The translations under genes and the position numbers were made by a program. A stretch of 64,000 nt of DNA from Poseidonibacter lekithochrous (GTDB taxonomy: Bacteria > Campylobacterota > Campylobacteria > Campylobacterales > Arcobacteraceae): the NCBI RefSeq assembly GCF_013283835.1, contig NZ_CP054052.1, forward strand, positions 2,914,001 through 2,978,000, read 5' to 3'. The notes beneath the pieces were generated by a model that saw only the letters and a list, made by a program, of their open reading frames with translations, was not told where the DNA came from and did not search any database. Numbering within the stretch: the first letter of the stretch is position 1; the number at the start of each line of letters is the position of its first letter. Shown here in pieces: positions 1-64,000 of the stretch.

Positions 1-1766
1 GTCATACAGTTATTGCTTACGAAGGTGGTAATGATGCAGGAACATGGGTTGATTTAATTAAAAAGCATAAGTGTACTATCTTTATTGGAGTACCTACTAT
101 TTATAGACAAATCATTCAAAAGACTGAATTTACAGCTGATGATTGTCCATCATTAAGATATTGTATGTCTGCTGGTGAGCATTTATCTGATGAAATGATT
201 GGATTATGGAGAGATAGATTTAAACAAGATATTTTTGAGGCAATTGGAATGAGTGAGTGTTCTTACTATATTTCACATTCAAAAAATAATCCAATTAGAC
301 CAGGATCTGCTGGATTCGTACAACCAGGACATACTGTAAAACTACTTGACCCAAATACTTTAGAAGAAGTTGGTCTTGAAGAAGAAGGTATGATTTGTAT
401 TGGTGAAGATGATCCAGGATTATTCTTAGAGTACTGGCAATTAGAAGAAGAAACTAGAAAAGCTAGACATAATGGTTACTTCTTTACAGGTGATTACGCT
501 AAAAAAGATGAAGATGGTTATATTTGGTTCGTTGGTAGAAAAGATGACATCATTAATACATTCGGATTTAGAGTATCTCCACATGAAATTGAAAGAGTTG
601 TAAAAACTCATGATTTAGTTGCTGATTGTGTTGCTTTTGGTTTAGATATTGAAAAAGACAAAACAATCGTTGCTATTGCTGTAATTGGACATACTGAATT
701 AAGTGAAGATGAAGAAGCAGTAGTATTAAAATTTGCTCAAGATAACTTAGCAAAATATAAAGCACCTAAAACAATCTTTGGTATGAGTGATTACCCAAGA
801 ACTAAAAATGGAAAAGTTTTAAGAAAACAACTAGTTAAAAACTTACATGATGTATATCATGCAGAAGAGACTGGGGAAGAGCTTATTGAATATAAAGCTA
901 GAAGATCAATGTTATTTGTACCTTCGTACAATAAACACAATGTTCAAAAAGCAAAAACTGTATTAGCTGATTCTGTAATTTTTGATCTAGAAGCAATTTT
1001 AGGTGAGCAAAGAGCAGTTGCTAGAGATACAATTAGAGAAGTATATAAAGAAGATGGTTCTAAATTTGGTGAGTCTGAAAGAATCTTAAGAATTAATAAC
1101 TTAGGAAGTGAAGATTTAGCGAAAGATTTAGAATTAGTTAAAGAGATTGAAGTTGATGGTTTATTATTCTCTAAAATTGAATCAAAAGATGATGTTTTAG
1201 AAGCAGTTAAATTAATTGATGAGGTTAATCCTGAATTAACTCTAATGATTATGATTGAAACACCATTATCTGTATTAAACATCCAAGAAATTTGTTCTGC
1301 ATCTGATAGAGTTGAAGTTGTTGTTGTTGGTTCTAATAAACTTGCAAATAGACTTCAAATTGATATCAAAAAAGGTTCAAAAGCGATGTTTAATTACCTT
1401 TCACAAATTGCATTAGCTTCTAAAGCTTATGGTAAAACTGTGATTGACGGTCCACACTTTGATGTACTTGATGAGTTTGCTTGTGAAGATTCAACAAAAG
1501 ATGCATTCAACTTAGGATTCGATGGTAAATCATTAATCCATCCAGTTCAAATTGAATATATCAATGATATCTTTACTCCTAAACAATCAGAAGTTGAAGA
1601 TTATGAGCAAATGATAGCGCAATACGAAGATGCTAAAAAAGAAGGGAAAGAAGTAATTCTTTTCAATAATAGATTAGTTGATGGTTCTAGAATTAAATGG
1701 GCTAAAAAAATGATTACATTATATGAAACATATAAATCATTAGGTCAAAACCTATTTAACAAATAA
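1..1766 (+). CDS. Acyl-CoA ligase (AMP-forming) fused to a CitE-like lyase domain, 5' truncated
   Basis: The frame is open from base 3, so the gene begins before the window; 587 residues are visible. The first roughly 285 visible residues are the C-terminal half of an adenylate-forming acyl-CoA synthetase: EAIGMSE, FTGDYAKKDEDGY, GRKDDIINTFGFRVSPHEIE and the PRTKNGKVLRKQ lysine motif are all present. Without a stop the chain continues into a HpcH/HpaI (CitE/malyl-CoA lyase) domain starting at RRSMLFVPSYNKHN and ending with the family motif IHPVQIEYIN. In the lyase domain the Glu of the MIMIETP strand is kept, but the usual Mg-ligand Asp in G-x-x-D reads GSNK, and the DLEDAV motif reads DLEAIL. 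The ligase half looks active; the lyase half may be altered or a regulatory relic. The substrate is inferred only from neighbours (a C4/C5 dicarboxylate such as mesaconate or malate). Confidence 0.85.
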   Translation, partial: HTVIAYEGGNDAGTWVDLIKKHKCTIFIGVPTIYRQIIQKTEFTADDCPSLRYCMSAGEHLSDEMIGLWRDRFKQDIFEAIGMSECSYYISHSKNNPIRPGSAGFVQPGHTVKLLDPNTLEEVGLEEEGMICIGEDDPGLFLEYWQLEEETRKARHNGYFFTGDYAKKDEDGYIWFVGRKDDIINTFGFRVSPHEIERVVKTHDLVADCVAFGLDIEKDKTIVAIAVIGHTELSEDEEAVVLKFAQDNLAKYKAPKTIFGMSDYPRTKNGKVLRKQLVKNLHDVYHAEETGEELIEYKARRSMLFVPSYNKHNVQKAKTVLADSVIFDLEAILGEQRAVARDTIREVYKEDGSKFGESERILRINNLGSEDLAKDLELVKEIEVDGLLFSKIESKDDVLEAVKLIDEVNPELTLMIMIETPLSVLNIQEICSASDRVEVVVVGSNKLANRLQIDIKKGSKAMFNYLSQIALASKAYGKTVIDGPHFDVLDEFACEDSTKDAFNLGFDGKSLIHPVQIEYINDIFTPKQSEVEDYEQMIAQYEDAKKEGKEVILFNNRLVDGSRIKWAKKMITLYETYKSLGQNLFNK

Positions 1767-1775
1767 GGAGATTAA

Positions 1776-2834
1776 GTGTCTAAAATTAACGTTGGAAACT
1801 TTTTTGAAGATTTTTCAATTGGTCAAAAAATAGTTCACCCACTTCCTAGAACAATTAGTGAAGGAGATGTATCTTTATACATCGCTTTCACTGGTTCTAG
1901 ATTTGCATTACATTCGTCAGATGTAGTAGCAAATGAAATGGGATTTGAGAAAAGACCTATTGATGATACATTAATGTTTCACTTAACATTTGGTAAATCT
2001 GTACAAGATATTTCTTTAAATGCAATTGCTAACTTAGGTTATGCAGAAATCGCATTCCCTAATTCTGTATATATTGGGGATACAGTTTCTATGACTTCAT
2101 CAGTTATTGGATTAAAAGAGAATTCAAATGGAAAAAGTGGAGTTGTTTATGTTCATTCAATTGGTGTAAACCAAGATGGAGCAGAAGTTCTTAACTTCAA
2201 AAGATGGGTTATGGTTCACAAAAAAGATAAAGGAACTTTATCTGGAATTAAAGAAATTCCTACTTTTGCTGAAGCAACACCTATTCTAGATGAAATTAAC
2301 TTACCAGAAATCAAGTGTGTAGATACTGATGCTTCTGGAGGAAAATTCTTCTTCGAAGATTATGAAAAAGGTGAAAGATTAAATCACCCTGAGGGTATTA
2401 CAGTTGATAATAGTGATCATACACTAGCAACTAAGTTATACCAAAACAATGCAAAAGTTCATTTCAATGACCACATGATGAAAAGCTCACCAATGGGTGA
2501 GAGATTAATGTATGGTGGAATTGTAATTTCAATGGCTAGAGCTATTTCATTTAATGGTTTACAAAATGCATCATTCATGTATGCTATTAACTCTGGAGCT
2601 CATGCAAACCCAACTTATGCAGGTGATACAATTTATGCTTATACTGAAGTACTAGAAACAATTGATCATAAAAGAGAAGATATTGGATTATTAAGATTAA
2701 GAACGATTGCTGTGAAAAATCAGAAATCTTCAGAAATTGAAAACCCAAAAGGTGAAGATGGAAAGTACTTAAAAAATGTAGTACTTGATTTAGATTACAC
2801 AGTAGTAATCCCAAAGAAAAAAACAAAAAAATAA
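1776..2834 (+). CDS. MaoC-family double hot-dog hydratase, mesaconyl-CoA hydratase-like
   Basis: The 352-residue protein has two hot-dog halves (about 5-155 and 190-345). The second half carries YQNNAKVHFND followed by GERLMYGGIVIS, the arrangement I know from mesaconyl-CoA hydratases (Mch) of the ethylmalonyl-CoA pathway and the 3-hydroxypropionate bicycle. Length also fits Mch (about 340). The expected reaction is reversible hydration of mesaconyl-CoA to beta-methylmalyl-CoA in the cytoplasm. The GTG start follows a good AGGAG site 9 nt after the ligase-lyase stop, so the two are probably co-translated. Other MaoC substrates such as itaconyl-CoA cannot be excluded. Confidence 0.75.
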   Translation: MSKINVGNFFEDFSIGQKIVHPLPRTISEGDVSLYIAFTGSRFALHSSDVVANEMGFEKRPIDDTLMFHLTFGKSVQDISLNAIANLGYAEIAFPNSVYIGDTVSMTSSVIGLKENSNGKSGVVYVHSIGVNQDGAEVLNFKRWVMVHKKDKGTLSGIKEIPTFAEATPILDEINLPEIKCVDTDASGGKFFFEDYEKGERLNHPEGITVDNSDHTLATKLYQNNAKVHFNDHMMKSSPMGERLMYGGIVISMARAISFNGLQNASFMYAINSGAHANPTYAGDTIYAYTEVLETIDHKREDIGLLRLRTIAVKNQKSSEIENPKGEDGKYLKNVVLDLDYTVVIPKKKTKK

Positions 2835-2864
2835 AAAATTAAATTTAAGAAAAAGGAAAATATT

Positions 2865-3848
2865 ATGACACACCCTAACGAAGCACTATTTGGTTCTGGA
2901 GACAACTTACCAATTATCCCATCTTGTGAGCACTTTGCAGGTAGCGAAAAGCTAATCCTAAAAGGTTTCCAAATGCAAGAGAAATTAGGACCTGTTTTTG
3001 ATATTACTTGTGATTGTGAAGATGGAGCTGAAACTGGTAAAGAAGTTGAGCATGCAGAAATGATTGTAAGAGTTGTAAACTCTGAAGCTAACAAATACGG
3101 AATGGCAGGAACTAGAATTCACGATTTTGATCATCCAGATTGGAGACAAGATATTGATATTTTAGTACCAGGTGCTGGTGAGAAATTAGCATACATTACT
3201 ATTCCTAAATCAACTTCTTATGAAGATGCAAAAACTCAAGTTGAATATATTCAAGCTAAATGTAAAGAAGCAAATATTTCAAGAGAGATTCCAGTTCACG
3301 TTTTAATTGAAACACACGGTGCTTTACAAGATGTAGAAAAAACTGCTACTTTACCATGGGTACAAGTATTAGACTTTGGTTTAATGGACTTTGTTTCTGG
3401 TTACCAAGGTGCAATTCCTGCATCTAACATGAGATCTCCAGGTCAATTTGATCATAGATTAATTGGTGCTGCTAAAGCAAAAGTTGTTCAAGCTGCATTA
3501 CAAAATCACATTATTCCTTGTCATAATGTTACATTAGACTTAAAGAACCCATACCAAACTTACAAAGATGCTGAAAAAGCTAGAAATGAGTTCGGATTCT
3601 TAAGAATGTGGTCTATTTATCCAACACAAGTTCAAGCAATTGTTGATGCAATGAAACCAGACTTTACTGAGTTAGAAGCTGCACAAAATATCTTAATTGC
3701 TGCTCAAGATGCTGAGTGGGGACCAATCCAGTATGATGGTGAGTTACACGATAGAGCAACTTACAGATACTTCTGGGAATTAGTTCAAAGAGCAAACTTC
3801 TCTGGAACTAAATTACAAGATAGAGTTAAAGAAAGATTCTTCTCTTAA
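2865..3848 (+). CDS. HpcH/HpaI aldolase, malyl-CoA / beta-methylmalyl-CoA lyase-like
   Basis: The 327-residue protein belongs to the citrate-lyase-beta/malyl-CoA-lyase fold. It shows a DITCDCEDGAE motif in place of the usual DLEDAV strand, TRIHDFDHPDW (substrate Arg), VLIETHGALQDV (metal-binding Glu) and VLDFGLMDFVSGYQG with the second metal Asp intact, and ends near MWSIYPTQVQAI. In contrast to the CitE domain fused to the ligase upstream, all metal ligands are present, so this is the likely active lyase. It would cleave beta-methylmalyl-CoA to glyoxylate and propionyl-CoA, or malyl-CoA to glyoxylate and acetyl-CoA. It follows the hydratase by 30 nt and is closed by a strong terminator. Confidence 0.75.
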   Translation: MTHPNEALFGSGDNLPIIPSCEHFAGSEKLILKGFQMQEKLGPVFDITCDCEDGAETGKEVEHAEMIVRVVNSEANKYGMAGTRIHDFDHPDWRQDIDILVPGAGEKLAYITIPKSTSYEDAKTQVEYIQAKCKEANISREIPVHVLIETHGALQDVEKTATLPWVQVLDFGLMDFVSGYQGAIPASNMRSPGQFDHRLIGAAKAKVVQAALQNHIIPCHNVTLDLKNPYQTYKDAEKARNEFGFLRMWSIYPTQVQAIVDAMKPDFTELEAAQNILIAAQDAEWGPIQYDGELHDRATYRYFWELVQRANFSGTKLQDRVKERFFS

Positions 3849-3855
3849 TATCTTA

Positions 3856-3886
3856 AATCTAAGGCTTTTAGCCTTAGATTGTTTTT
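3856..3886 (+). terminator. Rho-independent terminator after the lyase gene
   Basis: A perfect 11-bp stem (3856-3866 with 3870-3880), a TTT loop and the tail GTTTTT lie 8 nt after the stop of the malyl-CoA-lyase-like gene. It ends the ligase-hydratase-lyase operon. Confidence 0.85.
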
Positions 3887-4060
3887 ATATCACTACATTA
3901 ATTTACTTCTAAACAAAAAAACACCCTCTTTTTATTATCTTTTATAATTCTTATAGTAGTACAATTTATACTCCTTTTATTAATTTTGAATGTAAAAACT
4001 AAACACTTTAAAAATTAAAAAAATTAAACTTCAAAAAAAAGATTTCTTTCATCTGTGCAT

Positions 4061-4069
4061 TGGTATAAT
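4061..4069 (+). promoter_or_regulatory. Extended -10 promoter of the fumarase gene
   Basis: TTGGTATAAT gives TGn-TATAAT 31 nt before the ATG, behind an A-rich tract of the kind seen in Campylobacterota sigma-70 promoters, which often lack a clear -35. It gives fumarase its own transcript after the upstream terminator. Confidence 0.6.
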
Positions 4070-4099
4070 GTACTCAATTTCTAAGCAAAAAGGTAAAAA

Positions 4100-5590
4100 A
4101 TGAGCGTAATTACAGAACAAGATATTATCGACAGCGTTGCTGACGCCTGTCAATTTATCTCATACTATCATCCAGAAGATTTCGTACAAGGTATGGTTGA
4201 AGCATACGAAAAAGAACAATCAGAATCTGCAAAGAATGCAATCGCGCAAATTCTAATTAATTCTAAAATGTGTGCAATGGGTCACAGACCTTTATGTCAA
4301 GATACTGGTTCAGTTAACATTTTTGTTAAAGTTGGTTTAAATGCTAAACTTGAATTAACAAGAGAACTTGAAGATGTATTAAATGCAGGTGTAGCTAAAG
4401 GTTATACTAATCCAGATAATACTTTAAGATATTCTGTTGTTTCTGATCCTGCAGGAAAAAGAGCTAATACAAAAGATAATACTCCAGCTGTTATTCACAT
4501 GAGTGTTAACAATGGTGATACTATTGATATTACTGTTGCTGCTAAAGGTGGTGGTTCTGAGAATAAATCTAAATTCTCTGTATTAAATCCATCTGATTCA
4601 GTTTATGACTGGGTTATGGCTAATGTTAGAGAAATGGGTGCTGGTTGGTGTCCTCCTGGAATTTTAGGTATTGGTATTGGTGGAAATCCAGAGAAGTCTA
4701 TGCTTTTAGCAAAAGAATCTTTAATGGATCACGTTGATATTCATGAATTACAAGCAAGAGGTCCACAAAATGCTCTTGAAGAATTAAGATTAAGATTATA
4801 CGAAGATATTAACAAAGTTGGTATTGGAGCACAAGGTCTTGGTGGTTTAACTACTGTTCTTGATGTTAAAATCTTAGATTACCCATGTCACGCCGCATCG
4901 TTACCAGTTGCAATGATTCCAAATTGTGCAGCTACTAGACATATTCATTTTGAATTAGATGGTAATGGTGCAGTTAAATTTGAAAGACCTTCTTTAGACA
5001 TCTGGCCAGATTTAGAAATCCCAATGGACAGTGTTAAAAAAGTTAATATTGATGATTTAACAAAAGAAAACTTATCTCAATTTAAATCAGGTGATACATT
5101 ATTATTATCTGGAAAAATCTTAACAGCTAGAGATGCTGCTCATAAGAAAATTGTTGAGTACAAAAACGCTAATAAACCTTTACCAAATGGTTTAGACTTA
5201 ACTGATAGATTTATCTACTACGTTGGACCAGTTGATCCTGTAAGAGATGAAAAAGTAGGACCTGCGGGACCAACTACATCTACAAGAATGGATAAATTTA
5301 CTAAAGACATGATGGAAATCGGAATCTTAGGTATGATTGGTAAAGCTGAAAGAAAGCAACCAACTATTGATTTAATTAAAGAATACAAATCTACTTACTT
5401 AATTGCTACTGGTGGAGCTGCTTATTTAATTTCTCAATCAATTACTGATGCAAAAGTTATTGCTTTTGAAGAAATGGGTATGGAAGCTATTTACGAATTT
5501 GAAGTAAAAGACATGCCAGTTACAGTAGCGGTCGACTCTGAGGGTGTATCTATTCACACTACAGGTCCTGCTAAATGGAGAACTATCTAA
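4100..5590 (+). CDS. fumA: Class I (iron-sulfur) fumarate hydratase, single chain
   Basis: The 496-residue protein interconverts fumarate and L-malate with an oxygen-sensitive [4Fe-4S] cluster. The three cluster cysteines are in recognisable motifs: CQDTG (Cys66), AGWCPPGILG (Cys184) and NCAATRH (Cys276). The C-terminal beta-type domain follows, with GDTLLLSGKI, YYVGPVDP and GPAGPTTSTRMD. Length is a little under E. coli FumA/FumB. Class I fumarases are known to act also on mesaconate/citramalate, which matters because the gene next door is mesaconyl-CoA-hydratase-like. It is monocistronic, with its own extended -10 and a bidirectional terminator. The TCA-cycle role is secure; a mesaconase side role is inference. 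Confidence 0.92.
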   Translation: MSVITEQDIIDSVADACQFISYYHPEDFVQGMVEAYEKEQSESAKNAIAQILINSKMCAMGHRPLCQDTGSVNIFVKVGLNAKLELTRELEDVLNAGVAKGYTNPDNTLRYSVVSDPAGKRANTKDNTPAVIHMSVNNGDTIDITVAAKGGGSENKSKFSVLNPSDSVYDWVMANVREMGAGWCPPGILGIGIGGNPEKSMLLAKESLMDHVDIHELQARGPQNALEELRLRLYEDINKVGIGAQGLGGLTTVLDVKILDYPCHAASLPVAMIPNCAATRHIHFELDGNGAVKFERPSLDIWPDLEIPMDSVKKVNIDDLTKENLSQFKSGDTLLLSGKILTARDAAHKKIVEYKNANKPLPNGLDLTDRFIYYVGPVDPVRDEKVGPAGPTTSTRMDKFTKDMMEIGILGMIGKAERKQPTIDLIKEYKSTYLIATGGAAYLISQSITDAKVIAFEEMGMEAIYEFEVKDMPVTVAVDSEGVSIHTTGPAKWRTI

Positions 5591-5599
5591 TATATTTGA

Positions 5600-5629
5600 A
5601 ATAAAACAAAGGTAACCCTTTGTTTTATT
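5600..5629. terminator. Bidirectional terminator between fumarase and a convergent gene
   Basis: A perfect 13-bp stem (5600-5612 with 5617-5629) with a TAAC loop and T-rich sequence on the + side. The right arm overlaps the stop codon of the convergent gene, so it can serve both transcripts. Confidence 0.8.
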
Positions 5630-6380
5630 ATTTTCTTTTTAAATCTAAATCTAAATCTAAATCTAAATCTTTAATATATTCAAGGCTTTTAACTTTATTT
5701 TCACTTAATATACTTTCAAGTATAGGAGTATTTTCTTTTTCAGATATAATATAACAAAATAAGCTATCACCAGAAATATCTACTCCTATATCATAACTAT
5801 AATTAGAATTAACTCCACTCAAAAAACTCCCATCACAACTTGCTTTAATATCTAAATCTTTATTTATAACTTGAATATATACACTATTCAAATACTCTTT
5901 ATAATATTCATTGAAAGATAAAGAAAATCTATTTTTATCTCCATCATTGTATATTGTTCCATTTAAAACTATATAAGCTGCTCCGGTTGGGGTTGATATT
6001 ATTGTTTTATCACTTATTAGTGATACTTTATATTTTTTATTTTTATCATCTCTTTCAACTAAAGTTGAAGTTTCATCTTTTGTTTTCACTTCATAGTTTT
6101 CATCTATAAAAATATTTGTAACTTTTTCTTTGATTAGCTCTTTAGGTTCTTCTTTAACATCTTTCTTTTCTACATATTTTGTAATAGTTTTTGTAATTAT
6201 TCTTTCTTTAATTATTTCTTTAGGTTTTTCTTTTTGTAAAAAATTATTTTCTTGTATCTCAATAATCTTTATATCTTCTTTTTTATTTTCAATAAATAAG
6301 CTATTAATGCCAATAACTACTAATAATATTAAAGGTATAAAAAAGAAAATAGATTTAATCTTCTCTTTATCAATTTGCAT
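5628..6380 (-). CDS. Hypothetical membrane-anchored, Lys/Glu-rich protein
   Basis: I do not recognise this 250-residue protein. A single membrane helix near residues 10-29 is followed by a strongly charged, probably extended or coiled linker (about 32-95, rich in KE, IK and TKT) and then a globular part (about 105-235) with two cysteines (CDGSF and FCYI), suggesting a periplasmic domain. The C-terminus is an Asp-Leu repeat encoded by five copies of a hexanucleotide. The start lies 1 nt after the stop of the gene upstream, so it is the second gene of an operon. Confidence 0.55.
   Translation of the reverse strand: MQIDKEKIKSIFFFIPLILLVVIGINSLFIENKKEDIKIIEIQENNFLQKEKPKEIIKERIITKTITKYVEKKDVKEEPKELIKEKVTNIFIDENYEVKTKDETSTLVERDDKNKKYKVSLISDKTIISTPTGAAYIVLNGTIYNDGDKNRFSLSFNEYYKEYLNSVYIQVINKDLDIKASCDGSFLSGVNSNYSYDIGVDISGDSLFCYIISEKENTPILESILSENKVKSLEYIKDLDLDLDLDLKRK
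5641..5670. repeat. Hexanucleotide microsatellite (AAATCT)5
   Basis: Five uninterrupted copies of AAATCT encode the (Asp-Leu)5 tail of the overlapping minus-strand gene. The six-base unit keeps the frame, so copy-number change would lengthen or shorten the tail but not switch the gene off. Confidence 0.9.
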
Positions 6381-6381
6381 T

Positions 6382-6984
6382 TTATTTAATTCCTAAAGCT
6401 TGATATTGATTTTCTTGCTCTTTTGATTGATAGCTTTTAAAGAAATTTACTACATCTGTTAAAAGATTAGCCATATACGTTGGATCTCCACCAAATTTTC
6501 TTGCACCTTCTATAAGATCATTAAGTTCATTTTCAAAATAGTTTATTGTACTTCCTACTGAATAAAACTCTTTAGAAGGGTCTTTTTCATATCTACCAGA
6601 TACAATATTACCATTTTCATCTTCCATTAATTGACCTCCAAAAGATGAATTCAATTTTCCACTTAAAAAACCAATGTCCATCTCACTAAGACTTGATAGG
6701 TAACTAATAAATTCATTTTTGGCATTTTGATCTTTCTCAAATACTGAATTTCCAAACCATTTATTATCTCCATCTTGAAAAACATTATATCTCTGTAATC
6801 CAAGTTGATATTTTTCGTCATACTCTTCTTCTTTTGAGTCAGTTTTTGTTGACTCTTCTGCTTTGTAAGATTTGAAGTTTTCTAAAGCACTTGAAAAATC
6901 TTCATTTGATTGAGTTTTAACAGTAGAATTATTTGCTTGAGTTTGATAATTTGTATATCCTTGTTCTGTTGTACTTATATTCAT
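6382..6984 (-). CDS. Hypothetical soluble protein, polar N-terminus
   Basis: A 200-residue protein that I cannot assign. It has no signal peptide or membrane segment. The first 40 residues are rich in Asn, Gln, Ser and Thr, like the unfolded N-termini of flagellar type III substrates (compare FlgD or FliK of this window); the middle is acidic, and residues 60-195 look folded (QRYNVFQDGDNKWFG, KFGGDPTYMANLLTDVVNFF). It is the first gene of a pair with the membrane-anchored protein downstream, 1 nt apart. A flagellar-secretion link is only a guess from composition. Confidence 0.5.
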   Translation of the reverse strand: MNISTTEQGYTNYQTQANNSTVKTQSNEDFSSALENFKSYKAEESTKTDSKEEEYDEKYQLGLQRYNVFQDGDNKWFGNSVFEKDQNAKNEFISYLSSLSEMDIGFLSGKLNSSFGGQLMEDENGNIVSGRYEKDPSKEFYSVGSTINYFENELNDLIEGARKFGGDPTYMANLLTDVVNFFKSYQSKEQENQYQALGIK

Positions 6985-6994
6985 AATTATCCTT

Positions 6995-7028
6995 AAAAAA
7001 TAAAAGATGGATTACGATCCATCTTTTA
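6995..7028 (-). terminator. Intrinsic terminator after the secreted-protein gene
   Basis: A perfect 12-bp stem (7001-7012 with 7017-7028), a 4-nt loop and a run of six T on the minus strand, just after the stop at 7034. It sits 11 nt before the next start codon, so it may act as an attenuator between the two genes, because little room for another promoter remains. Confidence 0.75.
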
Positions 7029-7033
7029 GCTAT

Positions 7034-7510
7034 TTATCTCACTTCTAGTTCATCTACATAGTTAGCATAATGTTTAACTATAATATCACCTGAACCTACA
7101 TTACCTCTATATTGAAACCAGTATCTACTACCATTTATAATAGCAGGATTACTATCATAATTAACTATTTGTTCATATCCTACAGCATTAAGAGTTTGAT
7201 ATTTATACATAACTGTTGGTTCATTTGCTGGAACACCAAATACATCTACTTGAATCAACATATAATCACCTTCTAGATTTTTAGATGTTTTAGTTACATT
7301 ACCATGACTACCATTATCCCATCTATTTAAGTTTGTATAAACATTTCTAATATCAAAACAAGTATTTGCATTTGGTAAAGTGGGATGAGTCCAACTATTT
7401 CCCCAATAATAACACATACTATCCTTTACACTTACTTGACCTAGAAGTGATGCCGCATTTAAACTTATACTACTTAAAGCTAAAGCCATCAGTAAAACAA
7501 TTTTTTTCAT
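7034..7510 (-). CDS. Small secreted protein of unknown function
   Basis: The 158-residue precursor has a clear Sec signal peptide (MKKIVLLMALALSS, cleavage likely after LNA at residue 19). The mature part is about 139 residues, aromatic- and Asn/Gly-rich, with two cysteines (DSMCYYW and NTCFDI) that could form a disulfide, and short beta-strand-like stretches. No family recognised. The RBS AAGGAAAA is close to the ATG, and a long AT-rich upstream region probably holds its promoter. Confidence 0.6.
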   Translation of the reverse strand: MKKIVLLMALALSSISLNAASLLGQVSVKDSMCYYWGNSWTHPTLPNANTCFDIRNVYTNLNRWDNGSHGNVTKTSKNLEGDYMLIQVDVFGVPANEPTVMYKYQTLNAVGYEQIVNYDSNPAIINGSRYWFQYRGNVGSGDIIVKHYANYVDELEVR

Positions 7511-7900
7511 ATTTTTCCTTTTTAAATAATAATAATATTATTATTTAAAACCTTAATTTATCATTATATAATAATATTATATATTCTAAAAACAAAAAAA
7601 ATAATTATATTGACAACGTTTATATCAGATTAAATTAGATTAATATATATTAAATGGCTTTTTTAAAACATTTAATAATATTATTTCAATTAATACAATA
7701 AAACTAAAAAAAGAATCATCAAACTCATTCCAATTACAAAGGCTTTTTACTTCACAACTACTCTTTTTATAAAAGCTAAGTTTTATACTCTTAAAACAAA
7801 CCTTAAAACCCAAAACTATTTTTTTACCTTGACTTTAATAAGACTTTATAAATGATATATTCATTTTCCAAAAAAATACATATATATATAGGAATAAATC
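7511..7900. other. 390-nt AT-rich divergent intergenic region
   Basis: No convincing gene or tRNA is visible. The left end holds the RBS and a nearly symmetric AT element (7521-7549) just upstream of the secreted-protein start; the right end holds a promoter-like site for the FAH-fold gene. Several short inverted ATAATATTAT runs (7520-7580) look like promoter-proximal AT-rich DNA. Confidence 0.6.
7829..7858 (+). promoter_or_regulatory. Sigma-70-like promoter of the FAH-fold gene
   Basis: TTGACT (7829-7834) and TGATAT (7853-7858) are separated by 18 nt, 42 nt before the ATG at 7901. It is the only TTGACN-like -35 in this gap with a reasonable partner. Confidence 0.4.
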
Positions 7901-8734
7901 ATGTTATTAGAAGACTTAAAAGATTATTTAGGCTTTGCAGTTGCAGGAAACTTTGCTAATCACCTAGGGGAAGCTGGTGAGGCAGATGAGTTCGCTGTAA
8001 TTGAAACAAAAGAAAAAGATGCACCAAAAGGAATGTTCCCTTTTTATATTAAAAACCATGAGAGTTTTTTAGGAACATATCCAGTTTGTGATGAAATTAT
8101 ATATACACATGGTAGAGAAGATGAAAACCTTCAAGTAGAAGCTGAAGTAGCTTTGATTTGTGATTTCGTATATGAAAATGAAAAAGTTATTGATATTGTT
8201 CCAAAATATTTTTCAGCCTTTAATGACTGTTCAATTAGAATTCAAGATGGAAATAAACTAAGTACAAAAAAGAATTGGGGAATAAATACAAAAGGTATTT
8301 CACAAGATATTATTGAAATTGATAACTTTACTGAAGATGGTATTTTAAGTAAATATCATATTTCTTCTTTTATTAAAAGAGACGGAATAGTACATGATTA
8401 TGGTACTACCTCATCAGTTAAATCATACTCATATTTTTTCAATCAATTAAAAGATTGGATGATTGATAAACTAAATACACAAGAAGATTGTGGACCTCTA
8501 GAAGAGCTAACTCAATTTATGGGTCAAGCAAAAGATTCAAATGGAATACTGATTGCAGCAGGAGCAACAGCATATACTGATTTTGGAAAGAAAAACTTCT
8601 TACAAAAAGGCGATGAAATATTCGTATATGTATATAATGCCCATGCACACTCTTTCCAAGATATTATGAATGATATGTGTGGAATGGATACTTTCCTTTC
8701 ACAGTGCTCAAAACTACATCAAACAGTTCAATAA
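7901..8734 (+). CDS. Fumarylacetoacetate-hydrolase-fold protein (DUF5718-like)
   Basis: The 277-residue protein shows the landmarks of the FAH fold: VEAEVALICDF (metal-binding acidic strand), FNDCSIRIQDGNKL aligned with the NDvSaRdxQ block, KKNWGINTKG, and the C-terminal FLQKGDEIFVYVYN aligned with FLkpGDxV. FAH-fold enzymes cleave or isomerise acylpyruvate-type compounds with a divalent metal, but the substrate here is unknown. I believe the Campylobacterota family carries the name DUF5718, from memory. It is probably monocistronic. Confidence 0.6.
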   Translation: MLLEDLKDYLGFAVAGNFANHLGEAGEADEFAVIETKEKDAPKGMFPFYIKNHESFLGTYPVCDEIIYTHGREDENLQVEAEVALICDFVYENEKVIDIVPKYFSAFNDCSIRIQDGNKLSTKKNWGINTKGISQDIIEIDNFTEDGILSKYHISSFIKRDGIVHDYGTTSSVKSYSYFFNQLKDWMIDKLNTQEDCGPLEELTQFMGQAKDSNGILIAAGATAYTDFGKKNFLQKGDEIFVYVYNAHAHSFQDIMNDMCGMDTFLSQCSKLHQTVQ

Positions 8735-8735
8735 A

Positions 8736-9290
8736 TCAAGCTTGATTACAAATACAAGATTTATCCTTGTATTTGTAATCTACTATCTCTTCATTTTTAT
8801 TCACTTGAAAAGAACAACACTCATTAAAAACTTTTTTTAATTTTTCTTTTGCTCTTTTTGAATGTGACTTTACAGTTGATAGTTTTATATTTTTTTGTTC
8901 TGAATACTCAATTAGACTTTTTTCATTAAAATACACAGCTTCTAATACATTCTTTTGATTTTGAGGTAACTTATCTATTAATGTTTTTAAACAACATGAT
9001 AATTCATTTATTACTGATTCGTCTATATTCTCTTCAAAAAATAAATCAGTATGTTCTGTACTTGATATTTGTTTTTTTCTAAAATAGTCTGTAATTGTAT
9101 TTCTAGCTATCATATAAAGCCATGATTGAATTTTTTCTTTCTCTTTTAAAGTATCAAAATTTGTATATGCTTTTATAAATACTTCATGTAATAAATCTTC
9201 TGCAATATTTTTATTAGATACATTTTTTAATATAAAATATAAAAGTGGTTTTCTAAAGGTTTCATATATTTCACTAATTGTTTCTTTCAT
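8736..9290 (-). CDS. sigZ: SigZ-like ECF RNA polymerase sigma factor with a Cys-bearing tail
   Basis: The 184-residue ECF sigma factor has region 2 at about 8-75 (AEDLLHEVFIKAYTN, then IQSWLYMIARNTITDYFRKK) and region 4 at about 105-155 (LPQNQKNVLEAVYFNEKSL, STVKSHSKRAKEKLKK). No anti-sigma gene is adjacent. The tail after region 4 carries Cys158, Cys159, Cys179 and Cys181, and Cys99-Cys100 lie in the linker. This makes direct metal or thiol sensing conceivable, though that is inference. SigZ of Bacillus is the closest family I recognise. It is divergent from a Cys-rich 46-residue gene, and its own upstream region has a GCAAC-N17-CGTC promoter-like pair matching that of the partner. Confidence 0.85.
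   Translation of the reverse strand: MKETISEIYETFRKPLLYFILKNVSNKNIAEDLLHEVFIKAYTNFDTLKEKEKIQSWLYMIARNTITDYFRKKQISSTEHTDLFFEENIDESVINELSCCLKTLIDKLPQNQKNVLEAVYFNEKSLIEYSEQKNIKLSTVKSHSKRAKEKLKKVFNECCSFQVNKNEEIVDYKYKDKSCICNQA
8744..8780. other. Strong hairpin inside the 3' end of sigZ
   Basis: A perfect 15-bp stem (8744-8758 with 8766-8780, 7-nt loop) encodes part of the sigZ tail and lies 10 nt past the stop of the convergent FAH-fold gene. Neither strand has a following T-run, so it is a weak terminator at best; it could act as an mRNA end stabiliser. Confidence 0.55.
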
Positions 9291-9314
9291 TTTATTCCTT
9301 CATATATATTATAT

Positions 9315-9340
9315 GACGTAAAAGTAAATAAAAAGGTTGC
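9315..9340 (-). promoter_or_regulatory. ECF-type promoter of sigZ (autoregulation)
   Basis: On the minus strand GCAAC (9340-9336) and CGTC (9318-9315) are 17 nt apart, the canonical ECF -35/-10 geometry, with the RBS AAGGAA and ATG 19-25 nt further on. A TATAAT overlaps just downstream (9313-9308), but its transcript would leave almost no leader before the RBS. Confidence 0.6.
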
Positions 9341-9375
9341 AACTTTTTTAGAAAATTACAAACTTTATAAAAAGT

Positions 9376-9400
9376 GCAACTTTATTTATTTTATTGCGTC
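9376..9400 (+). promoter_or_regulatory. ECF-type promoter of the Cys-rich small protein
   Basis: GCAAC (9376-9380), a 16-nt T-rich spacer and CGTC (9397-9400) stand 33 nt before the ATG. The same two elements occur in the sigZ promoter on the other strand, which points to recognition by the same sigma factor. Confidence 0.65.
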
Positions 9401-9432
9401 TTAGTAGTGAAATTAAATTAAAAGGATATATT

Positions 9433-9573
9433 ATGGAAAATAATAAAACAAACGAAAAATGTTGTGAGATAAAATGTACTTGTGAGAATTGTGATTGTAC
9501 TAGTACTTGTTGTGAAGAGTGTTGTGATTGTTGTAAAGATAATACTTGCTGCTCTGATAATAAATGTTGTTAA
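9433..9573 (+). CDS. 46-residue Cys-rich (metallothionein-like) protein
   Basis: ATG at 9433 with AAAGGA 8 nt upstream opens a 46-codon frame ending in TAA at 9571. Sixteen residues are Cys, arranged as CC pairs and CxC/CxxC units: C10-C11, C15-C17-C20-C22, C26-C27, C30-C31-C33-C34, C39-C40, C45-C46. The rest is Glu, Asp, Asn, Lys and Thr, with almost no hydrophobics and no signal peptide. Such composition fits a cytoplasmic thiolate metal-binding protein, though no established metallothionein family is recognised. It is divergent from sigZ, with a matching ECF-type promoter, and closed by a hairpin. The frame is too short for most ORF cut-offs, so it is likely to be missed by annotation pipelines. 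Confidence 0.8.
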   Translation: MENNKTNEKCCEIKCTCENCDCTSTCCEECCDCCKDNTCCSDNKCC

Positions 9574-9580
9574 ATATATA

Positions 9581-9607
9581 AGGTCAAAAGCTTATGCTTT
9601 TTGACCT
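9581..9607. terminator. Bidirectional terminator between the Cys-rich gene and the chemoreceptor
   Basis: An 11-bp stem (9581-9591 with 9596-9607, one extra T) and a short loop follow the Cys-rich stop by 8 nt and overlap the stop of the convergent chemoreceptor gene. Confidence 0.65.
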
Positions 9608-12555
9608 CTAATTAGTTTTGTGTTTATTACTGCTATATCATTTAAAGAACTGAATAAATCTCCAGTTAAATATTCAATATCTTTTGCTAACACTTTTAAC
9701 TCATCATTATTTGCTTTTCTTGCATTTAAATCCATAAACTCTTGCATTAAATTATGGAATTTACTTTTTCTCTCTTTTAATTTTTTCCATTCATTTGAAT
9801 TAACAAAAACTTTATTTTCTCTTTCACAATCAATTATCCATTTTCCTAATTCTGTATCTTCATTTTTTATAACTTCTACTATATTATATGAATCTAAATT
9901 TCCAAAATACTCTTTTTTCACTTTTATATTATTGTTTTTAAATCTTGATATTTGTTGAATTAAATCAATATCATCAACCATATCATAATATTTATCTGTA
10001 ATTTTTGCTTTTGCAGTAATTCCAATAAGTCTAGATGAAAGATTTGCAACTTCATTTGATAAATTACCTATATTAGCAGAAGTTGCTGCATTTTCTTGTG
10101 TCATTTGATCTAATTCATTAACAGCAGCATTTACTTGAATCATACCCTCTTCTTGTTCTTTAATAGCAGAACTTACACTATCTATAATATCTTTTGTATC
10201 AATAATTTTTTCAGATAAGTTATCATAACCTTTGATCATATCATTTGCAATACTCTTACCTTCATTTGATTTATAACTAGCCTCTTCAACTAATTGTTTA
10301 ATAGTATTAGCAGCCTCTGCTGATCTTCCTGCAAGGTTTCTTACTTCTTGGGCAACAACGGCAAAACCTTTTCCTGCTTCCCCTGCTGTTGCTGCTTCTA
10401 CTGCTGCGTTTAATGATAGAATATTTGTTTGGAATGCAATTTTATCAATTACAGAAATTGCTTCACTAATTGCTTTTACTTTTTCATTAATCTCATCCAT
10501 AGAAGTAGATGTTTTACTAGCTAAAGTATTCCCACTTACAGCAGAAGAGTTTAATTCATCTGAAATTGTTAACATCTTAATAACATCATTAGAACTTGAT
10601 TTCATATTACTTGTGATTTGTTCAATTGAAGCAGCTGTTTCTTCTAGTGATGAAGCTTGTTGATTTGCACTAGTAGATAAATCAAGAGAAGATTTACTTA
10701 ATACTAAAGTATTAGACTCTAACTCTTTTCCAGCATTAGTAATCATTGCCACAAGTTGTGAAATAGATTGTCCTAATAATACTGAACCTGAGAATAGTGT
10801 TCCAAAATCTCCGTATAAACCATCTTTTTCTTCCCCTTTTAATCTTGTACTATAATTACCAGTAGCATAACCATCTAGTACTTTATTAATATTACTTACT
10901 TTATTATATGTATTATTAATCATGTCATTAATAATAAGTCTTAGTGATTCTACTTCATTTGTAGCACCACTTTGATGAATTTTGTACTCTAAAAAACCAT
11001 TAGATACTTTTTGAACCACATCACTTAATTCAATTACAACTTTTTTATCTTGCTCAATAATATCTTTAATTTTTACAATTTGAGTATTCATATCTATTGT
11101 CATTAAAGCAAACTCATCACTACCATTAATAGGCATTGCATTTAAATACTCTTTTTCTCTACTTACATAAGAGAAGAAATATTCTAAACCTTCTTTGAAG
11201 TTCATCATCGCATTTACAATTTTTCTAGTCATAAAAAATAGCGAAACAAAAATAAGAGTTAAAATTACAACAATAACAGCTATTAATAAAATAAAGTTCT
11301 CTTGAATTTGTGATGTTCTATTCTCCATTAGAGTTAACAAGTTATTAGTTACTTGATTTTGTAAATTTTCTAATTGTTTAATTCTTTGTATAGAATACTT
11401 ATCCCATACTTTAATATCTCCACCAAAGATATTTTTACTTAAACTATTTATTGCTTTAATTGCTCTTGAGTCATCTATTGAAGTATATGCATCTATCTCT
11501 TCAACACTTGAGCCTTTATCAATCATAGCTTTTAATTCAGACGCTGTAAGTAAATATGAATCAAATACTCTTTTTATTTTCTTTAGTAGTTTTTTCTCTT
11601 TTTTTGTTACATTTTTAATTCTAGAATATTTTTTGATATCACGAATTAAAGAAGTATGTAGTTGTTCTACCTTTTTAAGATATTTTCTATCTCCTCTTAA
11701 AACATAGTTTTTAAAATTATGGATTAATCCACCATATCCAGCAACCTCTTTTATGTGAGATAATAACTGTACTTTAGTATTTTTAAGAAAAACTATTTTT
11801 CTAAGTTTTTCTACTTCTTTTGTAGAGTTTGAAGTAAGTATTTTTTCATATGTTTTTAATTCTTCTTTTGATGCATTTTTCTTAAATGTAGAAAGATATG
11901 TATCTTGTGAGGCAACAAGTGAACTAAATAGATAATAACTCTCACTAGATATTCTTCCTAAATCAAAGATATTACGAACTACTGTTGATTCCTTATAAGC
12001 TTTTTCAGAAGTATTTATTAATGATATTAAAGATTCTGAATATTTAGAAATCTTTCCATTATTAGAAAATGCAACTAAATCATCTGAAAAAGTCAACAAA
12101 GTATCAATTATATTTGTATAAAACTTATCTGTTCTTTCTTCATCTATTTGAGAAGATAAGACTTGTTCTCTAATATTTTTTAATTGTTTTATCTCTTTTA
12201 AAACCTTCTCTATTTTTGGCACAAGTTTTTCATCATAATTACTAGCATTAAAGTTTTGAGTGAATTCTTTATAAAGTTTTTTATATTTATCACTTTCTTG
12301 AACCTGAAATTTTAGTTCATCTTTAAAACTGTTTCCATAAGAAGATATATAATTAAGAGAGTAACTTCTCTCTTTTTGTAATTGAACTAAAAAACTATTA
12401 CTATTTACAACAAATTCTAAATAGTTAATAGTTTTAGTCATACTGTTTTTTTCTTCATATTTAATATATAGTGAATTAATTGATAAAACAATTATACTAA
12501 TGATTGGTAGAAGGAGAATTAATAGTATTTTATTTTGAAGCTTTAGGTTATTCAT
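9592..12555 (-). CDS. Methyl-accepting chemotaxis protein with NIT-type sensor and degenerate CZB tail
   Basis: The 987-residue protein starts with a membrane helix (about 9-29), then a large helical periplasmic region whose beginning ([17 protein letters not shown]) matches the NIT nitrate/nitrite-sensing domain. A second helix (about 417-442) and a HAMP-like segment follow. The signalling hairpin is unmistakable near residue 708 ([36 protein letters not shown]). The last 100 residues resemble the CZB zinc-binding domain (ELGKWI near 901, later KFHNLM), but the expected first His and the Cys before LGKW are not there. It acts in the membrane array through CheW/CheA, which are not in this window. 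Nitrate or nitrite as ligand is inference from the NIT domain. Confidence 0.88.
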
Positions 12556-12708
12556 ATTTACTCCATATGTTGATTATTTTTGTAAATATATTCAAATTTA
12601 AATGAATGGCTTATTAATAATTATTTTATGTAACCATATTGTAACCTTCAAGTTATTTCCTAGTTATTAAATACTTTTTATTGCAAATTAAATAACTTAA
12701 TATAACTT
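12556..12708. other. Upstream region of the chemoreceptor
   Basis: AT-rich gap of 153 nt between two minus-strand genes. I see no hairpin with a T-tail and no gene; the chemoreceptor promoter should lie here but no clear -10/-35 pair stands out. Confidence 0.4.
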
Positions 12709-13017
12709 TTAATTGCAACATTGCTGACACTCTTTAAAAAAAAGACTTTCATCAATTTTACAAATCACACACTTATGTTCTAAATCTTCACTTCTTAATA
12801 TTCTTTTTTTAGTACATTTATTATTTTTTAATGCCCAATAAGAAACCCTAGCCACGCAGTCAAAGGCTAGTTTATTTAAAGTTTCTGAATCTGTATATGG
12901 ATTTTTAGCTACAGATGATCTAACATTAGAGTAAGGTGATGAAGAGAAAATTCTTAATTGTTTTTTTGATTTACACACTTGTGTTTCTAAAATAAGTTTT
13001 TGTTCAGATGAATACAT
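12709..13017 (-). CDS. Leucine-rich-repeat-variant (LRV) protein with C-terminal Cys cluster
   Basis: The 102-residue protein contains two units of the LRV type: YSNVRSSVAKNPYTDSETL and ARVSYWALKNNKCTKKRIL follow the VRxxVAxNPxTpxxxL / DxxxxVxxxVAxN pattern. The tail holds HKCVICK and ECQQCC (five Cys in 20 residues), plus Cys15. The Azotobacter LRV protein is known to carry a 4Fe-4S cluster beside its repeats, so metal or cluster binding is plausible. Function unknown; probably cytoplasmic and possibly protein-binding. It appears monocistronic. Confidence 0.55.
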   Translation of the reverse strand: MYSSEQKLILETQVCKSKKQLRIFSSSPYSNVRSSVAKNPYTDSETLNKLAFDCVARVSYWALKNNKCTKKRILRSEDLEHKCVICKIDESLFFKECQQCCN

Positions 13018-13159
13018 TGTTTACTCTTTAATAATATTTATATGTAAATATATTTTAAATTAAATTAAGAAACAATATAAAGTTATTTTCTGTAACTAAA
13101 ATGTAATTTTGGGATATTTTGAATTAATAAAACTATTATTAACTAGTATTTTAAGAAGG

Positions 13160-13181
13160 TGGGATTAATTACTTAATCCCA
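13160..13181 (-). terminator. Hairpin after the flavin-reductase-like gene
   Basis: A 9-bp stem (13160-13168 with 13173-13181) and TTAC loop lie 11 nt past the stop at 13192. The minus-strand tail is only moderately T-rich, so the terminator call is tentative. Confidence 0.5.
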
Positions 13182-13191
13182 TAGTTTTTGA

Positions 13192-13755
13192 TTATAAATC
13201 AACTAAAGCTTTAAATGTAGCACCACATCTACCTATGTTATCAACATTAACATGCGATCTCTCATCTAATCTTCCATCTTCAAGATATTGGTGTTTTAAT
13301 TCTAAGATTACAGGAGTAGTTACACCTGGAACATCAACTGTATCATAGTAATCACATAATAAAGCACTTTGAGAAGAAGAAATCATTGGTGGGTAACCAT
13401 CCATAACTGCATTAACATCTATTTCAAACTTTTCTATTTCACTCTCTTCTTTTCCTAAAGGAAGTGCACATTTTTTAACTTGATCAGCATTGTCTTTATT
13501 AACAAAACAAATAGTAGCTTTTTTGTGTTTTAAAATATTTGCAAGTGAGTCTTTTGGAATACCAGCTTCTTTCTCTCCAATTGCAACAATTACTAATGCT
13601 GGATTAGTTGAGATTGGTATAAAATATGAAAAAGGTGCTGCATTTAATACACCTTCATCTTCAGTTACAATCCAAGCAATAGGTCTTGGTATTACTGTAT
13701 CTGACATAATTTTATATCTATTTAAATCGTTGATATCTTTATAATCTAAAATCAT
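13192..13755 (-). CDS. Flavin reductase-like (FMN-binding split-barrel) protein
   Basis: The 187-residue protein opens with YKIMSDTVIPRPIAWIVTEDEGVLNAAPFS read in pieces as the DIM6/NTAB (flavin_reduct) signature: PRPIAW, then NAAPFSYF, then STNPALVIVAIG. Such proteins bind FMN and often reduce flavin with NAD(P)H for a partner oxygenase or act as stand-alone oxidoreductases. No partner gene is next to it. Length fits the short form of the family. The specific reaction cannot be assigned. Confidence 0.75.
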   Translation of the reverse strand: MILDYKDINDLNRYKIMSDTVIPRPIAWIVTEDEGVLNAAPFSYFIPISTNPALVIVAIGEKEAGIPKDSLANILKHKKATICFVNKDNADQVKKCALPLGKEESEIEKFEIDVNAVMDGYPPMISSSQSALLCDYYDTVDVPGVTTPVILELKHQYLEDGRLDERSHVNVDNIGRCGATFKALVDL

Positions 13756-13868
13756 TCTTTTCCCTTATTTTTTATGGCTAAAATATATAAAATTATAGCT
13801 AAATATAAGGATTCAAAGAAAAACTAGTTTAGATTTTTTAGGCTAATTAAAAGGTTTGTTTCTAAAGG

Positions 13869-15857
13869 TTAAGAATTATCCATAGGTAATGAAATTTTAA
13901 AAGATGCACCATTATAAATCACATCTTCAATAATAAACTCTTCATTGTTTACTGATATTTTCCCATTCATATGATTAACTAAAATTTGTTTTGTCATATA
14001 CAATCCAACACCCGTACCTAAGCTTTTTTCTTTTGTAGTAAAGTATGGTTGGAATATCTTTTCAAGATTCTCTTTAGGAATTCCACCTCCACTATCTTTG
14101 ATTACAATACAAGCTTCATTCTCTTCTTGGAAAACATCAATTACAATAACTCTTTTCCCTTCAATTTGTTCAATTACAGAGTCTCTCGCATTATTTAGGA
14201 TATTAAGTACTGCTTGTAATAATTCATTCTTAATAGCTTTGATTTCTATACTATTAAAGTTTGTAATTACTTTTATATAATTGTTTTGCATTGAGGCAGC
14301 AATTAGGTTAATATTCTTTTCCATTAAAGATACTAAATCAAATTTTTCAACTTCTTTATTATCAATAAAAAAGTTTCTAAAGTCATCAATTGTACTAGAT
14401 AGATGTTTTGTAGTATCAATAATTTTTTGTAAGTCTTTTTTTAAATCATCTTCTTTTAATGTTTTATAATCAACCTTAATAACTGAACCACTAGCAATTG
14501 TAGAAATTATACTTAAAGGTTGTCGCCATTGATGAGCAATATTACCAATCATTTCACCCATTGCTGCCATTTTAGATTGAGAATAAACCATTTGGTCTTT
14601 TTTTCTATTCTTTCGTACTTCATCTTTGAATTTCTTTTTTAGTTTATCATTTAGTATTTCTAATTGATTTGTTTTTTCTACAACTTTTACTTCAAGTGTT
14701 GCATTTATATTTCGAAGTGCATTTTTTTGGCTTTCTATTCTTTTTTGATAAGTTGTTAGTATTTGATTGATTTTGATTGATAGAAAATAAGATAAAATAC
14801 TTGCAACTAGAACAAAAGCTGCTGCTATTTGAGTTGACTCTTTTATTATCTCTTCTCTTTTTAGCTCATTTTGTTCTTTTATATTATTAAGATAAGTAGA
14901 TATATTATTGATATCTAAACTTAGAGTAATAACCCAATCCCAAGTATCAACATAATTAAATACATATAGTTTATAAGTGTTTTTATTAATCTCTTTCCAT
15001 ATATATTCATATTTACCATTTGATAAATCAGCTTTAGATTTTTTTTGATATTGCCATAAAAGTTCATTTATTTCTACATCTTTTTCAATATCTTTAAACT
15101 CTATTTTTTTGTTTTGTTTTTCTCTGAGGTTTTGAATAATTCCAAAGTTTTTATCTAAAGTAAAAATATTTCCATAAGTTTCAATACTCATTAAATTTAG
15201 TCTATTTAAAACCTCTTTTTTTGTAATCTTTTCATAATCATTTAAATATAAAGAATAAGATACTGTAAGTTTTAACTTCTCAAAGTTTTTAATATACGTT
15301 AATTTTGTTAACTCTTTAATCTCTAAGTTCTTTTCATAGAACTCTTTATTTACAATATAACCTTCTTTTTTAACTCCAAGTAATTCATTATATTTAAATA
15401 TAAATTCCTTACTTAAAGAAGAGGTATTTGATAAAAAACTATTCTCTTTTTTTGAATAGTCATTTATAAAATACCTACCAGTATCTTTATTATTGATTTT
15501 ATTTAAATCTGATAATAGACTTATTTTAATTTGAGATATTCTCTCAGTATTTAAATCTTTATTTATATGTTTTGATAGTAAGGATCCAGCAATATCTACT
15601 TTTAATTTTATTTTATTTTTTACAATATTTATTGAAGTTGCTTTTTTGAATTTAATATATGAGTTAATTGAAGAGACAATTGGTTCTAGCCTTAATTGTT
15701 CTTCCTTTAAGAAGTTTTGTTTTAGATTTATAAAATCACTCTGGAAGTTTTTTTCAGCATTTTTAATATGTAAAAATGTAAAAATTCCAGAGGTTAATAT
15801 TATAAATAATATTGGTACGACAAATATAAATTTTGATATATATTTCTCTTTAAACAT
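13869..15857 (-). CDS. Membrane sensor histidine kinase with Cache-like periplasmic domain
   Basis: The 662-residue protein has membrane helices near 8-28 and 342-365 that flank a roughly 310-residue periplasmic sensor with a Cache-like end (WDWVITLSLDINNISTYL). A coiled stretch leads to the HisKA H-box IAHQWRQPLSII (His near 437), a form common in Campylobacterota kinases. The ATPase domain follows with N box NILNNARDSV (near 552), G1 IKDSGGGIP and G2 GTGVGLYMTKQIL. No response regulator gene is adjacent, so it is an orphan in this window. It is the last gene of a chain reaching back to flhA, starting 3 nt after the small upstream gene. Confidence 0.88.
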   Translation of the reverse strand: MFKEKYISKFIFVVPILFIILTSGIFTFLHIKNAEKNFQSDFINLKQNFLKEEQLRLEPIVSSINSYIKFKKATSINIVKNKIKLKVDIAGSLLSKHINKDLNTERISQIKISLLSDLNKINNKDTGRYFINDYSKKENSFLSNTSSLSKEFIFKYNELLGVKKEGYIVNKEFYEKNLEIKELTKLTYIKNFEKLKLTVSYSLYLNDYEKITKKEVLNRLNLMSIETYGNIFTLDKNFGIIQNLREKQNKKIEFKDIEKDVEINELLWQYQKKSKADLSNGKYEYIWKEINKNTYKLYVFNYVDTWDWVITLSLDINNISTYLNNIKEQNELKREEIIKESTQIAAAFVLVASILSYFLSIKINQILTTYQKRIESQKNALRNINATLEVKVVEKTNQLEILNDKLKKKFKDEVRKNRKKDQMVYSQSKMAAMGEMIGNIAHQWRQPLSIISTIASGSVIKVDYKTLKEDDLKKDLQKIIDTTKHLSSTIDDFRNFFIDNKEVEKFDLVSLMEKNINLIAASMQNNYIKVITNFNSIEIKAIKNELLQAVLNILNNARDSVIEQIEGKRVIVIDVFQEENEACIVIKDSGGGIPKENLEKIFQPYFTTKEKSLGTGVGLYMTKQILVNHMNGKISVNNEEFIIEDVIYNGASFKISLPMDNS

Positions 15858-15860
15858 GAG

Positions 15861-16085
15861 TTAGATTTTGAATTCTTTCTCTACGTCTTGAGCTTGTATT
15901 TGACCTTTTAATGTTAAATAAGAATCACTTACTAACTCTTCTTTTTTAAACTCTTTTAAAAATTTCTTTCCATCTTTTAATGAAAAAAGACCTGTCTCTT
16001 CAAGTTTTAAAACTATATCATTTAGAGTTTCTGATTCTTCTTTTTTATAGATTGCTAATAAAAATACTTTCTTATTTATATCCAC
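15861..16085 (-). CDS. Small hypothetical protein (74 residues)
   Basis: I place the start at a GTG at 16085 because AAGGA lies 7 nt upstream of it and the encoded protein (DINKKVFLLAIYKK onward) is compact. A longer reading back to 16205 would lie almost wholly within the MFS gene and encode an atypical His/Arg/Tyr-rich stretch. The protein is small and charged, with probable helix-turn-helix-like spacing (TLNDIVLKLEETGLFSLKD then KFLKEFKKEELVSDSYLTLK). A winged-helix-like fold is possible but unproven. It overlaps the MFS stop by 10 nt and precedes the kinase by 3 nt, so it is probably translationally coupled to both. Confidence 0.6.
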   Translation of the reverse strand: MDINKKVFLLAIYKKEESETLNDIVLKLEETGLFSLKDGKKFLKEFKKEELVSDSYLTLKGQIQAQDVEKEFKI

Positions 16086-17257
16086 TTTAATATCCTTGTA
16101 TAATAAAAAGCGAAAAGGATAAATCCTAATCCTAATATGCTCGTAATTATAGCAAGTGAAGTTAAACTTGCCATTAACCCAATAAATAATGTTGTAAGCA
16201 CACAAGCCATCATAAAAAACATATCATTATAAGAAATTACTCTCCCTAAATACTTCTCATCACACTGATCTTGTAATAAAGCATAAGTAAAGGACCAAAG
16301 AATAGTAGTAAAAAATCCAGTAAAGAAAATAGTGAATAATGATACATAAAAATTAAACTGAGTAAGTCCCCATAATATAATAGCTATACCTTGAAGAATT
16401 AGTACATAATGTAAATTATTCTTATTCACATATTTTGATATAAATACAGGACCTATCATTAAGGCAACAGCTCTAGTTGCATTTGAAATACCAATAGCTA
16501 AAGGTACTGCTATTACATATTTATACTCATTTTTTGCAAGTAATGTAACTAAAGTATCAAAAGAAGTTAATCCCACACATGAATGCAAAAATATTAAATG
16601 AAGAATAATTCTATTGTTTTTAATATAAAGAAAACCATCTTTTATAAGCTCCCATATTTTATCTTGAACAATAGAAGCTTTTACTTTAAAATCAATATTT
16701 ATAAAGACTATTAAAGCAACAAGAAAAAACATTGAATCAATAATAAAAGCAATTTTAATACCTACAAAATTTACTATTATTCCACTCATTGCCATTCCTG
16801 CAGCATAAGTAAAAGACCATATAATTGAATGAATTTCATTTACTTGTTGTAAAGCTTTTCCATTTAATAATTTTGCTAATAAAGACATTTCAGTTGAGAA
16901 AAACATAGATGCAGCACTCATACGAACAAATATAAATATCATTAAAAGCCAAATATCATTTTGATTATCTATGGTTAAAAAACATAAAGTCATAATAAGT
17001 TCAATGGATAATAAGGAAACCATTAAAGGTTTGATTTTAAATCTATCAATAATCGCACCAGAGAAAGGTGCAATTATTACAGCAGGAATAAAGTGCATCG
17101 CAGCAACAACGGAAATAGCAAGTTCAGTAGAACCAAACTCAACTAACATTGTATAAATAGCTACGTTAGAAAACCATGCACCAAAGTATGCAATAAATTG
17201 AACTAAAGATAAATCCCTAATTACCTTATGTTCACGGAAGAGTTTACGATAATTCAA
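16076..17257 (-). CDS. Major facilitator superfamily transporter
   Basis: The 393-residue protein has about 12 membrane helices with the N-half loop motif SGAIIDRFKIKPLM (MFS motif A region). It resembles the MFS_3/enterobactin-exporter-like group (LVQFIAYFGAWFSNVAIY at the N-terminus, then ALLQDQCDEKYLGRVISYND), usually efflux. The substrate is unknown. Its start overlaps the stop of the molybdopterin oxidoreductase by 14 nt and its stop overlaps the following small gene, so it is tightly coupled in an operon. Confidence 0.8.
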   Translation of the reverse strand: MNYRKLFREHKVIRDLSLVQFIAYFGAWFSNVAIYTMLVEFGSTELAISVVAAMHFIPAVIIAPFSGAIIDRFKIKPLMVSLLSIELIMTLCFLTIDNQNDIWLLMIFIFVRMSAASMFFSTEMSLLAKLLNGKALQQVNEIHSIIWSFTYAAGMAMSGIIVNFVGIKIAFIIDSMFFLVALIVFINIDFKVKASIVQDKIWELIKDGFLYIKNNRIILHLIFLHSCVGLTSFDTLVTLLAKNEYKYVIAVPLAIGISNATRAVALMIGPVFISKYVNKNNLHYVLILQGIAIILWGLTQFNFYVSLFTIFFTGFFTTILWSFTYALLQDQCDEKYLGRVISYNDMFFMMACVLTTLFIGLMASLTSLAIITSILGLGFILFAFYYTRILKWI

Positions 17258-18950
17258 TGTTAATTAAAACCTCTTGGAACATAGCCGAGTTTGAATCTTC
17301 ATCTTCTTTATTTGGTGTTAGGTAGTTTGTATTCTTGTTTCCAGCAAAAAAGAAAGCACATGACTCTTTTATATCATTTGATAAGCTAACAGTAAATTGT
17401 GCTTCTCCATATTTTGAAGATATTTTAACTATATCACCATTACTATATCCAGTTGATTCATGTAAATATACATTATTATCAATCTTAAATTGTGAGTTTA
17501 AAGAGCTTTTACTTTTAGCAGTGATTAAATAGAAGTTATCTTCTGTTTTATCTTTGTATAAAGGTTCAACTTCAATATCTTCAATAAATTCAAATGTTTC
17601 TAAAGTAGGATATTCCACTTCTTTATCTTTATAATATTCAAAAGCTTCATCTTCAGAACATAATGCTTGATAATCAAACTTTTCAATTAAATAAGAAGCT
17701 AATTCATACTCACTAATTGTTCCTTCTTCTTTGTCTTTTTGAATATAAGATAAAGACTTATGTCTATTTCCATAAGATAATCTTACATCTTTTTTAGAAA
17801 GGAATGAACATGAAGGAATAATTAAATCTGCATATTCACATGTATCATTATATGTTGTACCAAAAAATACAACAAATGATTTTTTTAATCCATCTATTAC
17901 AGCTTGAGTATTAGGAGCAGAAACAACTGGGTTTGCACCTTGAATAAAAGAAAGTTCATAATTTCCAAAATCAACTTCTGGAACTGCAATCTTTTTATTT
18001 TTACCTTTTATTGCAAACTGTTTATCATATCCATAACCTGAATCACTTAAATACCAAAGGCCACCAGCTGTATTTGGATTATGATATCCCATGTAAGCTG
18101 CAAAACCATCAATACATCTAGTAATCTGAGAGCCTTCAAGATACTTCTGAACTCCAAGACCTAACATAATAGCTACGCTTTTACCTTCAACCATATCAAA
18201 AAGTTTATATGCCTCATCTAGTGATACACCTGTTGTTGCTTCATAAGATACTAAAGGTCTATTTTTAGCAATATCAAAAAACCAATCAGAACCTTCTGTA
18301 TACTCCTCTAAAAACTCTTCATCTTCAGCTCTATTCATAAATGCTAATCTAGTTAAAAACAGAGCCAATTCATAATCTGTTTTAGGATTAACTTTCATAT
18401 GAAGCTCTGATTTTTTTGCAATTGGTGTAGTAATTGGATCAATAGTAATAAATGTTTTATCTTTTACTTGATTATATAAATGAGATGATGTTACTGAGAA
18501 GTTTCTTCCCCATACTATAATTACATCAGCATCTAATAATTTATCAATACTAGGATTAATCACAGCACCTCTAGATGCTTCAATTCCAGCACCTCCACCA
18601 CCATCACATAAACTACCTTTTGTTAAAGCTGAACCATATTGAGTAAAGAAGTTTTTAGGAGCACTTTGCATTAATCCTAAGTTTCCACTTCCATTATAAT
18701 AAATACTTTTTTCAGCTTCTGTACTTTTTAATTTCTCTTCTAAAATATCAAGAGCTTTTTCTAAAGAAATATCTTCATTTTTATATTTTGCACTTTTTAA
18801 ATTATCTTCTTTTAATAAAGAAGCAAAGTTCACACATAGTTTTTTATTAGTAATATTCTCATTAGAACCTTTTATATTACCATCAATATTTTCACCTTGA
18901 CAAGCATCATAACAGTCTAATGGACATGCTACTTTTTTATTTGAATTCAA
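17244..18950 (-). CDS. Compact molybdopterin oxidoreductase with N-terminal [4Fe-4S] site
   Basis: The 568-residue protein starts with a cluster motif, Cys9-x3-Cys13-x3-Cys17 and Cys39 (ACPLDCYDACQG, then KKLCVNF), and continues as a DMSO-reductase-family molybdopterin domain (IYYNGSGNLGLMQSAPK, KGSLCDGGGGAG, DVIIVWGRNFSVTSSHL, FIQGANPVVSAPNTQAV, TYNDTCEYADLIIPSCSFL). The C-terminal dinucleotide-binding barrel is present but short (NFYLITAKSK, HESTGYSNGDIVKISSKYG). There is no Tat signal, so it acts in the cytoplasm. At 568 residues it is smaller than typical formate dehydrogenases; substrate unknown. Its start overlaps the adaptor gene and its stop overlaps the MFS gene, 14 nt each. Confidence 0.82.
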   Translation of the reverse strand: MNSNKKVACPLDCYDACQGENIDGNIKGSNENITNKKLCVNFASLLKEDNLKSAKYKNEDISLEKALDILEEKLKSTEAEKSIYYNGSGNLGLMQSAPKNFFTQYGSALTKGSLCDGGGGAGIEASRGAVINPSIDKLLDADVIIVWGRNFSVTSSHLYNQVKDKTFITIDPITTPIAKKSELHMKVNPKTDYELALFLTRLAFMNRAEDEEFLEEYTEGSDWFFDIAKNRPLVSYEATTGVSLDEAYKLFDMVEGKSVAIMLGLGVQKYLEGSQITRCIDGFAAYMGYHNPNTAGGLWYLSDSGYGYDKQFAIKGKNKKIAVPEVDFGNYELSFIQGANPVVSAPNTQAVIDGLKKSFVVFFGTTYNDTCEYADLIIPSCSFLSKKDVRLSYGNRHKSLSYIQKDKEEGTISEYELASYLIEKFDYQALCSEDEAFEYYKDKEVEYPTLETFEFIEDIEVEPLYKDKTEDNFYLITAKSKSSLNSQFKIDNNVYLHESTGYSNGDIVKISSKYGEAQFTVSLSNDIKESCAFFFAGNKNTNYLTPNKEDEDSNSAMFQEVLINIELS

Positions 18951-19644
18951 TTTTTACCAACCTTGAGAATACTTTCACATTATCTAAAACTATTTTTACT
19001 TTATAAGATGAAATATGAGAAGAATCTGCAACTTCATATACTTTATTGATTTTTAAATCTGTTTTCTTTCCATCTAAATATATAACTTTATTTTTAATAC
19101 TTTCTACATTTGAAATAGGAACAAAAAACTCTAATTTTGCTTTTGATAAGTCTTTTGATTCATATAATAAAGTCCCAGGAGTTACATAGTCATCTTTTTT
19201 TACTGAAATATTAAAAATATAGTTTGATTTTTCAACTAATTTTTTATTAGAAATACTATCTTTTAGTGTTTCAATTTTTACTATAATATCAGCTTTACTA
19301 GATTCTAAATTAACAACTTTTAATTTTTGAGTATCTTTTTCAAAAGCAGATTTAGAAGAAATACTTTTTAATCTCTTATAGTTTGTATTTTCAATCTTAA
19401 TCATTTCATTAAATAGTTTTAATTTCTTTTTTGATTGTTCTAATTCAATTTTATTTACTTTAGAATCTATTTGAACAACAACACTATTATTTGCAAAAGA
19501 ACCTTCTACTTTTTCATTTGAGAAAGTTACTTTCCCAGAAACTGAAGACTTCACTTTATAATTTTCAAAAGGCTCAAGTTTTGCGTAATATTCACTTGCC
19601 ATAAGGCTATTAATTAATAAAAAACAAAATAGTAATACTTTCAT
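18937..19644 (-). CDS. HlyD-like periplasmic adaptor protein
   Basis: The 235-residue protein has a signal peptide (MKVLLFCFLLINSLMAS) and the hairpin layout of an RND/ABC membrane-fusion protein: a lipoyl-like half (YKVKSSVSGKVTFSN, VVVQIDSKVNKIELEQ), a coiled coil (about 65-130), the second lipoyl half (FNISVKKDDYVTPGTLLYE) and a short beta-barrel end. No RND pump, ABC exporter or outer-membrane channel lies beside it, which is odd for this family. It may instead serve the neighbouring MFS exporter or a pump elsewhere. It starts 5 nt after the BatD-like gene. Confidence 0.65.
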   Translation of the reverse strand: MKVLLFCFLLINSLMASEYYAKLEPFENYKVKSSVSGKVTFSNEKVEGSFANNSVVVQIDSKVNKIELEQSKKKLKLFNEMIKIENTNYKRLKSISSKSAFEKDTQKLKVVNLESSKADIIVKIETLKDSISNKKLVEKSNYIFNISVKKDDYVTPGTLLYESKDLSKAKLEFFVPISNVESIKNKVIYLDGKKTDLKINKVYEVADSSHISSYKVKIVLDNVKVFSRLVKIEFK

Positions 19645-19649
19645 ATAAT

Positions 19650-21116
19650 TTATCCTTTTAATTCTATTTGTTTGAGTAGTTTAATAATTTCTTTTTTTAA
19701 TGTTTTAAAATCACCCTGCTTTTCTAAATCAAAAATCAACTTATCCAAAGAAGAATTTGTTTTAATAAAAGGAGATAAGATTTTTAATAAATCATTACTT
19801 GAAGAAGAGGCTTTTATTTTCTTTAATAGTGGCCTATCATTAAACTCTTTTTTTTCTTTCTGTTTTATAACATAATAATATAAACCAAATATTAATAATG
19901 TACTAATAATACCCAAAGAAAAATATAAAATATTATCTTTTATTGAGCTTTTTTCTACAACTTTTATTTGAGTCATATTTTGCACACTATTATTCTTTTT
20001 CTCTAGTGTAACAGGAGTGATGTTTTCATTTTTATTTTCAACTTCTATTACAAATGATTTTGTTTCTTTTGTAATAACTTTGTTTTCTAATTTATTGAAA
20101 TAAGATAGTTTTACAGAAGGAATTGTTGTATTTTTATTTAATAAAAGTGAGAAAACTTTTGTATAAGATCCAGTATATTTTCCATCTTTAAAAGAAGCTA
20201 TTATTTTAGGTTTATTTTCAAAAATTGTAGCTTCTTTTAAATCTAATTTAATATCTTTTATATCATCAATATTTCCTACTCCATCAACTTTTAGTCGATA
20301 AGAAATAGATTCACCCTTTTTTACTTTTGTTTTATCAAGCTTGGCTTCTATATCAAAATCACCTATTAAATCAACACCAGAAGGTAAATCCTTTGCCTTA
20401 AGATCTAAAGCATTTGAATAAACTTTAAAAGTACTCAACCCATTTGAAAACATTGCATAAGCACTTTTTCTAGGATCTACCATTTGTGTATGTATTATCA
20501 TTGGTGTTATTTCTAATAGTCCAGCTTTTAGAGGGAATAATAAAAAGTTTAATTCTTGTACAACAAAATTTCCATCTTCATACTGCTTTGAACTATTTAG
20601 TTGTTTGAACCAAAAGTTATTAAAGTTTGGCTGTTCAAATGATAAATCAACTATTTGTGAGTGTTTTTTGTATTTAAAAACAACTGTTAAAATAATATCT
20701 TCACCAACATAAACATCATTTTTATTAGTTTTAATTGTTAAATCAAATAATTCTGATTTAGTCTTCTTAGCATTTACTAATTTAACTTCTTTGATTTTTG
20801 TGATATAAAGTTTATCATCAATTTTAAATTCTAAGGGAGGAAGAGTTATATCACTTGTAGGTTGCAAAGAATAAACTTTTTTGATTTTTTTTGTTATTCT
20901 TGAGTTTATTATATTAGTAGAATTATAAGATTGTATTACATCAACTGTAAAACCATCTATCTCTTTGATTTCAGGGAAAATTATATCATCCCCACTTGCT
21001 TCAATAGCAAAAAGTAAAGACTCACCTTTTATTATAGAAGAAGGAATCTCTATTTTTACATTAGAAAAAGATATTGTAACAAGAGTTATTAATATTATTA
21101 AAAATCTAATCACCAA
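19650..21116 (-). CDS. BatD-like (oxygen-tolerance) membrane protein
   Basis: The 488-residue protein has a signal peptide/N-anchor (residues 1-18), repeated immunoglobulin-like domains with the BatD pattern (KIEIPSSIIKGESLLFAIEA; DLTIKTNKNDVYVGEDIILT; DFDIEAKLDKTKVKKGESIS), a late membrane helix (about 392-413, ILYFSLGIISTLLIFGLYYY) and a cytoplasmic tail. BatD normally sits with MoxR, BatA, BatB and BatC genes; none is here. It starts 5 nt after the flhA stop, so it belongs to the flagellar transcript. The role in the envelope is inferred from the family only. Confidence 0.7.
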   Translation of the reverse strand: MVIRFLIILITLVTISFSNVKIEIPSSIIKGESLLFAIEASGDDIIFPEIKEIDGFTVDVIQSYNSTNIINSRITKKIKKVYSLQPTSDITLPPLEFKIDDKLYITKIKEVKLVNAKKTKSELFDLTIKTNKNDVYVGEDIILTVVFKYKKHSQIVDLSFEQPNFNNFWFKQLNSSKQYEDGNFVVQELNFLLFPLKAGLLEITPMIIHTQMVDPRKSAYAMFSNGLSTFKVYSNALDLKAKDLPSGVDLIGDFDIEAKLDKTKVKKGESISYRLKVDGVGNIDDIKDIKLDLKEATIFENKPKIIASFKDGKYTGSYTKVFSLLLNKNTTIPSVKLSYFNKLENKVITKETKSFVIEVENKNENITPVTLEKKNNSVQNMTQIKVVEKSSIKDNILYFSLGIISTLLIFGLYYYVIKQKEKKEFNDRPLLKKIKASSSSNDLLKILSPFIKTNSSLDKLIFDLEKQGDFKTLKKEIIKLLKQIELKG

Positions 21117-21121
21117 GTCTC

Positions 21122-23239
21122 CTAAAAGTCTAATGTACCTTCAATAGCAAAGTTTGCTTTTGAATCAAGTTCCGCATGGGATATAACTGCAACTTGAAGG
21201 CCAAATTTTTCGTATATTTCTGAAATTCTTTTTCTTAAAACAGGATCAACTACCATTGCAACTTTATTGAAACCTTTAGCTTCTATTTGTTCAATTAAAG
21301 ATTTTGTATGTGTCACAAGATTATTGATCTCAGCAATTGATAACATAAGCTGACTAGCTCCATGTTGATCTTGTAGTTTTCCAATAAATTGTTGTTCTAA
21401 CTCTGGTTTAATAGTAACAATATGTAAAATACCATCATTATCTAAAAACTTCTGAGTAATTAATCTATATAACTTAGATCTTACATGCTCTAATAATACA
21501 TCAGGAGCTTTTGTAAACTCTGCAATATCTGCAATTGCTTCAATAATTGTAAGCATATCTACAATAGGTATCTTCTCATGTAATAAGTCTTTAGATACTT
21601 TTAGTAATGAACCATAAGAAGTAACTTTCATAGCTTCTTCAACTACAATAGGGAAATCTTTTTTCAATCTATCAACAATATCTACAATATCTTGTCTAGT
21701 AATAATATCTTCAGAGTGTTTTTTAATTACTTCTGAGATATGTGTAGAGATAATTGTAGGAGCATCAACAACAGTAAAACCTTTCATTAAGGCTTCTTCT
21801 TTTAAATGTTGTGCAATCCAAGTTGCTTCTAAATTAAATACAGGTTCTTTTACTTTTAAACCTGGAAGTTTTTCATTACCTAAACCACCCATTGCTAATA
21901 ATTTATCAATCTCAACTCGTCCTTTTACTAAAGGAATTCTTTTTAAATATAATTGATATTCATTAGGTGATAAACTAGCATCATCAGAGATTCTAATTTG
22001 AGGAATAATAAATCCAAGTTCTGTTGCAATTGTTTTTCTAATAGCTTTAATTTTGTCTAATAATTCTGAGTTACCTTGAACTAATTGAAGTAATCTAATT
22101 CCTAATTTTAACTCAAGAACTTCAAGCTTCATAATAGTTTCAATAGTCTGTTCGTCATTAGCAGCACTTGCTTGTTTTTTCTTCTCTTTTATAACATCAA
22201 CATTATCACTAATTTTAGCTTTTTTCTTTTCAGGTTCAGTTTTAAAGAATCTAGTTAATGCATTATCAACATCTTGTTCTATAAGATTTATTGTGTATCC
22301 AATAAATATCATTAATAATCCCATAAATACTAAAATACCAGCAGGGAATCCAGGAACAAATCCAAATAAAATCATACCCATACCAACTAACACTAGTGAT
22401 TTAGAATCTTTAGCAAGTTGCATAATAGATTGATTAGCAAATTTATCTTCATCCATATTAGATCTAGTAATAATAATAGCAGTTGCAGTTGATAAAATTA
22501 AAGCAGGTAATTGAGCTACTAATCCATCACCAATAGTTAAAATAGTATAAATTCTACCACTTTCAGATACTGTTAAATCATGCTGGAATAGACCAATTAA
22601 TAATCCACCAATTAGGTTAACTAAAGTAATAATAATACCAGCAACAGCATCACCTTTTACGAACTTAGACGATCCATCCATTGCCCCATAGAAACTAGCT
22701 TCAGAAATTAAAGACTTTCTTCTCACTTGCGCTTCTTTATCATCAATAAATCCTGCATTTAAATCCGCATCAATTGCCATTTGTTTACCAGGCATTGAAT
22801 CAAGTGTAAATCTTGCAGTAACTTCCGCAACCCTTGTTGCACCCTTAGTAACAACCATAAAGTTAATAAGAACTAGAATAATAAATACAATAACCCCAAT
22901 TACCATATTTCCACCAACAACAAAGTCACCAAAGGCTGAGATAATAGAACTTACCGCATCAGGACCATTGTGTCCCTCACTTAAAATTGACCTTGTAGTT
23001 GCAATATTCAAGGACAGTCTAAACAGTGCAAGAATAAGAATAATAGTTGGGAAAGTAGTTAAATCAGAAGGTTTCTGAATATACAGTGAAATTAATAGGA
23101 TTAATAATGATAAAGATAAAGATATTACCAAGAAAAAATCCAGCATCCCTTTTGATAAAGGGACGATGATAATCGTTAAAATTGCTACAAATAATGCAAC
23201 AATAAATAAATCTTTTGTAAATATCTTTTTAAAATTCAT
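21122..23239 (-). CDS. flhA: Flagellar biosynthesis protein FlhA
   Basis: The 705-residue inner-membrane component of the flagellar type III export gate has about eight helices in the first 320 residues, including the FHIPEP signature block (TFPTIILILALFRLSLNIAT; VAEVTARFTLDSMPGKQMAI), followed by the cytoplasmic ring domain. Length matches the family. It follows flgL by 16 nt and continues into a BatD-like gene after 5 nt. Confidence 0.97.
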   Translation of the reverse strand: MNFKKIFTKDLFIVALFVAILTIIIVPLSKGMLDFFLVISLSLSLLILLISLYIQKPSDLTTFPTIILILALFRLSLNIATTRSILSEGHNGPDAVSSIISAFGDFVVGGNMVIGVIVFIILVLINFMVVTKGATRVAEVTARFTLDSMPGKQMAIDADLNAGFIDDKEAQVRRKSLISEASFYGAMDGSSKFVKGDAVAGIIITLVNLIGGLLIGLFQHDLTVSESGRIYTILTIGDGLVAQLPALILSTATAIIITRSNMDEDKFANQSIMQLAKDSKSLVLVGMGMILFGFVPGFPAGILVFMGLLMIFIGYTINLIEQDVDNALTRFFKTEPEKKKAKISDNVDVIKEKKKQASAANDEQTIETIMKLEVLELKLGIRLLQLVQGNSELLDKIKAIRKTIATELGFIIPQIRISDDASLSPNEYQLYLKRIPLVKGRVEIDKLLAMGGLGNEKLPGLKVKEPVFNLEATWIAQHLKEEALMKGFTVVDAPTIISTHISEVIKKHSEDIITRQDIVDIVDRLKKDFPIVVEEAMKVTSYGSLLKVSKDLLHEKIPIVDMLTIIEAIADIAEFTKAPDVLLEHVRSKLYRLITQKFLDNDGILHIVTIKPELEQQFIGKLQDQHGASQLMLSIAEINNLVTHTKSLIEQIEAKGFNKVAMVVDPVLRKRISEIYEKFGLQVAVISHAELDSKANFAIEGTLDF

Positions 23240-23255
23240 CTAGGTAAATAATTAA

Positions 23256-24395
23256 TTATCTAAGAAAATTAACTAATGACAATTGATTAGTTTTGTTAAT
23301 TGTTGAATATAATGCTGTGTATGTTAATTCTAATGCTTTTGATTCAACAGCTAGTTTTGATAAATCTGCTGCTCCAATTTCTATAGATAATACATTGTAC
23401 TGAGTAAGTTTTGCTGTAACTTTCTCTTGTGATAATTCGAATACTTTGTTTCTTCCACCAAGTTCTGCATGGGCAACGTTAATTGCATCATAAGAATCAT
23501 TGATTTCATTAATACCAGTATTTAAAGCTGCATCTGCAACTGCATCACTAACAGGGTTTCCTGCTGTATCAACTTTATTTAAAGCATTAATTACACTATT
23601 TAAAGCTTCAAAAATATTAGTTTTTGCTTCAAATTTTGTTCCATCTGCTGTTCCAACATTCGCTGTATAAACAGGTGGTGTTGCAGCATTATTAGTTACA
23701 GGTAGTGTTGTTGTAGTAACATTACCATCTAAATCATATTTAACGATATTAGTTTTAGTTGCATCAAGTTTCCATTCAGAACCATCTTGATCGATAATCC
23801 TATCACTTTCTTTGAAACTTAAATTTGGGTCACCTTTTGTAGCCACGTCTGATGAATACATCATCATATCAAAGCCATTTACACCCTTATCTCGGTAAGA
23901 ACCTTCTTCCACTGCAATTTTTCTTAACTGGTTATCACCATTATAAGTAACATTACCATTTGCATCTTCAATAAATGGTTTAACAGAAGAATCAGAACCT
24001 GCAAATAAATATTCGCCATCTACTCTACTATTTGCCAAGTCAAGAATATTTTGTTTAACTCCAGAAATACTAATAGCAATAGATTTTTTACCCTCTGGCG
24101 TTGTTGTATCAGTGTTTGCTTTTAAAAGTTCGCTTTTTACTTGTTCCATTAATCTTTTAACTTCTGTTAAAGCAGAATCAGAAACATCGTTATGAACATT
24201 TGTTCTAGTTATTTGAGTTTGAATACCTTCAAAAGTTTTTATTTTGTCATCAACAAAAATTTCTCTTGAGTAAAGTACAGAATCATCACTACCATTTTCT
24301 AGTTTTTTTCCAGTACTAGTTTGATAAGAAATTCTTTTTTGCTCAGCATTTAAATTATCTAAATGATATAAAGTCTGTTGTGTTTGATTAATCAT
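23256..24395 (-). CDS. flgL: Flagellar hook-filament junction protein FlgL
   Basis: The 379-residue HAP3 has flagellin-like terminal helices: N-terminus INQTQQTLYHLDNLNAEQKR and SYQTSTGKKLENGSDDSVL, C-terminus VESKALELTYTALYSTINK. The middle has a variable insert. It is exported by the flagellar type III system and joins hook and filament. Its partner FlgK is not in the window. It overlaps the fliI stop by 4 nt. Confidence 0.9.
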   Translation of the reverse strand: MINQTQQTLYHLDNLNAEQKRISYQTSTGKKLENGSDDSVLYSREIFVDDKIKTFEGIQTQITRTNVHNDVSDSALTEVKRLMEQVKSELLKANTDTTTPEGKKSIAISISGVKQNILDLANSRVDGEYLFAGSDSSVKPFIEDANGNVTYNGDNQLRKIAVEEGSYRDKGVNGFDMMMYSSDVATKGDPNLSFKESDRIIDQDGSEWKLDATKTNIVKYDLDGNVTTTTLPVTNNAATPPVYTANVGTADGTKFEAKTNIFEALNSVINALNKVDTAGNPVSDAVADAALNTGINEINDSYDAINVAHAELGGRNKVFELSQEKVTAKLTQYNVLSIEIGAADLSKLAVESKALELTYTALYSTINKTNQLSLVNFLR

Positions 24396-25696
24396 TCTAA
24401 AACCTTTCTAAACATTGCTACAATTTCATTAAAATTGTAACGTTCTTGAGTACTTTGAGTTAAAAATTCTCTAATTTTCTCTTTTTTAGCCATTGCAGCG
24501 TCAAGTTCAGCATCCATGCCAGGTTTATATGCCCCAACTCTAACTAAAACTTCGTTTTCCTTTATTAAAGATAATACTCTTTTTAACTTTAAAAAGTCAT
24601 TATAATGTTCATTATTAACAACTTTGTCCATTACCCTTGAAGCTGATTTTAGAAGATTAATTGGAGGATAAAAACCCTGTTCAGTTAATTCTCTTGTTAA
24701 AACAATATGCCCATCTAAAATAGATCTACTCTGATCAGCAACGGGATCATTCATATCATCACCATCAACTAATACAGTAAAAAATGCAGTTAATGAACCT
24801 TTATCATTATTTCCAGCTCTCTCCATTAATTGAGGTAATAAAGCAAACACTGAAGGCGGATAACCACGACTTACAGGTGGTTCACCAGTACTTAATCCAA
24901 TCTCTCTTTGAGCCATTGCAAATCTTGTAACAGAATCCATCATAAGTAAAACATCATGACCTTTATCTCTAAAGAACTCAGCAATTGCCATAGCAGTAAA
25001 AGCTCCATATTTTCTCATTAGAGCCGATTCATCTGAAGTAGCTGCAACAATTACGGTATTTTCTAAATTATTATCTAAATTATAATGAATAAATTCAGGA
25101 ATTTCACGCCCTCTTTCCCCAATTAAAGCTATAACTTTAATTTGAGCTTCACAACCTTTAACAATCATTCCCATAAGTGTTGATTTACCAACTCCTGAAC
25201 CTGCAAAAATACCAACTTTTTGCCCTTTTCCAGAAGTTAACATTGAATCAATAGATTTAACACCAGTTGAGAATTTTTCATCAATTATTCCTCTCTCTAG
25301 TGGAGGCATTGAAAGTTTATTAATTGCAGAATTCTCTCTTAATTCTTGAGGTTTACCTTTATCATCAATAGGCTCACCCAAAGCATTTACAACTCTTCCT
25401 AATAATCCATAACCACACTTAACAGATAAACCTTCTTTTTGAAGGTAAACTTTATCATGAATTCTAAAACCTTCAATAAATGAAAATGGTACAATTGTAA
25501 AAGATTCACTATCAATTGAAGCAACCATTCCCAAAACCGTATATAAGTGCTGTACAGATTCAATTTTTACAATATCACCAACTGCTACTTCTAAACCTAC
25601 AGCTGTAACTGTTGTTGTTGAAATGTGTTTAATTCGTCCAAATGCAATGGCTAAGTTTGTTGAGTCAATACTATCTATAAAACTATCTAAATCCAT
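24392..25696 (-). CDS. fliI: Flagellar export ATPase FliI
   Basis: The 434-residue F1-like ATPase that powers and orders flagellar export. Walker A is GIFAGSGVGKST, the catalytic Glu motif is ALIGERGREIPEF, Walker B is VLLMMDSVTRFAMAQ and the family block GLSTGEPPVSRGYPPSVFA is complete. Length is typical. It shares a base with the upstream TPR gene stop and overlaps flgL, so translation is coupled. Confidence 0.97.
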   Translation of the reverse strand: MDLDSFIDSIDSTNLAIAFGRIKHISTTTVTAVGLEVAVGDIVKIESVQHLYTVLGMVASIDSESFTIVPFSFIEGFRIHDKVYLQKEGLSVKCGYGLLGRVVNALGEPIDDKGKPQELRENSAINKLSMPPLERGIIDEKFSTGVKSIDSMLTSGKGQKVGIFAGSGVGKSTLMGMIVKGCEAQIKVIALIGERGREIPEFIHYNLDNNLENTVIVAATSDESALMRKYGAFTAMAIAEFFRDKGHDVLLMMDSVTRFAMAQREIGLSTGEPPVSRGYPPSVFALLPQLMERAGNNDKGSLTAFFTVLVDGDDMNDPVADQSRSILDGHIVLTRELTEQGFYPPINLLKSASRVMDKVVNNEHYNDFLKLKRVLSLIKENEVLVRVGAYKPGMDAELDAAMAKKEKIREFLTQSTQERYNFNEIVAMFRKVLE

Positions 25697-27690
25697 TACA
25701 TCTCATCACACATTTTTTTATATAAACTATCACTTGTTCCTTTTACTTCTTTACATTTTAAAATGTATTCATCTCTTTTTAGGTCATTTCCTAAATTTTC
25801 ATATGATTTCAAAATATCATAATAGATTTTTACTTCATCATTAGATCTTACTTTTCTACTATTTTTTAAGGACTCTAATAAATAATCTAATGATTTTTCA
25901 ATATTGTTATTATCTTTTTCTAATCTTGATAATTCTGTTTCAACGAATGGTGAATAGACAAAAGCTTTAATATCTTTTTGTTTTTCATACAGTTTAGTCA
26001 AAATATCATTTGCTTTATCGTTCTCTTCTTTTTTTAATAAATATAGATAATAATCATAATAAAAATCAACAATAACAGGATTATTTTCATTTTGTTTTAT
26101 AAAATCTAAATTCCGTTTTGTATATGAAAAGAATTTATCTAAAGAAAGACTTTCATCTTTTGATTTTAGTATTTGATATCTATATAAAAACTCTTTTGCT
26201 AAGACATCTTTATTATCAACCATTTCAACTTTTGATGAAAAATCTAAGGCTTCATCTGTTAAACCTAAAACAAATGCCATTCGCTCTAAATATAAATAAA
26301 TATTAGCATCTCTACTTTTATTAAATGTCACTTTTACTTGATTATAAGCCTTCTCATAAGGAGCTTCAGTAAGACATTCAAAAAATTTATATTTAATTGT
26401 CTCATCTTCTATTAATTTAGTTAAAGTTTCACTTCTTGAACTTTGAAGAGCTGTGTTTAATTCAAAACATTTACCTTGATTTAATAACTCACGAATTCTA
26501 TCAATATTAACTTCATCAAATATAGCATTCATAGAATCATAACCAAATCGTTTAGCAATAGTATTTGAAATATTCTTATATATTTTTTTAGATCTTAATA
26601 TTTTTTCAAATTTTTTATCTTCTTTATCAATCAATAACTCTTGCAATAAAGATTTTTGTTGCATAGATTCTGAATAATCATATTTATTTGATAATACAGA
26701 AGGTTTAATTCTATTTTGTCTCATTAAAATTTCATCAAGATACATTTTTGATTTTTTAAAATAAGCACCTTGGGAATAATCAGTAATAATATCTTTATAT
26801 AACTCTTTTGCTTTTTCTAAATAAAAATTAGTTCTATCATACATAAGCATATATGTATTTGCTAATTTAAATTTAAAGTCTTCAATTGATTCTTCTTTAC
26901 TTGTTCTATTTAATAACTCTTTTAAAATATCAGCTGCATGTTCTGGCATTCCAGCTTTAATTAGTTTGTTAATTTTTTTATTAGCTAAATAAGAATCATT
27001 TGCATAATAATCTATATTGCTTTTTAAAACTTTTGCTATTAACTCATTTGCTTTATCAAACTCTTCACTTGCAATATATAAATCAAAAAGTTCATCAGCA
27101 ACAATTGTTGCAATCATTTTATCATCAGTTTTTGTTAAAATACTATATAAAACTCGGATAGCTTTTTTATTGTTTTTTTGATATTTATATACTTTTGCTA
27201 AATAAATTTTTCCGTAAGTTTTTGTAAGTTCATCATTAAAATTATTGATAATTATTTCTGCAAAATACTTAGCATCTTTTGCTTTATTTGAATTTAGTTT
27301 TAAATCAACTAATAACATATATGCTTTTGATAAATCATACTCATTTATTCTAGAAGAATTAATAGCTTCCTCTAAAACTTTTGCAGCATCAACGATATAT
27401 CTTTTTGATACTTTTTTTAATGATAGTTCTGCATATAATATTATGATATCAGATTCTAAAACTTTTAATTTATTTTTTTCTTTAAAATCTTTAATTTGTG
27501 CATAAGCATCATCAATTTTACCCTCTTTTGCAAGTAATCTTGCATTTTGGATTAAATCAAAACCATCAGCAATAGTTTGTTTTCTTTGTTGGGAAATTTG
27601 AGCTCCAGAAGAGTTTATAAAACTATAATAAAAGTCTTTTTTTGCATAAATAGTACTAAGGAATAAAAAAAATATAATTAAAAGTTTCAC
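25696..27690 (-). CDS. Periplasmic TPR/helical-repeat protein in the flagellar operon (PflA-like candidate)
   Basis: The 664-residue protein starts with a signal peptide (MKLLIIFFLFLSTIYA), a short polar stretch and then TPR/Sel1-like helical pairs to the end (KEGKIDDAYAQIKDFKEKN; IYLAKVYKYQKNNKKAIRVL; YYDILKSYENLGNDL). In Campylobacter and Helicobacter, PflA is a periplasmic TPR protein that scaffolds the motor's stator ring; location and architecture fit, but I cannot show orthology by reading. It lies 3 nt from flhB and touches fliI. Alternative: a generic outer-membrane-lipoprotein-like TPR protein. Confidence 0.6.
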   Translation of the reverse strand: MKLLIIFFLFLSTIYAKKDFYYSFINSSGAQISQQRKQTIADGFDLIQNARLLAKEGKIDDAYAQIKDFKEKNKLKVLESDIIILYAELSLKKVSKRYIVDAAKVLEEAINSSRINEYDLSKAYMLLVDLKLNSNKAKDAKYFAEIIINNFNDELTKTYGKIYLAKVYKYQKNNKKAIRVLYSILTKTDDKMIATIVADELFDLYIASEEFDKANELIAKVLKSNIDYYANDSYLANKKINKLIKAGMPEHAADILKELLNRTSKEESIEDFKFKLANTYMLMYDRTNFYLEKAKELYKDIITDYSQGAYFKKSKMYLDEILMRQNRIKPSVLSNKYDYSESMQQKSLLQELLIDKEDKKFEKILRSKKIYKNISNTIAKRFGYDSMNAIFDEVNIDRIRELLNQGKCFELNTALQSSRSETLTKLIEDETIKYKFFECLTEAPYEKAYNQVKVTFNKSRDANIYLYLERMAFVLGLTDEALDFSSKVEMVDNKDVLAKEFLYRYQILKSKDESLSLDKFFSYTKRNLDFIKQNENNPVIVDFYYDYYLYLLKKEENDKANDILTKLYEKQKDIKAFVYSPFVETELSRLEKDNNNIEKSLDYLLESLKNSRKVRSNDEVKIYYDILKSYENLGNDLKRDEYILKCKEVKGTSDSLYKKMCDEM

Positions 27691-27693
27691 TCT

Positions 27694-28743
27694 TTACCTT
27701 TTCTTTTTTAACTCATAAACATAAGAGAAAATCTCTGCTAAAGCTTTATAAAATTCACTTGGAATTTGTTGTTCTATCTCTATTTGATCATGTAAAGCCC
27801 TAGCTAACGCAGGGTTTTCAATAATTGGAATATCATTTTCTTTTGCAATATCTTTAATTTTTATTGCAATAAAATCAATACCTTTTGCTACAATTTTTGG
27901 TGCAGAGTCAACAGTATTATCATACTTCATAGCTACAGCATAATGGGTAGGATTAGTAATAACAACATCAGCATCAGGCACTTCAGTCATCATTCTTTTC
28001 TGAGCCATTTCCATTTGAATTCTACGAATTCTACCTTTTACTAAAGGATCACCATCCATGTTTTTATATTCATCTTTAATATCTTGTTTACTCATACGTA
28101 AAGACTTCATATAATAATGTTTTGTAAAATAAAAATCTATTATAGCAAAAATAATTATAATTAGTAGTATAGCCCCAAGAAAGTACCCTGTAAGCTCTAT
28201 CATCGTACTAATTGTACCCATGGTTTCTTTGTCCATCATTGCAAGAATCATGTCCCCAGTAAAGAGAAATAAAAGAACCATAACAATAATAATAACTGTA
28301 AGTTTTGCTGTTAATTTAAAAGCCTCAATTAGCTTTTTTAATCCAAAAACATTCTTCATTCCTTTAATAGGATCAAGCTTTTGTAAATCAATTTTTAAAG
28401 GGGTTACAATCATTCCAAATTGAACCCAATTAAATACAAAAGTTAATAAAATCACAAGAGCAAATAAAGGTAATAATGAACTAATCATTGTCATAACCAC
28501 AGTATAAGTTAGAGAATAAAATACAGTATTATCAAGTTCTTGTCCTATGAAACTATAGGAGAACATCATTAATTTTTTGATTTCACCCATAGTATGGGAA
28601 GAAAAGAATAATATATATAAAGATCCAAAAAATAGAATAGCCGCACCAGTAACTTCCATTGATTTGGAAACATTACCTTCCTTTTTGGCATCTTCTATTT
28701 TCTTGTCGGTAGGTTCTTCGGTCTTTTCATCTTCATCAGCCAA
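27694..28743 (-). CDS. flhB: Flagellar biosynthesis protein FlhB
   Basis: The 349-residue export-gate switch protein has the charged N-terminus EKTEEPTDKKIEDAKKEGNV, four membrane helices, and the self-cleaving NPTH site in VVITNPTHYAVAMKYD. The C-terminal cytoplasmic domain ends in YELKKKR. It controls the change from rod/hook to filament substrates together with FliK, encoded two genes upstream. It starts 9 nt after fliR. Confidence 0.97.
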   Translation of the reverse strand: MADEDEKTEEPTDKKIEDAKKEGNVSKSMEVTGAAILFFGSLYILFFSSHTMGEIKKLMMFSYSFIGQELDNTVFYSLTYTVVMTMISSLLPLFALVILLTFVFNWVQFGMIVTPLKIDLQKLDPIKGMKNVFGLKKLIEAFKLTAKLTVIIIVMVLLFLFTGDMILAMMDKETMGTISTMIELTGYFLGAILLIIIIFAIIDFYFTKHYYMKSLRMSKQDIKDEYKNMDGDPLVKGRIRRIQMEMAQKRMMTEVPDADVVITNPTHYAVAMKYDNTVDSAPKIVAKGIDFIAIKIKDIAKENDIPIIENPALARALHDQIEIEQQIPSEFYKALAEIFSYVYELKKKR

Positions 28744-28752
28744 ACTAATATC

Positions 28753-29502
28753 CTATTGAAATTTTGTTATAAAATAATTTGTAAAAGCCTCTGTAAAAGC
28801 TTCCATACCAAATATCAAGAATAAAAAAATCAATGCAAATTTCAATTGAAAGGTGATAACAAAAGGTGAAAATGCAGGCATAGATTTTGTACCATATCCA
28901 TAATATATATCCATAATAAATCCAATAAAAAATAGAGGTAAGGCAAAAGCAAAAGCAAAAGAAAACATTCTTTTAACTTCATCAATTGCAATTTGAATAC
29001 CATCATAAGAGAATATATCAAAAGTACCTAAATGAATCATGGCAAAACTTTTCACTAGTATAACAAGAGTCATTTCATACATTCCTGTTTGGAAAAATAG
29101 AGCAATTACAATCCAATATAATAGTCGTGAAACAAGACCCTCTTGTGAACCAGTTGAAGGGTCAAACATCATTGCCATTGATAAAGCAGTTGAGTACCCA
29201 ACAAAATCCCCAATAATTCTAACAGCAGAAAACATAATATGTAAAAACATAGCAGCAACAGCACCTAAAGTAATTTCAGATAATAAACCTAATAAAAAAG
29301 TATCTTGAGTAATAGGAGTAGTTACATCAACTAAAGGAAATAAAAAAATAGTTATATAGAAGGCTAATGCAATTCTAATTCTTCCACTAACAGCAGCATC
29401 ACCAAAGATAGGCATAAAAGCTACAAAAGCTAGAATTCTAGCAAGTAGAAGTAAAAAGGGGTATACAACATCCTCATTTAATAGAGATAAAAAAGCTTCC
29501 AT
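28753..29502 (-). CDS. fliR: Flagellar biosynthesis protein FliR
   Basis: The 249-residue integral membrane export-gate protein is hydrophobic throughout with six helices; blocks such as PFLLLLARILAFVAFMPIFG, LGLLSEITLGAVAAMFLHIM and FDPSTGSQEGLVSRLLYW are typical of FliR. FliP and FliQ are not in the window. It starts 2 nt after fliK. Confidence 0.95.
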   Translation of the reverse strand: MEAFLSLLNEDVVYPFLLLLARILAFVAFMPIFGDAAVSGRIRIALAFYITIFLFPLVDVTTPITQDTFLLGLLSEITLGAVAAMFLHIMFSAVRIIGDFVGYSTALSMAMMFDPSTGSQEGLVSRLLYWIVIALFFQTGMYEMTLVILVKSFAMIHLGTFDIFSYDGIQIAIDEVKRMFSFAFAFALPLFFIGFIMDIYYGYGTKSMPAFSPFVITFQLKFALIFLFLIFGMEAFTEAFTNYFITKFQ

Positions 29503-29504
29503 TC

Positions 29505-32072
29505 TTATAAGTAGTCTAAATTCTTATCTTCAGATGTTTGATTATTTTCTCTTAATTCTAAAATAGATTGTGTGTTACTTCGAGAAAAAGATTTTTGTGA
29601 ATTTTCACCATTATTAGATGATTGATCATTATTGCCTTCTTCTCCTGAACTAAAGTCAAGATTAAACTCAGCATCTTCTTCAAAAGTATTTTCTAACGCA
29701 GATTTTAAACCATTTTGACTATCAACAAATGCATCTAAAGTTGAACTATTAGAAATATTCATACTAATATTAATACCATTGTCTTTGTCATTCTTCATAA
29801 CAATTGCAATTGAACCTAAATGCGCTGGGTTAAGATTAATTCTAAATGCAGTTACTGGTGGTTTGTAATTTTCATACATTTGTCTTGCTACATCAGACAT
29901 CATTGTAGACATTTGTTGTTTTGCACCAATAATACGGGATTGAATACTTTGAGCTAAAGAAGGATTAATATTTAAAGTTACATCATTAGCATTATTAACA
30001 ATATTATTAGTTGAAGTATTTGTATCATCAGATAAAATAGCTTTACTTGCTTCTATAGATTTATTTATAATATTTCTTGTATCATCATGATGAATATTTT
30101 TATTAAAAGCAACTCTATCTAAGAAATTTCTTTTTTCTATATTTGTATTATTAATATTTTTATTTTCTACATTTTCAACTTCAACATCAATTTTTTCAAG
30201 TTCTAAATCAAGTTTCTTAGCAGCAGACTTAACATTTTCAGTACTTTTTGCAGTTTTTACTTCATTAATAGCTTCTGTTTTTTTAGCTAAGTTTTGATTA
30301 GCATTAGTGTTTTTTTGTGTACTTAAATATATATTTGTTAATACATCTCTTGAATTTTTTTCACTGCTAGGCTTATTTGGATTATCTAAAGTTTTGCTTT
30401 GCTGATCAATTACTTTTTCATCTAATTTTTTATCGTCTACTTTTGTTTCAAGAGTTTTTTTATTGTCAACAATTTTATCAAATAAAGATTTTTCTTCTTT
30501 AGCTTGAGTTTTTACTTCTTCTTTTATTTCACTTTTATTTTCTAATGAAGTCTTGGGTAAATCAACTCTTTCTTCAGTTTTATTAGCTAATTTAGATAAT
30601 TGTTCAGCAGCTTTTTCATTTTTTACTTCACTATTAACTACAGGTTTATCACTAGTTATTTTTTCTTCATTTTTTACTATTTTTCTATCAAGACTATTTT
30701 CGCTTATTATTTCTTTTGTATTTGATTGATTTAATTCAGTTTTTTTCGTTTCTATATTTCTAACATCAACATTTTTAGTATCTACTTGTTTTGTTTCTGT
30801 AGATTTTATTTCAGTATTTTTAGTATCTAAAATTTTAGTTTCTGTAGATTTCACTTCATTAGTTTTATTATTTAAAGTTTTTATTTCAGTGCTAATTTCA
30901 TTATCTACATTTTGATTTAAAACAGTAGTTTTATTAAGGTTATTAGTTTCAGTTTTTTTATCTTTTTTATTAGTTTTTACTTCAGTATCAACTATTTCAT
31001 TAGATATAGAATCATCCTCTATATTAGCTTTTATATCACTAGTTTTAATACTATTTTTTGTGTCAGTTAAATCTTTTTTATCTAATTTAGATGTTTCATC
31101 TGTTTTTAAAGAATCAATTAATTTATTTTTATTATCTTTAGAATCTACTAATTCATTCTTTTCTTTTGTATCAACATTAGTTTTTAGTTTAGGATTACTT
31201 ACTTTTGAATTTTCTTCACTTTTAGTATTTAAATCTTTTTTTACTGTATTTAAAATATCAGTATTATTAATTACTTTATTATCAACTTTTGATTCAGTTT
31301 TATTTGTTTCATCTGTATTCTTTGTATTTTTTGTATTTTTTTCTAATACTTCAGAACTATTTTTTGTTTGATTATTAACTGAAGGATTATCCTTTAAATC
31401 AACATTTTTTATACTTCCTGTAGATACATTAACTTCTTTCGAATCTTTTTTATCAATTTTTTCCACATCTTTGCTAGGATTATCTTCATTCTTTTCTAAA
31501 ACCGATTCTACTTTTTGTGAAGAACTATTAACTTTATTCTCACTTTTAGGATTATCATCTTTTTTACTTGTTTTAACATCATCATTAGATTCAGTCAAAT
31601 TTGTTTTTTTAGAATCAGAAGGTTTTGTTTCTTTTTTCTCGATTTTTGTAGTGTTTTGAGGATTATCAACTATTTTAGTTTTAGCTTCTAAAATCATTCT
31701 ATCTAATAAAGATCCAGAAGTTTTCACTTCAGGTTTTGTATTTTCTAAATTGTTTTCAGTTTTTGCTAAAATAGTATCTTTTTTTTCAGTTTTTGATGTT
31801 TCTTTTGTGTCCACTAAATCTTTTGTATTATTTACATCAACTTTTTTAGAATTTGTTGATACCTCTTCTTTTTTATCAGAACTAGAGATATTAGCATTTT
31901 TAGCAGATTTATCTATTGTAGTTTTTTCTTCATTATCAACTACTTTAGTTTTAGCATTTGTTAATAAAGAATCAAATAAAGAACTACCTTCTTTTTTTTC
32001 CTCTTTTACATTAACACTATTCGTATTTAAAGTTTTTGTTTCATTTGCTAATATATCTATTTGTTTACTCAT
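29505..32072 (-). CDS. fliK: Flagellar hook-length control protein FliK, unusually long and repetitive
   Basis: The last roughly 150 residues hold the conserved FliK C-terminal domain (PPVTAFRINLNPAHLGSIAI, then MNISNSSTLDAFVDSQNGLK), the part that touches FlhB. The preceding 650 residues are low-complexity Lys/Thr/Asn/Asp/Glu-rich and contain repeated short motifs: SLFDSLLTNAKTKVVDN (31-47), SLLDRMILEAKTKIVDN (121-137), a third SLFDKIVDN, and ETK-x-x-DTKN units. At 855 residues it is about twice the size of typical FliK. FliK acts as a secreted ruler, so length may relate to hook length. It starts 2 nt after flgC. Confidence 0.9.
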   Translation of the reverse strand: MSKQIDILANETKTLNTNSVNVKEEKKEGSSLFDSLLTNAKTKVVDNEEKTTIDKSAKNANISSSDKKEEVSTNSKKVDVNNTKDLVDTKETSKTEKKDTILAKTENNLENTKPEVKTSGSLLDRMILEAKTKIVDNPQNTTKIEKKETKPSDSKKTNLTESNDDVKTSKKDDNPKSENKVNSSSQKVESVLEKNEDNPSKDVEKIDKKDSKEVNVSTGSIKNVDLKDNPSVNNQTKNSSEVLEKNTKNTKNTDETNKTESKVDNKVINNTDILNTVKKDLNTKSEENSKVSNPKLKTNVDTKEKNELVDSKDNKNKLIDSLKTDETSKLDKKDLTDTKNSIKTSDIKANIEDDSISNEIVDTEVKTNKKDKKTETNNLNKTTVLNQNVDNEISTEIKTLNNKTNEVKSTETKILDTKNTEIKSTETKQVDTKNVDVRNIETKKTELNQSNTKEIISENSLDRKIVKNEEKITSDKPVVNSEVKNEKAAEQLSKLANKTEERVDLPKTSLENKSEIKEEVKTQAKEEKSLFDKIVDNKKTLETKVDDKKLDEKVIDQQSKTLDNPNKPSSEKNSRDVLTNIYLSTQKNTNANQNLAKKTEAINEVKTAKSTENVKSAAKKLDLELEKIDVEVENVENKNINNTNIEKRNFLDRVAFNKNIHHDDTRNIINKSIEASKAILSDDTNTSTNNIVNNANDVTLNINPSLAQSIQSRIIGAKQQMSTMMSDVARQMYENYKPPVTAFRINLNPAHLGSIAIVMKNDKDNGINISMNISNSSTLDAFVDSQNGLKSALENTFEEDAEFNLDFSSGEEGNNDQSSNNGENSQKSFSRSNTQSILELRENNQTSEDKNLDYL

Positions 32073-32074
32073 GA

Positions 32075-32545
32075 CTATGCTTTCAGAATATCTAATGTTT
32101 TTGTATCAATATTTTTATGAGTATTAAATGAAGCAACATTTGCCTCATAAGATCTCATAGCCTCAATTAAATCAACCATTTCAATTACTGGATTAATATC
32201 TGGATATGCAACATATCCCTCTTCATTAGCATCAGGATGGCTAGGTTCAAATCTAAGAACTGGTTTAGCATCAGATTCAATGATTGATTTTACACCAACC
32301 CCTCTATTTGCCATATCAGAGCTTTGATCTTTAATCATTCCATTTGTAATAGAACTTGTTTTATTTCTACCATTATTTTCAGCCATCAATACTTCTTCAA
32401 AAACAACTTGTTGTTTTTTGTATGGACCACCATCAATAGTACTTGTAGTTTTTGCATTTGCAATATTTGCACTAGTAACATTAATTCGTGTTCTTTGTGC
32501 ACTCATACCAGAAGTTGATACATTATATCCGTCAAAAAATCCCAT
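32075..32545 (-). CDS. flgC: Flagellar rod protein FlgC
   Basis: The 156-residue proximal rod protein has the rod N-terminal motif (YNVSTSGMSAQRTRINVTSA, NIANAKTT) and C-terminal motif (NPVIEMVDLIEAMRSYEANV), in the usual FlgC order with a PDINP segment in between. The partner FlgB is encoded at 49795-50208. It starts 12 nt after fliE. Confidence 0.95.
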   Translation of the reverse strand: MGFFDGYNVSTSGMSAQRTRINVTSANIANAKTTSTIDGGPYKKQQVVFEEVLMAENNGRNKTSSITNGMIKDQSSDMANRGVGVKSIIESDAKPVLRFEPSHPDANEEGYVAYPDINPVIEMVDLIEAMRSYEANVASFNTHKNIDTKTLDILKA

Positions 32546-32557
32546 AACCTATCCTTC

Positions 32558-32866
32558 TTAAATTTGCATTCTACCGATTTCTTTATAAGCATTAATTGCT
32601 TTATTCTTAACTTCTAATGCTAGCTTCATAGTAAGTTCAGCTTCTTCAATTTGTTGTACTGCTTGTTGTAAGTTTGTAACCTTACCTGTTGCTATACCTT
32701 CCATTGCATTATAACCTTCAACTTGTTGTTTATTAACATCTGAAACAGCATCTTTTAACATGCCTTCAAAAGAACCAGCACCACTGTTATTAGTTTTAGT
32801 TTGATTGTTTTCATTTAAACTTAAACTTAATGGACTAATTGTATTCGATATTGAAGATATATTCAT
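32558..32866 (-). CDS. fliE: Flagellar MS-ring/rod adaptor FliE
   Basis: The 102-residue protein has the FliE core: SFEGMLKDAVSDVNKQQVEG, NLQQAVQQIEEAELTMKLAL and EVKNKAINAYKEIGRMQI. It links the MS ring to the rod and is among the first export substrates. It sits directly before flgC, as in most flagellar operons. Confidence 0.95.
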   Translation of the reverse strand: MNISSISNTISPLSLSLNENNQTKTNNSGAGSFEGMLKDAVSDVNKQQVEGYNAMEGIATGKVTNLQQAVQQIEEAELTMKLALEVKNKAINAYKEIGRMQI

Positions 32867-32876
32867 AAATTATTCC

Positions 32877-33209
32877 TTAACTAGCATTTTTATTTTTTTC
32901 TTCAGCAGCTACTATATCTTGAACATTAAGTTCACTAAGCATTGCTTCAATTTTTTCTTCATTATATTTGAAGTCTAATTCTTGTTTCTTATTATCTAGA
33001 CTAAAAAATGAGATTATCATTGAAAGCATCATATTACTAAGACCTTTCAATATTACTGTAACTCCCATAATTCCAAAAAGCATTTCTAAGGGCGTGAAAA
33101 AGTCAGCATTAACTACAAAAAAGATTAAAGTAGCGAAAAATCCTGTAGCTATATATAGCCTAAAGATTCCACTATTAATCACATCTTGGGAGAATCTCTC
33201 TACTACCAT
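32877..33209 (-). CDS. Small membrane protein in the flagellar operon
   Basis: The 110-residue protein is not recognised. Two or three hydrophobic segments (about 17-37, 42-68) are followed by a charged cytoplasmic tail (LDNKKQELDFKYNEEKIEAM). It is placed between flhG and fliE, with 10 nt to fliE. RBS spacing to the ATG at 33209 is loose (AGGA about 13 nt away). Its constant company suggests a motility role, but nothing in the sequence tells which. Confidence 0.55.
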   Translation of the reverse strand: MVVERFSQDVINSGIFRLYIATGFFATLIFFVVNADFFTPLEMLFGIMGVTVILKGLSNMMLSMIISFFSLDNKKQELDFKYNEEKIEAMLSELNVQDIVAAEEKNKNAS

Positions 33210-33229
33210 GATGTTTTTTGTATCCTAAC

Positions 33230-33260
33230 AATAATAAAAGCATTAGAGAAATTAAATGCT
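33230..33260 (-). terminator. Possible weak terminator after flhG
   Basis: A 6-bp stem (33239-33244 with 33255-33260) followed on the minus strand by TTTATTATT lies in the 67-nt gap after flhG. It may separate the flaG-to-flhG transcript from the fliE transcript. Confidence 0.35.
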
Positions 33261-33276
33261 TGCACGTAATCAAACC

Positions 33277-34098
33277 TTAGTGAATATTTTTTAATAAATA
33301 GTCTATAATTACCTGCAATTGTTTAGTTGAATCATCTTGAATAAACTCATTAGTAAACAACTTTCTTAATCTACCAGTGGTAGAAATATTAGCAGATGTA
33401 GAGACATTACCTATATATTCTACCATAAAATCATTGTTTAGTCTATTTTTTTTCGCTAAATTCACTAAAGAATTTGCAATAGTTAAACCTATTTTATAAT
33501 TTTTTGTATGGTTAAAACATAACATAAGCTTACTTTTATCAAAGGACAACATTTTCATAAGAGAATAAACATCTGTTAAGGCGCTAGGATCAGTAGTTGT
33601 AATAGCTAAAATATTATCTGAAATAGTTAAAAACTCTTTAACATAATCGTTTAATCCAGCCCCAGTATCTACTAAAATAATATCAAATTTATTCAAAGAA
33701 ATAACATCTTGAACTATACGTGAAAACACAAAAGAGTTAGAGTGATTTGAATATTGGTAACCACTTTTTCCTGCTATTAAATATAAGTTATCATAAGAAG
33801 TTTTCAAGGTAACCTCTTCTAATGTTTTCATACCATCAATATAGTCAAAAAGTGTATATTTAGGTTTCATATTAAATAATACTTGCATATTAGCCAAGCC
33901 AATATCAGCATCAATTACTGCAACTTTTAAACCTCTTTGAGATAATAAAAATGCAATATTAGCAGTAAAAGTTGATTTACCAACTCCACCTTTTCCAGAT
34001 GTTACTGTAACAAGTTTTGTTTTTGAGGGTTTAGAATTACGTACTCTATTAGTAAGCTTTATAAGCTTACTAGCTTGGGATGAAATAGTATCAAACAA
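33277..34098 (-). CDS. flhG: MinD-like ATPase FlhG (flagellar number regulator)
   Basis: The 273-residue ParA/MinD-type ATPase has the deviant Walker A SGKGGVGKSTFTANIA, DADIGLANMQVLF and IILVDTGAG. FlhG limits flagellar number and works with FlhF at the pole. The start is TTG at 34098: AGGAG lies 8 nt upstream inside the flhF stop region (IRR-stop), and no ATG fits. The flhF-flhG pair, 3 nt apart, is the standard order. Confidence 0.93.
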   Translation of the reverse strand: MFDTISSQASKLIKLTNRVRNSKPSKTKLVTVTSGKGGVGKSTFTANIAFLLSQRGLKVAVIDADIGLANMQVLFNMKPKYTLFDYIDGMKTLEEVTLKTSYDNLYLIAGKSGYQYSNHSNSFVFSRIVQDVISLNKFDIILVDTGAGLNDYVKEFLTISDNILAITTTDPSALTDVYSLMKMLSFDKSKLMLCFNHTKNYKIGLTIANSLVNLAKKNRLNNDFMVEYIGNVSTSANISTTGRLRKLFTNEFIQDDSTKQLQVIIDYLLKNIH

Positions 34099-34101
34099 TA
34101 A

Positions 34102-35268
34102 CTATCTCCTAATACAAGAGTTATTCATAAAACAATCAATTAAAAAAGAAGTGTCAGATACAATTAAATCATCAGGAACATTTTGTCCAATTGAGAAATA
34201 AGTAATTGACTTTTTTGTTTTATGTGAAAAAGATATTAGGTTTCCGAAACTTTTTGTTTCATCTAATTTTGTAAAAGTTAAATAATCAATATTTAATCTT
34301 GAATAATTTGCATATATCTCTAATAAATCACTTTGTTTTACATTTGCAGGAAGAACTAAAATTTTTTCAATTGGTAAATCTTCTACTTTCTTTTGATACT
34401 CATTAATTAATTCAATTTTATCTATATCATATTGACTAGATCCCGCAGTATCTATAAATATGTAATTACAATCTTTTAATCTAAAAAGTGCTTCAGCTAA
34501 GCCTTCAGGTTTTTTTACAACTTCTAAAGGTAACCTCATTATATTAGTATACGCTTGTAATTGCTCAATAGCTCCAACTCTGAATGAATCTAAAGTAACA
34601 ATACCAACTTTATAATTTTGTCCTAATTTATAAGCATATCTAGCTGCTAATTTTGAAATTGTTGTAGTTTTCCCAACACCAGTTGGCCCAACCATCATTA
34701 TTATCTTTCTTTGATGTTTTCTTAATGGTATTTCATATTTAATAGGAATAATTCTTCTTAAAACTAATTTGAAAAAATCATTAACTTTTCTAGGATTTGA
34801 TTTTAGTGATACAGGAAGCTGTTTTATAGTTTTTTTCATTATAGTATATGTCATTTCTTGATCAAATTCATTTTGCTCAAAAAGATTATATATATCAATA
34901 AATTCATGAGGAATAGTTAAATCATATAATTGACTTTTAGGATTCCATATTGATTTTTGTACTTGTTCTAATTTATCCTGCATTTTTAGAATTTCTTCTC
35001 TAAAATCATAAACTTGAGTTTGTATTGGTTTAGGATTTGGATTAGAAGTACTTGTAGTAGATTTAACTACAGCAGGTTTAGTATAAGCTAAATTTTTTTT
35101 ATTATCTTCCTCTTCTAGAGCAACAACAACTTCATACATATTTTTTCCGTTGTCACTAGCATTTGATACTTTTTTTGTAGAAATAACAATTGCTTCTTCT
35201 CCACACTCTTCTTGTGCAAGACGTAAAGCGGCAGTTGGTGTTTCCCCTAAGAACGAAAGCATATTCAT
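34102..35268 (-). CDS. flhF: Flagellar SRP-like GTPase FlhF
   Basis: The 388-residue protein has a variable N-terminal basic/linker part and an SRP-type NG domain: MMVGPTGVGKTTTISKLAAR (G1), VGIVTLDSFRVGAIEQLQ, YIFIDTAGSSQYD (G3) and TFTKLDETKSFG (G4). It places the flagellum at the cell pole. It overlaps the upstream gene stop by 4 nt and precedes flhG. Confidence 0.95.
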   Translation of the reverse strand: MNMLSFLGETPTAALRLAQEECGEEAIVISTKKVSNASDNGKNMYEVVVALEEEDNKKNLAYTKPAVVKSTTSTSNPNPKPIQTQVYDFREEILKMQDKLEQVQKSIWNPKSQLYDLTIPHEFIDIYNLFEQNEFDQEMTYTIMKKTIKQLPVSLKSNPRKVNDFFKLVLRRIIPIKYEIPLRKHQRKIIMMVGPTGVGKTTTISKLAARYAYKLGQNYKVGIVTLDSFRVGAIEQLQAYTNIMRLPLEVVKKPEGLAEALFRLKDCNYIFIDTAGSSQYDIDKIELINEYQKKVEDLPIEKILVLPANVKQSDLLEIYANYSRLNIDYLTFTKLDETKSFGNLISFSHKTKKSITYFSIGQNVPDDLIVSDTSFLIDCFMNNSCIRR

Positions 35269-35657
35269 TTTAATCTTCCATCTTTGTATATTTTTTCAAT
35301 TTTTCCATCTGCTTTTTTAATTCTTATAAATTGATCATTTTCAAAAATGATCTTACCTTTTTTTTCAATTTCTAAAGAACCGAACTTAAAAGTTACTGCT
35401 TCATTTCTATATTTGATAACATCTTTTTTACAAATTATTGAGTTTCTATTAATATAGTGAGTAGTAGTGTATTCATTATTTTGTATATCTTGTAAAGTTA
35501 ATGGAACACAAGCTTTTTTTATTCTTGAGACATTAACTAAACGTAATTTTTTTATTGAAACTTTTTCTTCAAATTGAAATGCATCTTTTGCAACAACAAC
35601 AGTTAAAGCATAAGAATTAATCGTCAATAAGGCAATAAGAACACTAAGCCTTAACAT
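35265..35657 (-). CDS. Secreted FlgA-like protein (P-ring assembly candidate)
   Basis: I choose the ATG at 35657 because it begins a signal peptide (MLRLSVLIALLTINSYA) and has GGAGGG about 10 nt upstream; an earlier in-frame start would add 13 unlikely residues. The mature part is about 112 residues. Its second half resembles the SAF/FlgA C-terminal layout: HYINRNSIICKKDVIKY like an AxRxIxxGxxLxxxDV segment, then FGSLEIEKKGKIIF and RIKKADGKIEKIYKDG. Two Cys could pair. If FlgA, it chaperones FlgI in the periplasm; the match is weak and the protein is short. Confidence 0.45.
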   Translation of the reverse strand: MLRLSVLIALLTINSYALTVVVAKDAFQFEEKVSIKKLRLVNVSRIKKACVPLTLQDIQNNEYTTTHYINRNSIICKKDVIKYRNEAVTFKFGSLEIEKKGKIIFENDQFIRIKKADGKIEKIYKDGRLK

Positions 35658-36021
35658 CAAAGATTTGCCCTCCATTAGCGGCAGTAATATCGTCAACTAA
35701 ATCTTTGTACATTTGTTTTACAGGAAGTACAATACCAGCTAATCTTTTATTTAATTCATATAGTTCTCTTAAATCATCTTCTAAAGAATTAACTTTATCT
35801 CTATAAATATTAACATCAACACCTTCTTGCATTTTTGCAACAAGAGCTTGGTTTAATTGAGATTTCAAATCAGCAATTTCATTTATCATAATATGTTTTT
35901 CATCATTACGATCTAATAAACCTTCATGTTTGGCATTTTTAATATCTTCAATATCATGTTTTATTGACTCTTGCAAATCTGTTACAAGTTTAGACATTTT
36001 TTCTATAATTTCTTCAATCAT
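35644..36021 (-). CDS. Coiled-coil protein, FlgN-like export chaperone candidate
   Basis: The 125-residue all-helical protein has a FlgN-like spacing: EIIEKMSKLVTDLQESIK, then DIKNAKHEGLLDRNDEKH and NEIADLKSQLNQAL, ending with YELNKRLAGIVLPVKQMYKD. FlgN binds the C-termini of FlgK and FlgL before export. Position just after the rod-binding flgJ gene matches the flgJ-flgM-flgN neighbourhood of Campylobacter. It could also be another coiled-coil motility factor. Confidence 0.5.
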   Translation of the reverse strand: MIEEIIEKMSKLVTDLQESIKHDIEDIKNAKHEGLLDRNDEKHIMINEIADLKSQLNQALVAKMQEGVDVNIYRDKVNSLEDDLRELYELNKRLAGIVLPVKQMYKDLVDDITAANGGQIFDVKA

Positions 36022-36032
36022 AAATACCCCTA

Positions 36033-36332
36033 TTATTTATTATTTCTCGATAAAAATTCATATAACATACTACTAATTCCCATAGAACCAGCAGAATTAT
36101 CTGAAATAGCTTGTGTATACATACCTTTAATAATATCTGATCCAGCACCTTTTCCAGCTACACTAGTAGATTTTAAAGATATATCCATAATCTCTTTTAG
36201 AAAATAAGCTTCAAATTCATCACTTACTTCTTTAAGTTGTTTCTCTTCTAAATTGTCAGTTTTAACTTTATCAAAATCTTTTGCATTATTTATTGCTGAC
36301 ATATTTACTAAGTTATTACTATTAAGTTCCAT
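36033..36332 (-). CDS. flgJ: FlgJ-like rod-binding protein (no muramidase domain)
   Basis: The 99-residue protein matches only the N-terminal rod-binding domain of FlgJ: VSDEFEAYFLKEIMDISLKS, DIIKGMYTQAISDN, GSMGISSMLYEFL. Peptidoglycan hydrolase residues are absent, as is usual in this phylum, so wall opening must be done by another enzyme. It overlaps the motB stop by 1 nt. Confidence 0.85.
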   Translation of the reverse strand: MELNSNNLVNMSAINNAKDFDKVKTDNLEEKQLKEVSDEFEAYFLKEIMDISLKSTSVAGKGAGSDIIKGMYTQAISDNSAGSMGISSMLYEFLSRNNK

Positions 36333-37108
36333 TATTCCAACCTATCGAAGAAACTTTCTTCACTTAAAATATCATTTTGACTCTCTTGAGCAAAAAATCT
36401 CATTTCCACTCTTCTATTATCTGCTGAAACTTCACTTTTTGGATGATATGAAGCATATGCTGATACTTTTAAAATTGATGGATCTATTCTATTTTTAATT
36501 AATTCTTTTACAACTGCAATAGATCTTAAAGCCGATATATCCCAAGCATCTCTGGGAATTGAAGCACTTTTATTCCTATTTGTATCAGTATGTCCTATAA
36601 TCTCAATATTAAAGCTTTGAGGCATAGTTCTAATTACTCTTGCAATTTTAGTAATAAATCTTTTAGCTGCAGGGTTACTTAGATTATATTCTCCCTCTTC
36701 AAACATAATTGTAGAAGGAATATCTAAAGTAAATTCATTTTTCCCTTTTTCAATTTGTATTTCTTCAAGTTCACTACTAGAATTAGAATTTATATCTTCA
36801 ATAATTTCAGATACTTCTTCAGCTGCTTCTTCAGCTGGATTTTCACTAGAACCATCACTGTCATCATCTTCAGATGTACTTTTAGAGACATCATTCTTTT
36901 CTGTCTGAGTTTCTACAGATGTATTTTGGTCAATAAAGCCCATAGCTTTTTTCATTACTTCAAAATACTCTTCAACTTTTTTCTTATCCATAACTGCCAT
37001 AGATAATAAAAGAATGAAGAATGTTAAAAGCAATGACATTAAGTCACCAAATTGAACTAACCAACCTGGTAAACATTTTTCACATTCAGGACACTTATCT
37101 TTAGCCAT
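36332..37108 (-). CDS. motB: Flagellar stator protein MotB (PomB-like)
   Basis: The 258-residue protein has an N-terminal Cys-rich start (CPECEKCLP), one membrane helix with the ion-binding Asp22 (FGDLMSLLLTFFILLLS), an acidic Ser-rich linker (about 60-100), and a C-terminal OmpA-type peptidoglycan-binding domain (IEIIGHTDTNRN, DAWDISALRSIAVVKEL). The ADLMSLL-like block and the partner MotA sequence look more like the Na-driven PomB than like the proton-type MotB. It is paired with motA, 9 nt apart. Confidence 0.93.
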   Translation of the reverse strand: MAKDKCPECEKCLPGWLVQFGDLMSLLLTFFILLLSMAVMDKKKVEEYFEVMKKAMGFIDQNTSVETQTEKNDVSKSTSEDDDSDGSSENPAEEAAEEVSEIIEDINSNSSSELEEIQIEKGKNEFTLDIPSTIMFEEGEYNLSNPAAKRFITKIARVIRTMPQSFNIEIIGHTDTNRNKSASIPRDAWDISALRSIAVVKELIKNRIDPSILKVSAYASYHPKSEVSADNRRVEMRFFAQESQNDILSEESFFDRLE

Positions 37109-37117
37109 AATTTACTT

Positions 37118-37873
37118 CTAATCTTCAACTTCAGTTAAAATAGCATTTAACTGCATTTTTATATTACCAATTGATTCTTCAGCTGCAATCATTGAAGCAC
37201 CTTTTATAATAACTTCACAAGCAACAACTTCTTTTGCATTCTTTTGTGCAAGTTTACTCTCAATAATACCAGCAAATAGTGTACCAACTAAAGCACCATA
37301 CATTGTAGTAAGTAAGGCAACTGCCATTGCTGGACCAACTGCAGCTGGATCAGAAAGGTTTGCAAGCATTGCAACAAGACCAACTAGTGTACCAATCATA
37401 CCCATAGCTCCTGCTGTTCCACCAATATTACCAAAAAGACCAATCATAGTATTGTGTCTTTTTTCCATATGTTCAAGTTTATATTCAAGTAAAGGTTCTA
37501 AAACTTCAGGTTTTGTTCCATCAACTAATAATTGAAACCCTTCTTTAAAGAAAGGATTAGCTTCTTCCATTACCTTTTGTTCAATCTGCATAACACCATG
37601 CTTTTTAATCTCAGTGGCATAGAATATAATTTTTTCAACTAATTCAGGTAAAGGCTCAACTTTTACTTCATTGAAAGCAACTTTTAGTGCAGGAGATACT
37701 CTTTTTAAATCTGAAGCTTCAAATTGTCCAGCAGTAACAGCAATAGTACCACCAATAACAATTACAACAGAAGGGACATCTATATAAGGCCCAAATCCAA
37801 CTCCACCAAGAATAATAGCTAGGGCAACTAGTCCCCATCCACCACCTAATCCTGCTAAGGTACTTTTATCCAT
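37118..37873 (-). CDS. motA: Flagellar stator protein MotA (PomA-like)
   Basis: The 251-residue protein has four membrane helices. The start (DKSTLAGLGGGWGLVALAII, then VDVPSVVIVIGGT with Ile) and the MIGTLVGLVAMLANLSDP / AVALLTTMYGALVGTL helices match PomA, the sodium-type stator, in length and sequence more than the 295-residue E. coli MotA. It is encoded between fliY and motB. The ion specificity is an inference. Confidence 0.94.
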   Translation of the reverse strand: MDKSTLAGLGGGWGLVALAIILGGVGFGPYIDVPSVVIVIGGTIAVTAGQFEASDLKRVSPALKVAFNEVKVEPLPELVEKIIFYATEIKKHGVMQIEQKVMEEANPFFKEGFQLLVDGTKPEVLEPLLEYKLEHMEKRHNTMIGLFGNIGGTAGAMGMIGTLVGLVAMLANLSDPAAVGPAMAVALLTTMYGALVGTLFAGIIESKLAQKNAKEVVACEVIIKGASMIAAEESIGNIKMQLNAILTEVED

Positions 37874-37876
37874 AAA

Positions 37877-38749
37877 TTACAATCCTATTTGACTTAATCT
37901 TAAATCTTCATTACCAATTTTTTTGATTTTTAATCCAAACTTGCCTTCAACAATAACGGCTTCACCCTCGCCTATTTTAATACCATTAATTAAAACTTCT
38001 AAAGGTTCGTTAACCATTTGTTCTAACTCAATTATTTCTCCAACATCCCATTTTAAAATATCTTTTAATAAAACAATTTTTGTTCCAAGTCTAACACTTA
38101 GTTTCAATTTTACATCGTATAATAATTCAAGATTCTTTGGTGTTTGAATACTTGAAGTTGGGTTTAATGTTGGTGTTTCTGGCATTGGTGCAGCAGCTGC
38201 AGCACTTGGTGCAGAAGGAGTACTATCTTGTGCTCCTGTTATTGTTGAAAAGAAAGGTAAAATTATTTCATCAAAAGACAGAATAACTGGTAACTTTTCA
38301 TCCCCTAAAGATACAATAAATTCAAAAGAGTTATTTTTTGAAGATAAAATATCACTCTCAACAATTTTTGAACCTACTACTTCTGATTTAATAGAGCTAA
38401 CATCAGCAAAACCTTGTGCATTAACTGATGTACAAAAACTTCCACAAATATTAGAAACTATTTCATTAACTGCATCTGTAATTTCATCATCAATATGTTC
38501 TTTTAAATCACCCATACCACCAAGCATTAAGTACTCAAATTTAGTTGCACTTATAGTTGGTATATAAAAAAACCATGTTGAAGAAATATCTTTAAACTCA
38601 AATTTTACTTCACCTTCAATAAATTGAGATGATTCATAATTATCAAGAGATAAACTATTTACAGTATCTACTTGAGAACTATTTGATAATAACTGCTCTA
38701 ACGTATTAGAAAGTTCTTCTTTAAATATATTTGATAAGTCAGATGCCAA
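37877..38749 (-). CDS. fliY: Flagellar switch protein FliY
   Basis: The 290-residue protein has an N-terminal CheC/FliM-like domain (EITDAVNEIVSNICGSF), a Pro/Ala-rich linker near 180-200 (TPSAPSAAAAAPMPETP) and a C-terminal SpoA (FliN) domain (DVKLKLSVRLGTKIVLLKDI, NGIKIGEGEAVIVEGKFGLK). FliY is part of the C-ring with FliM, FliN and FliG. A second, FliN-only gene lies at 46010-46297. FliM is not in the window. Confidence 0.88.
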   Translation of the reverse strand: MASDLSNIFKEELSNTLEQLLSNSSQVDTVNSLSLDNYESSQFIEGEVKFEFKDISSTWFFYIPTISATKFEYLMLGGMGDLKEHIDDEITDAVNEIVSNICGSFCTSVNAQGFADVSSIKSEVVGSKIVESDILSSKNNSFEFIVSLGDEKLPVILSFDEIILPFFSTITGAQDSTPSAPSAAAAAPMPETPTLNPTSSIQTPKNLELLYDVKLKLSVRLGTKIVLLKDILKWDVGEIIELEQMVNEPLEVLINGIKIGEGEAVIVEGKFGLKIKKIGNEDLRLSQIGL

Positions 38750-38767
38750 TTATATAAACCTTAATTT

Positions 38768-39076
38768 TTATTTTTGTGATTCTAATTCTTGTAAAAGATA
38801 AGCTTTTACTTTCATCATATCCTCAGTAGGATACTTATATTCAGCTTCACCCTTTGTAACTTTTACAAAAAAGTCTTTAGAACTTTTGTTATATCCAAAC
38901 ATGACATTATCTAAGATAACCTCATTTTTATCTATAATTTCTCTATTTCCAAGTACCTTTTTATATTCATCATCTTGGATAACTCTATCATTTTCACTGG
39001 TTTCATTAACTTTTTGTACTTTTTCGACATTGTTAAGTTTTGCATTGTCAATTTCCGCTATTCTTCCAAGCTCCAT
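38768..39076 (-). CDS. flaG: FlaG-family protein
   Basis: The 102-residue protein has a charged, disordered N-terminal half and a C-terminal half in the FlaG pattern (VMFGYNKSSKDFFVKVTKG, EYKYPTEDMMKVKAYLL), as in the LrFxyhexxxxxxVxVxD - IPxExxL layout. FlaG proteins affect filament length. It leads the flaG-fliY-motA-motB operon, has a strong AAGGAGG site and a visible extended -10 upstream. Confidence 0.65.
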   Translation of the reverse strand: MELGRIAEIDNAKLNNVEKVQKVNETSENDRVIQDDEYKKVLGNREIIDKNEVILDNVMFGYNKSSKDFFVKVTKGEAEYKYPTEDMMKVKAYLLQELESQK

Positions 39077-39110
39077 AATATCCTCCTTTTGATAGTTACT
39101 ATTTTCAGAT

Positions 39111-39119
39111 ATTATAGCA
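39111..39119 (-). promoter_or_regulatory. Extended -10 promoter of the flaG-fliY-motAB operon
   Basis: TGC-TATAAT on the minus strand stands 35 nt before the flaG ATG, in the 91-nt gap after the TPR gene, with an AT-rich upstream tract and no sigma-54 element. Confidence 0.6.
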
Positions 39120-39167
39120 CAAATAAAATAAATTATTTAAGAATGGTTTTCATTTTCCTTTATAATA

Positions 39168-41168
39168 TTAAAGTGATTCTAAATATTCATCAAAACCAAC
39201 TAATCTAAAGTCAATTAAGGAATCTTTATATGCTTCTTTTATAAATTGCTTTGCACTAGTTATTTTTAGATCTTGAATAAGTTGAATAGCAGTTAAAAAG
39301 TCTGCATCTTTATCTTTTAATATTGCTTTAATTAAAGAAATTTGAATAGAAGCATCGTTGTATCTTCCAGCTTCTAATAAGGCTGCAACCATTAAATACA
39401 TAGAATATTTGTCTTCTAATGCAAATTCATTTTGTAAATATTCTAAAGTTTTAATTGACTCATCAGGTTTATTAAAATGTAAATCTTTTAAAGCTTTTGT
39501 TCTAAGATAAGAAGGTGACATTTTACCTGCAATATTTAAATCTGCTTTTTTAAATAATCCTAATGCTTTTAAAATATCAACATAATATTGTGTAATTATT
39601 AAAGGACCTTCTAAAAAATTGTTATTTAATGATAAAGGTATAGTATCTTGTAATCTTGCATAATAAGCATATATATTTTCACCTTTTTTTCTATATACCA
39701 ATCTCATTAAATATGTTAATGGATCCTTATAGTATTTAGATAAAAGTTCATGATTTACTGTAGCTTTGCCTTCATTCATTAAGTTTAAATAATCAAGAGC
39801 TTTATAAAAAATTGTTTTTTTATAAGCAAGTGCTTTAACTTCAGTTTTATACTCTTGATTAATAAATAATTTATAGATTTCTTTACCAAAATAGTTATAC
39901 ATTCCATCTTTTGATCGCACAACTGCATCAATATAATCTTTATCTTTTAATTTCACTTTTACTCTATTTGCAGTTATTAATGTCATTGAAGCATATAATT
40001 TATTCCCAGGGTTTAACTTATAAGCCTTCTCAAAATATTTTAATGCATTATGAAAATCACTAATTTGAGCATAAGATAGAGCTAAATTATAATAAATATA
40101 AGATTTTGTATCTTTCACAATTAGTTTTTTTAATTCAACCACTCTAATAATAGGATCAAGTTTAACAATTTTTAAAAACTTAGCATTGTACTCAACCATT
40201 TCTTCTAAATTTTCTAAATTATTAGAAGAATTAAATATAAAACCTTTTGAACTATCATAAATTATTTCTTCAGAATCAGAGAAAATAAATGGTGCAAAAT
40301 AATAAATAAAATCTGCTTTACGATTAGCATCAAACTTTAATACAAAATCTAAATATTGTTTTGGTGTGTATTTATTTTGATTAAAATATATTTCTAAAGG
40401 TAATTCTTGATTTGTTTTAAAAAGAGATTTTCTTTTCTTTACCAAATCCAAATTGTCTCTAAGTCTATCAATATTATTAGCTTTTAAATCAGTAAAAACT
40501 CTAAACCAAACAATCTTATCTAGAGTATTAGGATTAATAGTACTCTCTTGTGCTTGAGATAAAAGAATATTTGCTTTTTCATAATTTCTCAATTTCAAAT
40601 GTAATAAAGCTTTTTTTAATGGCAAAGCGTAATCCATAGATTTTAAAACTTTTAAAGCTCGTCTATACTCTTTTAAAATTATATAAGTATCGGCTAACAT
40701 TCTTTTTGAATGTTCTGATAAACTTTTAAATTTTTTAGAAACTTTAATAATTCGATCTAAGTATTTATTATCTTTTGAAATTTGGTATAAGTAATAACAA
40801 GCTGCCATATAAGAGTATGTATTATTTGTGGCATTTTTTTTATTTTGATATATTTTATTTAAATAAACAATTGCATTATCAATTGAATTTAATTTATAAT
40901 AAGCAATTCCAATATTTAAATATGAAGGCACTTCTATAGCTAAAGCAGTTTTCTTAAGTATTTCAATAGATTCATTGTATTTCTCTTTTTCTAAAAGTAA
41001 AACAGCTTTATTAAATTCAACCTGCAATGCTAAATTAGCTTGGGATTTTTTTAACTTATCATATTGAAAAATAATCTCTGGCTGCGATTCTATTAATTCT
41101 TTTTTAGCATATAAAGAACTACTTATAAATGTTATTAATAATATTTTATATACTAAATTCTTTTTCAA
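39168..41168 (-). CDS. Periplasmic TPR protein in the flagellar cluster (PflB-like candidate)
   Basis: The 666-residue protein has an N-terminal hydrophobic signal or anchor (about 5-20), then TPR units from about 45 on (YNESIEILKKTALAIEVPSY, YLNIGIAYYKLNSIDNAI; YYNLALSYAQISDFHNALKY, FEKAYKLNPGNKLYAS). In Campylobacter and Helicobacter PflB is a TPR-bearing motor-scaffold protein working with PflA to position stators. The LALSYAQxxDFxxAxKxFEKAYKLNPGN segment and the flagellar context suggest PflB, but the protein is shorter than Campylobacter PflB as I remember it (about 820) and I cannot prove orthology. Confidence 0.55.
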   Translation of the reverse strand: MKKNLVYKILLITFISSSLYAKKELIESQPEIIFQYDKLKKSQANLALQVEFNKAVLLLEKEKYNESIEILKKTALAIEVPSYLNIGIAYYKLNSIDNAIVYLNKIYQNKKNATNNTYSYMAACYYLYQISKDNKYLDRIIKVSKKFKSLSEHSKRMLADTYIILKEYRRALKVLKSMDYALPLKKALLHLKLRNYEKANILLSQAQESTINPNTLDKIVWFRVFTDLKANNIDRLRDNLDLVKKRKSLFKTNQELPLEIYFNQNKYTPKQYLDFVLKFDANRKADFIYYFAPFIFSDSEEIIYDSSKGFIFNSSNNLENLEEMVEYNAKFLKIVKLDPIIRVVELKKLIVKDTKSYIYYNLALSYAQISDFHNALKYFEKAYKLNPGNKLYASMTLITANRVKVKLKDKDYIDAVVRSKDGMYNYFGKEIYKLFINQEYKTEVKALAYKKTIFYKALDYLNLMNEGKATVNHELLSKYYKDPLTYLMRLVYRKKGENIYAYYARLQDTIPLSLNNNFLEGPLIITQYYVDILKALGLFKKADLNIAGKMSPSYLRTKALKDLHFNKPDESIKTLEYLQNEFALEDKYSMYLMVAALLEAGRYNDASIQISLIKAILKDKDADFLTAIQLIQDLKITSAKQFIKEAYKDSLIDFRLVGFDEYLESL

Positions 41169-41176
41169 AATCCATC

Positions 41177-41506
41177 CTAAACCATAGTGTTAACTTGGGC
41201 ATATAACTCTTCATTTCTACTTTCTAACTCTTCAACTCTATGTTTTAAATCCATATTTTCTAATCTTAAAGTTTGAAGATCATCCCTTGCAACTTGTAAA
41301 TTATCATGACTATTTTTTAAAGTATTTGAACTAACTTTTGATTGTCTATCATACCTGTCAATTATTTTTTGTAGTTTTGCTATTTCATCTTCTAATAAGT
41401 TTTTTTCTTCATTTACTTTTCTATATAAAGATTTATGTACGTTAGTACTTGAGAAAAAATAAAGTAATAATATACCTATAATACCGATTAATAAAAAATT
41501 TTCCAA
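41177..41506 (-). CDS. Small membrane-anchored coiled-coil protein
   Basis: The 109-residue protein has one N-terminal membrane helix (residues 3-20, NFLLIGIIGILLLYFFSS) and a long cytoplasmic coiled coil to the end (KNLLEDEIAKLQKIIDRY; LKHRVEELESRNEELYAQV). No family recognised. It is 8 nt before the TPR gene and follows flgE, so it may help assemble or anchor a motor part. Confidence 0.6.
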   Translation of the reverse strand: MENFLLIGIIGILLLYFFSSTNVHKSLYRKVNEEKNLLEDEIAKLQKIIDRYDRQSKVSSNTLKNSHDNLQVARDDLQTLRLENMDLKHRVEELESRNEELYAQVNTMV

Positions 41507-41523
41507 AATTATCCTAGTGTTAG

Positions 41524-41555
41524 TAAATAAAGTAAGAGAATTCTTACTTTATTTA
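41524..41555 (-). terminator. Terminator-like hairpin after flgE
   Basis: A perfect 13-bp stem (41524-41536 with 41543-41555) with a 6-nt loop lies 5 nt past the flgE stop. The minus-strand tail is not a pure T-run, but the stem end itself is T-rich. Confidence 0.6.
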
Positions 41556-41559
41556 TTAT

Positions 41560-43752
41560 TTATCTTTTTAAGTTGATTAGTGTGTTTAATAGCTGATCTG
41601 AAGTTGTAATAGATTTAGCATTTGCTTCAAAGGCTCTTTGGAATACCATAAGATTAACTAAACTCTCAGATAAATCTGCTGTACTTAATTCTAAAGTTTT
41701 AGTTTCAACTTTCGCAGTTTTATCATTATTAAGGTTAAAAATCGGTTCCCCAGATTCATTTGTTTTTGCTAATAAGTTGTCACCTGAAGGTGATAAACCT
41801 CTATTATTATTAAATAGTGCAATTGCAACTTGTCCAATAGCAAAATCTGCACCATCTTGTTTCATCATGATAAGACCTGTACTATCTACAGAAAACTCAC
41901 CAAATGCAGAATCAGAAATTCCTAAAGTATCAAGTCTTAATTGTAATGAACCTTTAGTTGCAGTTTGATCTACTTTATTAATAATTTCAATAAACTCTGC
42001 GCCAGCACCGGCTCTTCCAGAGAAGTTGTTATTTTTATCAATTGGAGTAAATGCTGTACCAATAGCTGCAGGAGCAGCTGCTTCAATTGTAGTTTCAACA
42101 TTTGCTTTTTTCATAATACCAGTAAAATCAACTTCATAGTTTTTATCTAAGTTTTCAATTACTAAGTTACCATTAACATTTTTTGCAACTACATAATCAG
42201 ATAGATTATTTAGTACTGATGCATGTTGAGCACCTGTAGAATTATAAGTTCGTCCAGAAGTATTATTAATTGCAGCAACAATATCATCAATACTAGTAGC
42301 ACTATCTAAGAAGATGTTTAAAGGCTGAGGAGGATTTGCTCCATCATTTGGAATAGGAATATTTTGCTTTAAATCTTTATCATAAATTGTAAGTCCATAA
42401 GTAAAATCCTGTTGAACACTTCCATCTTCTGCTAAACCTAAATCAGATTTAGTATATACATCTCTTTGTTTACCAGTTACTAATCTAGCTAATGCTTCTT
42501 TAGATGATTCTAATCCACCAATACCAGATCCTGATTGAGCTTCTACTTGAGTTAAAAAGTTACCTTGAATTGAAGATGAACTACCACCTGAAATTTCTCC
42601 AACTTCTGAAATAGTAAATGCTTTCCCTGGAATTAATGATTTAATCTGAATAATACCTTTTAACATTTGCTCTAAGTCAACTGTATTTTGTGCTAAAGTA
42701 TCTGTATTTTCTAATACATCATTAATACCACCAACAGCATTATTCTCTTCTGCTACATATGCAACTAAACCTGCTTCTTTTTGAGACACTTCATTTGCTA
42801 GTCCCTTATAAGTCGCAATTCTACTTGCAAGTTTATTATAATCTTCTTCTTGTGCAGATGTTAAAACCCCAGTAGGGTCGGCTAATCCATAAGTAGCTCT
42901 AATATTTGTATCAGCATATAAATCTGTTTTTAATTGATCAGAAGCAGTTGTTGATACATAATTTTGAGATCTTTTGACACCATTTATTACTACATAAATT
43001 TGATCACCTTCTTTTGAAAGGTTAGTATCAGTAGGAGCCGATTTAAAGTTGATATTTGTAATTTGTGCTGTTGATGTTGCAGAAGTACCATCTGGTTCTT
43101 CTGATAATCTCTGTAACCAAGTTGCATAATCTTTAATAGCTTCTTCAATATCAGTTACTTTTGCACCTTTTGTCTTCATACCAGCACCATTAAATACAGT
43201 TTCTGAATCATTTTTTGCAGTTTGAGTATAATCAGTAGCTTTAGCAGTAATTGTTTCTACATATGTACTGTGTTTAATAATTCTTGACGATAATAACTTA
43301 TTATAATCATTTGTGAAAGTACCTACGTTGGGATTAGTGCTAACAACATCTTTAGCTGTATCAATAGTTGTCATCATCCAACCTTGAACTTCATTTCCAG
43401 CTGAATCTTGAAGAGTACCATTGTCACCCATTCTGAAGTTTCCGGCTCTTGTATAGAAGTTCTCAGTTGTACCTGTTGCCCTTGTATTTGCAACAGTGAA
43501 GAAACCTTCACCACTTAAAGCCATATCATAAGATACACCTGTAAGTTTTAGGTTACCCTGAGTATAAAGTTTTTCAGCATCTAAAATTTTAGAACCTTTA
43601 CCGATTCTATCTTGATACATTTGATCTGCAAATGATATTCTAGATGACTTAAATCCGATTGTATTTACATTGGCAATGTTATTTGACTCATTGTCTAATG
43701 CTTGTTGTTGTGACGATAATCCTGAGATTCCTGTCCATAGTGCCCCAATCAT
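41560..43752 (-). CDS. flgE: Flagellar hook protein FlgE
   Basis: The 730-residue hook protein has the N-terminal rod/hook motif (LWTGISGLSSQQQALDNESN, NIANVNTIGFKSSRISFADQ), a FlgE central block (FYTRAGNFRMGDNGTLQDSA) and the C-terminal motif (SLVNLMVFQRAFEANAKSIT, then LLNTLINLKR). It is the longer of two hook-type genes here, with a large variable middle. It is flanked by terminators on both sides, which suggests its own transcript. Confidence 0.93.
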   Translation of the reverse strand: MIGALWTGISGLSSQQQALDNESNNIANVNTIGFKSSRISFADQMYQDRIGKGSKILDAEKLYTQGNLKLTGVSYDMALSGEGFFTVANTRATGTTENFYTRAGNFRMGDNGTLQDSAGNEVQGWMMTTIDTAKDVVSTNPNVGTFTNDYNKLLSSRIIKHSTYVETITAKATDYTQTAKNDSETVFNGAGMKTKGAKVTDIEEAIKDYATWLQRLSEEPDGTSATSTAQITNINFKSAPTDTNLSKEGDQIYVVINGVKRSQNYVSTTASDQLKTDLYADTNIRATYGLADPTGVLTSAQEEDYNKLASRIATYKGLANEVSQKEAGLVAYVAEENNAVGGINDVLENTDTLAQNTVDLEQMLKGIIQIKSLIPGKAFTISEVGEISGGSSSSIQGNFLTQVEAQSGSGIGGLESSKEALARLVTGKQRDVYTKSDLGLAEDGSVQQDFTYGLTIYDKDLKQNIPIPNDGANPPQPLNIFLDSATSIDDIVAAINNTSGRTYNSTGAQHASVLNNLSDYVVAKNVNGNLVIENLDKNYEVDFTGIMKKANVETTIEAAAPAAIGTAFTPIDKNNNFSGRAGAGAEFIEIINKVDQTATKGSLQLRLDTLGISDSAFGEFSVDSTGLIMMKQDGADFAIGQVAIALFNNNRGLSPSGDNLLAKTNESGEPIFNLNNDKTAKVETKTLELSTADLSESLVNLMVFQRAFEANAKSITTSDQLLNTLINLKR

Positions 43753-43771
43753 GATTTATCCTTTTATATAA

Positions 43772-43795
43772 AAAATGGTGAACATATATGTTCAC
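43772..43795 (-). terminator. Terminator between the two hook genes
   Basis: The 18-nt perfect palindrome at 43778-43795 is followed on the minus strand by CATTTTTT, giving an intrinsic-terminator layout 46 nt past the stop of the second hook gene. It may instead be a dimeric-repressor site for flgE, because it is also just upstream of the flgE RBS. Confidence 0.65.
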
Positions 43796-43840
43796 ATATT
43801 AATACTAATTAATAAGTACTAATATCTAAACAAAAAATAG

Positions 43841-45304
43841 CTATTTTCTTAAATTAATAGCTATTTTTAATAATTCATCTGATGTAGTAATTGATTTTGA
43901 ATTCGCTTCGAATGCTTTTTGATAAACTAATAAGTTAGTTAAACTTTCCCCATTATCAGTATTACTTACTTCCAAAGATTTGCTATGTAAAGTATTAATA
44001 TTACCCGCAAACTGAGGATCACCTGCTGGTAAAGTATCTTTAAACAAGTTATTACCTTGAGGATCTAAGCCTTGTTCATTTCTAAAAAATGCTGTTTGTA
44101 ATTTTCCAACTAAAAACTTGTTATCACCATCAGCTAAATATAAAATTCCTTCTTCGATTGAAACCTCTCCAAAAGTGTATTCAGAGATATTTAAATCAGC
44201 TAATTTCATATTTATATTATTAACTTGTAAAGAAGCTTGATTAGCTAAAGAAATTGTACTTGTTATATCGATGAATTTTGCATCAGCAAGTTCAATTGCA
44301 TCTTGTAATGCTTGTCTTGAACTAAGAACTACTCCATAACCTGTACCAAGACTTTGATTCTGTACTTGATTAATTGCAGCAGCTTTATCATTAACAGCAG
44401 CATCATATATAGAGATTTCTTTTGCAGGAACTAATGACTCTACAGTTACTTTTCCAACAGTAGTATCAACAGTACCTTTCATTCCTTGTATTTTAGATAT
44501 CTTATCTGCAAATAATCGCATTGTTGTATCAACATCAGTATCAAATTGTTGTCTTACTTCTTGATTATTAATATTTATTTTTATGAAATCATTTTTATTA
44601 TCTAATTCAGAAATATAACTAGAAAAATCTAAACTTGTAATTTGTTTTTTTGATTCACTAGCTGTTTCAGTTGAAGTAGTTTTATATAAACTAAGTTTAT
44701 CTTTATAATCTGAAACCAGTGCTTCAATATCATTAATTTTAGATGAAGCAGATTTGTATCCATCACCACTAACACCACTATCTTTTGCAGATTTAGTATA
44801 ATCGCTAACTCTAGAATTTACAGTTTGCAAGAAGTTTTCATTTGCTATATTTTCACTAGCAATAAAAGTAGTATGAATACTACTAATTTGAGTAATTGTT
44901 GGATCACTTGAAATAACTGTTGCTGGAGGAGGAGTCAAACCTTGAACATGTAATCCATCTGGAGTTTGAAGTAATCCATCAGCACCCATTTGAAAGTTAC
45001 CAGCTCTAGTATAAAATCTTTCATTTGAAGAAGGTTCAGTTAACATAAAATAACCTTTTCCTTCAATACCAACATCATAAGCATGACCTGTAGGTTTTAT
45101 GTCACCTTGTTCAAATCTTTTAAATACAGTTTCAATTTGAGTACCTGTACCTCTACCATCACCTTTATACATTAAATCTTCAAATCTAATATCACTAGCT
45201 TTATAACCAGGAGTATTAGTATTTGTTGAGTTATTAGACTCAGTACTTATTGCTTTTTCAAAAGTATTAATTCCCGAGAATCCATTCCATAATCCACCAA
45301 TCAT
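43841..45304 (-). CDS. Second FlgE-like hook protein
   Basis: The 487-residue protein has the same terminal signatures as flgE (LWNGFSGINTFEKAISTESN, GYKASDIRFEDLMYKGDGRG; FYTRAGNFQMGADGLLQTPD; SLTNLLVYQKAFEANSKSIT) but a smaller middle and a changed NNSTNTNTPGYK in place of NNIANVNTxGFK. It lies after flgD (9 nt), where the true hook gene normally sits. It could be a hook cap-proximal segment, a minor hook subunit or an alternative hook. Which of the two forms the main hook is not decided by sequence. Confidence 0.8.
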   Translation of the reverse strand: MIGGLWNGFSGINTFEKAISTESNNSTNTNTPGYKASDIRFEDLMYKGDGRGTGTQIETVFKRFEQGDIKPTGHAYDVGIEGKGYFMLTEPSSNERFYTRAGNFQMGADGLLQTPDGLHVQGLTPPPATVISSDPTITQISSIHTTFIASENIANENFLQTVNSRVSDYTKSAKDSGVSGDGYKSASSKINDIEALVSDYKDKLSLYKTTSTETASESKKQITSLDFSSYISELDNKNDFIKININNQEVRQQFDTDVDTTMRLFADKISKIQGMKGTVDTTVGKVTVESLVPAKEISIYDAAVNDKAAAINQVQNQSLGTGYGVVLSSRQALQDAIELADAKFIDITSTISLANQASLQVNNINMKLADLNISEYTFGEVSIEEGILYLADGDNKFLVGKLQTAFFRNEQGLDPQGNNLFKDTLPAGDPQFAGNINTLHSKSLEVSNTDNGESLTNLLVYQKAFEANSKSITTSDELLKIAINLRK

Positions 45305-45313
45305 AATAAGACC

Positions 45314-46000
45314 TTAGAATATTTTTGTTACTTGAGAAAAAGGAATAGATGTTAGTTCATCTGAATACACAGGAACACTATCACCAACTAAATCATATTT
45401 ATGGTCTGAAATTTCTTTATTATTACTATCAAGAATAACAAGTTTTCCATCTTTAACTAAAGGAACACCTGGCTCTTGTAAAGCAATTTTATTTCCAGTT
45501 TTTTCACCATCAGCACCGATAATTTCACCACTAGCATTATAATTAACTAATGTACTTTTTGTATCATCATCAGCATCAGTTAATTTAACTCTATTTTCAA
45601 AAAATAAAATTTGCTGAGCTTTTACTTGAACATCTCCAGCAACATTTTCAATAGATCTTACTGTATAAGCTTTATTAATACCATTTTCACCAATATTACC
45701 ATCTTCAACATTACGACCAATTACACTTGCCGCATTTGATAAAGCAGATTGAGTAAAAGAAGTTTGCAATGTCTTCATAGAAGCTGCTAATTCTTGATTA
45801 GTATTGATTGTTGACATCTGCATTTGTGTTTGAAGCATTTGTTTAGAATCCATAGGTTTTGTAGGATCTTGAAGTTTAAGTTCTTGAATCATTAATTTTA
45901 AGAAGTCATTATTAGTTAATTCATCATTAGCAATAGAACTAGTATATGAATTACCATCAACACCTGTATTTGTATTTACTGTTACACCATCACTTGCCAT
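45314..46000 (-). CDS. flgD: Flagellar hook-capping protein FlgD
   Basis: The 228-residue scaffold for hook growth has the conserved N-terminal block NDFLKLMIQELKLQDPTKPM and QMLQTQMQMSTINTNQELA, a central beta domain, and a C-terminal stretch. It is placed before the second hook gene and after fliN. Confidence 0.92.
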   Translation of the reverse strand: MASDGVTVNTNTGVDGNSYTSSIANDELTNNDFLKLMIQELKLQDPTKPMDSKQMLQTQMQMSTINTNQELAASMKTLQTSFTQSALSNAASVIGRNVEDGNIGENGINKAYTVRSIENVAGDVQVKAQQILFFENRVKLTDADDDTKSTLVNYNASGEIIGADGEKTGNKIALQEPGVPLVKDGKLVILDSNNKEISDHKYDLVGDSVPVYSDELTSIPFSQVTKIF

Positions 46001-46009
46001 TTTAAACTC

Positions 46010-46297
46010 CTATCTTAAGTTTTCTTCAAAGAAGTATCTTACAACATTATCTGAATCCATTGCATCTTGTACTCTTACTGCTAATTTATCGTCGATTACA
46101 ATAATATCACCAGTACCTACAATTCTTGAATTCACATAAATATCACCACCAGAACCAGCAATTTTATTTAATGAGATTATATCTCCATCACTTAATTTAA
46201 GAAATTCTGCTATTGTAATGTCTGAATTACCAAGCATTACATCTACAGTAATTTCTGCATCAACTAGTATGTCATAATCTCTTTCGCTAATTTCCAT
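46010..46297 (-). CDS. fliN: Flagellar switch protein FliN
   Basis: I start this gene at ATG 46297 (95 residues, MEISERDYDILVDAEI) because the in-frame earlier start is a TTG at 46324 located practically at the predicted transcription start. The protein is a SpoA domain alone: EITVDVMLGNSDITIAEFLK, SLNKIAGSGGDIYVNSRIV, GTGDIIVIDDKLAVRVQD. With FliY (encoded further on) it makes the C-ring. It leads a short operon with flgD and the second hook gene. Confidence 0.88.
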   Translation of the reverse strand: MEISERDYDILVDAEITVDVMLGNSDITIAEFLKLSDGDIISLNKIAGSGGDIYVNSRIVGTGDIIVIDDKLAVRVQDAMDSDNVVRYFFEENLR

Positions 46298-46333
46298 GTC
46301 TAAACTTTTTTTTAATATATACAATTTTGATAT

Positions 46334-46342
46334 ATTATATCA
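46334..46342 (-). promoter_or_regulatory. Extended -10 promoter of the fliN-flgD-hook operon
   Basis: TGA-TATAAT on the minus strand, 37 nt before the chosen fliN ATG, in the 82-nt gap after fliH. It decides the fliN start over the upstream TTG. Confidence 0.55.
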
Positions 46343-46379
46343 TAAAGTTTTAATATTCTAGTAGGTTTTGGGGTATTAA

Positions 46380-47042
46380 CTAAATAACAGTATCTAGTGT
46401 TTCTAACATAGAAGCAACTTTAGATTCAATGTTTCCATCAAAGTTTCCAAGGTCACTTGCAATAACTACTCCACCAGCTGAAACATTCGCATCTTGTCGT
46501 AATTCAATAAAAGGTTCTAAAGATAAATCATTTTTTAAGATTTCATAATCTTTAGGATTTAAGTGAATTTGTATTCGTGAAGCAGTTTTAATCTTATCTA
46601 ATAAGTGAGTAATTGTTTGTTTAGCAATTTTTGAAGAGTTTTCACCAATTTCAATACTAATTATTTTTTGAGCAATAGAAACTGATGTTTTTAAAAGTTT
46701 TGATTCCATTTGAAAAGTAGCTTGTTCAAAGAATGCAGCATAATGCTTTAAGTCTTTAATTGCTTGAACAACTTGTGCATCAATATCTCTACTTTGAACT
46801 CCACCATTTTCTATATTTGAAATTCTACTTGATATTTGACTAATCTGAGAGCTCAGATTTCTTACTTCACTCAATAAAGGATCAGTATTACCGTTAATCT
46901 CTCTTGTATCTAAAACAGGCTGAGTTGTAGGAGCAACTTCAGCAGCTGCTTGATTATTAATAAAATTTCCCAATTCATATTTTTGAACTGAATCATTATT
47001 ATTTAATACTTTTGCATTTGAGTGTACGTTATTAGTAGCCAT
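46380..47042 (-). CDS. fliH: Flagellar assembly protein FliH
   Basis: The 220-residue protein has a disordered N-terminus and then a long helical part and the V1/F1-like C-domain: FQMESKLLKTSVSIAQKIIS, TITHLLDKIKTASRIQIHLN, DYEILKND, DANVSAGGVVIASDLGNFDG. FliH inhibits FliI and docks it to the export gate. It shares one base with fliG. Confidence 0.88.
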   Translation of the reverse strand: MATNNVHSNAKVLNNNDSVQKYELGNFINNQAAAEVAPTTQPVLDTREINGNTDPLLSEVRNLSSQISQISSRISNIENGGVQSRDIDAQVVQAIKDLKHYAAFFEQATFQMESKLLKTSVSIAQKIISIEIGENSSKIAKQTITHLLDKIKTASRIQIHLNPKDYEILKNDLSLEPFIELRQDANVSAGGVVIASDLGNFDGNIESKVASMLETLDTVI

Positions 47043-48049
47043 TATTCTTCCATTTCTCTATCAATCACACCATCTTCAATCATCTTTTGTGCAACATCTA
47101 GCATTTTTCTTTGAGACGATTCAATATCTTTAATTTTAACTTTATTTAACATTTCAAATTCTTCTTTAAATCTATCTCTAGCTCTTTGAGACATAGCACT
47201 TGTAACTTTTTCCATGTCTTCTTCTGTTGCATTTTTCATGGCAACTGCGACATCACCAGTATCAACATTTTGTAAGATTTTCATTACATATTCAGTTTCT
47301 AAATTTAATAAATCTTCGAATACGAACATATTCTCTTTAATCTTAGTAGCAAGTGAAGTATCGACACCATTAATATTTTTAAGAATGTCCTGTGATTTAG
47401 GACCTAATCTATTTAACATATCTGCAACAACTTTTACCCCGCCAACATCAACAATAGATGATAATAGAGATTCCAGTTTTTTCTCTAAAACCTCAGAAAT
47501 AGTTCTAACAACATCAGGAGAAACATCCTTGATTGTTGCCATTTGCATTGTTACTTTAACTCTAACCTCTTCATCTAGTTGCATTAAAACTTCTGCTGAT
47601 TTAGGAGCTTCCATATGTGACAAAATTACAGCAATAGTATGAGGAGATTCATCCTTAATAAAGTCTGATAATTGTTTTGGATTAATTGCATCTAAGTAAG
47701 AGAAAGATTGAGATGCTAATTTAAGTCTTGATAATTTTGCAAGTACTTCGTCTGCTTCTCCTTTTCCTAAAGATTTATATAAAATATCTCTAGCAAAATC
47801 ATATCCACCAGAACTAATAAATGTTTTAGATCTTGTATATAGATGAAACTCTTCTAAAATTGCTAATGAAGTGTCTTTATCAATAGATGCAATTTGTGTA
47901 ATTGCTGTGGAAATATCCTCAACTACATTTTTAGGTAAATGCTGAAAAATCTTTACAGTAGATTCTTCTCCAATAAGAACAAAAAATCTTGCGACTTTGT
48001 CCATCATTGACATTCCCTTTAATACATCATGTAAATTATCTTCTGCCAT
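47042..48049 (-). CDS. fliG: Flagellar motor switch protein FliG
   Basis: The 335-residue rotor protein shows ARFFVLIGEESTVKIFQHLP, AEVLMQLDEEVRVKVTMQMA, GGVKVVADMLNRL and the torque-region charges in MFVFEDLL and MSQRARDRFKEEFEM. It contacts the stator (MotA) and FliF. The fliF-fliG-fliH order is standard. Confidence 0.97.
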   Translation of the reverse strand: MAEDNLHDVLKGMSMMDKVARFFVLIGEESTVKIFQHLPKNVVEDISTAITQIASIDKDTSLAILEEFHLYTRSKTFISSGGYDFARDILYKSLGKGEADEVLAKLSRLKLASQSFSYLDAINPKQLSDFIKDESPHTIAVILSHMEAPKSAEVLMQLDEEVRVKVTMQMATIKDVSPDVVRTISEVLEKKLESLLSSIVDVGGVKVVADMLNRLGPKSQDILKNINGVDTSLATKIKENMFVFEDLLNLETEYVMKILQNVDTGDVAVAMKNATEEDMEKVTSAMSQRARDRFKEEFEMLNKVKIKDIESSQRKMLDVAQKMIEDGVIDREMEE

Positions 48050-48059
48050 ATTTATTTAC

Positions 48060-49778
48060 CTACTTAAATTTTTCATCACCCTCAGAAAGTAACAATTCAA
48101 TCATATTGGCTACTTCATTAGGGTTATTATTTATTTCTTTATCTAACTCTTCAATTAATACTTCATACTTAGCAGCTGATTCTTCATCAAGACCTTCAAT
48201 ATTATTAAGAATTTGACTTTTTACTTTTGTTTTTAATCTACCTTGTGCGGAATCATGATCAAATTCATCTTCATAACTATTTAACATGCCATCAGCAGAT
48301 TCCAAATCCCCATCTTCAGCATTTGCTTTTTTATCACCTAATATTACAACTTCATGATTTACAATAAATTTCTTATAGAAAACAAATAATAATATCGCAG
48401 CAATTAAATATTGAATATATTCACCAAACTCTTTTAATAAAGATTTAATCATAGCAAAGGTATCCATTGAACCACTAGATTCACTAACAAGTGGATTCCC
48501 ATCAGCATCAACTTTAGCAGTCATAGTCCCCAAAGGTTGCATACCTAAAAATTTAAAGTCTTTAACAGTAACATTATCTCCACGTTTTGGATCATAACCA
48601 ATCGTATCTTGAACTATAGATTGAATTGATTTTAAAAAGTCTTCTTTATTTTCAATATCTTTTAATATTGAAGAATCAAAAGAAACTCCAGCTGTAATTC
48701 TTTTGATTCTAGAGTAATTATTATCTTTTTGTTTAATGATTTTTTTAGAAATTTCATAATTAGTAACAGTATTTGTACCTTCACTATTAGATGATGAATT
48801 AGAATTTCCGCCAGCACCACTTGGAGTTTGAATATTATTGTCAACTCCAGCAACTCCCCCAGCACTTGAACCAGTTCCTTGAGAAGAAGAAACATTTTCA
48901 ATAACTTGCTGTGCTCTTATTGTTCCTTCTGGATCATAAATTTCTTCTTCAATATCTTGCATAATGAAATCTAAACCAACAGTAACTCTTGCAACTACTC
49001 TACCAGGACCTACAAAAGGCTCTAAAACTTCAATGATCTTTTTTTCGTAATCATCTTCAAGCTTTTGTTTATATTTATTTTGAGAATATGATTTTTCATT
49101 TGCCATATCATCTTTTGATTGCTCTAACAAACTACCATCTTGATCAATTAACTGGATATTATCTTCTTTTAAATCAGAAACTGCAGAGGCAATAAAATTT
49201 TTAATACCATCAACTTGTTTTTGAGTCAAAAATATACCAGGTTTTAAAGATAAAACAGCAGAAGCTGTTGGCATAGTTTTTCTTTCAGTAAAGATAGAAT
49301 CTTTAGGAATTGCAATTTTAACACTTGCTCTTAAAACACCTGTTAATGATTCTAAAGAACGAGATAGTTCTCCTTCTAGAGCTCTTAGGTATTTTACTTT
49401 ATTTTCAAAATTTGTAGTACCTAATGAAGATTTTTCAAAAATCTCCCATCCAACATGTTTACTTGTAGATGCTTCACTAGTTACTAATTTAATTTTTGCA
49501 ATATTAATAAATTGTTTTGAAGTTTTTAAGGTAAGATTATTACCTGTTCCAATTACGGAAAATGCAATTCCTGAAGCTTCTAATTCATCACTTGCAAGCA
49601 TTACTTGTGATTTTGTTAAATTTGAAGCAATTGTATAATTTAACTTTTTATCTTCAGCTTTAATATTTGAGTAAACAAGTAGTCCTATTAAAAGAATAAA
49701 TAAAAGAGAGAAACCTCCAATAATAACGGCTCTTTGAGCAGCGTTTAAATTATTTATAAATTTTAAAAGTTGATCCAT
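48060..49778 (-). CDS. fliF: Flagellar MS-ring protein FliF
   Basis: The 572-residue protein has two membrane helices (about 17-38 and about 437-455), RBM domains (VMLASDELEASGIAFSVIGT; LRALEGELSRSLESLTGVLR, ASVKIAIPK; EKKIIEVLEPFVGPGRVVAR) and an acidic cytoplasmic C-terminus that binds FliG. Length matches the family. Confidence 0.97.
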   Translation of the reverse strand: MDQLLKFINNLNAAQRAVIIGGFSLLFILLIGLLVYSNIKAEDKKLNYTIASNLTKSQVMLASDELEASGIAFSVIGTGNNLTLKTSKQFINIAKIKLVTSEASTSKHVGWEIFEKSSLGTTNFENKVKYLRALEGELSRSLESLTGVLRASVKIAIPKDSIFTERKTMPTASAVLSLKPGIFLTQKQVDGIKNFIASAVSDLKEDNIQLIDQDGSLLEQSKDDMANEKSYSQNKYKQKLEDDYEKKIIEVLEPFVGPGRVVARVTVGLDFIMQDIEEEIYDPEGTIRAQQVIENVSSSQGTGSSAGGVAGVDNNIQTPSGAGGNSNSSSNSEGTNTVTNYEISKKIIKQKDNNYSRIKRITAGVSFDSSILKDIENKEDFLKSIQSIVQDTIGYDPKRGDNVTVKDFKFLGMQPLGTMTAKVDADGNPLVSESSGSMDTFAMIKSLLKEFGEYIQYLIAAILLFVFYKKFIVNHEVVILGDKKANAEDGDLESADGMLNSYEDEFDHDSAQGRLKTKVKSQILNNIEGLDEESAAKYEVLIEELDKEINNNPNEVANMIELLLSEGDEKFK

Positions 49779-49794
49779 TTATTAGCTACCCTAA

Positions 49795-50208
49795 TTAATT
49801 TTTAGCAGATGATTCAATAACTGATCTAAATAGTCTTGAATCTTTTTTGATTGATGATTGAAGTGCATCAAAAAGCATTTTGTTTTTTGACATTTCACCC
49901 ATTTGAGTATCTAGACTCACATTATTACCATCATTTTGTTCTTCTAATCCTTGAACTTCAATTAGTTTAGGATTTTGAATATTATTTACAGCATTTACAT
50001 TTGAGAAATGAGTAGATGAAGTTTTTGCCATTTGTAATACTGGCGTATTTTTAGATGTAGCTTTATCAAGTTCATGATCAAAAACTAAATCCTTTGTTTT
50101 ATAGTTAGGTGTATTAATATTAGCTATATTACTTGTAATAACTTTTTGTCTTTCACTACGAAAGTCTAATTGAGAAAAAAGTGTACTTGTTACATTACTT
50201 GCTTCCAT
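49795..50208 (-). CDS. flgB: Flagellar rod protein FlgB
   Basis: The 137-residue proximal rod subunit has the motifs RSERQKVITSNIANINTPNY and KTKDLVFDHEL, and ends with SKNKMLFDALQSSIKKDSRL. It shares one base with flgF and is separated from fliF by 16 nt. Confidence 0.93.
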   Translation of the reverse strand: MEASNVTSTLFSQLDFRSERQKVITSNIANINTPNYKTKDLVFDHELDKATSKNTPVLQMAKTSSTHFSNVNAVNNIQNPKLIEVQGLEEQNDGNNVSLDTQMGEMSKNKMLFDALQSSIKKDSRLFRSVIESSAKN

Positions 50209-50927
50209 TATCTAGTATTATTCCCTATTTTATCTATTATTTTTGAATTAATTTCATCAATACTACTCATAGCTTTCTGAGATTGTTCAAACCGTCTATG
50301 TGCATCAATTAATTGAACCATTGAAGTAACTGAATTAACATTTGATTTTTCTATTGAACCTTGAACTAATAAACCATCAGTATTTTCAAATATTATTCTA
50401 TCATTTGCATTTACCATTTGATATGTATTATCACCGATTTTATTTAAATTAGAATAAGGAGTTTGAATAACTCCAATATTTTGTTCAAATCCATCTTCAG
50501 CAACAATTGGTTCATTATCAGGATTTAAAACATTATTCCCATTCGAATCAACTAAAAACCCATCTTGAATTTTAAATGCACCATCACGTGTATATACAAT
50601 ATCACCATTAGCATTTTGCACTTTAAAAAAAGTATCACCTTGTTGTAATGCAAAATCTAATGCATTACCAGTTGGAGCAATTGGTCCCATTTCACTATTA
50701 ATAAATTTACTATCAATCTTTGGAACATTATTCATAACTATATTTGCTTTAGTAGGCGTTTTACCTTCATTTTGCATTCGTTCTAAATAATAATTAAAAG
50801 TTGTCTCAGTTAACCCTTCTTGCTTAAAACCATTAGTATTAATATTTGCTAAATTATTACTAATTTGATCTAATCGGTTAATTTGATTAACCATTGATCC
50901 AGCAAGAGGATATGTACCTTGATTCAT
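50208..50927 (-). CDS. flgF: Flagellar rod protein FlgF
   Basis: The 239-residue rod protein of the FlgF/FlgG family starts with YPLAGSMVNQINRLDQISNN, LANINTNGFKQEG, has FALQQGDTFFKVQNANGDIV and YTRDGAFKIQDGFLVDSNGN, and ends with VTSMVQLIDAHRRFEQSQKA. It is shorter and less regular than the flgG product encoded at 52528. Confidence 0.9.
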   Translation of the reverse strand: MNQGTYPLAGSMVNQINRLDQISNNLANINTNGFKQEGLTETTFNYYLERMQNEGKTPTKANIVMNNVPKIDSKFINSEMGPIAPTGNALDFALQQGDTFFKVQNANGDIVYTRDGAFKIQDGFLVDSNGNNVLNPDNEPIVAEDGFEQNIGVIQTPYSNLNKIGDNTYQMVNANDRIIFENTDGLLVQGSIEKSNVNSVTSMVQLIDAHRRFEQSQKAMSSIDEINSKIIDKIGNNTR

Positions 50928-50936
50928 AATTTACCT

Positions 50937-51974
50937 TTAGTTTCCAAATTCAGCGATTAGCTTGTCTAAATCTTCGCCAATTAAATCATTATTATCATCA
51001 CCGTGAATATGTCTAGCTACAACAATATCTTTAGAATCATCTTCATCTTCAAATAAATTATTTAAATAAGAAGATAGCTTTTTAATAACTGCCATAACTC
51101 TTTCAATTTTCTGTCTATTAATATCATTAAACTGCATTAATTCCATGGCTTCAAAGATTTTCATATCTTCATCATTCATAGCATTTTTTAATCCAGTTAA
51201 ACTTTCATTAACATTTTGAATTTCACCTAAGTGTTGTTCAAAAACTTGAATATTAGGAAATTTACTGTGCAATGAGTTAAGAAGATTCGTTTGTGAGCTA
51301 AGAAAAGACTCAACTTCAGTAATTTTACTTCTACATTCATTGTTATTATCTAATCCAAGACTTAAAACGTCAAAAATTTGTCCAACTTTTTCTTCCGAAT
51401 CATTTGCAACTTGATTTAACTGTGATACAACTTTTGTATCTTTTTCAGCAGGTAAAGGAAATATACCTTCATTAATTTTTGAGTCTGTCCAATCTCTAAC
51501 AATCTCGTCTTTATCTTTATCACTAAATGTTTCTTTTTGCTTAGGTACTGAGACAACTTCCTCTTTAACTTCAGGTTCATTATCAATAACACCATCAATT
51601 CCAGATAAAATATCATCAAAGTTTTCTAAATCTAAAGATTCTTCTTCAACAACAGGTGTTGGTTCAACTACAGAAGTAGGTTCTTCTAAATCTTTTAATA
51701 AATCATCAATATCACTATTGTTAACTGTTTCGTTAACTGCCATTTCTGAAATATCTAAATTTTCAGGAGAACTAACTTCTTCTATAACATTATCAAGATC
51801 AATAGACGCAGTAACTTCAGGTTCTACAACATCACTTGTAGAAGAAATAAGTTCATCAATTTCATTACTGCTTAAATTAGCCTCTTCTGAAGCAGTTTCT
51901 TCGGGTTCACTAGCATCATCTGCTATATCTAAACCATTCATTAGTGCTTCAATTTCTTCCTGACTCATACTCAT
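50937..51974 (-). CDS. cheZ: CheZ-type CheY phosphatase with tandem FliM-like N-terminal motifs
   Basis: The 345-residue protein ends in a long helical part with MQFNDINRQKIERVM (from residue 280), which supplies the CheZ catalytic D-x3-Q pair (Asp284, Gln288), and a C-terminal CheY-binding peptide DLDKLIAEFGN (335-345). This matches the remote CheZ known from Helicobacter HP0170. The first 130 residues are acidic and disordered and repeat a short motif like the FliM EIDALL peptide: SQEEIEALM (4-12), SSNEIDELI (35-43), NSDIDDLLKDL (86-96), ENFDDILSG (117-125). These could bind CheY-P. It dephosphorylates CheY-P; cheY is its direct neighbour (17 nt). Confidence 0.9.
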   Translation of the reverse strand: MSMSQEEIEALMNGLDIADDASEPEETASEEANLSSNEIDELISSTSDVVEPEVTASIDLDNVIEEVSSPENLDISEMAVNETVNNSDIDDLLKDLEEPTSVVEPTPVVEEESLDLENFDDILSGIDGVIDNEPEVKEEVVSVPKQKETFSDKDKDEIVRDWTDSKINEGIFPLPAEKDTKVVSQLNQVANDSEEKVGQIFDVLSLGLDNNNECRSKITEVESFLSSQTNLLNSLHSKFPNIQVFEQHLGEIQNVNESLTGLKNAMNDEDMKIFEAMELMQFNDINRQKIERVMAVIKKLSSYLNNLFEDEDDSKDIVVARHIHGDDNNDLIGEDLDKLIAEFGN

Positions 51975-51991
51975 AACAATACCTTATCTTA

Positions 51992-52366
51992 TTATTTTTT
52001 TAATACCCCATCAAGCTTTTCTTTTAATATTTCTGCATTAAAAGGTTTAACAATATAGTTATTAACACCTGCTTTTAAAGCTGTAATAACCTCGCCCTTT
52101 CCACCTTCTGTTGTAATCATAATAATTGGAGTCTTTTGATGTGCACCCTCACCTCTTGTTTTCTTAACTAAATCAAGACCGTTCATATTTGGCATATTCC
52201 AGTCTGTTAAAATCACATCATAATGAGACTCACAAAGAAGTTTCCATGCTTTAACACCATCTTCCGCTTCATCGAAATCATCTTTTGCAAATCCTAATTG
52301 CATTACAACATTTCCGATAATTCTTCTCATTGTCGAACTATCATCAACTATTAGAATTCTCATCAT
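51992..52366 (-). CDS. cheY: Chemotaxis response regulator CheY
   Basis: The 124-residue receiver domain without output has the acidic pair VDDSS, the phospho-acceptor Asp in VILTDWNMPNMNG, Thr in MITTE, and VKPF with the conserved Lys. CheY-P binds the switch. It is the first gene of the cheY-cheZ-flgF-flgB-fliFGH group. Confidence 0.95.
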   Translation of the reverse strand: MMRILIVDDSSTMRRIIGNVVMQLGFAKDDFDEAEDGVKAWKLLCESHYDVILTDWNMPNMNGLDLVKKTRGEGAHQKTPIIMITTEGGKGEVITALKAGVNNYIVKPFNAEILKEKLDGVLKK

Positions 52367-52403
52367 TTAACCCTTTTTGTAGTATTTCTTTCAAATAACT
52401 ATC

Positions 52404-52409
52404 ATTATA
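52404..52409 (-). promoter_or_regulatory. Putative -10 of cheY operon
   Basis: TATAAT on the minus strand, 38 nt before the cheY start, in the divergent gap to flgG; the -35 is not clear. Confidence 0.4.
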
Positions 52410-52488
52410 TATAATTTGTTTTAAATTTATACTTAATATTGTAATAAAATAATTATATAGATTTATCTAATTTTAATTGTTCTTAAAA

Positions 52489-52494
52489 TATAAT
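52489..52494 (+). promoter_or_regulatory. Putative -10 of flgG
   Basis: TATAAT, 34 nt before the flgG ATG, with a T-rich upstream tract. No TGGCAC-N5-TTGCA element is present. Confidence 0.45.
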
Positions 52495-52527
52495 AATTGA
52501 ATATCTAATAATCTAAAGGAAAAGTAT

Positions 52528-53316
52528 ATGCTTAGAGGACTATATACAGCTGCAACAGGAATGAACTCAATGCAGCATCAAATTGATGTAACATCAAACA
52601 ATATTGCCAATGTAAACTCTACAGGATTCAAGCAAGATAGAGCTGAATTCCAAGATCTTATGTATGAAACATTGAACTATGCAGCAGGTCAAACTTCTCA
52701 AACTACTACAAATCCAACAGGAATCGATGTTGGTTTGGGGGTTAGAATTTCAGGAATTCAAAAAAACTTTACAGAAGGTGACTTAAAACTTACATCAAAC
52801 CCTTTAGATATGGCCATTGAAGGAAAAGGATTTTTTCAAATTACTCTACCTAATGGTGAAACAGCATATTCAAGAAATGGTACATTCAAATTAAATGATG
52901 AAGGTACAATAGTAAATGGAAATGGATATCCTTTAAGTCCTCAAATTGTTGTTCCAAACAATGTTGTAAAAATTACAGTAGGAAAAGATGGAACAATGAC
53001 TGCAACAGACCCTCAAACTGAGGCAGTTGTAAATCTAGGTCAAATTGAAATTGCTGACTTTATTAATCCTGCGGGACTTGCTCCTATGGGAGAATCATTA
53101 TACAAAGAAACTGAAGCATCAGGAGCTGCAATTACAGGTAATCCATCAACTGCACAATTTGGTAATACAAGACAAGGTATGATTGAACTGTCAAATGTAA
53201 AACTAGTAAATGAGATGGTAGATTTGATTACTGCACAAAGAGCTTATGAAGCAAATTCAAAAGCTATTACAACTACGGATAGTATGTTGGATACGGTTAA
53301 TAGATTAAAAAGATAG
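52528..53316 (+). CDS. flgG: Flagellar distal rod protein FlgG
   Basis: The 262-residue distal rod subunit shows LRGLYTAATGMNSMQHQIDV, NNIANVNSTGFKQDRAEFQD, NPLDMAIEGKGFFQITLPNG and the C-terminal VNEMVDLITAQRAYEANSKA. Length is exactly that of the family. It is divergent from cheY and followed by two small-operon genes. Confidence 0.97.
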   Translation: MLRGLYTAATGMNSMQHQIDVTSNNIANVNSTGFKQDRAEFQDLMYETLNYAAGQTSQTTTNPTGIDVGLGVRISGIQKNFTEGDLKLTSNPLDMAIEGKGFFQITLPNGETAYSRNGTFKLNDEGTIVNGNGYPLSPQIVVPNNVVKITVGKDGTMTATDPQTEAVVNLGQIEIADFINPAGLAPMGESLYKETEASGAAITGNPSTAQFGNTRQGMIELSNVKLVNEMVDLITAQRAYEANSKAITTTDSMLDTVNRLKR

Positions 53317-53332
53317 GTTAGTTAAATAAAGT

Positions 53333-53743
53333 ATGGATTTAGATGAACTAAAGAAACTTCGTGAAGAAAATTTTTTATCTCATAAAAAGAAAAAAAGAGA
53401 ATATTATTTAAAAAATAAAGCAAAGAAGAAAACTCCTAAAAAAGTTATTGACTATGAGAAAGAATTAGCAGATGGTGGATTTGCAAATAAAATAAAAGAA
53501 ATTGCAAAAGCACAAAAAGCTCATGTTGATGATAGAAAAGAACTTATAATTGCTAAAATAAATGAGTATAAAGATAAGAAAAAAGAGTATTATGAAGAAA
53601 ATAAAGAAAAAAGATTAGAATACGATAAAGAGTATAGGGAAAAGAAAAAAGAAGAACTAAGAGAGTATAGAAGAGAATATTATAAAAAAAATAAAGAAAA
53701 AATATTAGCTAAACAAAAAGAAAAAAGAAAAAGTTCACAATAA
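53333..53743 (+). CDS. Lysine-rich protein with EYYxKNKEK repeats
   Basis: The 136-residue protein has extreme composition (Lys, Glu, Tyr, Arg), no hydrophobic segment, and repeats around KREYYLKNKAKKK, KKEYYEENKEKRLEY and RREYYKKNKEKILAKQKEK, separated by helix-like charged stretches. It is probably helical and basic at both ends, so nucleic-acid or acidic-surface binding is possible; I do not recognise a function. It follows flgG by 16 nt and precedes the next gene by 10 nt. Codon use resembles neighbours. Confidence 0.6.
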   Translation: MDLDELKKLREENFLSHKKKKREYYLKNKAKKKTPKKVIDYEKELADGGFANKIKEIAKAQKAHVDDRKELIIAKINEYKDKKKEYYEENKEKRLEYDKEYREKKKEELREYRREYYKKNKEKILAKQKEKRKSSQ

Positions 53744-53753
53744 AGAGTAAATA

Positions 53754-54827
53754 ATGGCAGAAGAAAACATTGAAGATAGTTTAGAATTAATTGAAGACAC
53801 TCCTCAAAAAGATAATAATGATGAATCATCAACTAATGATTCTTCTAGTCAAAACAGTGATGAGAATAAAGAATCAACAGAAAACAATAATGAACAAGAG
53901 TTTGGGAAAAAGAAAAAAAAGAATATTCTAAAACTTGCTTTATTTGGATTAATTGGGCTACTAGGTCTTGTATTACTATCTGGTATTGTTATGTATTTCC
54001 TTGGAGTTTTTGATGCACCTGTAGAAGAAAAACCAAAAATGGAAAAAATACAAAAAGTTGAAGTAAAAGAAAAAGATGACTATAAATTTGATCTAAAAGA
54101 AATAAATACTTCAAAACTAAATAAACAATTAGCACAACTTACTAATAAAAGTATAAAAGAAAATAAAGAGAGTGAACGTCTTGAAAAGCTTGAAGAAGAA
54201 AAAGCAATTCTAGAAAAAGAAAAAGAGAGACAACAAAAAGCTCTAGCTGATGCTGAAGAAGTTTTATCAGAAGAAAAAATGAAACTTGAAAGTAAAAAAG
54301 AAGAACTTGAAAAACAAAAAGAAGAACTTGAAACTCTAAAAAAAGAAGCTTTATTATTAAAAGAGCAGATGATTCAAGAGAAATTTATGCTTGAAGAAGA
54401 AAAAGAAAAACTTATTTTAAATCAAATAAATTTAGAAAATACAAAATTATCATTAGAAGAGAAAAATAAAGAAGAAGAAATTCTTCAGAAACAAGAAGAA
54501 CTAGTAAAAAAAGATGAAGAAATAAAAGCTGAGAATACGCCTACAATAATGAAAGAAGAAATGAATAATAATACTTTTTTATTATTGATTAATGTAGCAA
54601 GTGTAAAAGGTAATTTATATAAAGATTATTTAGATTCAATAACAAGTATTTCAAGTGATGTTAAACTATGTAGAGATGACGTTAATAATATAGAAGTATA
54701 TTATGGCCCATTTGAAGATAAAATGTCTAGAAAAGCTTTATTTGATAAGTTAATCGAAAATAATTTTGATAATGCTTTTGAAGTGGAATTAACGAAAGAA
54801 GAGTTTAATAAAAGATGTAATTACTAA
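53754..54827 (+). CDS. Membrane protein with coiled coil and SPOR-like C-terminus
   Basis: The 357-residue protein has an acidic, Ser/Asn-rich cytoplasmic N-terminus (1-50), a basic patch, one membrane helix (about 58-84), a long periplasmic coiled coil (about 135-260, Glu/Lys/Leu heptads) and a folded C-terminal domain (about 268-357, FLLLINVASVKGNLYKDYLD, VEVYYGPF-like NNIEVYYGPFEDKMSRK) with the VxVGPF-style motif and alpha/beta order of SPOR domains, plus two Cys. SPOR domains bind peptidoglycan stripped of side chains. The flgG linkage suggests a role around the rod or pole. Confidence 0.55.
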   Translation: MAEENIEDSLELIEDTPQKDNNDESSTNDSSSQNSDENKESTENNNEQEFGKKKKKNILKLALFGLIGLLGLVLLSGIVMYFLGVFDAPVEEKPKMEKIQKVEVKEKDDYKFDLKEINTSKLNKQLAQLTNKSIKENKESERLEKLEEEKAILEKEKERQQKALADAEEVLSEEKMKLESKKEELEKQKEELETLKKEALLLKEQMIQEKFMLEEEKEKLILNQINLENTKLSLEEKNKEEEILQKQEELVKKDEEIKAENTPTIMKEEMNNNTFLLLINVASVKGNLYKDYLDSITSISSDVKLCRDDVNNIEVYYGPFEDKMSRKALFDKLIENNFDNAFEVELTKEEFNKRCNY

Positions 54828-54854
54828 TTTAGAAAACTTTATGAGTTTTCTAAA
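54828..54854. terminator. Hairpin between convergent SPOR-like and rimM genes
   Basis: A perfect 11-bp stem (54828-54838 with 54844-54854, 5-nt loop) overlaps the rimM 3' end and lies right after the stop of the + strand gene. No strong T-run on either side. Confidence 0.5.
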
Positions 54855-55378
54855 ATATCGTAAGCGTCTTTTACTGTAATTTTTTTCTCATCTACATTAA
54901 CCTCTAAAACATATTGATTAAAGATATGAGGTAATAAAAAAGTTTTAGGTAATTCTTTTTCTACAAGAGTACTATCTGTAGTAATTTCTAAATAGTCACT
55001 AGTTGGATATCTATGAACATCAACTACTTTTCCTAATTTTAAATCCTCTTCATACACATCACAATCTATTAAATCAAACCAAAAAAATTCATTTTCAGCT
55101 AATTGGCAATTATTTCTAGTTTGTTCTGGAGTAGAAAAAAGTTCTTGATTAGTAAGTTTCTTTGCAAGATCTACATCATCATAATTTTCAAATTGTACAA
55201 TTTCTCTTGTTGCACTATAATCTTTAATTACAAGATTTAGATTTCTGTTAGTTAAAAAAGATGAACCGTTTTTAAACTGCTCTGGGAAGTCAGAGTCAAT
55301 AAAAAGTTTTACATGACCTTTTAGACCTACTGTCTTCCCTAATTTTGCTACATATACATTATCTTTATTCATAGACAC
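54839..55378 (-). CDS. rimM: Ribosome maturation factor RimM
   Basis: The 179-residue protein starts with the RimM motif AKLGKTVGLKGHVKLF and has the PRC-barrel half later (FFWFDLIDCDVY, GKVVDVHRYPTSDYLEIT, LPHIFNQYVLEVNVDEKKIT). It helps 30S maturation. It touches the KH-protein gene start. trmD, the usual next gene, is not downstream here. Confidence 0.93.
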   Translation of the reverse strand: MSMNKDNVYVAKLGKTVGLKGHVKLFIDSDFPEQFKNGSSFLTNRNLNLVIKDYSATREIVQFENYDDVDLAKKLTNQELFSTPEQTRNNCQLAENEFFWFDLIDCDVYEEDLKLGKVVDVHRYPTSDYLEITTDSTLVEKELPKTFLLPHIFNQYVLEVNVDEKKITVKDAYDILENS

Positions 55379-55617
55379 TATCTTGCTACCACTTGTATTT
55401 TATATGAAATACCATCTTTTGCTTTGCAACCATTTGCCATAGTTTTCAAAGCATTAATCATATTTCCATTTTTTCCAATTAATTTACCAATATCAACACT
55501 ATTTGCCACAATTGTAATTTCAGCGAAAGTATCGTCGATAACTTCTTTTGTAACTTCAACATCAGCTGGTACACTAACTATAAGCTTTGCATAGTTTTCT
55601 ATAAATTTGATAATCAT
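55378..55617 (-). CDS. khpA: KH-domain RNA-binding protein KhpA
   Basis: The 79-residue protein is a single KH domain with the GxxG loop in IGKLIGKNGNMINALKTM. It sits between rpsP and rimM as in most bacteria of the phylum. It binds RNA, likely with other KhpA/KhpB-like partners. Confidence 0.88.
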   Translation of the reverse strand: MIIKFIENYAKLIVSVPADVEVTKEVIDDTFAEITIVANSVDIGKLIGKNGNMINALKTMANGCKAKDGISYKIQVVAR

Positions 55618-55630
55618 AAGAAAGCTCTAA

Positions 55631-55858
55631 TTACTTAGCAGCTAATTTAGCAACTTTTTCAGATGGTTTAGCACCAACGCTTAACCAGTAGTTATATCTT
55701 TCTTCATCAATTTTTAATACTTTTGGCTCTGCAACTGGGTTAAAGTAACCAATTGATTCAATCCAACCTGAATCTCTTCTTTTTCTTGAGTCTGTAACAA
55801 CGATTCTGTAAAATGGTTTCTTGTTTCTACCCATTCTTGTTAATCTAATAGTAGTCAT
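55631..55858 (-). CDS. rpsP: Ribosomal protein bS16
   Basis: The 75-residue protein begins with the S16 signature [20 protein letters not shown] and [18 protein letters not shown], with a usual length. It starts the rpsP-khpA-rimM operon. Confidence 0.97.
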
Positions 55859-55884
55859 ATTCTTTTCCTTTAAATTTTGTTTTT

Positions 55885-55890
55885 ATTATA
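55885..55890 (-). promoter_or_regulatory. Putative -10 of the rpsP operon
   Basis: TATAAT on the minus strand, 27 nt before the rpsP ATG, in the 101-nt gap after ffh; -35 not clear. Confidence 0.4.
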
Positions 55891-55959
55891 GTATTGAATT
55901 CTGAACTCCATTAAGAAATAAGTTCACAACTCAACACTATTTATTAGTGATAGAGTAAA

Positions 55960-57312
55960 CTATCTAGGGATTTTAGGCATCCCACCAGGTCCCATTTGAG
56001 ACATCATATTTTGAAGACCTTTCATACCACCTTTAGATGATAATTTCTTCGCCATTTTAGAAGCATTTTTAAATTGCTTTAAAATTTTATTAATTTGCAT
56101 TTCTGATAATCCAGAACCTTTTGAAATTCTTCTTTTTCTAGAAGGATTCATAAGACTTGGTTGTTCTCTCTCTTTTGGAGTCATTGAACCTATAAGAGCT
56201 TTAATTCTTTTAATCTCGTCAGAGTTTTCAAAATCCATATCTTTTAAAGGACCAGCCATTTGTGAAAGACCTGGAATCATTCCAATAATAGATTTCATTG
56301 AACCTAATTTGCTCATCATTGCTAATTGATCTAAAAAGTCATTAAAGTTGAATTCACCTTTTTTGATTTTTTTAGTTACTTCTTTAGCTTTTTTCTCATC
56401 AATAATTGCAGAAGTCTTTTCAGCTAAACCTTCAATATCTCCTGCACCCATTAATCTAGATACAATTCTATCAGGAATGAATACTTCAAGATCTGGCATT
56501 TTTTCACCAGTACCAATAAATCTTAATGGAACTCCAACTTGATTAGCAATAGATAGAGCAACTCCACCTTTAGTATCACCATCATATTTAGAAAGAATCA
56601 CACCATCAATACCAATTTTTTCTTTGAATGATGTTGCAGTTTTAGTTGCATCGTGACCAGTTAAAGAATCAGCTACATAGAAGATTTCATCAGGCTTAAC
56701 TGAATCTCTTACATCTTCTAATTGAGTCATTAATTCTTCATCAATTGCTAATCGACCAGCTGTATCTATTAATAATACATCATAGTGTTCAGCTCTTGCT
56801 TTTTCTTGTGCTGCACGTGCTATTTTAATAGGATTAGTTTCATTATCATCAAAATAAACGTCAACTTCAATTTGAGCTGCAATTTGTTTTAATTGTTCAA
56901 CTGCTGCTAGTCTTTGTAAATCCGCAGCTGCTACTAATACTTTTTTCTTTCTTAGTTTTAAATAGTTTGCAAGTTTACCTGTAGTTGTAGTTTTACCAGA
57001 ACCTTGTAAACCTGTCATTAAAATCGTTGTAGGAGGTGTATTTGAGAATACGAAGCCTTGATTACCTTCAGTAGTAAGTAATTTAGTTAATTCATCTTTT
57101 AATGCATTTAAAAATGAATCTTGCCCTATTCCATTGTTTTTAGTTTCTATTTCAACAGCAGTAACTAACTCTTTAGTCGTTTTATGATGAACGTCAGCTT
57201 TTAATAAAGATTTTTTTAACTCTGTAATTGCTTTTTTTAAAGATGCTACATCGTCTTTATGTCTTATTTTATTTACTGCACTTCGTATTGAACCGGTTAT
57301 TGAATCGAACAA
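55960..57312 (-). CDS. ffh: Signal recognition particle protein Ffh
   Basis: The 450-residue SRP GTPase has the N-domain, G1 MTGLQGSGKTTTTGKLANYL (about residue 98), DLQRLAAVEQL, LLIDTAGRLAIDEELMTQL, SKYDGDTKGGVALSI, GTGEKMPDLEVF and a Met-rich M domain with the SRP-RNA-binding SRKRRISKGSG. It targets membrane proteins co-translationally. It is not directly coupled to rpsP (101-nt gap). Confidence 0.97.
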   Translation of the reverse strand: MFDSITGSIRSAVNKIRHKDDVASLKKAITELKKSLLKADVHHKTTKELVTAVEIETKNNGIGQDSFLNALKDELTKLLTTEGNQGFVFSNTPPTTILMTGLQGSGKTTTTGKLANYLKLRKKKVLVAAADLQRLAAVEQLKQIAAQIEVDVYFDDNETNPIKIARAAQEKARAEHYDVLLIDTAGRLAIDEELMTQLEDVRDSVKPDEIFYVADSLTGHDATKTATSFKEKIGIDGVILSKYDGDTKGGVALSIANQVGVPLRFIGTGEKMPDLEVFIPDRIVSRLMGAGDIEGLAEKTSAIIDEKKAKEVTKKIKKGEFNFNDFLDQLAMMSKLGSMKSIIGMIPGLSQMAGPLKDMDFENSDEIKRIKALIGSMTPKEREQPSLMNPSRKRRISKGSGLSEMQINKILKQFKNASKMAKKLSSKGGMKGLQNMMSQMGPGGMPKIPR

Positions 57313-57426
57313 AACTGTACTCCAAGATTTTAAATTTTGTGGATTATACTTTTCATTTGCTTTGAGTAAGGTTAAATAGTGGTTATATTAAGTTAAATTT
57401 AATTTTATTAGTTTTTTGTGGAGTTT

Positions 57427-57453
57427 AACAATCCCCATACTTTGGGAATTGTT
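57427..57453 (-). terminator. Possible terminator after the pseudouridine synthase gene
   Basis: A roughly 9-bp stem with one bulge (57427-57436 with 57444-57453) lies 31 nt past the stop. The minus-strand tail is not T-rich, so it is tentative. Confidence 0.35.
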
Positions 57454-57484
57454 ATTATTTTGAAGTTATTTATAAACTTAATTT

Positions 57485-58237
57485 TTAATTAAATTCGTAT
57501 ACTCTAAATTCTCTTGGTTCTTTAGATTCGAATTCATAATCAAAAATTTTAGTAATTTTTGAATGTAACAGAACTCTATTAATATTAGTTGCTGGTTTAC
57601 CATAAATTGTATCACCAATGATTGGGAAACCAACTGAATTTAAATGAACTCTAATTTGGTGAGTTCTTCCAGATTCAATTACAATTTTAACTTTTGAATG
57701 TCTACCTTCAACTAACATAGGGTAAACAGTTGATTTAGCAGGTTTACCTTTTTTAGCATCTACTTTTGATTTAGCTTGACCTCTATCTTTTGTAGTTAAA
57801 ATTGGTTTATCAATTTCCATTTCATCAATTACTTTTCCATCAACAATTGCAACATATTCTTTATATACTCTATTTGCTGCGAATTCTTTAATAGCTTTAA
57901 TTCTAAACTCTTCATTTTTAGCAAACATCATAACACCAGATGTTTCTTTATCAAGTCTGTTAAGTAAGATTGCATCAGGGAATTTTCTTGCTACTTCATC
58001 TGCTGTTAAAAATGCAGGTTTATCAACAACTAAAATATCATCATCTTGGAAGATCATCTTAATTGGTGCAACTTCTTTTACTGTAAATTGAGCGTTAGTG
58101 CTAATTTCACCTCTAGCAATAAGAACTTTTTTCCCACCAGATTTAACTAAACCTTTGTCAATTAAATCTTTTGCTTTTGAGTTTGAAATATTTTCTTGTT
58201 TTGCTAATACTTTATATGCTTTATCATATCCAGCCAT
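57485..58237 (-). CDS. RluA-family pseudouridine synthase
   Basis: The 250-residue enzyme has an S4-like N-terminus (SNSKAKDLIDKGLVKSGGKK), VVDKPAFLTAD, the catalytic block LLNRLDKETSGVMMFAKN with the Asp, VYKEYVAIVDG and SGRTHQIRVHLNSVGFPIIG. It isomerises uridines in rRNA or tRNA; the exact target is unclear. It overlaps waaA by 14 nt, so it is the third-last step of the conserved rluA-like - waaA - flgZ-like - nif3-like - glyQ order. Confidence 0.88.
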   Translation of the reverse strand: MAGYDKAYKVLAKQENISNSKAKDLIDKGLVKSGGKKVLIARGEISTNAQFTVKEVAPIKMIFQDDDILVVDKPAFLTADEVARKFPDAILLNRLDKETSGVMMFAKNEEFRIKAIKEFAANRVYKEYVAIVDGKVIDEMEIDKPILTTKDRGQAKSKVDAKKGKPAKSTVYPMLVEGRHSKVKIVIESGRTHQIRVHLNSVGFPIIGDTIYGKPATNINRVLLHSKITKIFDYEFESKEPREFRVYEFN

Positions 58238-59372
58238 TTATTTCCTTTATTATAGGTTCTAATGAACCAGCTTTTGTTAAAACTGGTTTTTCTAAATTAT
58301 CTATTTTATCTAGGTAATCACCTAAGTTTTCATTATCAATTAAATAATAATTACTTACGCATTCAAAAAGTGGTTTCTGATTAAAGATGTTTTTACCACT
58401 TATAATTTTACATCCAAAAAAAGCAGGTTCAATAGGATTATGCCCACCAATTTTTTCAAATGCTCCTCCAAGAATCACAACATCAGATATTGAAAAAATA
58501 TCATTTAAAATACCCATTTTATCAACAAGTATTATATCAGATTCAAAATCTTCTTTCTTTGAATATTTTTGATAGCTAATGTTTTTATCTTTAATAAATT
58601 CTTTTATTAAAGAATCAACTTTATCAAATCTTTCAGGATGTCTTGGAACAATGATTAATTTTCCATGCTCTTTTTTATAAGCATTTAAAATCAATTCTTC
58701 TTCTTTCTCATGTGTACTACCTGCTGTTATAACACATGTATCAGGTTTTACAAAATCATTTTTTACTTTAGGAAGTTGTGCTAATTTAATATTACCAATA
58801 ACTTCAACGTTTAGTGCACCTAACTCTTCTAATCTTTTTTTATCTATATCACTTTGTGCAAATACTTTATCTATATGCTTGAATATTTTCTTATAAAAAA
58901 ATGAAAATCTTTTATATGATGCAAAAGATTTATCTGAAATCCTAGCATTAATCAAAAAAGTCTTAGTTCCTTTTGATTTAGCACATAAAAAAAGCATATA
59001 CCAAAGTTCAGCTTCCATAACAACTAGTACTTTTTGTTTGTTTACCCAAAAAGGTAAAAATATTTCAAAAGGTAAATAACGGCTATTCTTCGTTATCTTG
59101 TTTGCTTCTTCAAATCCTGTATTAGTAATAACAGATACATTAGCCTCATTAATATACTCTTCTATTAATGGTTTTATAGCTTTAGTTTCTCCCATTGAAC
59201 ATGAATGAAACCATACACCTGATTTTTCAAATTTTGGATTATTCTTTAAAAAAAATTTGGAAGGGATAGCAACTTTATATTTTGAACTTCTTGATTTAAA
59301 TAGCAGATAAGGAATAGCTAGTACATATACTACAAAAGCGAGTATGTAATAAAATATACTAAAAAGGCTCAA
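58224..59372 (-). CDS. waaA: 3-deoxy-D-manno-octulosonic acid transferase WaaA (KdtA)
   Basis: The 382-residue glycosyltransferase has an N-terminal membrane anchor (about 5-24) and the KdtA blocks GVWFHSCSMGETKAIKPLIE, SVITNTGFEEANKITKN, MEAELWYMLF, ITAGSTHEKEEELIL, VPRHPERF and GGAFEKIGGHNPIEPAFFGC. It transfers Kdo to lipid A at the inner membrane. Confidence 0.95.
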   Translation of the reverse strand: MSLFSIFYYILAFVVYVLAIPYLLFKSRSSKYKVAIPSKFFLKNNPKFEKSGVWFHSCSMGETKAIKPLIEEYINEANVSVITNTGFEEANKITKNSRYLPFEIFLPFWVNKQKVLVVMEAELWYMLFLCAKSKGTKTFLINARISDKSFASYKRFSFFYKKIFKHIDKVFAQSDIDKKRLEELGALNVEVIGNIKLAQLPKVKNDFVKPDTCVITAGSTHEKEEELILNAYKKEHGKLIIVPRHPERFDKVDSLIKEFIKDKNISYQKYSKKEDFESDIILVDKMGILNDIFSISDVVILGGAFEKIGGHNPIEPAFFGCKIISGKNIFNQKPLFECVSNYYLIDNENLGDYLDKIDNLEKPVLTKAGSLEPIIKEINGWI

Positions 59373-59374
59373 AA

Positions 59375-60094
59375 TTAAGCCTCTTCAGTTTCATCTTCTT
59401 TGTAAAGAATTCTTCCACAGTGTGGACAGTTTATAATCTCTTCAGATTTGATTACTTCAGCATAAGTTTTGTCATTAATTTTCATGTAACAACCATAACA
59501 AGCTTGTTTTTTTACAGGAACAACAGCTGAATCTTTAGCCCATCTTTTAATTTTTTCATAGAAAGTTAAAATTTTATTATCAAATTTCTCTAATAATTCA
59601 CTTCTTTCTTGATATACAACGTTTCTTTCTTTATTGATTTCTTCAATTGTACTATCAACAGCAACTTGAATTTCTTTAATCGATTCTTCTTCTTCAGTTA
59701 AATTAACTTGTAACTCTTTTAATTCTTCTTCTTTTGAACTAGCAAGAGTATCTAATCTATTAATTTCTTCATTAGCAAAAGCAATTTGTTCTTTAGCAAT
59801 TTCTTCTTCTAATTGTAAAGCTTTTAATTCTTTTTCTGTTTGAATATCTTTATTCTTTTTAGCGATATCTTCTAATTTAGATTTTAACTCAGCTAAGTGA
59901 ATATTGTTTTTTGTTCTTTTAGACTTGATTTCATCAACTTCTAAATAGATGTTGTTGATTGAAGTTTTAATAGCTTCTGCTGTTTCAATAAATGTAGCAA
60001 GTTTAGCTTTTTCATTTTCAATCTTTGGTTCAAACATACTAATTGATGTGTCAAATTTAGATAATTTGATTAGATCCTGTAAATACTTATTCAA
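59375..60094 (-). CDS. Coiled-coil zinc-ribbon protein, FlgZ/HP0958-like
   Basis: The 239-residue protein has a long antiparallel coiled coil (about 20-175) and a C4 zinc ribbon: Cys199-x2-Cys202 and Cys223-x2-Cys226 (ACYGCYMKIN, INCPHCGRILY). It fits Helicobacter HP0958 (FlgZ) in architecture, length (254 there as I recall) and place between waaA and a Nif3-like gene. FlgZ stabilises sigma-54 and binds flaA mRNA in Helicobacter; whether that holds here is open because no sigma-54 promoter is seen in this flagellar cluster. Confidence 0.75.
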   Translation of the reverse strand: MNKYLQDLIKLSKFDTSISMFEPKIENEKAKLATFIETAEAIKTSINNIYLEVDEIKSKRTKNNIHLAELKSKLEDIAKKNKDIQTEKELKALQLEEEIAKEQIAFANEEINRLDTLASSKEEELKELQVNLTEEEESIKEIQVAVDSTIEEINKERNVVYQERSELLEKFDNKILTFYEKIKRWAKDSAVVPVKKQACYGCYMKINDKTYAEVIKSEEIINCPHCGRILYKEDETEEA

Positions 60095-60842
60095 TAGTTT
60101 CTCCTTCTATAAAAAACTCAAATGGATTTTGTGAAGCTGTTATTATAGCTTTTAATTCATTTTTTTTCAAATGTTCTGAAAGAAGTCCCTCTATTAAGGT
60201 ACTGAAGTATCTTTCACTCTCATAATGTCTTATATCAATTAATGAAATTCCTCTAGCTTTTGCTTCCATAGCATCATGATATTTTATATCACCCGTTAAG
60301 AAACAATCAGCTTGAACTTCATTTAATAATGACATTCCTGCCCCTGTGACAATTGCAACAGTATTGATGTAATCTTTACATCTAACTGCTTTTGTCGTTT
60401 TTAAATTTAATTTTTTTGAAATATCTTTTACTAAATCATCGAAACTCATATTAACATTAGCATAAGAAACAAACTCTTCACTATTTAAAACTTCTAAACC
60501 TAATATGTCTTGAGCAACATATTTATTTAAATGTGTTTTGTCAATATTTGTATGCATTGAAATTAAAGATATATCTTTTTTAATTAATTTTTTTAATAGT
60601 TTTGTACTATAAGAGTCATAATTAACTCTTTTTAGTCCTGAAAAAATTAATGGATGATGAGTTATAACTAATGAGTTTTCTTCCATCTCATCAACTAAAG
60701 CCTCATCTAAATCAATACTAATATATACACTTTTTATTTCATCATCCATTGAACCTACAAGAAGTCCAGCATTATCCCATTTTTCTTGTAATGAAAAGGG
60801 AGATAATTTATCTAAAATATTATATATATCAAAAACTTTCAA
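60087..60842 (-). CDS. Nif3-like dinuclear-metal protein (GTP cyclohydrolase 1 type 2 homologue)
   Basis: The 251-residue protein has metal-binding motifs WDNAGLLVGS, VITHHPLIFSG, SMHTNIDK and DIRHYESER, with TGDIKYHDAMEA. The family has two metal ions and an unclear biochemical role (RNA/nucleotide processing and GTP cyclohydrolase suggestions). It overlaps the FlgZ-like gene by 8 nt and follows glyQ by 8 nt. Confidence 0.88.
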   Translation of the reverse strand: MKVFDIYNILDKLSPFSLQEKWDNAGLLVGSMDDEIKSVYISIDLDEALVDEMEENSLVITHHPLIFSGLKRVNYDSYSTKLLKKLIKKDISLISMHTNIDKTHLNKYVAQDILGLEVLNSEEFVSYANVNMSFDDLVKDISKKLNLKTTKAVRCKDYINTVAIVTGAGMSLLNEVQADCFLTGDIKYHDAMEAKARGISLIDIRHYESERYFSTLIEGLLSEHLKKNELKAIITASQNPFEFFIEGETIE

Positions 60843-60850
60843 ATTAAATC

Positions 60851-61789
60851 CTATACAAATAATTCAGGATTATTTATTTTTAGTTTTTCTAAAGCTTCAA
60901 GAGAAGACTTAGTATTAACTCTTTCTAATCTTTGAGGTTCTTGCTTTTTATATAAAACTGCACAACCTTGTGATAACTCTCTAACTTTAAGAATATAATT
61001 TTGTCTCTCAGTTACAGAAATAGCTTTTCTAGCATCTAAAGTATTAAAAGCATGAGAAGCAATCATACACTGATCATAAGCTGGTAAAGGTAATCCTGCA
61101 TCTAAACAAGATTTACACTCATTAAAAGCATCATCAAAATGTCTAAATAACATTTCAGTATCAGCTACTTCAAAACTATATTTAGAAAATTCAAATTCAC
61201 CTTCTTTATGAACATCTGCATAAGTAGTTGTTCCAAAGTCATTTTCATTCCATACAATATCAAATACAGAATCAACACCTTGTAAATACATTGCAAGTCT
61301 TTCAGTACCATAAGTAATTTCAACTGCAACAGGATCACAAGGTAAACCACCTACTTGTTGGAAGTATGTAAATTGAGTAACTTCCATACCATCTAACCAA
61401 ACTTCCCAACCAAGTCCCCAAGCTCCAAGAGTTGGCGATTCCCAGTTATCTTCAACGAATCTAATGTCATGTTTAGATAAATCTAATCCTAAATATTCTA
61501 AAGATTGTAAATATAAATCTTGAATATTGTCTGGACTTGGTTTAATTAAAGTTTGAAATTGGTAATAAGCACCTAATCTATTAGGGTTCTCACCATATCT
61601 TCCATCAGTTGGTCTTCTACTTGGTGCAACATAAGCAGTTGCCCAAGGAGTTGAATCTAAACTTCTAAGAAGTGTTGCAGGGTGAAATGTCCCAGCACCA
61701 GCTGGAATATCATAAGGTTGTACAATATTACATCCTTGTTTAGCCCAAAATTCTTGTAGTTTTAATAGAATTTGTGAAAATGTAACCAT
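60851..61789 (-). CDS. glyQ: Glycine-tRNA ligase alpha subunit
   Basis: The 312-residue alpha subunit has [59 protein letters not shown] and [20 protein letters not shown]. It charges tRNA-Gly with the beta subunit (glyS), which is not in the window. A long hairpin and a palindrome lie in its leader region. Confidence 0.97.
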
Positions 61790-61833
61790 CTATTTAATTC
61801 CTAGTTTTTAATTTCTTCTCAATCAATATATAA

Positions 61834-61873
61834 ATTCAAGTATTACCTATACAAAAATAGGAAAAACTTGAAT
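61834..61873 (-). promoter_or_regulatory. Leader hairpin upstream of glyQ
   Basis: Arms 61834-61849 and 61858-61873 pair over 16 positions with two mismatches around an 8-nt loop, 45 nt before the glyQ ATG. It is too far from a gene end to be a terminator of purE and lies within a likely 5' leader; its function is unknown. Confidence 0.5.
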
Positions 61874-61905
61874 CTATATTTGATAAAATTTAATACATTG
61901 TTTTC

Positions 61906-61919
61906 GATACACGTGTATC
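61906..61919 (-). promoter_or_regulatory. 14-bp perfect palindrome upstream of glyQ
   Basis: GATACACGTGTATC is a perfect palindrome in the glyQ promoter region, between the purE terminator and the leader hairpin. It has the form of a dimeric regulator site; the regulator is unknown. Confidence 0.45.
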
Positions 61920-61929
61920 TGGTTTTCAT

Positions 61930-61963
61930 AAAGAAATAAGATTAGCACTATTTCTAGTGCTAA
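61930..61963 (-). terminator. Intrinsic terminator after purE
   Basis: A 9-bp stem (61942-61950 with 61955-61963, loop TTTC) is followed on the minus strand by CTTATTTCTTT, just past the purE stop at 61970. It separates purE from glyQ. Confidence 0.75.
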
Positions 61964-61969
61964 GTCTTA

Positions 61970-62464
61970 TTATAAAATTATTTCAATTTCTTTTGAATCA
62001 CTTTCAACTTTTTTAGCTTGAACGATTCTGTCTTCTTTTAATTTAATAGCTAATTCATTATCAGAAATTGCAAGAATTTGCATTGCAAAATAAGCTGCAT
62101 TAACTGCACCAGATCTTCCAAGTGCAACAGTTCCAACAGGCATACCAGCTGGCATTTGAACAGTTGAAAGCATAGCATCCATACCATCCATTGCTCCACC
62201 TTTCATAGGTACACCAATTACAGGTTTAGTAGTTCCTGCTGCTAATGCACCAGCTAAGTGAGCAGCCATACCAGCAGCAGCAATAAATGCTACAGCACCC
62301 TTTTCTTCTGATTCTTTAATATAAGTCTTAGTTCTATCAGGAGATCTATGAGCTGATGAAATAACAATTTCATATTTTACGTTGAACTTCTCAAAAGTGT
62401 CAGCACAGTGTTTCATAATCTCGTAGTCAGATTTACTACCCATAATAATAGATACAAAATTCAT
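61970..62464 (-). CDS. purE: N5-carboxyaminoimidazole ribonucleotide mutase PurE
   Basis: The 164-residue class I PurE has IIMGSKSDYEIMKHCADT, the catalytic ISSAHRSPDRT with His, AAAGMAAHLAGALAAGTTKP and SAVNAAYFAMQIL-like GRSGAVNAAYFAMQIL. It moves the carboxylate from N5-CAIR to C4 in purine synthesis. Confidence 0.96.
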   Translation of the reverse strand: MNFVSIIMGSKSDYEIMKHCADTFEKFNVKYEIVISSAHRSPDRTKTYIKESEEKGAVAFIAAAGMAAHLAGALAAGTTKPVIGVPMKGGAMDGMDAMLSTVQMPAGMPVGTVALGRSGAVNAAYFAMQILAISDNELAIKLKEDRIVQAKKVESDSKEIEIIL

Positions 62465-62504
62465 TTATCAATCCTTAATTTTTTCTTTAAAAGTAGCGAT
62501 TATA

Positions 62505-63809
62505 TCAAAAAGTTTCTAATAGTTTTATAATCCGTGAAACTTTAAGTTTTTGCCATGAATCAAATCTGTAAAAAGTAAGGCTATTATTCTCAAAAACAAA
62601 CTGCGAAAAACTCTTAGATTCATCAATTATTTCCACTGCTTTTACATAATTATAATATTTGATTTTTCTTTCATAATCAGGGTTTGTAAATATCACAACA
62701 CTTGGAATCAAAAAGGCATCTGCTATGTGAAAAGTTGATGTTTCAGAAGTAATAATACCATCCATATTTGAAATAATATAGGAAAAATCGTTAAATGATT
62801 TTGACTCTTTTGAAAAATCAATTACATCAGAATCTTTATTTCTACTATCTAAATTTAAAGTTGTAACTATTGTATAATCACTAGCTTTTTTTATAAGTTT
62901 CTTTAAAATAGAAATTGCAATTTCTTGAGGTATTGAATTATCTAGTTTTGCAGAATAAGGATGAAATAATAAAAGTTTACCTTTTAATTTTGCATTTTGA
63001 ATTTTTTCTTTTAATTCATCACTAGGTTCAAATAAATTCATATTCAATTGATTATATTTCATATTATCAGGAATTTTAAAATAATCAATTCCAAATTTAT
63101 ATAACCAAGCATCAATCATATTTAATTCTTTGAAATACATTGATTTTATATCAACTGAACTATTATCAATAAAATAGTCATAAGAACAAAACTTTTTAGT
63201 ATCTATGCTTAAAGGGTATACTTTGTTTATAAATGTTTGTTTATTATAAATCTCTTTATCTCTTGAATAAAAAGTATTATTAGATGCATTTATATAAAGA
63301 TCTAAAACAACTTCTTTATACACTTCTTTTAATTTAGTATATAAAATTCTAAGAGCAGTAGATCCAGCAACCATTTCTCCAATACTTCTTCCAACACTTC
63401 CAATTACTGCAAGATTGATTCTGTCTTTTTTAAGTGTTAGTTGTTTATAAATATCAGCTTTTTGGTTAGAAAATAAAAAAGAATTCACCTCATCTTCATC
63501 ATTAATAAAATTCTCTTGTATTCTCTTCTCATAGTTTACTTGATTTGTATATTCATTGGCATTAGATATTCCTAATTCAATTGGAAAATCTTCAACATCT
63601 CTTACTTTAGATTCTTTAAGTAATCTTGCTGAATATTTAATTTTATCAACGTTTCTGAAGACTTGTTTTAAGTCTTCAAAATCGTCTGTTGTAGTGATAT
63701 ATGCAGTTTCATTATTAAGATTAGATGGTTCTTTAAATTTAAGATACTTAACTAAAGTCCCATCTGTTGTTTTAATATTTATGCTATTAGTAACTCTAAA
63801 AAATATCAT
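62505..63809 (-). CDS. GT9-like (heptosyltransferase-type) glycosyltransferase with extended N-terminus
   Basis: The 434-residue protein has about 120 residues of unrecognised N-terminal sequence and then a GT-B arrangement: LAVIGSVGRSIGEMVAGSTA, LLLFHPYSAKLDNSIPQEIA, and the GT9-type block GIITSETSTFHIADAFLIPS with VVIFTNP. This fits sugar transfer to LPS or another surface glycan, or (given size and unusual start) a glycan-related relative. It is 2 nt after the gene at the window edge, so the two are probably cotranscribed. Confidence 0.6.
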   Translation of the reverse strand: MIFFRVTNSINIKTTDGTLVKYLKFKEPSNLNNETAYITTTDDFEDLKQVFRNVDKIKYSARLLKESKVRDVEDFPIELGISNANEYTNQVNYEKRIQENFINDEDEVNSFLFSNQKADIYKQLTLKKDRINLAVIGSVGRSIGEMVAGSTALRILYTKLKEVYKEVVLDLYINASNNTFYSRDKEIYNKQTFINKVYPLSIDTKKFCSYDYFIDNSSVDIKSMYFKELNMIDAWLYKFGIDYFKIPDNMKYNQLNMNLFEPSDELKEKIQNAKLKGKLLLFHPYSAKLDNSIPQEIAISILKKLIKKASDYTIVTTLNLDSRNKDSDVIDFSKESKSFNDFSYIISNMDGIITSETSTFHIADAFLIPSVVIFTNPDYERKIKYYNYVKAVEIIDESKSFSQFVFENNSLTFYRFDSWQKLKVSRIIKLLETF

Positions 63810-63811
63810 AC

Positions 63812-64000
63812 TTATTTTATAGGTTGACCTTCATCACTTGTCTCTACTCTTAACATAGTTAAATATGGTAATTTCCCTGGTAATTGAATCTTATTTGTAT
63901 TACCACTATGAACTGATTCTAATTCTTTATTAGTTTCAGTTAAAATCTTATTGAAGCTAATATAATAAATACCATCTTCTTTTTTATAAATTTTCCCAAG
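63812..64000 (-). CDS. 3' end of an unidentified gene
   Basis: The minus-strand frame is open from the window edge to a TAA at 63812 and gives the last 62 residues (LGKIYKKEDGIYYIS ... GKLPYLTMLRVETSDEG). The upstream part is outside the window. No family recognised. It is 2 nt from the glycosyltransferase-like gene. Confidence 0.6.
   Translation of the reverse strand, partial: LGKIYKKEDGIYYISFNKILTETNKELESVHSGNTNKIQLPGKLPYLTMLRVETSDEGQPIK

Follow-up and report, generated by a model that had tools for sequence, protein, structure and literature searches.

A divergent gene pair encoding a SigZ-like sigma factor and a cysteine-rich microprotein in Poseidonibacter lekithochrous: a probable metal-stress circuit

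The 64,000-nucleotide stretch of the Poseidonibacter lekithochrous genome analyzed here (hereafter, the window; the genome is a single contig of 3.57 Mb) contains two genes that point away from each other across a gap of 142 nt: sigZ, for a predicted ECF sigma factor, and an open reading frame (ORF) for a Cys-rich microprotein. An earlier reading of this DNA from the sequence only had proposed such a divergent module, and our analysis strongly supports it, with the amendment that the interval given at the time (9296-9573) leaves out the sigZ gene itself. The locus comprises the following features:

8736-9290, minus strand: sigZ, SigZ-like ECF sigma factor of 184 aa with regions 2 and 4
9296-9301, minus strand: RBS-like GAAGGA of sigZ, read from the sequence
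9315-9340, minus strand: predicted SigZ-type promoter of sigZ, with GCAAC (-35) at 9340-9336, a 17-nt spacer and CGTC (-10) at 9318-9315
9376-9400, plus strand: predicted SigZ-type promoter of the microprotein gene, with GCAAC (-35) at 9376-9380, a 16-nt spacer and CGTC (-10) at 9397-9400
9423-9426, plus strand: RBS-like AGGA of the microprotein gene, read from the sequence
9433-9573, plus strand: metallothionein-like microprotein ORF, 46 aa with 16 Cys
9581-9607, plus strand: hairpin terminator-like element 3' of the microprotein gene (-13.2 kcal/mol, z -3.45)

The terminator-like hairpin is common to the microprotein gene and the convergent gene at 9592-12555. In two related loci (L013 and L018), the RBS of the microprotein gene is GGAG, which is stronger than the AGGA of the window. 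The divergon is flanked in the window by a DUF5718 gene and a chemotaxis-receptor-like gene; a single nucleotide separates the ends of sigZ and the convergent DUF5718 gene (8734-8736).

The sigZ product consists of sigma regions 2 and 4 (Pfam Sigma70_r2, 8.9e-14, and r4_2, 1.6e-9) and lacks region 3, the composition that defines ECF sigma factors. Its best NCBIfam matches are the SigZ families NF007215 (8.4e-50) and TIGR02959 (5.4e-42), and in both cases the score remains below the curated membership cut-off (169 against 212 bits and 143.5 against 168.65 bits, respectively), so that the label "SigZ-like", already chosen in the sequence-only reading, is the right one. Several phyla have proteins annotated as SigZ, for which the open-access literature that we searched gives no function.

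The window sigma factor has the four tail cysteines noticed earlier (C158, C159, C179 and C181) and, in addition, a pair at the junction of the sigma2 and sigma4 domains (C99 and C100) that had gone unmentioned. All of the 21 mapped SigZ sequences have Cys100 and at least one tail cysteine; the vicinal pair in the tail is interrupted in one of them (L009), and the terminal cysteine is near-universal, being absent from the Priestia protein (in our alignment, A1, the window sequence is without Met1, so that the numbering is one lower, and L009 is left out). The second junction cysteine, C99, is found in 8 of the 8 complete sigma factors encoded in divergons compared to none of the 13 other SigZ proteins, which have one cysteine at this place; given that the eight are related sequences, C99 is a marker of the clade rather than the outcome of eight independent events. 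The AlphaFold model of the sigma factor, built from the single sequence, is too poor to place the Cys groups (pLDDT 54).

In the microprotein, the existence of which as a 46-residue, 16-Cys ORF was confirmed, the cysteines are arranged in CC, CxC and CxxC motifs, and there are neither histidines nor aromatic residues. Small size and very high Cys content are shared with the bacterial metallothioneins SmtA/BmtA, NmtA and MymT; unlike these, the microprotein contains no His and shows no sequence match in Pfam, NCBIfam or PDB, the described metallothionein families included. A profile search (A2) across 104 genomes of the family placed the microprotein in five, namely the window genome and four genomes of another genus by inferred taxonomy (G087-G090); the profile was built from these five homologs, so that their matches arise by construction and the information lies in the absence from the other 99. 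The homologs are 46, 50, 55, 39 and 39 aa long and contain 16, 17, 19, 14 and 14 Cys, respectively. Between the window and G090 proteins, all 14 aligned cysteines are kept (two by synonymous change) and 13 of the 25 other positions differ. The possibility of a chance ORF was dropped in view of the conservation in five genomes and the Cys-selective constraint.

The matching ECF-type promoters and the geometry of autoregulation that had been suggested for this locus are strongly supported: GCAAC-N16/17-CGTC precedes both starts, with CGTC located 24 nt upstream of the ATG of sigZ and 32 nt upstream of that of the microprotein gene. In the entire genome, GCAACN{16,17}CGTC has two matches, both in this divergon, compared to seven for the reversed control, and first-order shuffling of the intergenic region produced a site in 0.015% of cases and never, in 20,000 shuffles, one on each strand. 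Judging from these sequences, two facing promoters of the same type would serve sigZ and the microprotein gene. When ten related loci (window included) are compared, the strict motif is found on the partner side in all ten and on the sigZ side in eight, G379 and G486 being the exceptions, so that autoregulation may not be universal. The extended consensus, compiled by eye, is approximately GTGCAACYWTTTTT...CGTCWTA. Additional matches to the motif in G087-G090 fall within ORFs in all cases checked (one, near a contig end, was not placed), and those in the GC-richer genomes of the second family discussed below are close to the control counts in most cases. Across 397 genomes of the phylum, the window is the sole match to the strict paired-promoter pattern, which is uninformative on the second family, in which each spacer is 17 nt long and the gap between the facing elements is 11 or -2 nt.

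The five family genomes that encode the microprotein all have a sigma factor of this clade, the divergent layout and both promoters (the sigma genes of G089 and G090 extend to a contig end), and neither gene was found in the nine other listed genomes of the genus to which the window belongs. The flanks of the divergon vary: G089 and G090 have genes resembling leuC and mobA (read from ORFs), and G088 has genes for an MCP and for a CDF transporter. In G088 (L049) and G087 (L050), there are two SigZ paralogs about 10 kb apart, one of which is in the divergon and the other (L015 and L016) behind a LysE-type translocator gene. The search of genome contigs with the window protein yielded one weak gammaproteobacterial match only, and the plasmid search yielded only SigZ-like proteins with about 36% identity or less, neither of the two annotated loci having the layout.

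Sigma factors of the same clade, with the linker Cys-Cys and the Cys tail seen in the window clade, also occur in another family of the order, where five genomes (G379, G495, G508, G486 and G469) encode them; in the tree, the support for the divergon clade is high, albeit not starred (94/87). In these five genomes, the promoter faces a divergent zf_CopZ metallochaperone gene; the best NCBIfam match of the G495 protein is CopZ_Nterm_CC ("putative iron-sulfur cluster-binding metallochaperone"), below the cut-off. Since the sister-family sigma factor and promoter face zf_CopZ instead, we infer that the switch was kept and the metal-binding output exchanged, so that the same type of sigma factor and promoter would drive a CopZ-type metallochaperone in the second family. 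In G495 and G508, an undescribed 90-aa CxCxC protein, with no Pfam match over the cut-off, is encoded between the promoter and zf_CopZ (L060, 2162-2434; L061, about 2161-2433), and its start lies about 32 nt from CGTC, a distance equal to that of the window microprotein. At the G379 locus, a gene for CDF metal efflux and sigZ overlap, and thioredoxin-type, ArsP-type, arsC-like and arsB genes follow.

More distant SigZ genes lack the motif and adjoin genes for LysE, arsenite methyltransferase, DUF2703 or zf_CopZ, in part repeating the metal and metalloid themes. The expectation that homologous sigZ genes come with the motif and a Cys-rich neighbor is thus borne out within this sigma clade and fails in other SigZ clades, which are without both; motif and partner characterize the sub-clade rather than SigZ as a whole. 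In several genera (L006-L011, L015, L016 and L056), a LysE-type translocator gene recurrently precedes a SigZ gene on the same strand, and no GCAAC-CGTC motif was seen in the LysE-SigZ loci scanned. In two genomes (L057 and L058, 639-1403), SigZ is followed by a same-strand ArsM gene that scores over the NCBIfam cut-off for arsenite methyltransferase, and in a family member outside the divergon clade (L014, 849-1394), zf_CopZ lies downstream of SigZ on the same strand.

The absence of an adjacent anti-sigma gene, reported previously for this locus, is confirmed in the window and extends to its relatives. A scan of flanking ORFs longer than 70 aa within about 4 kb, by a simple motif and hydropathy test for the ZAS motif and transmembrane segments, detected no anti-sigma candidate at the nine loci that it covered (all of the ten but G495). 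This arrangement resembles that of CorE and CorE2 of Myxococcus xanthus, members of the former ECF44 that are now assigned to ECF238 or left unclassified. CorE is a sigma factor that depends on copper, has a Cys tail that binds metal and lacks a linked anti-sigma (PMC3107203). CorE2 answers to Cd and Zn; both the Cys tail and a CXC motif in the sigma2/sigma4 linker are indispensable to CorE-like factors (PMC8999054). The common features are the lack of a linked anti-sigma, the C-terminal Cys tail, a Cys motif at the sigma2/sigma4 linker, metal-homeostasis neighbors, a -35 element with AAC and a spacing of 16-18 nt (PMC3107203, PMC8999054).

The window sigma factor nevertheless differs from CorE and CorE2 in sequence family, being SigZ-like, and in the cysteines themselves: the tail reads CC-x19-CxC, compared to the invariant cysteines 181, 184, 192 and 194 of CorE (PMC3107203), and the linker has CC at 99-100 in the place of CXC. 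The targets differ as well, a metallothionein-like peptide or zf_CopZ here and a multicopper oxidase and P1B ATPases there, and the response to metal is a putative one in the present system. With the same layout and different Cys motifs, the window sigma factor may function in the manner of CorE while not belonging to that group. With the SigZ family (NF007215 and TIGR02959), it shares the conserved junction Cys and tail CC; it is set apart by the additional junction Cys of its clade and, compared to the other SigZ clades examined, by its own promoter motif and a divergent Cys-rich or CopZ partner.

Taken together, these observations lead us to favor, with some reserve, the interpretation of the locus as a two-gene divergon for metal or metalloid stress, in which an autoregulated, anti-sigma-free sigma factor following the CorE logic drives a metallothionein-like buffer. 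The sigma factor would recognize both promoters and thereby activate itself and its target; its cysteines (the junction Cys-Cys and the tail CC...CxC) would capture a thiophilic metal or metalloid, which would shift the sigma factor into the active shape, as in CorE, so that no anti-sigma would be needed; and the microprotein would then chelate the ion, ending the signal. Given the CorE precedent (PMC3107203, PMC8999054), it is plausible that sensing is done by the sigma factor itself and that the peptide is a metal binder. Because the same arrangement stands beside metal-handling genes in distant relatives, the pair is probably a self-contained circuit for metal alarm and mop-up. More tentatively, this SigZ clade could be a one-component metal-sensing sigma factor, its regulon limited to itself and one metallothionein-like peptide; this would be a sense-and-sequester loop centered on the 142 bp of promoter DNA that the two genes share, with a modular switch.

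The circuit had originally been envisaged as responding to metal or thiol stress, and it is the metal response that the neighbors in relatives (zf_CopZ, CDF and ars genes) support. A circuit that senses thiol, redox or sulfur stress (disulfide, HOCl, persulfide or electrophiles), with the microprotein as a thiol buffer or sulfur carrier, appears unlikely, even if it deserves consideration: the vicinal pairs C99-C100 and C158-C159 could form disulfides or react with oxidants, and the flanks of the G379 locus include thioredoxin and DsbD-type genes. Furthermore, in the gig/RpoQ-RsqA system of Cupriavidus metallidurans, an ECF sigma gene adjoins an operon related to copper/gold and thiols, and RpoQ ties an ECF sigma factor to thiol homeostasis, although this system includes the anti-sigma RsqA and the control of gig by RpoQ has not been demonstrated (PMC11022561). 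However, the relatives have partners specific to metals (zf_CopZ, CDF, arsB/arsC/ArsP and ArsM), and the Cys density and CxC/CxxC/CC pattern of the microprotein are typical of metallothioneins.

We consider it quite improbable that the sigma factor is an ordinary ECF factor controlled by an unlinked anti-sigma or by its own transcription only. The junction Cys and tail CC are kept even in SigZ clades with other neighbors that are without the divergon motif or partner, so that the cysteines could be structural, and an anti-sigma gene could be encoded elsewhere in the genome. Arcobacter butzleri indeed has anti-sigmas for all seven of its ECF sigma factors, but each of these is adjacent (PMC3445524), whereas none is adjacent at the nine divergon loci checked.

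The chances are slim that the microprotein is the regulator, a small Cys-bridged anti-sigma that would let the sigma factor go once metal or oxidant occupies the cysteines of the microprotein. Within the family, it is always divergent from this sigma factor, which carries cysteines matching its own, and is absent without it; yet, in the sister clade, the unrelated zf_CopZ protein occupies the same position, which accordingly does not require this peptide, and the non-Cys residues of the microprotein drift, unlike those of a binding surface.

Finally, the suggestion that the GTTGC/GCAAC repeats are half-sites of a repressor operator rather than two promoters, prompted by the palindrome GTTGCAAC that the element forms in the window and G469, is hardly credible and was dropped, because the gap between the facing -35 elements varies (35, 32-33, 11 and -2 nt across loci) whereas the GCAAC-to-CGTC spacing is constant at 16-17 nt and the CGTC-to-start range is narrow, so that the conserved unit is the promoter. 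In one locus (L063, 1405-1412), a single palindromic GTTGCAAC serves as the -35 element for both divergent promoters.

The described bacterial metallothioneins are controlled by SmtB/ArsR or RicR (CsoR-type) repressors, not by a sigma factor (PMC8790569, PMC10141476), and our search of the open-access literature found no description of a metallothionein-like gene under an ECF sigma factor. With a two-gene locus and a motif unique in the genome, the SigZ promoter, regulon and signal are directly testable. If the metal-stress interpretation is correct, the microprotein gene would be, as far as the literature searched shows, the first metallothionein-like gene under sigma control, and the SigZ-like proteins of this clade would constitute a second lineage of sigma factors that have a cysteine tail and no anti-sigma.
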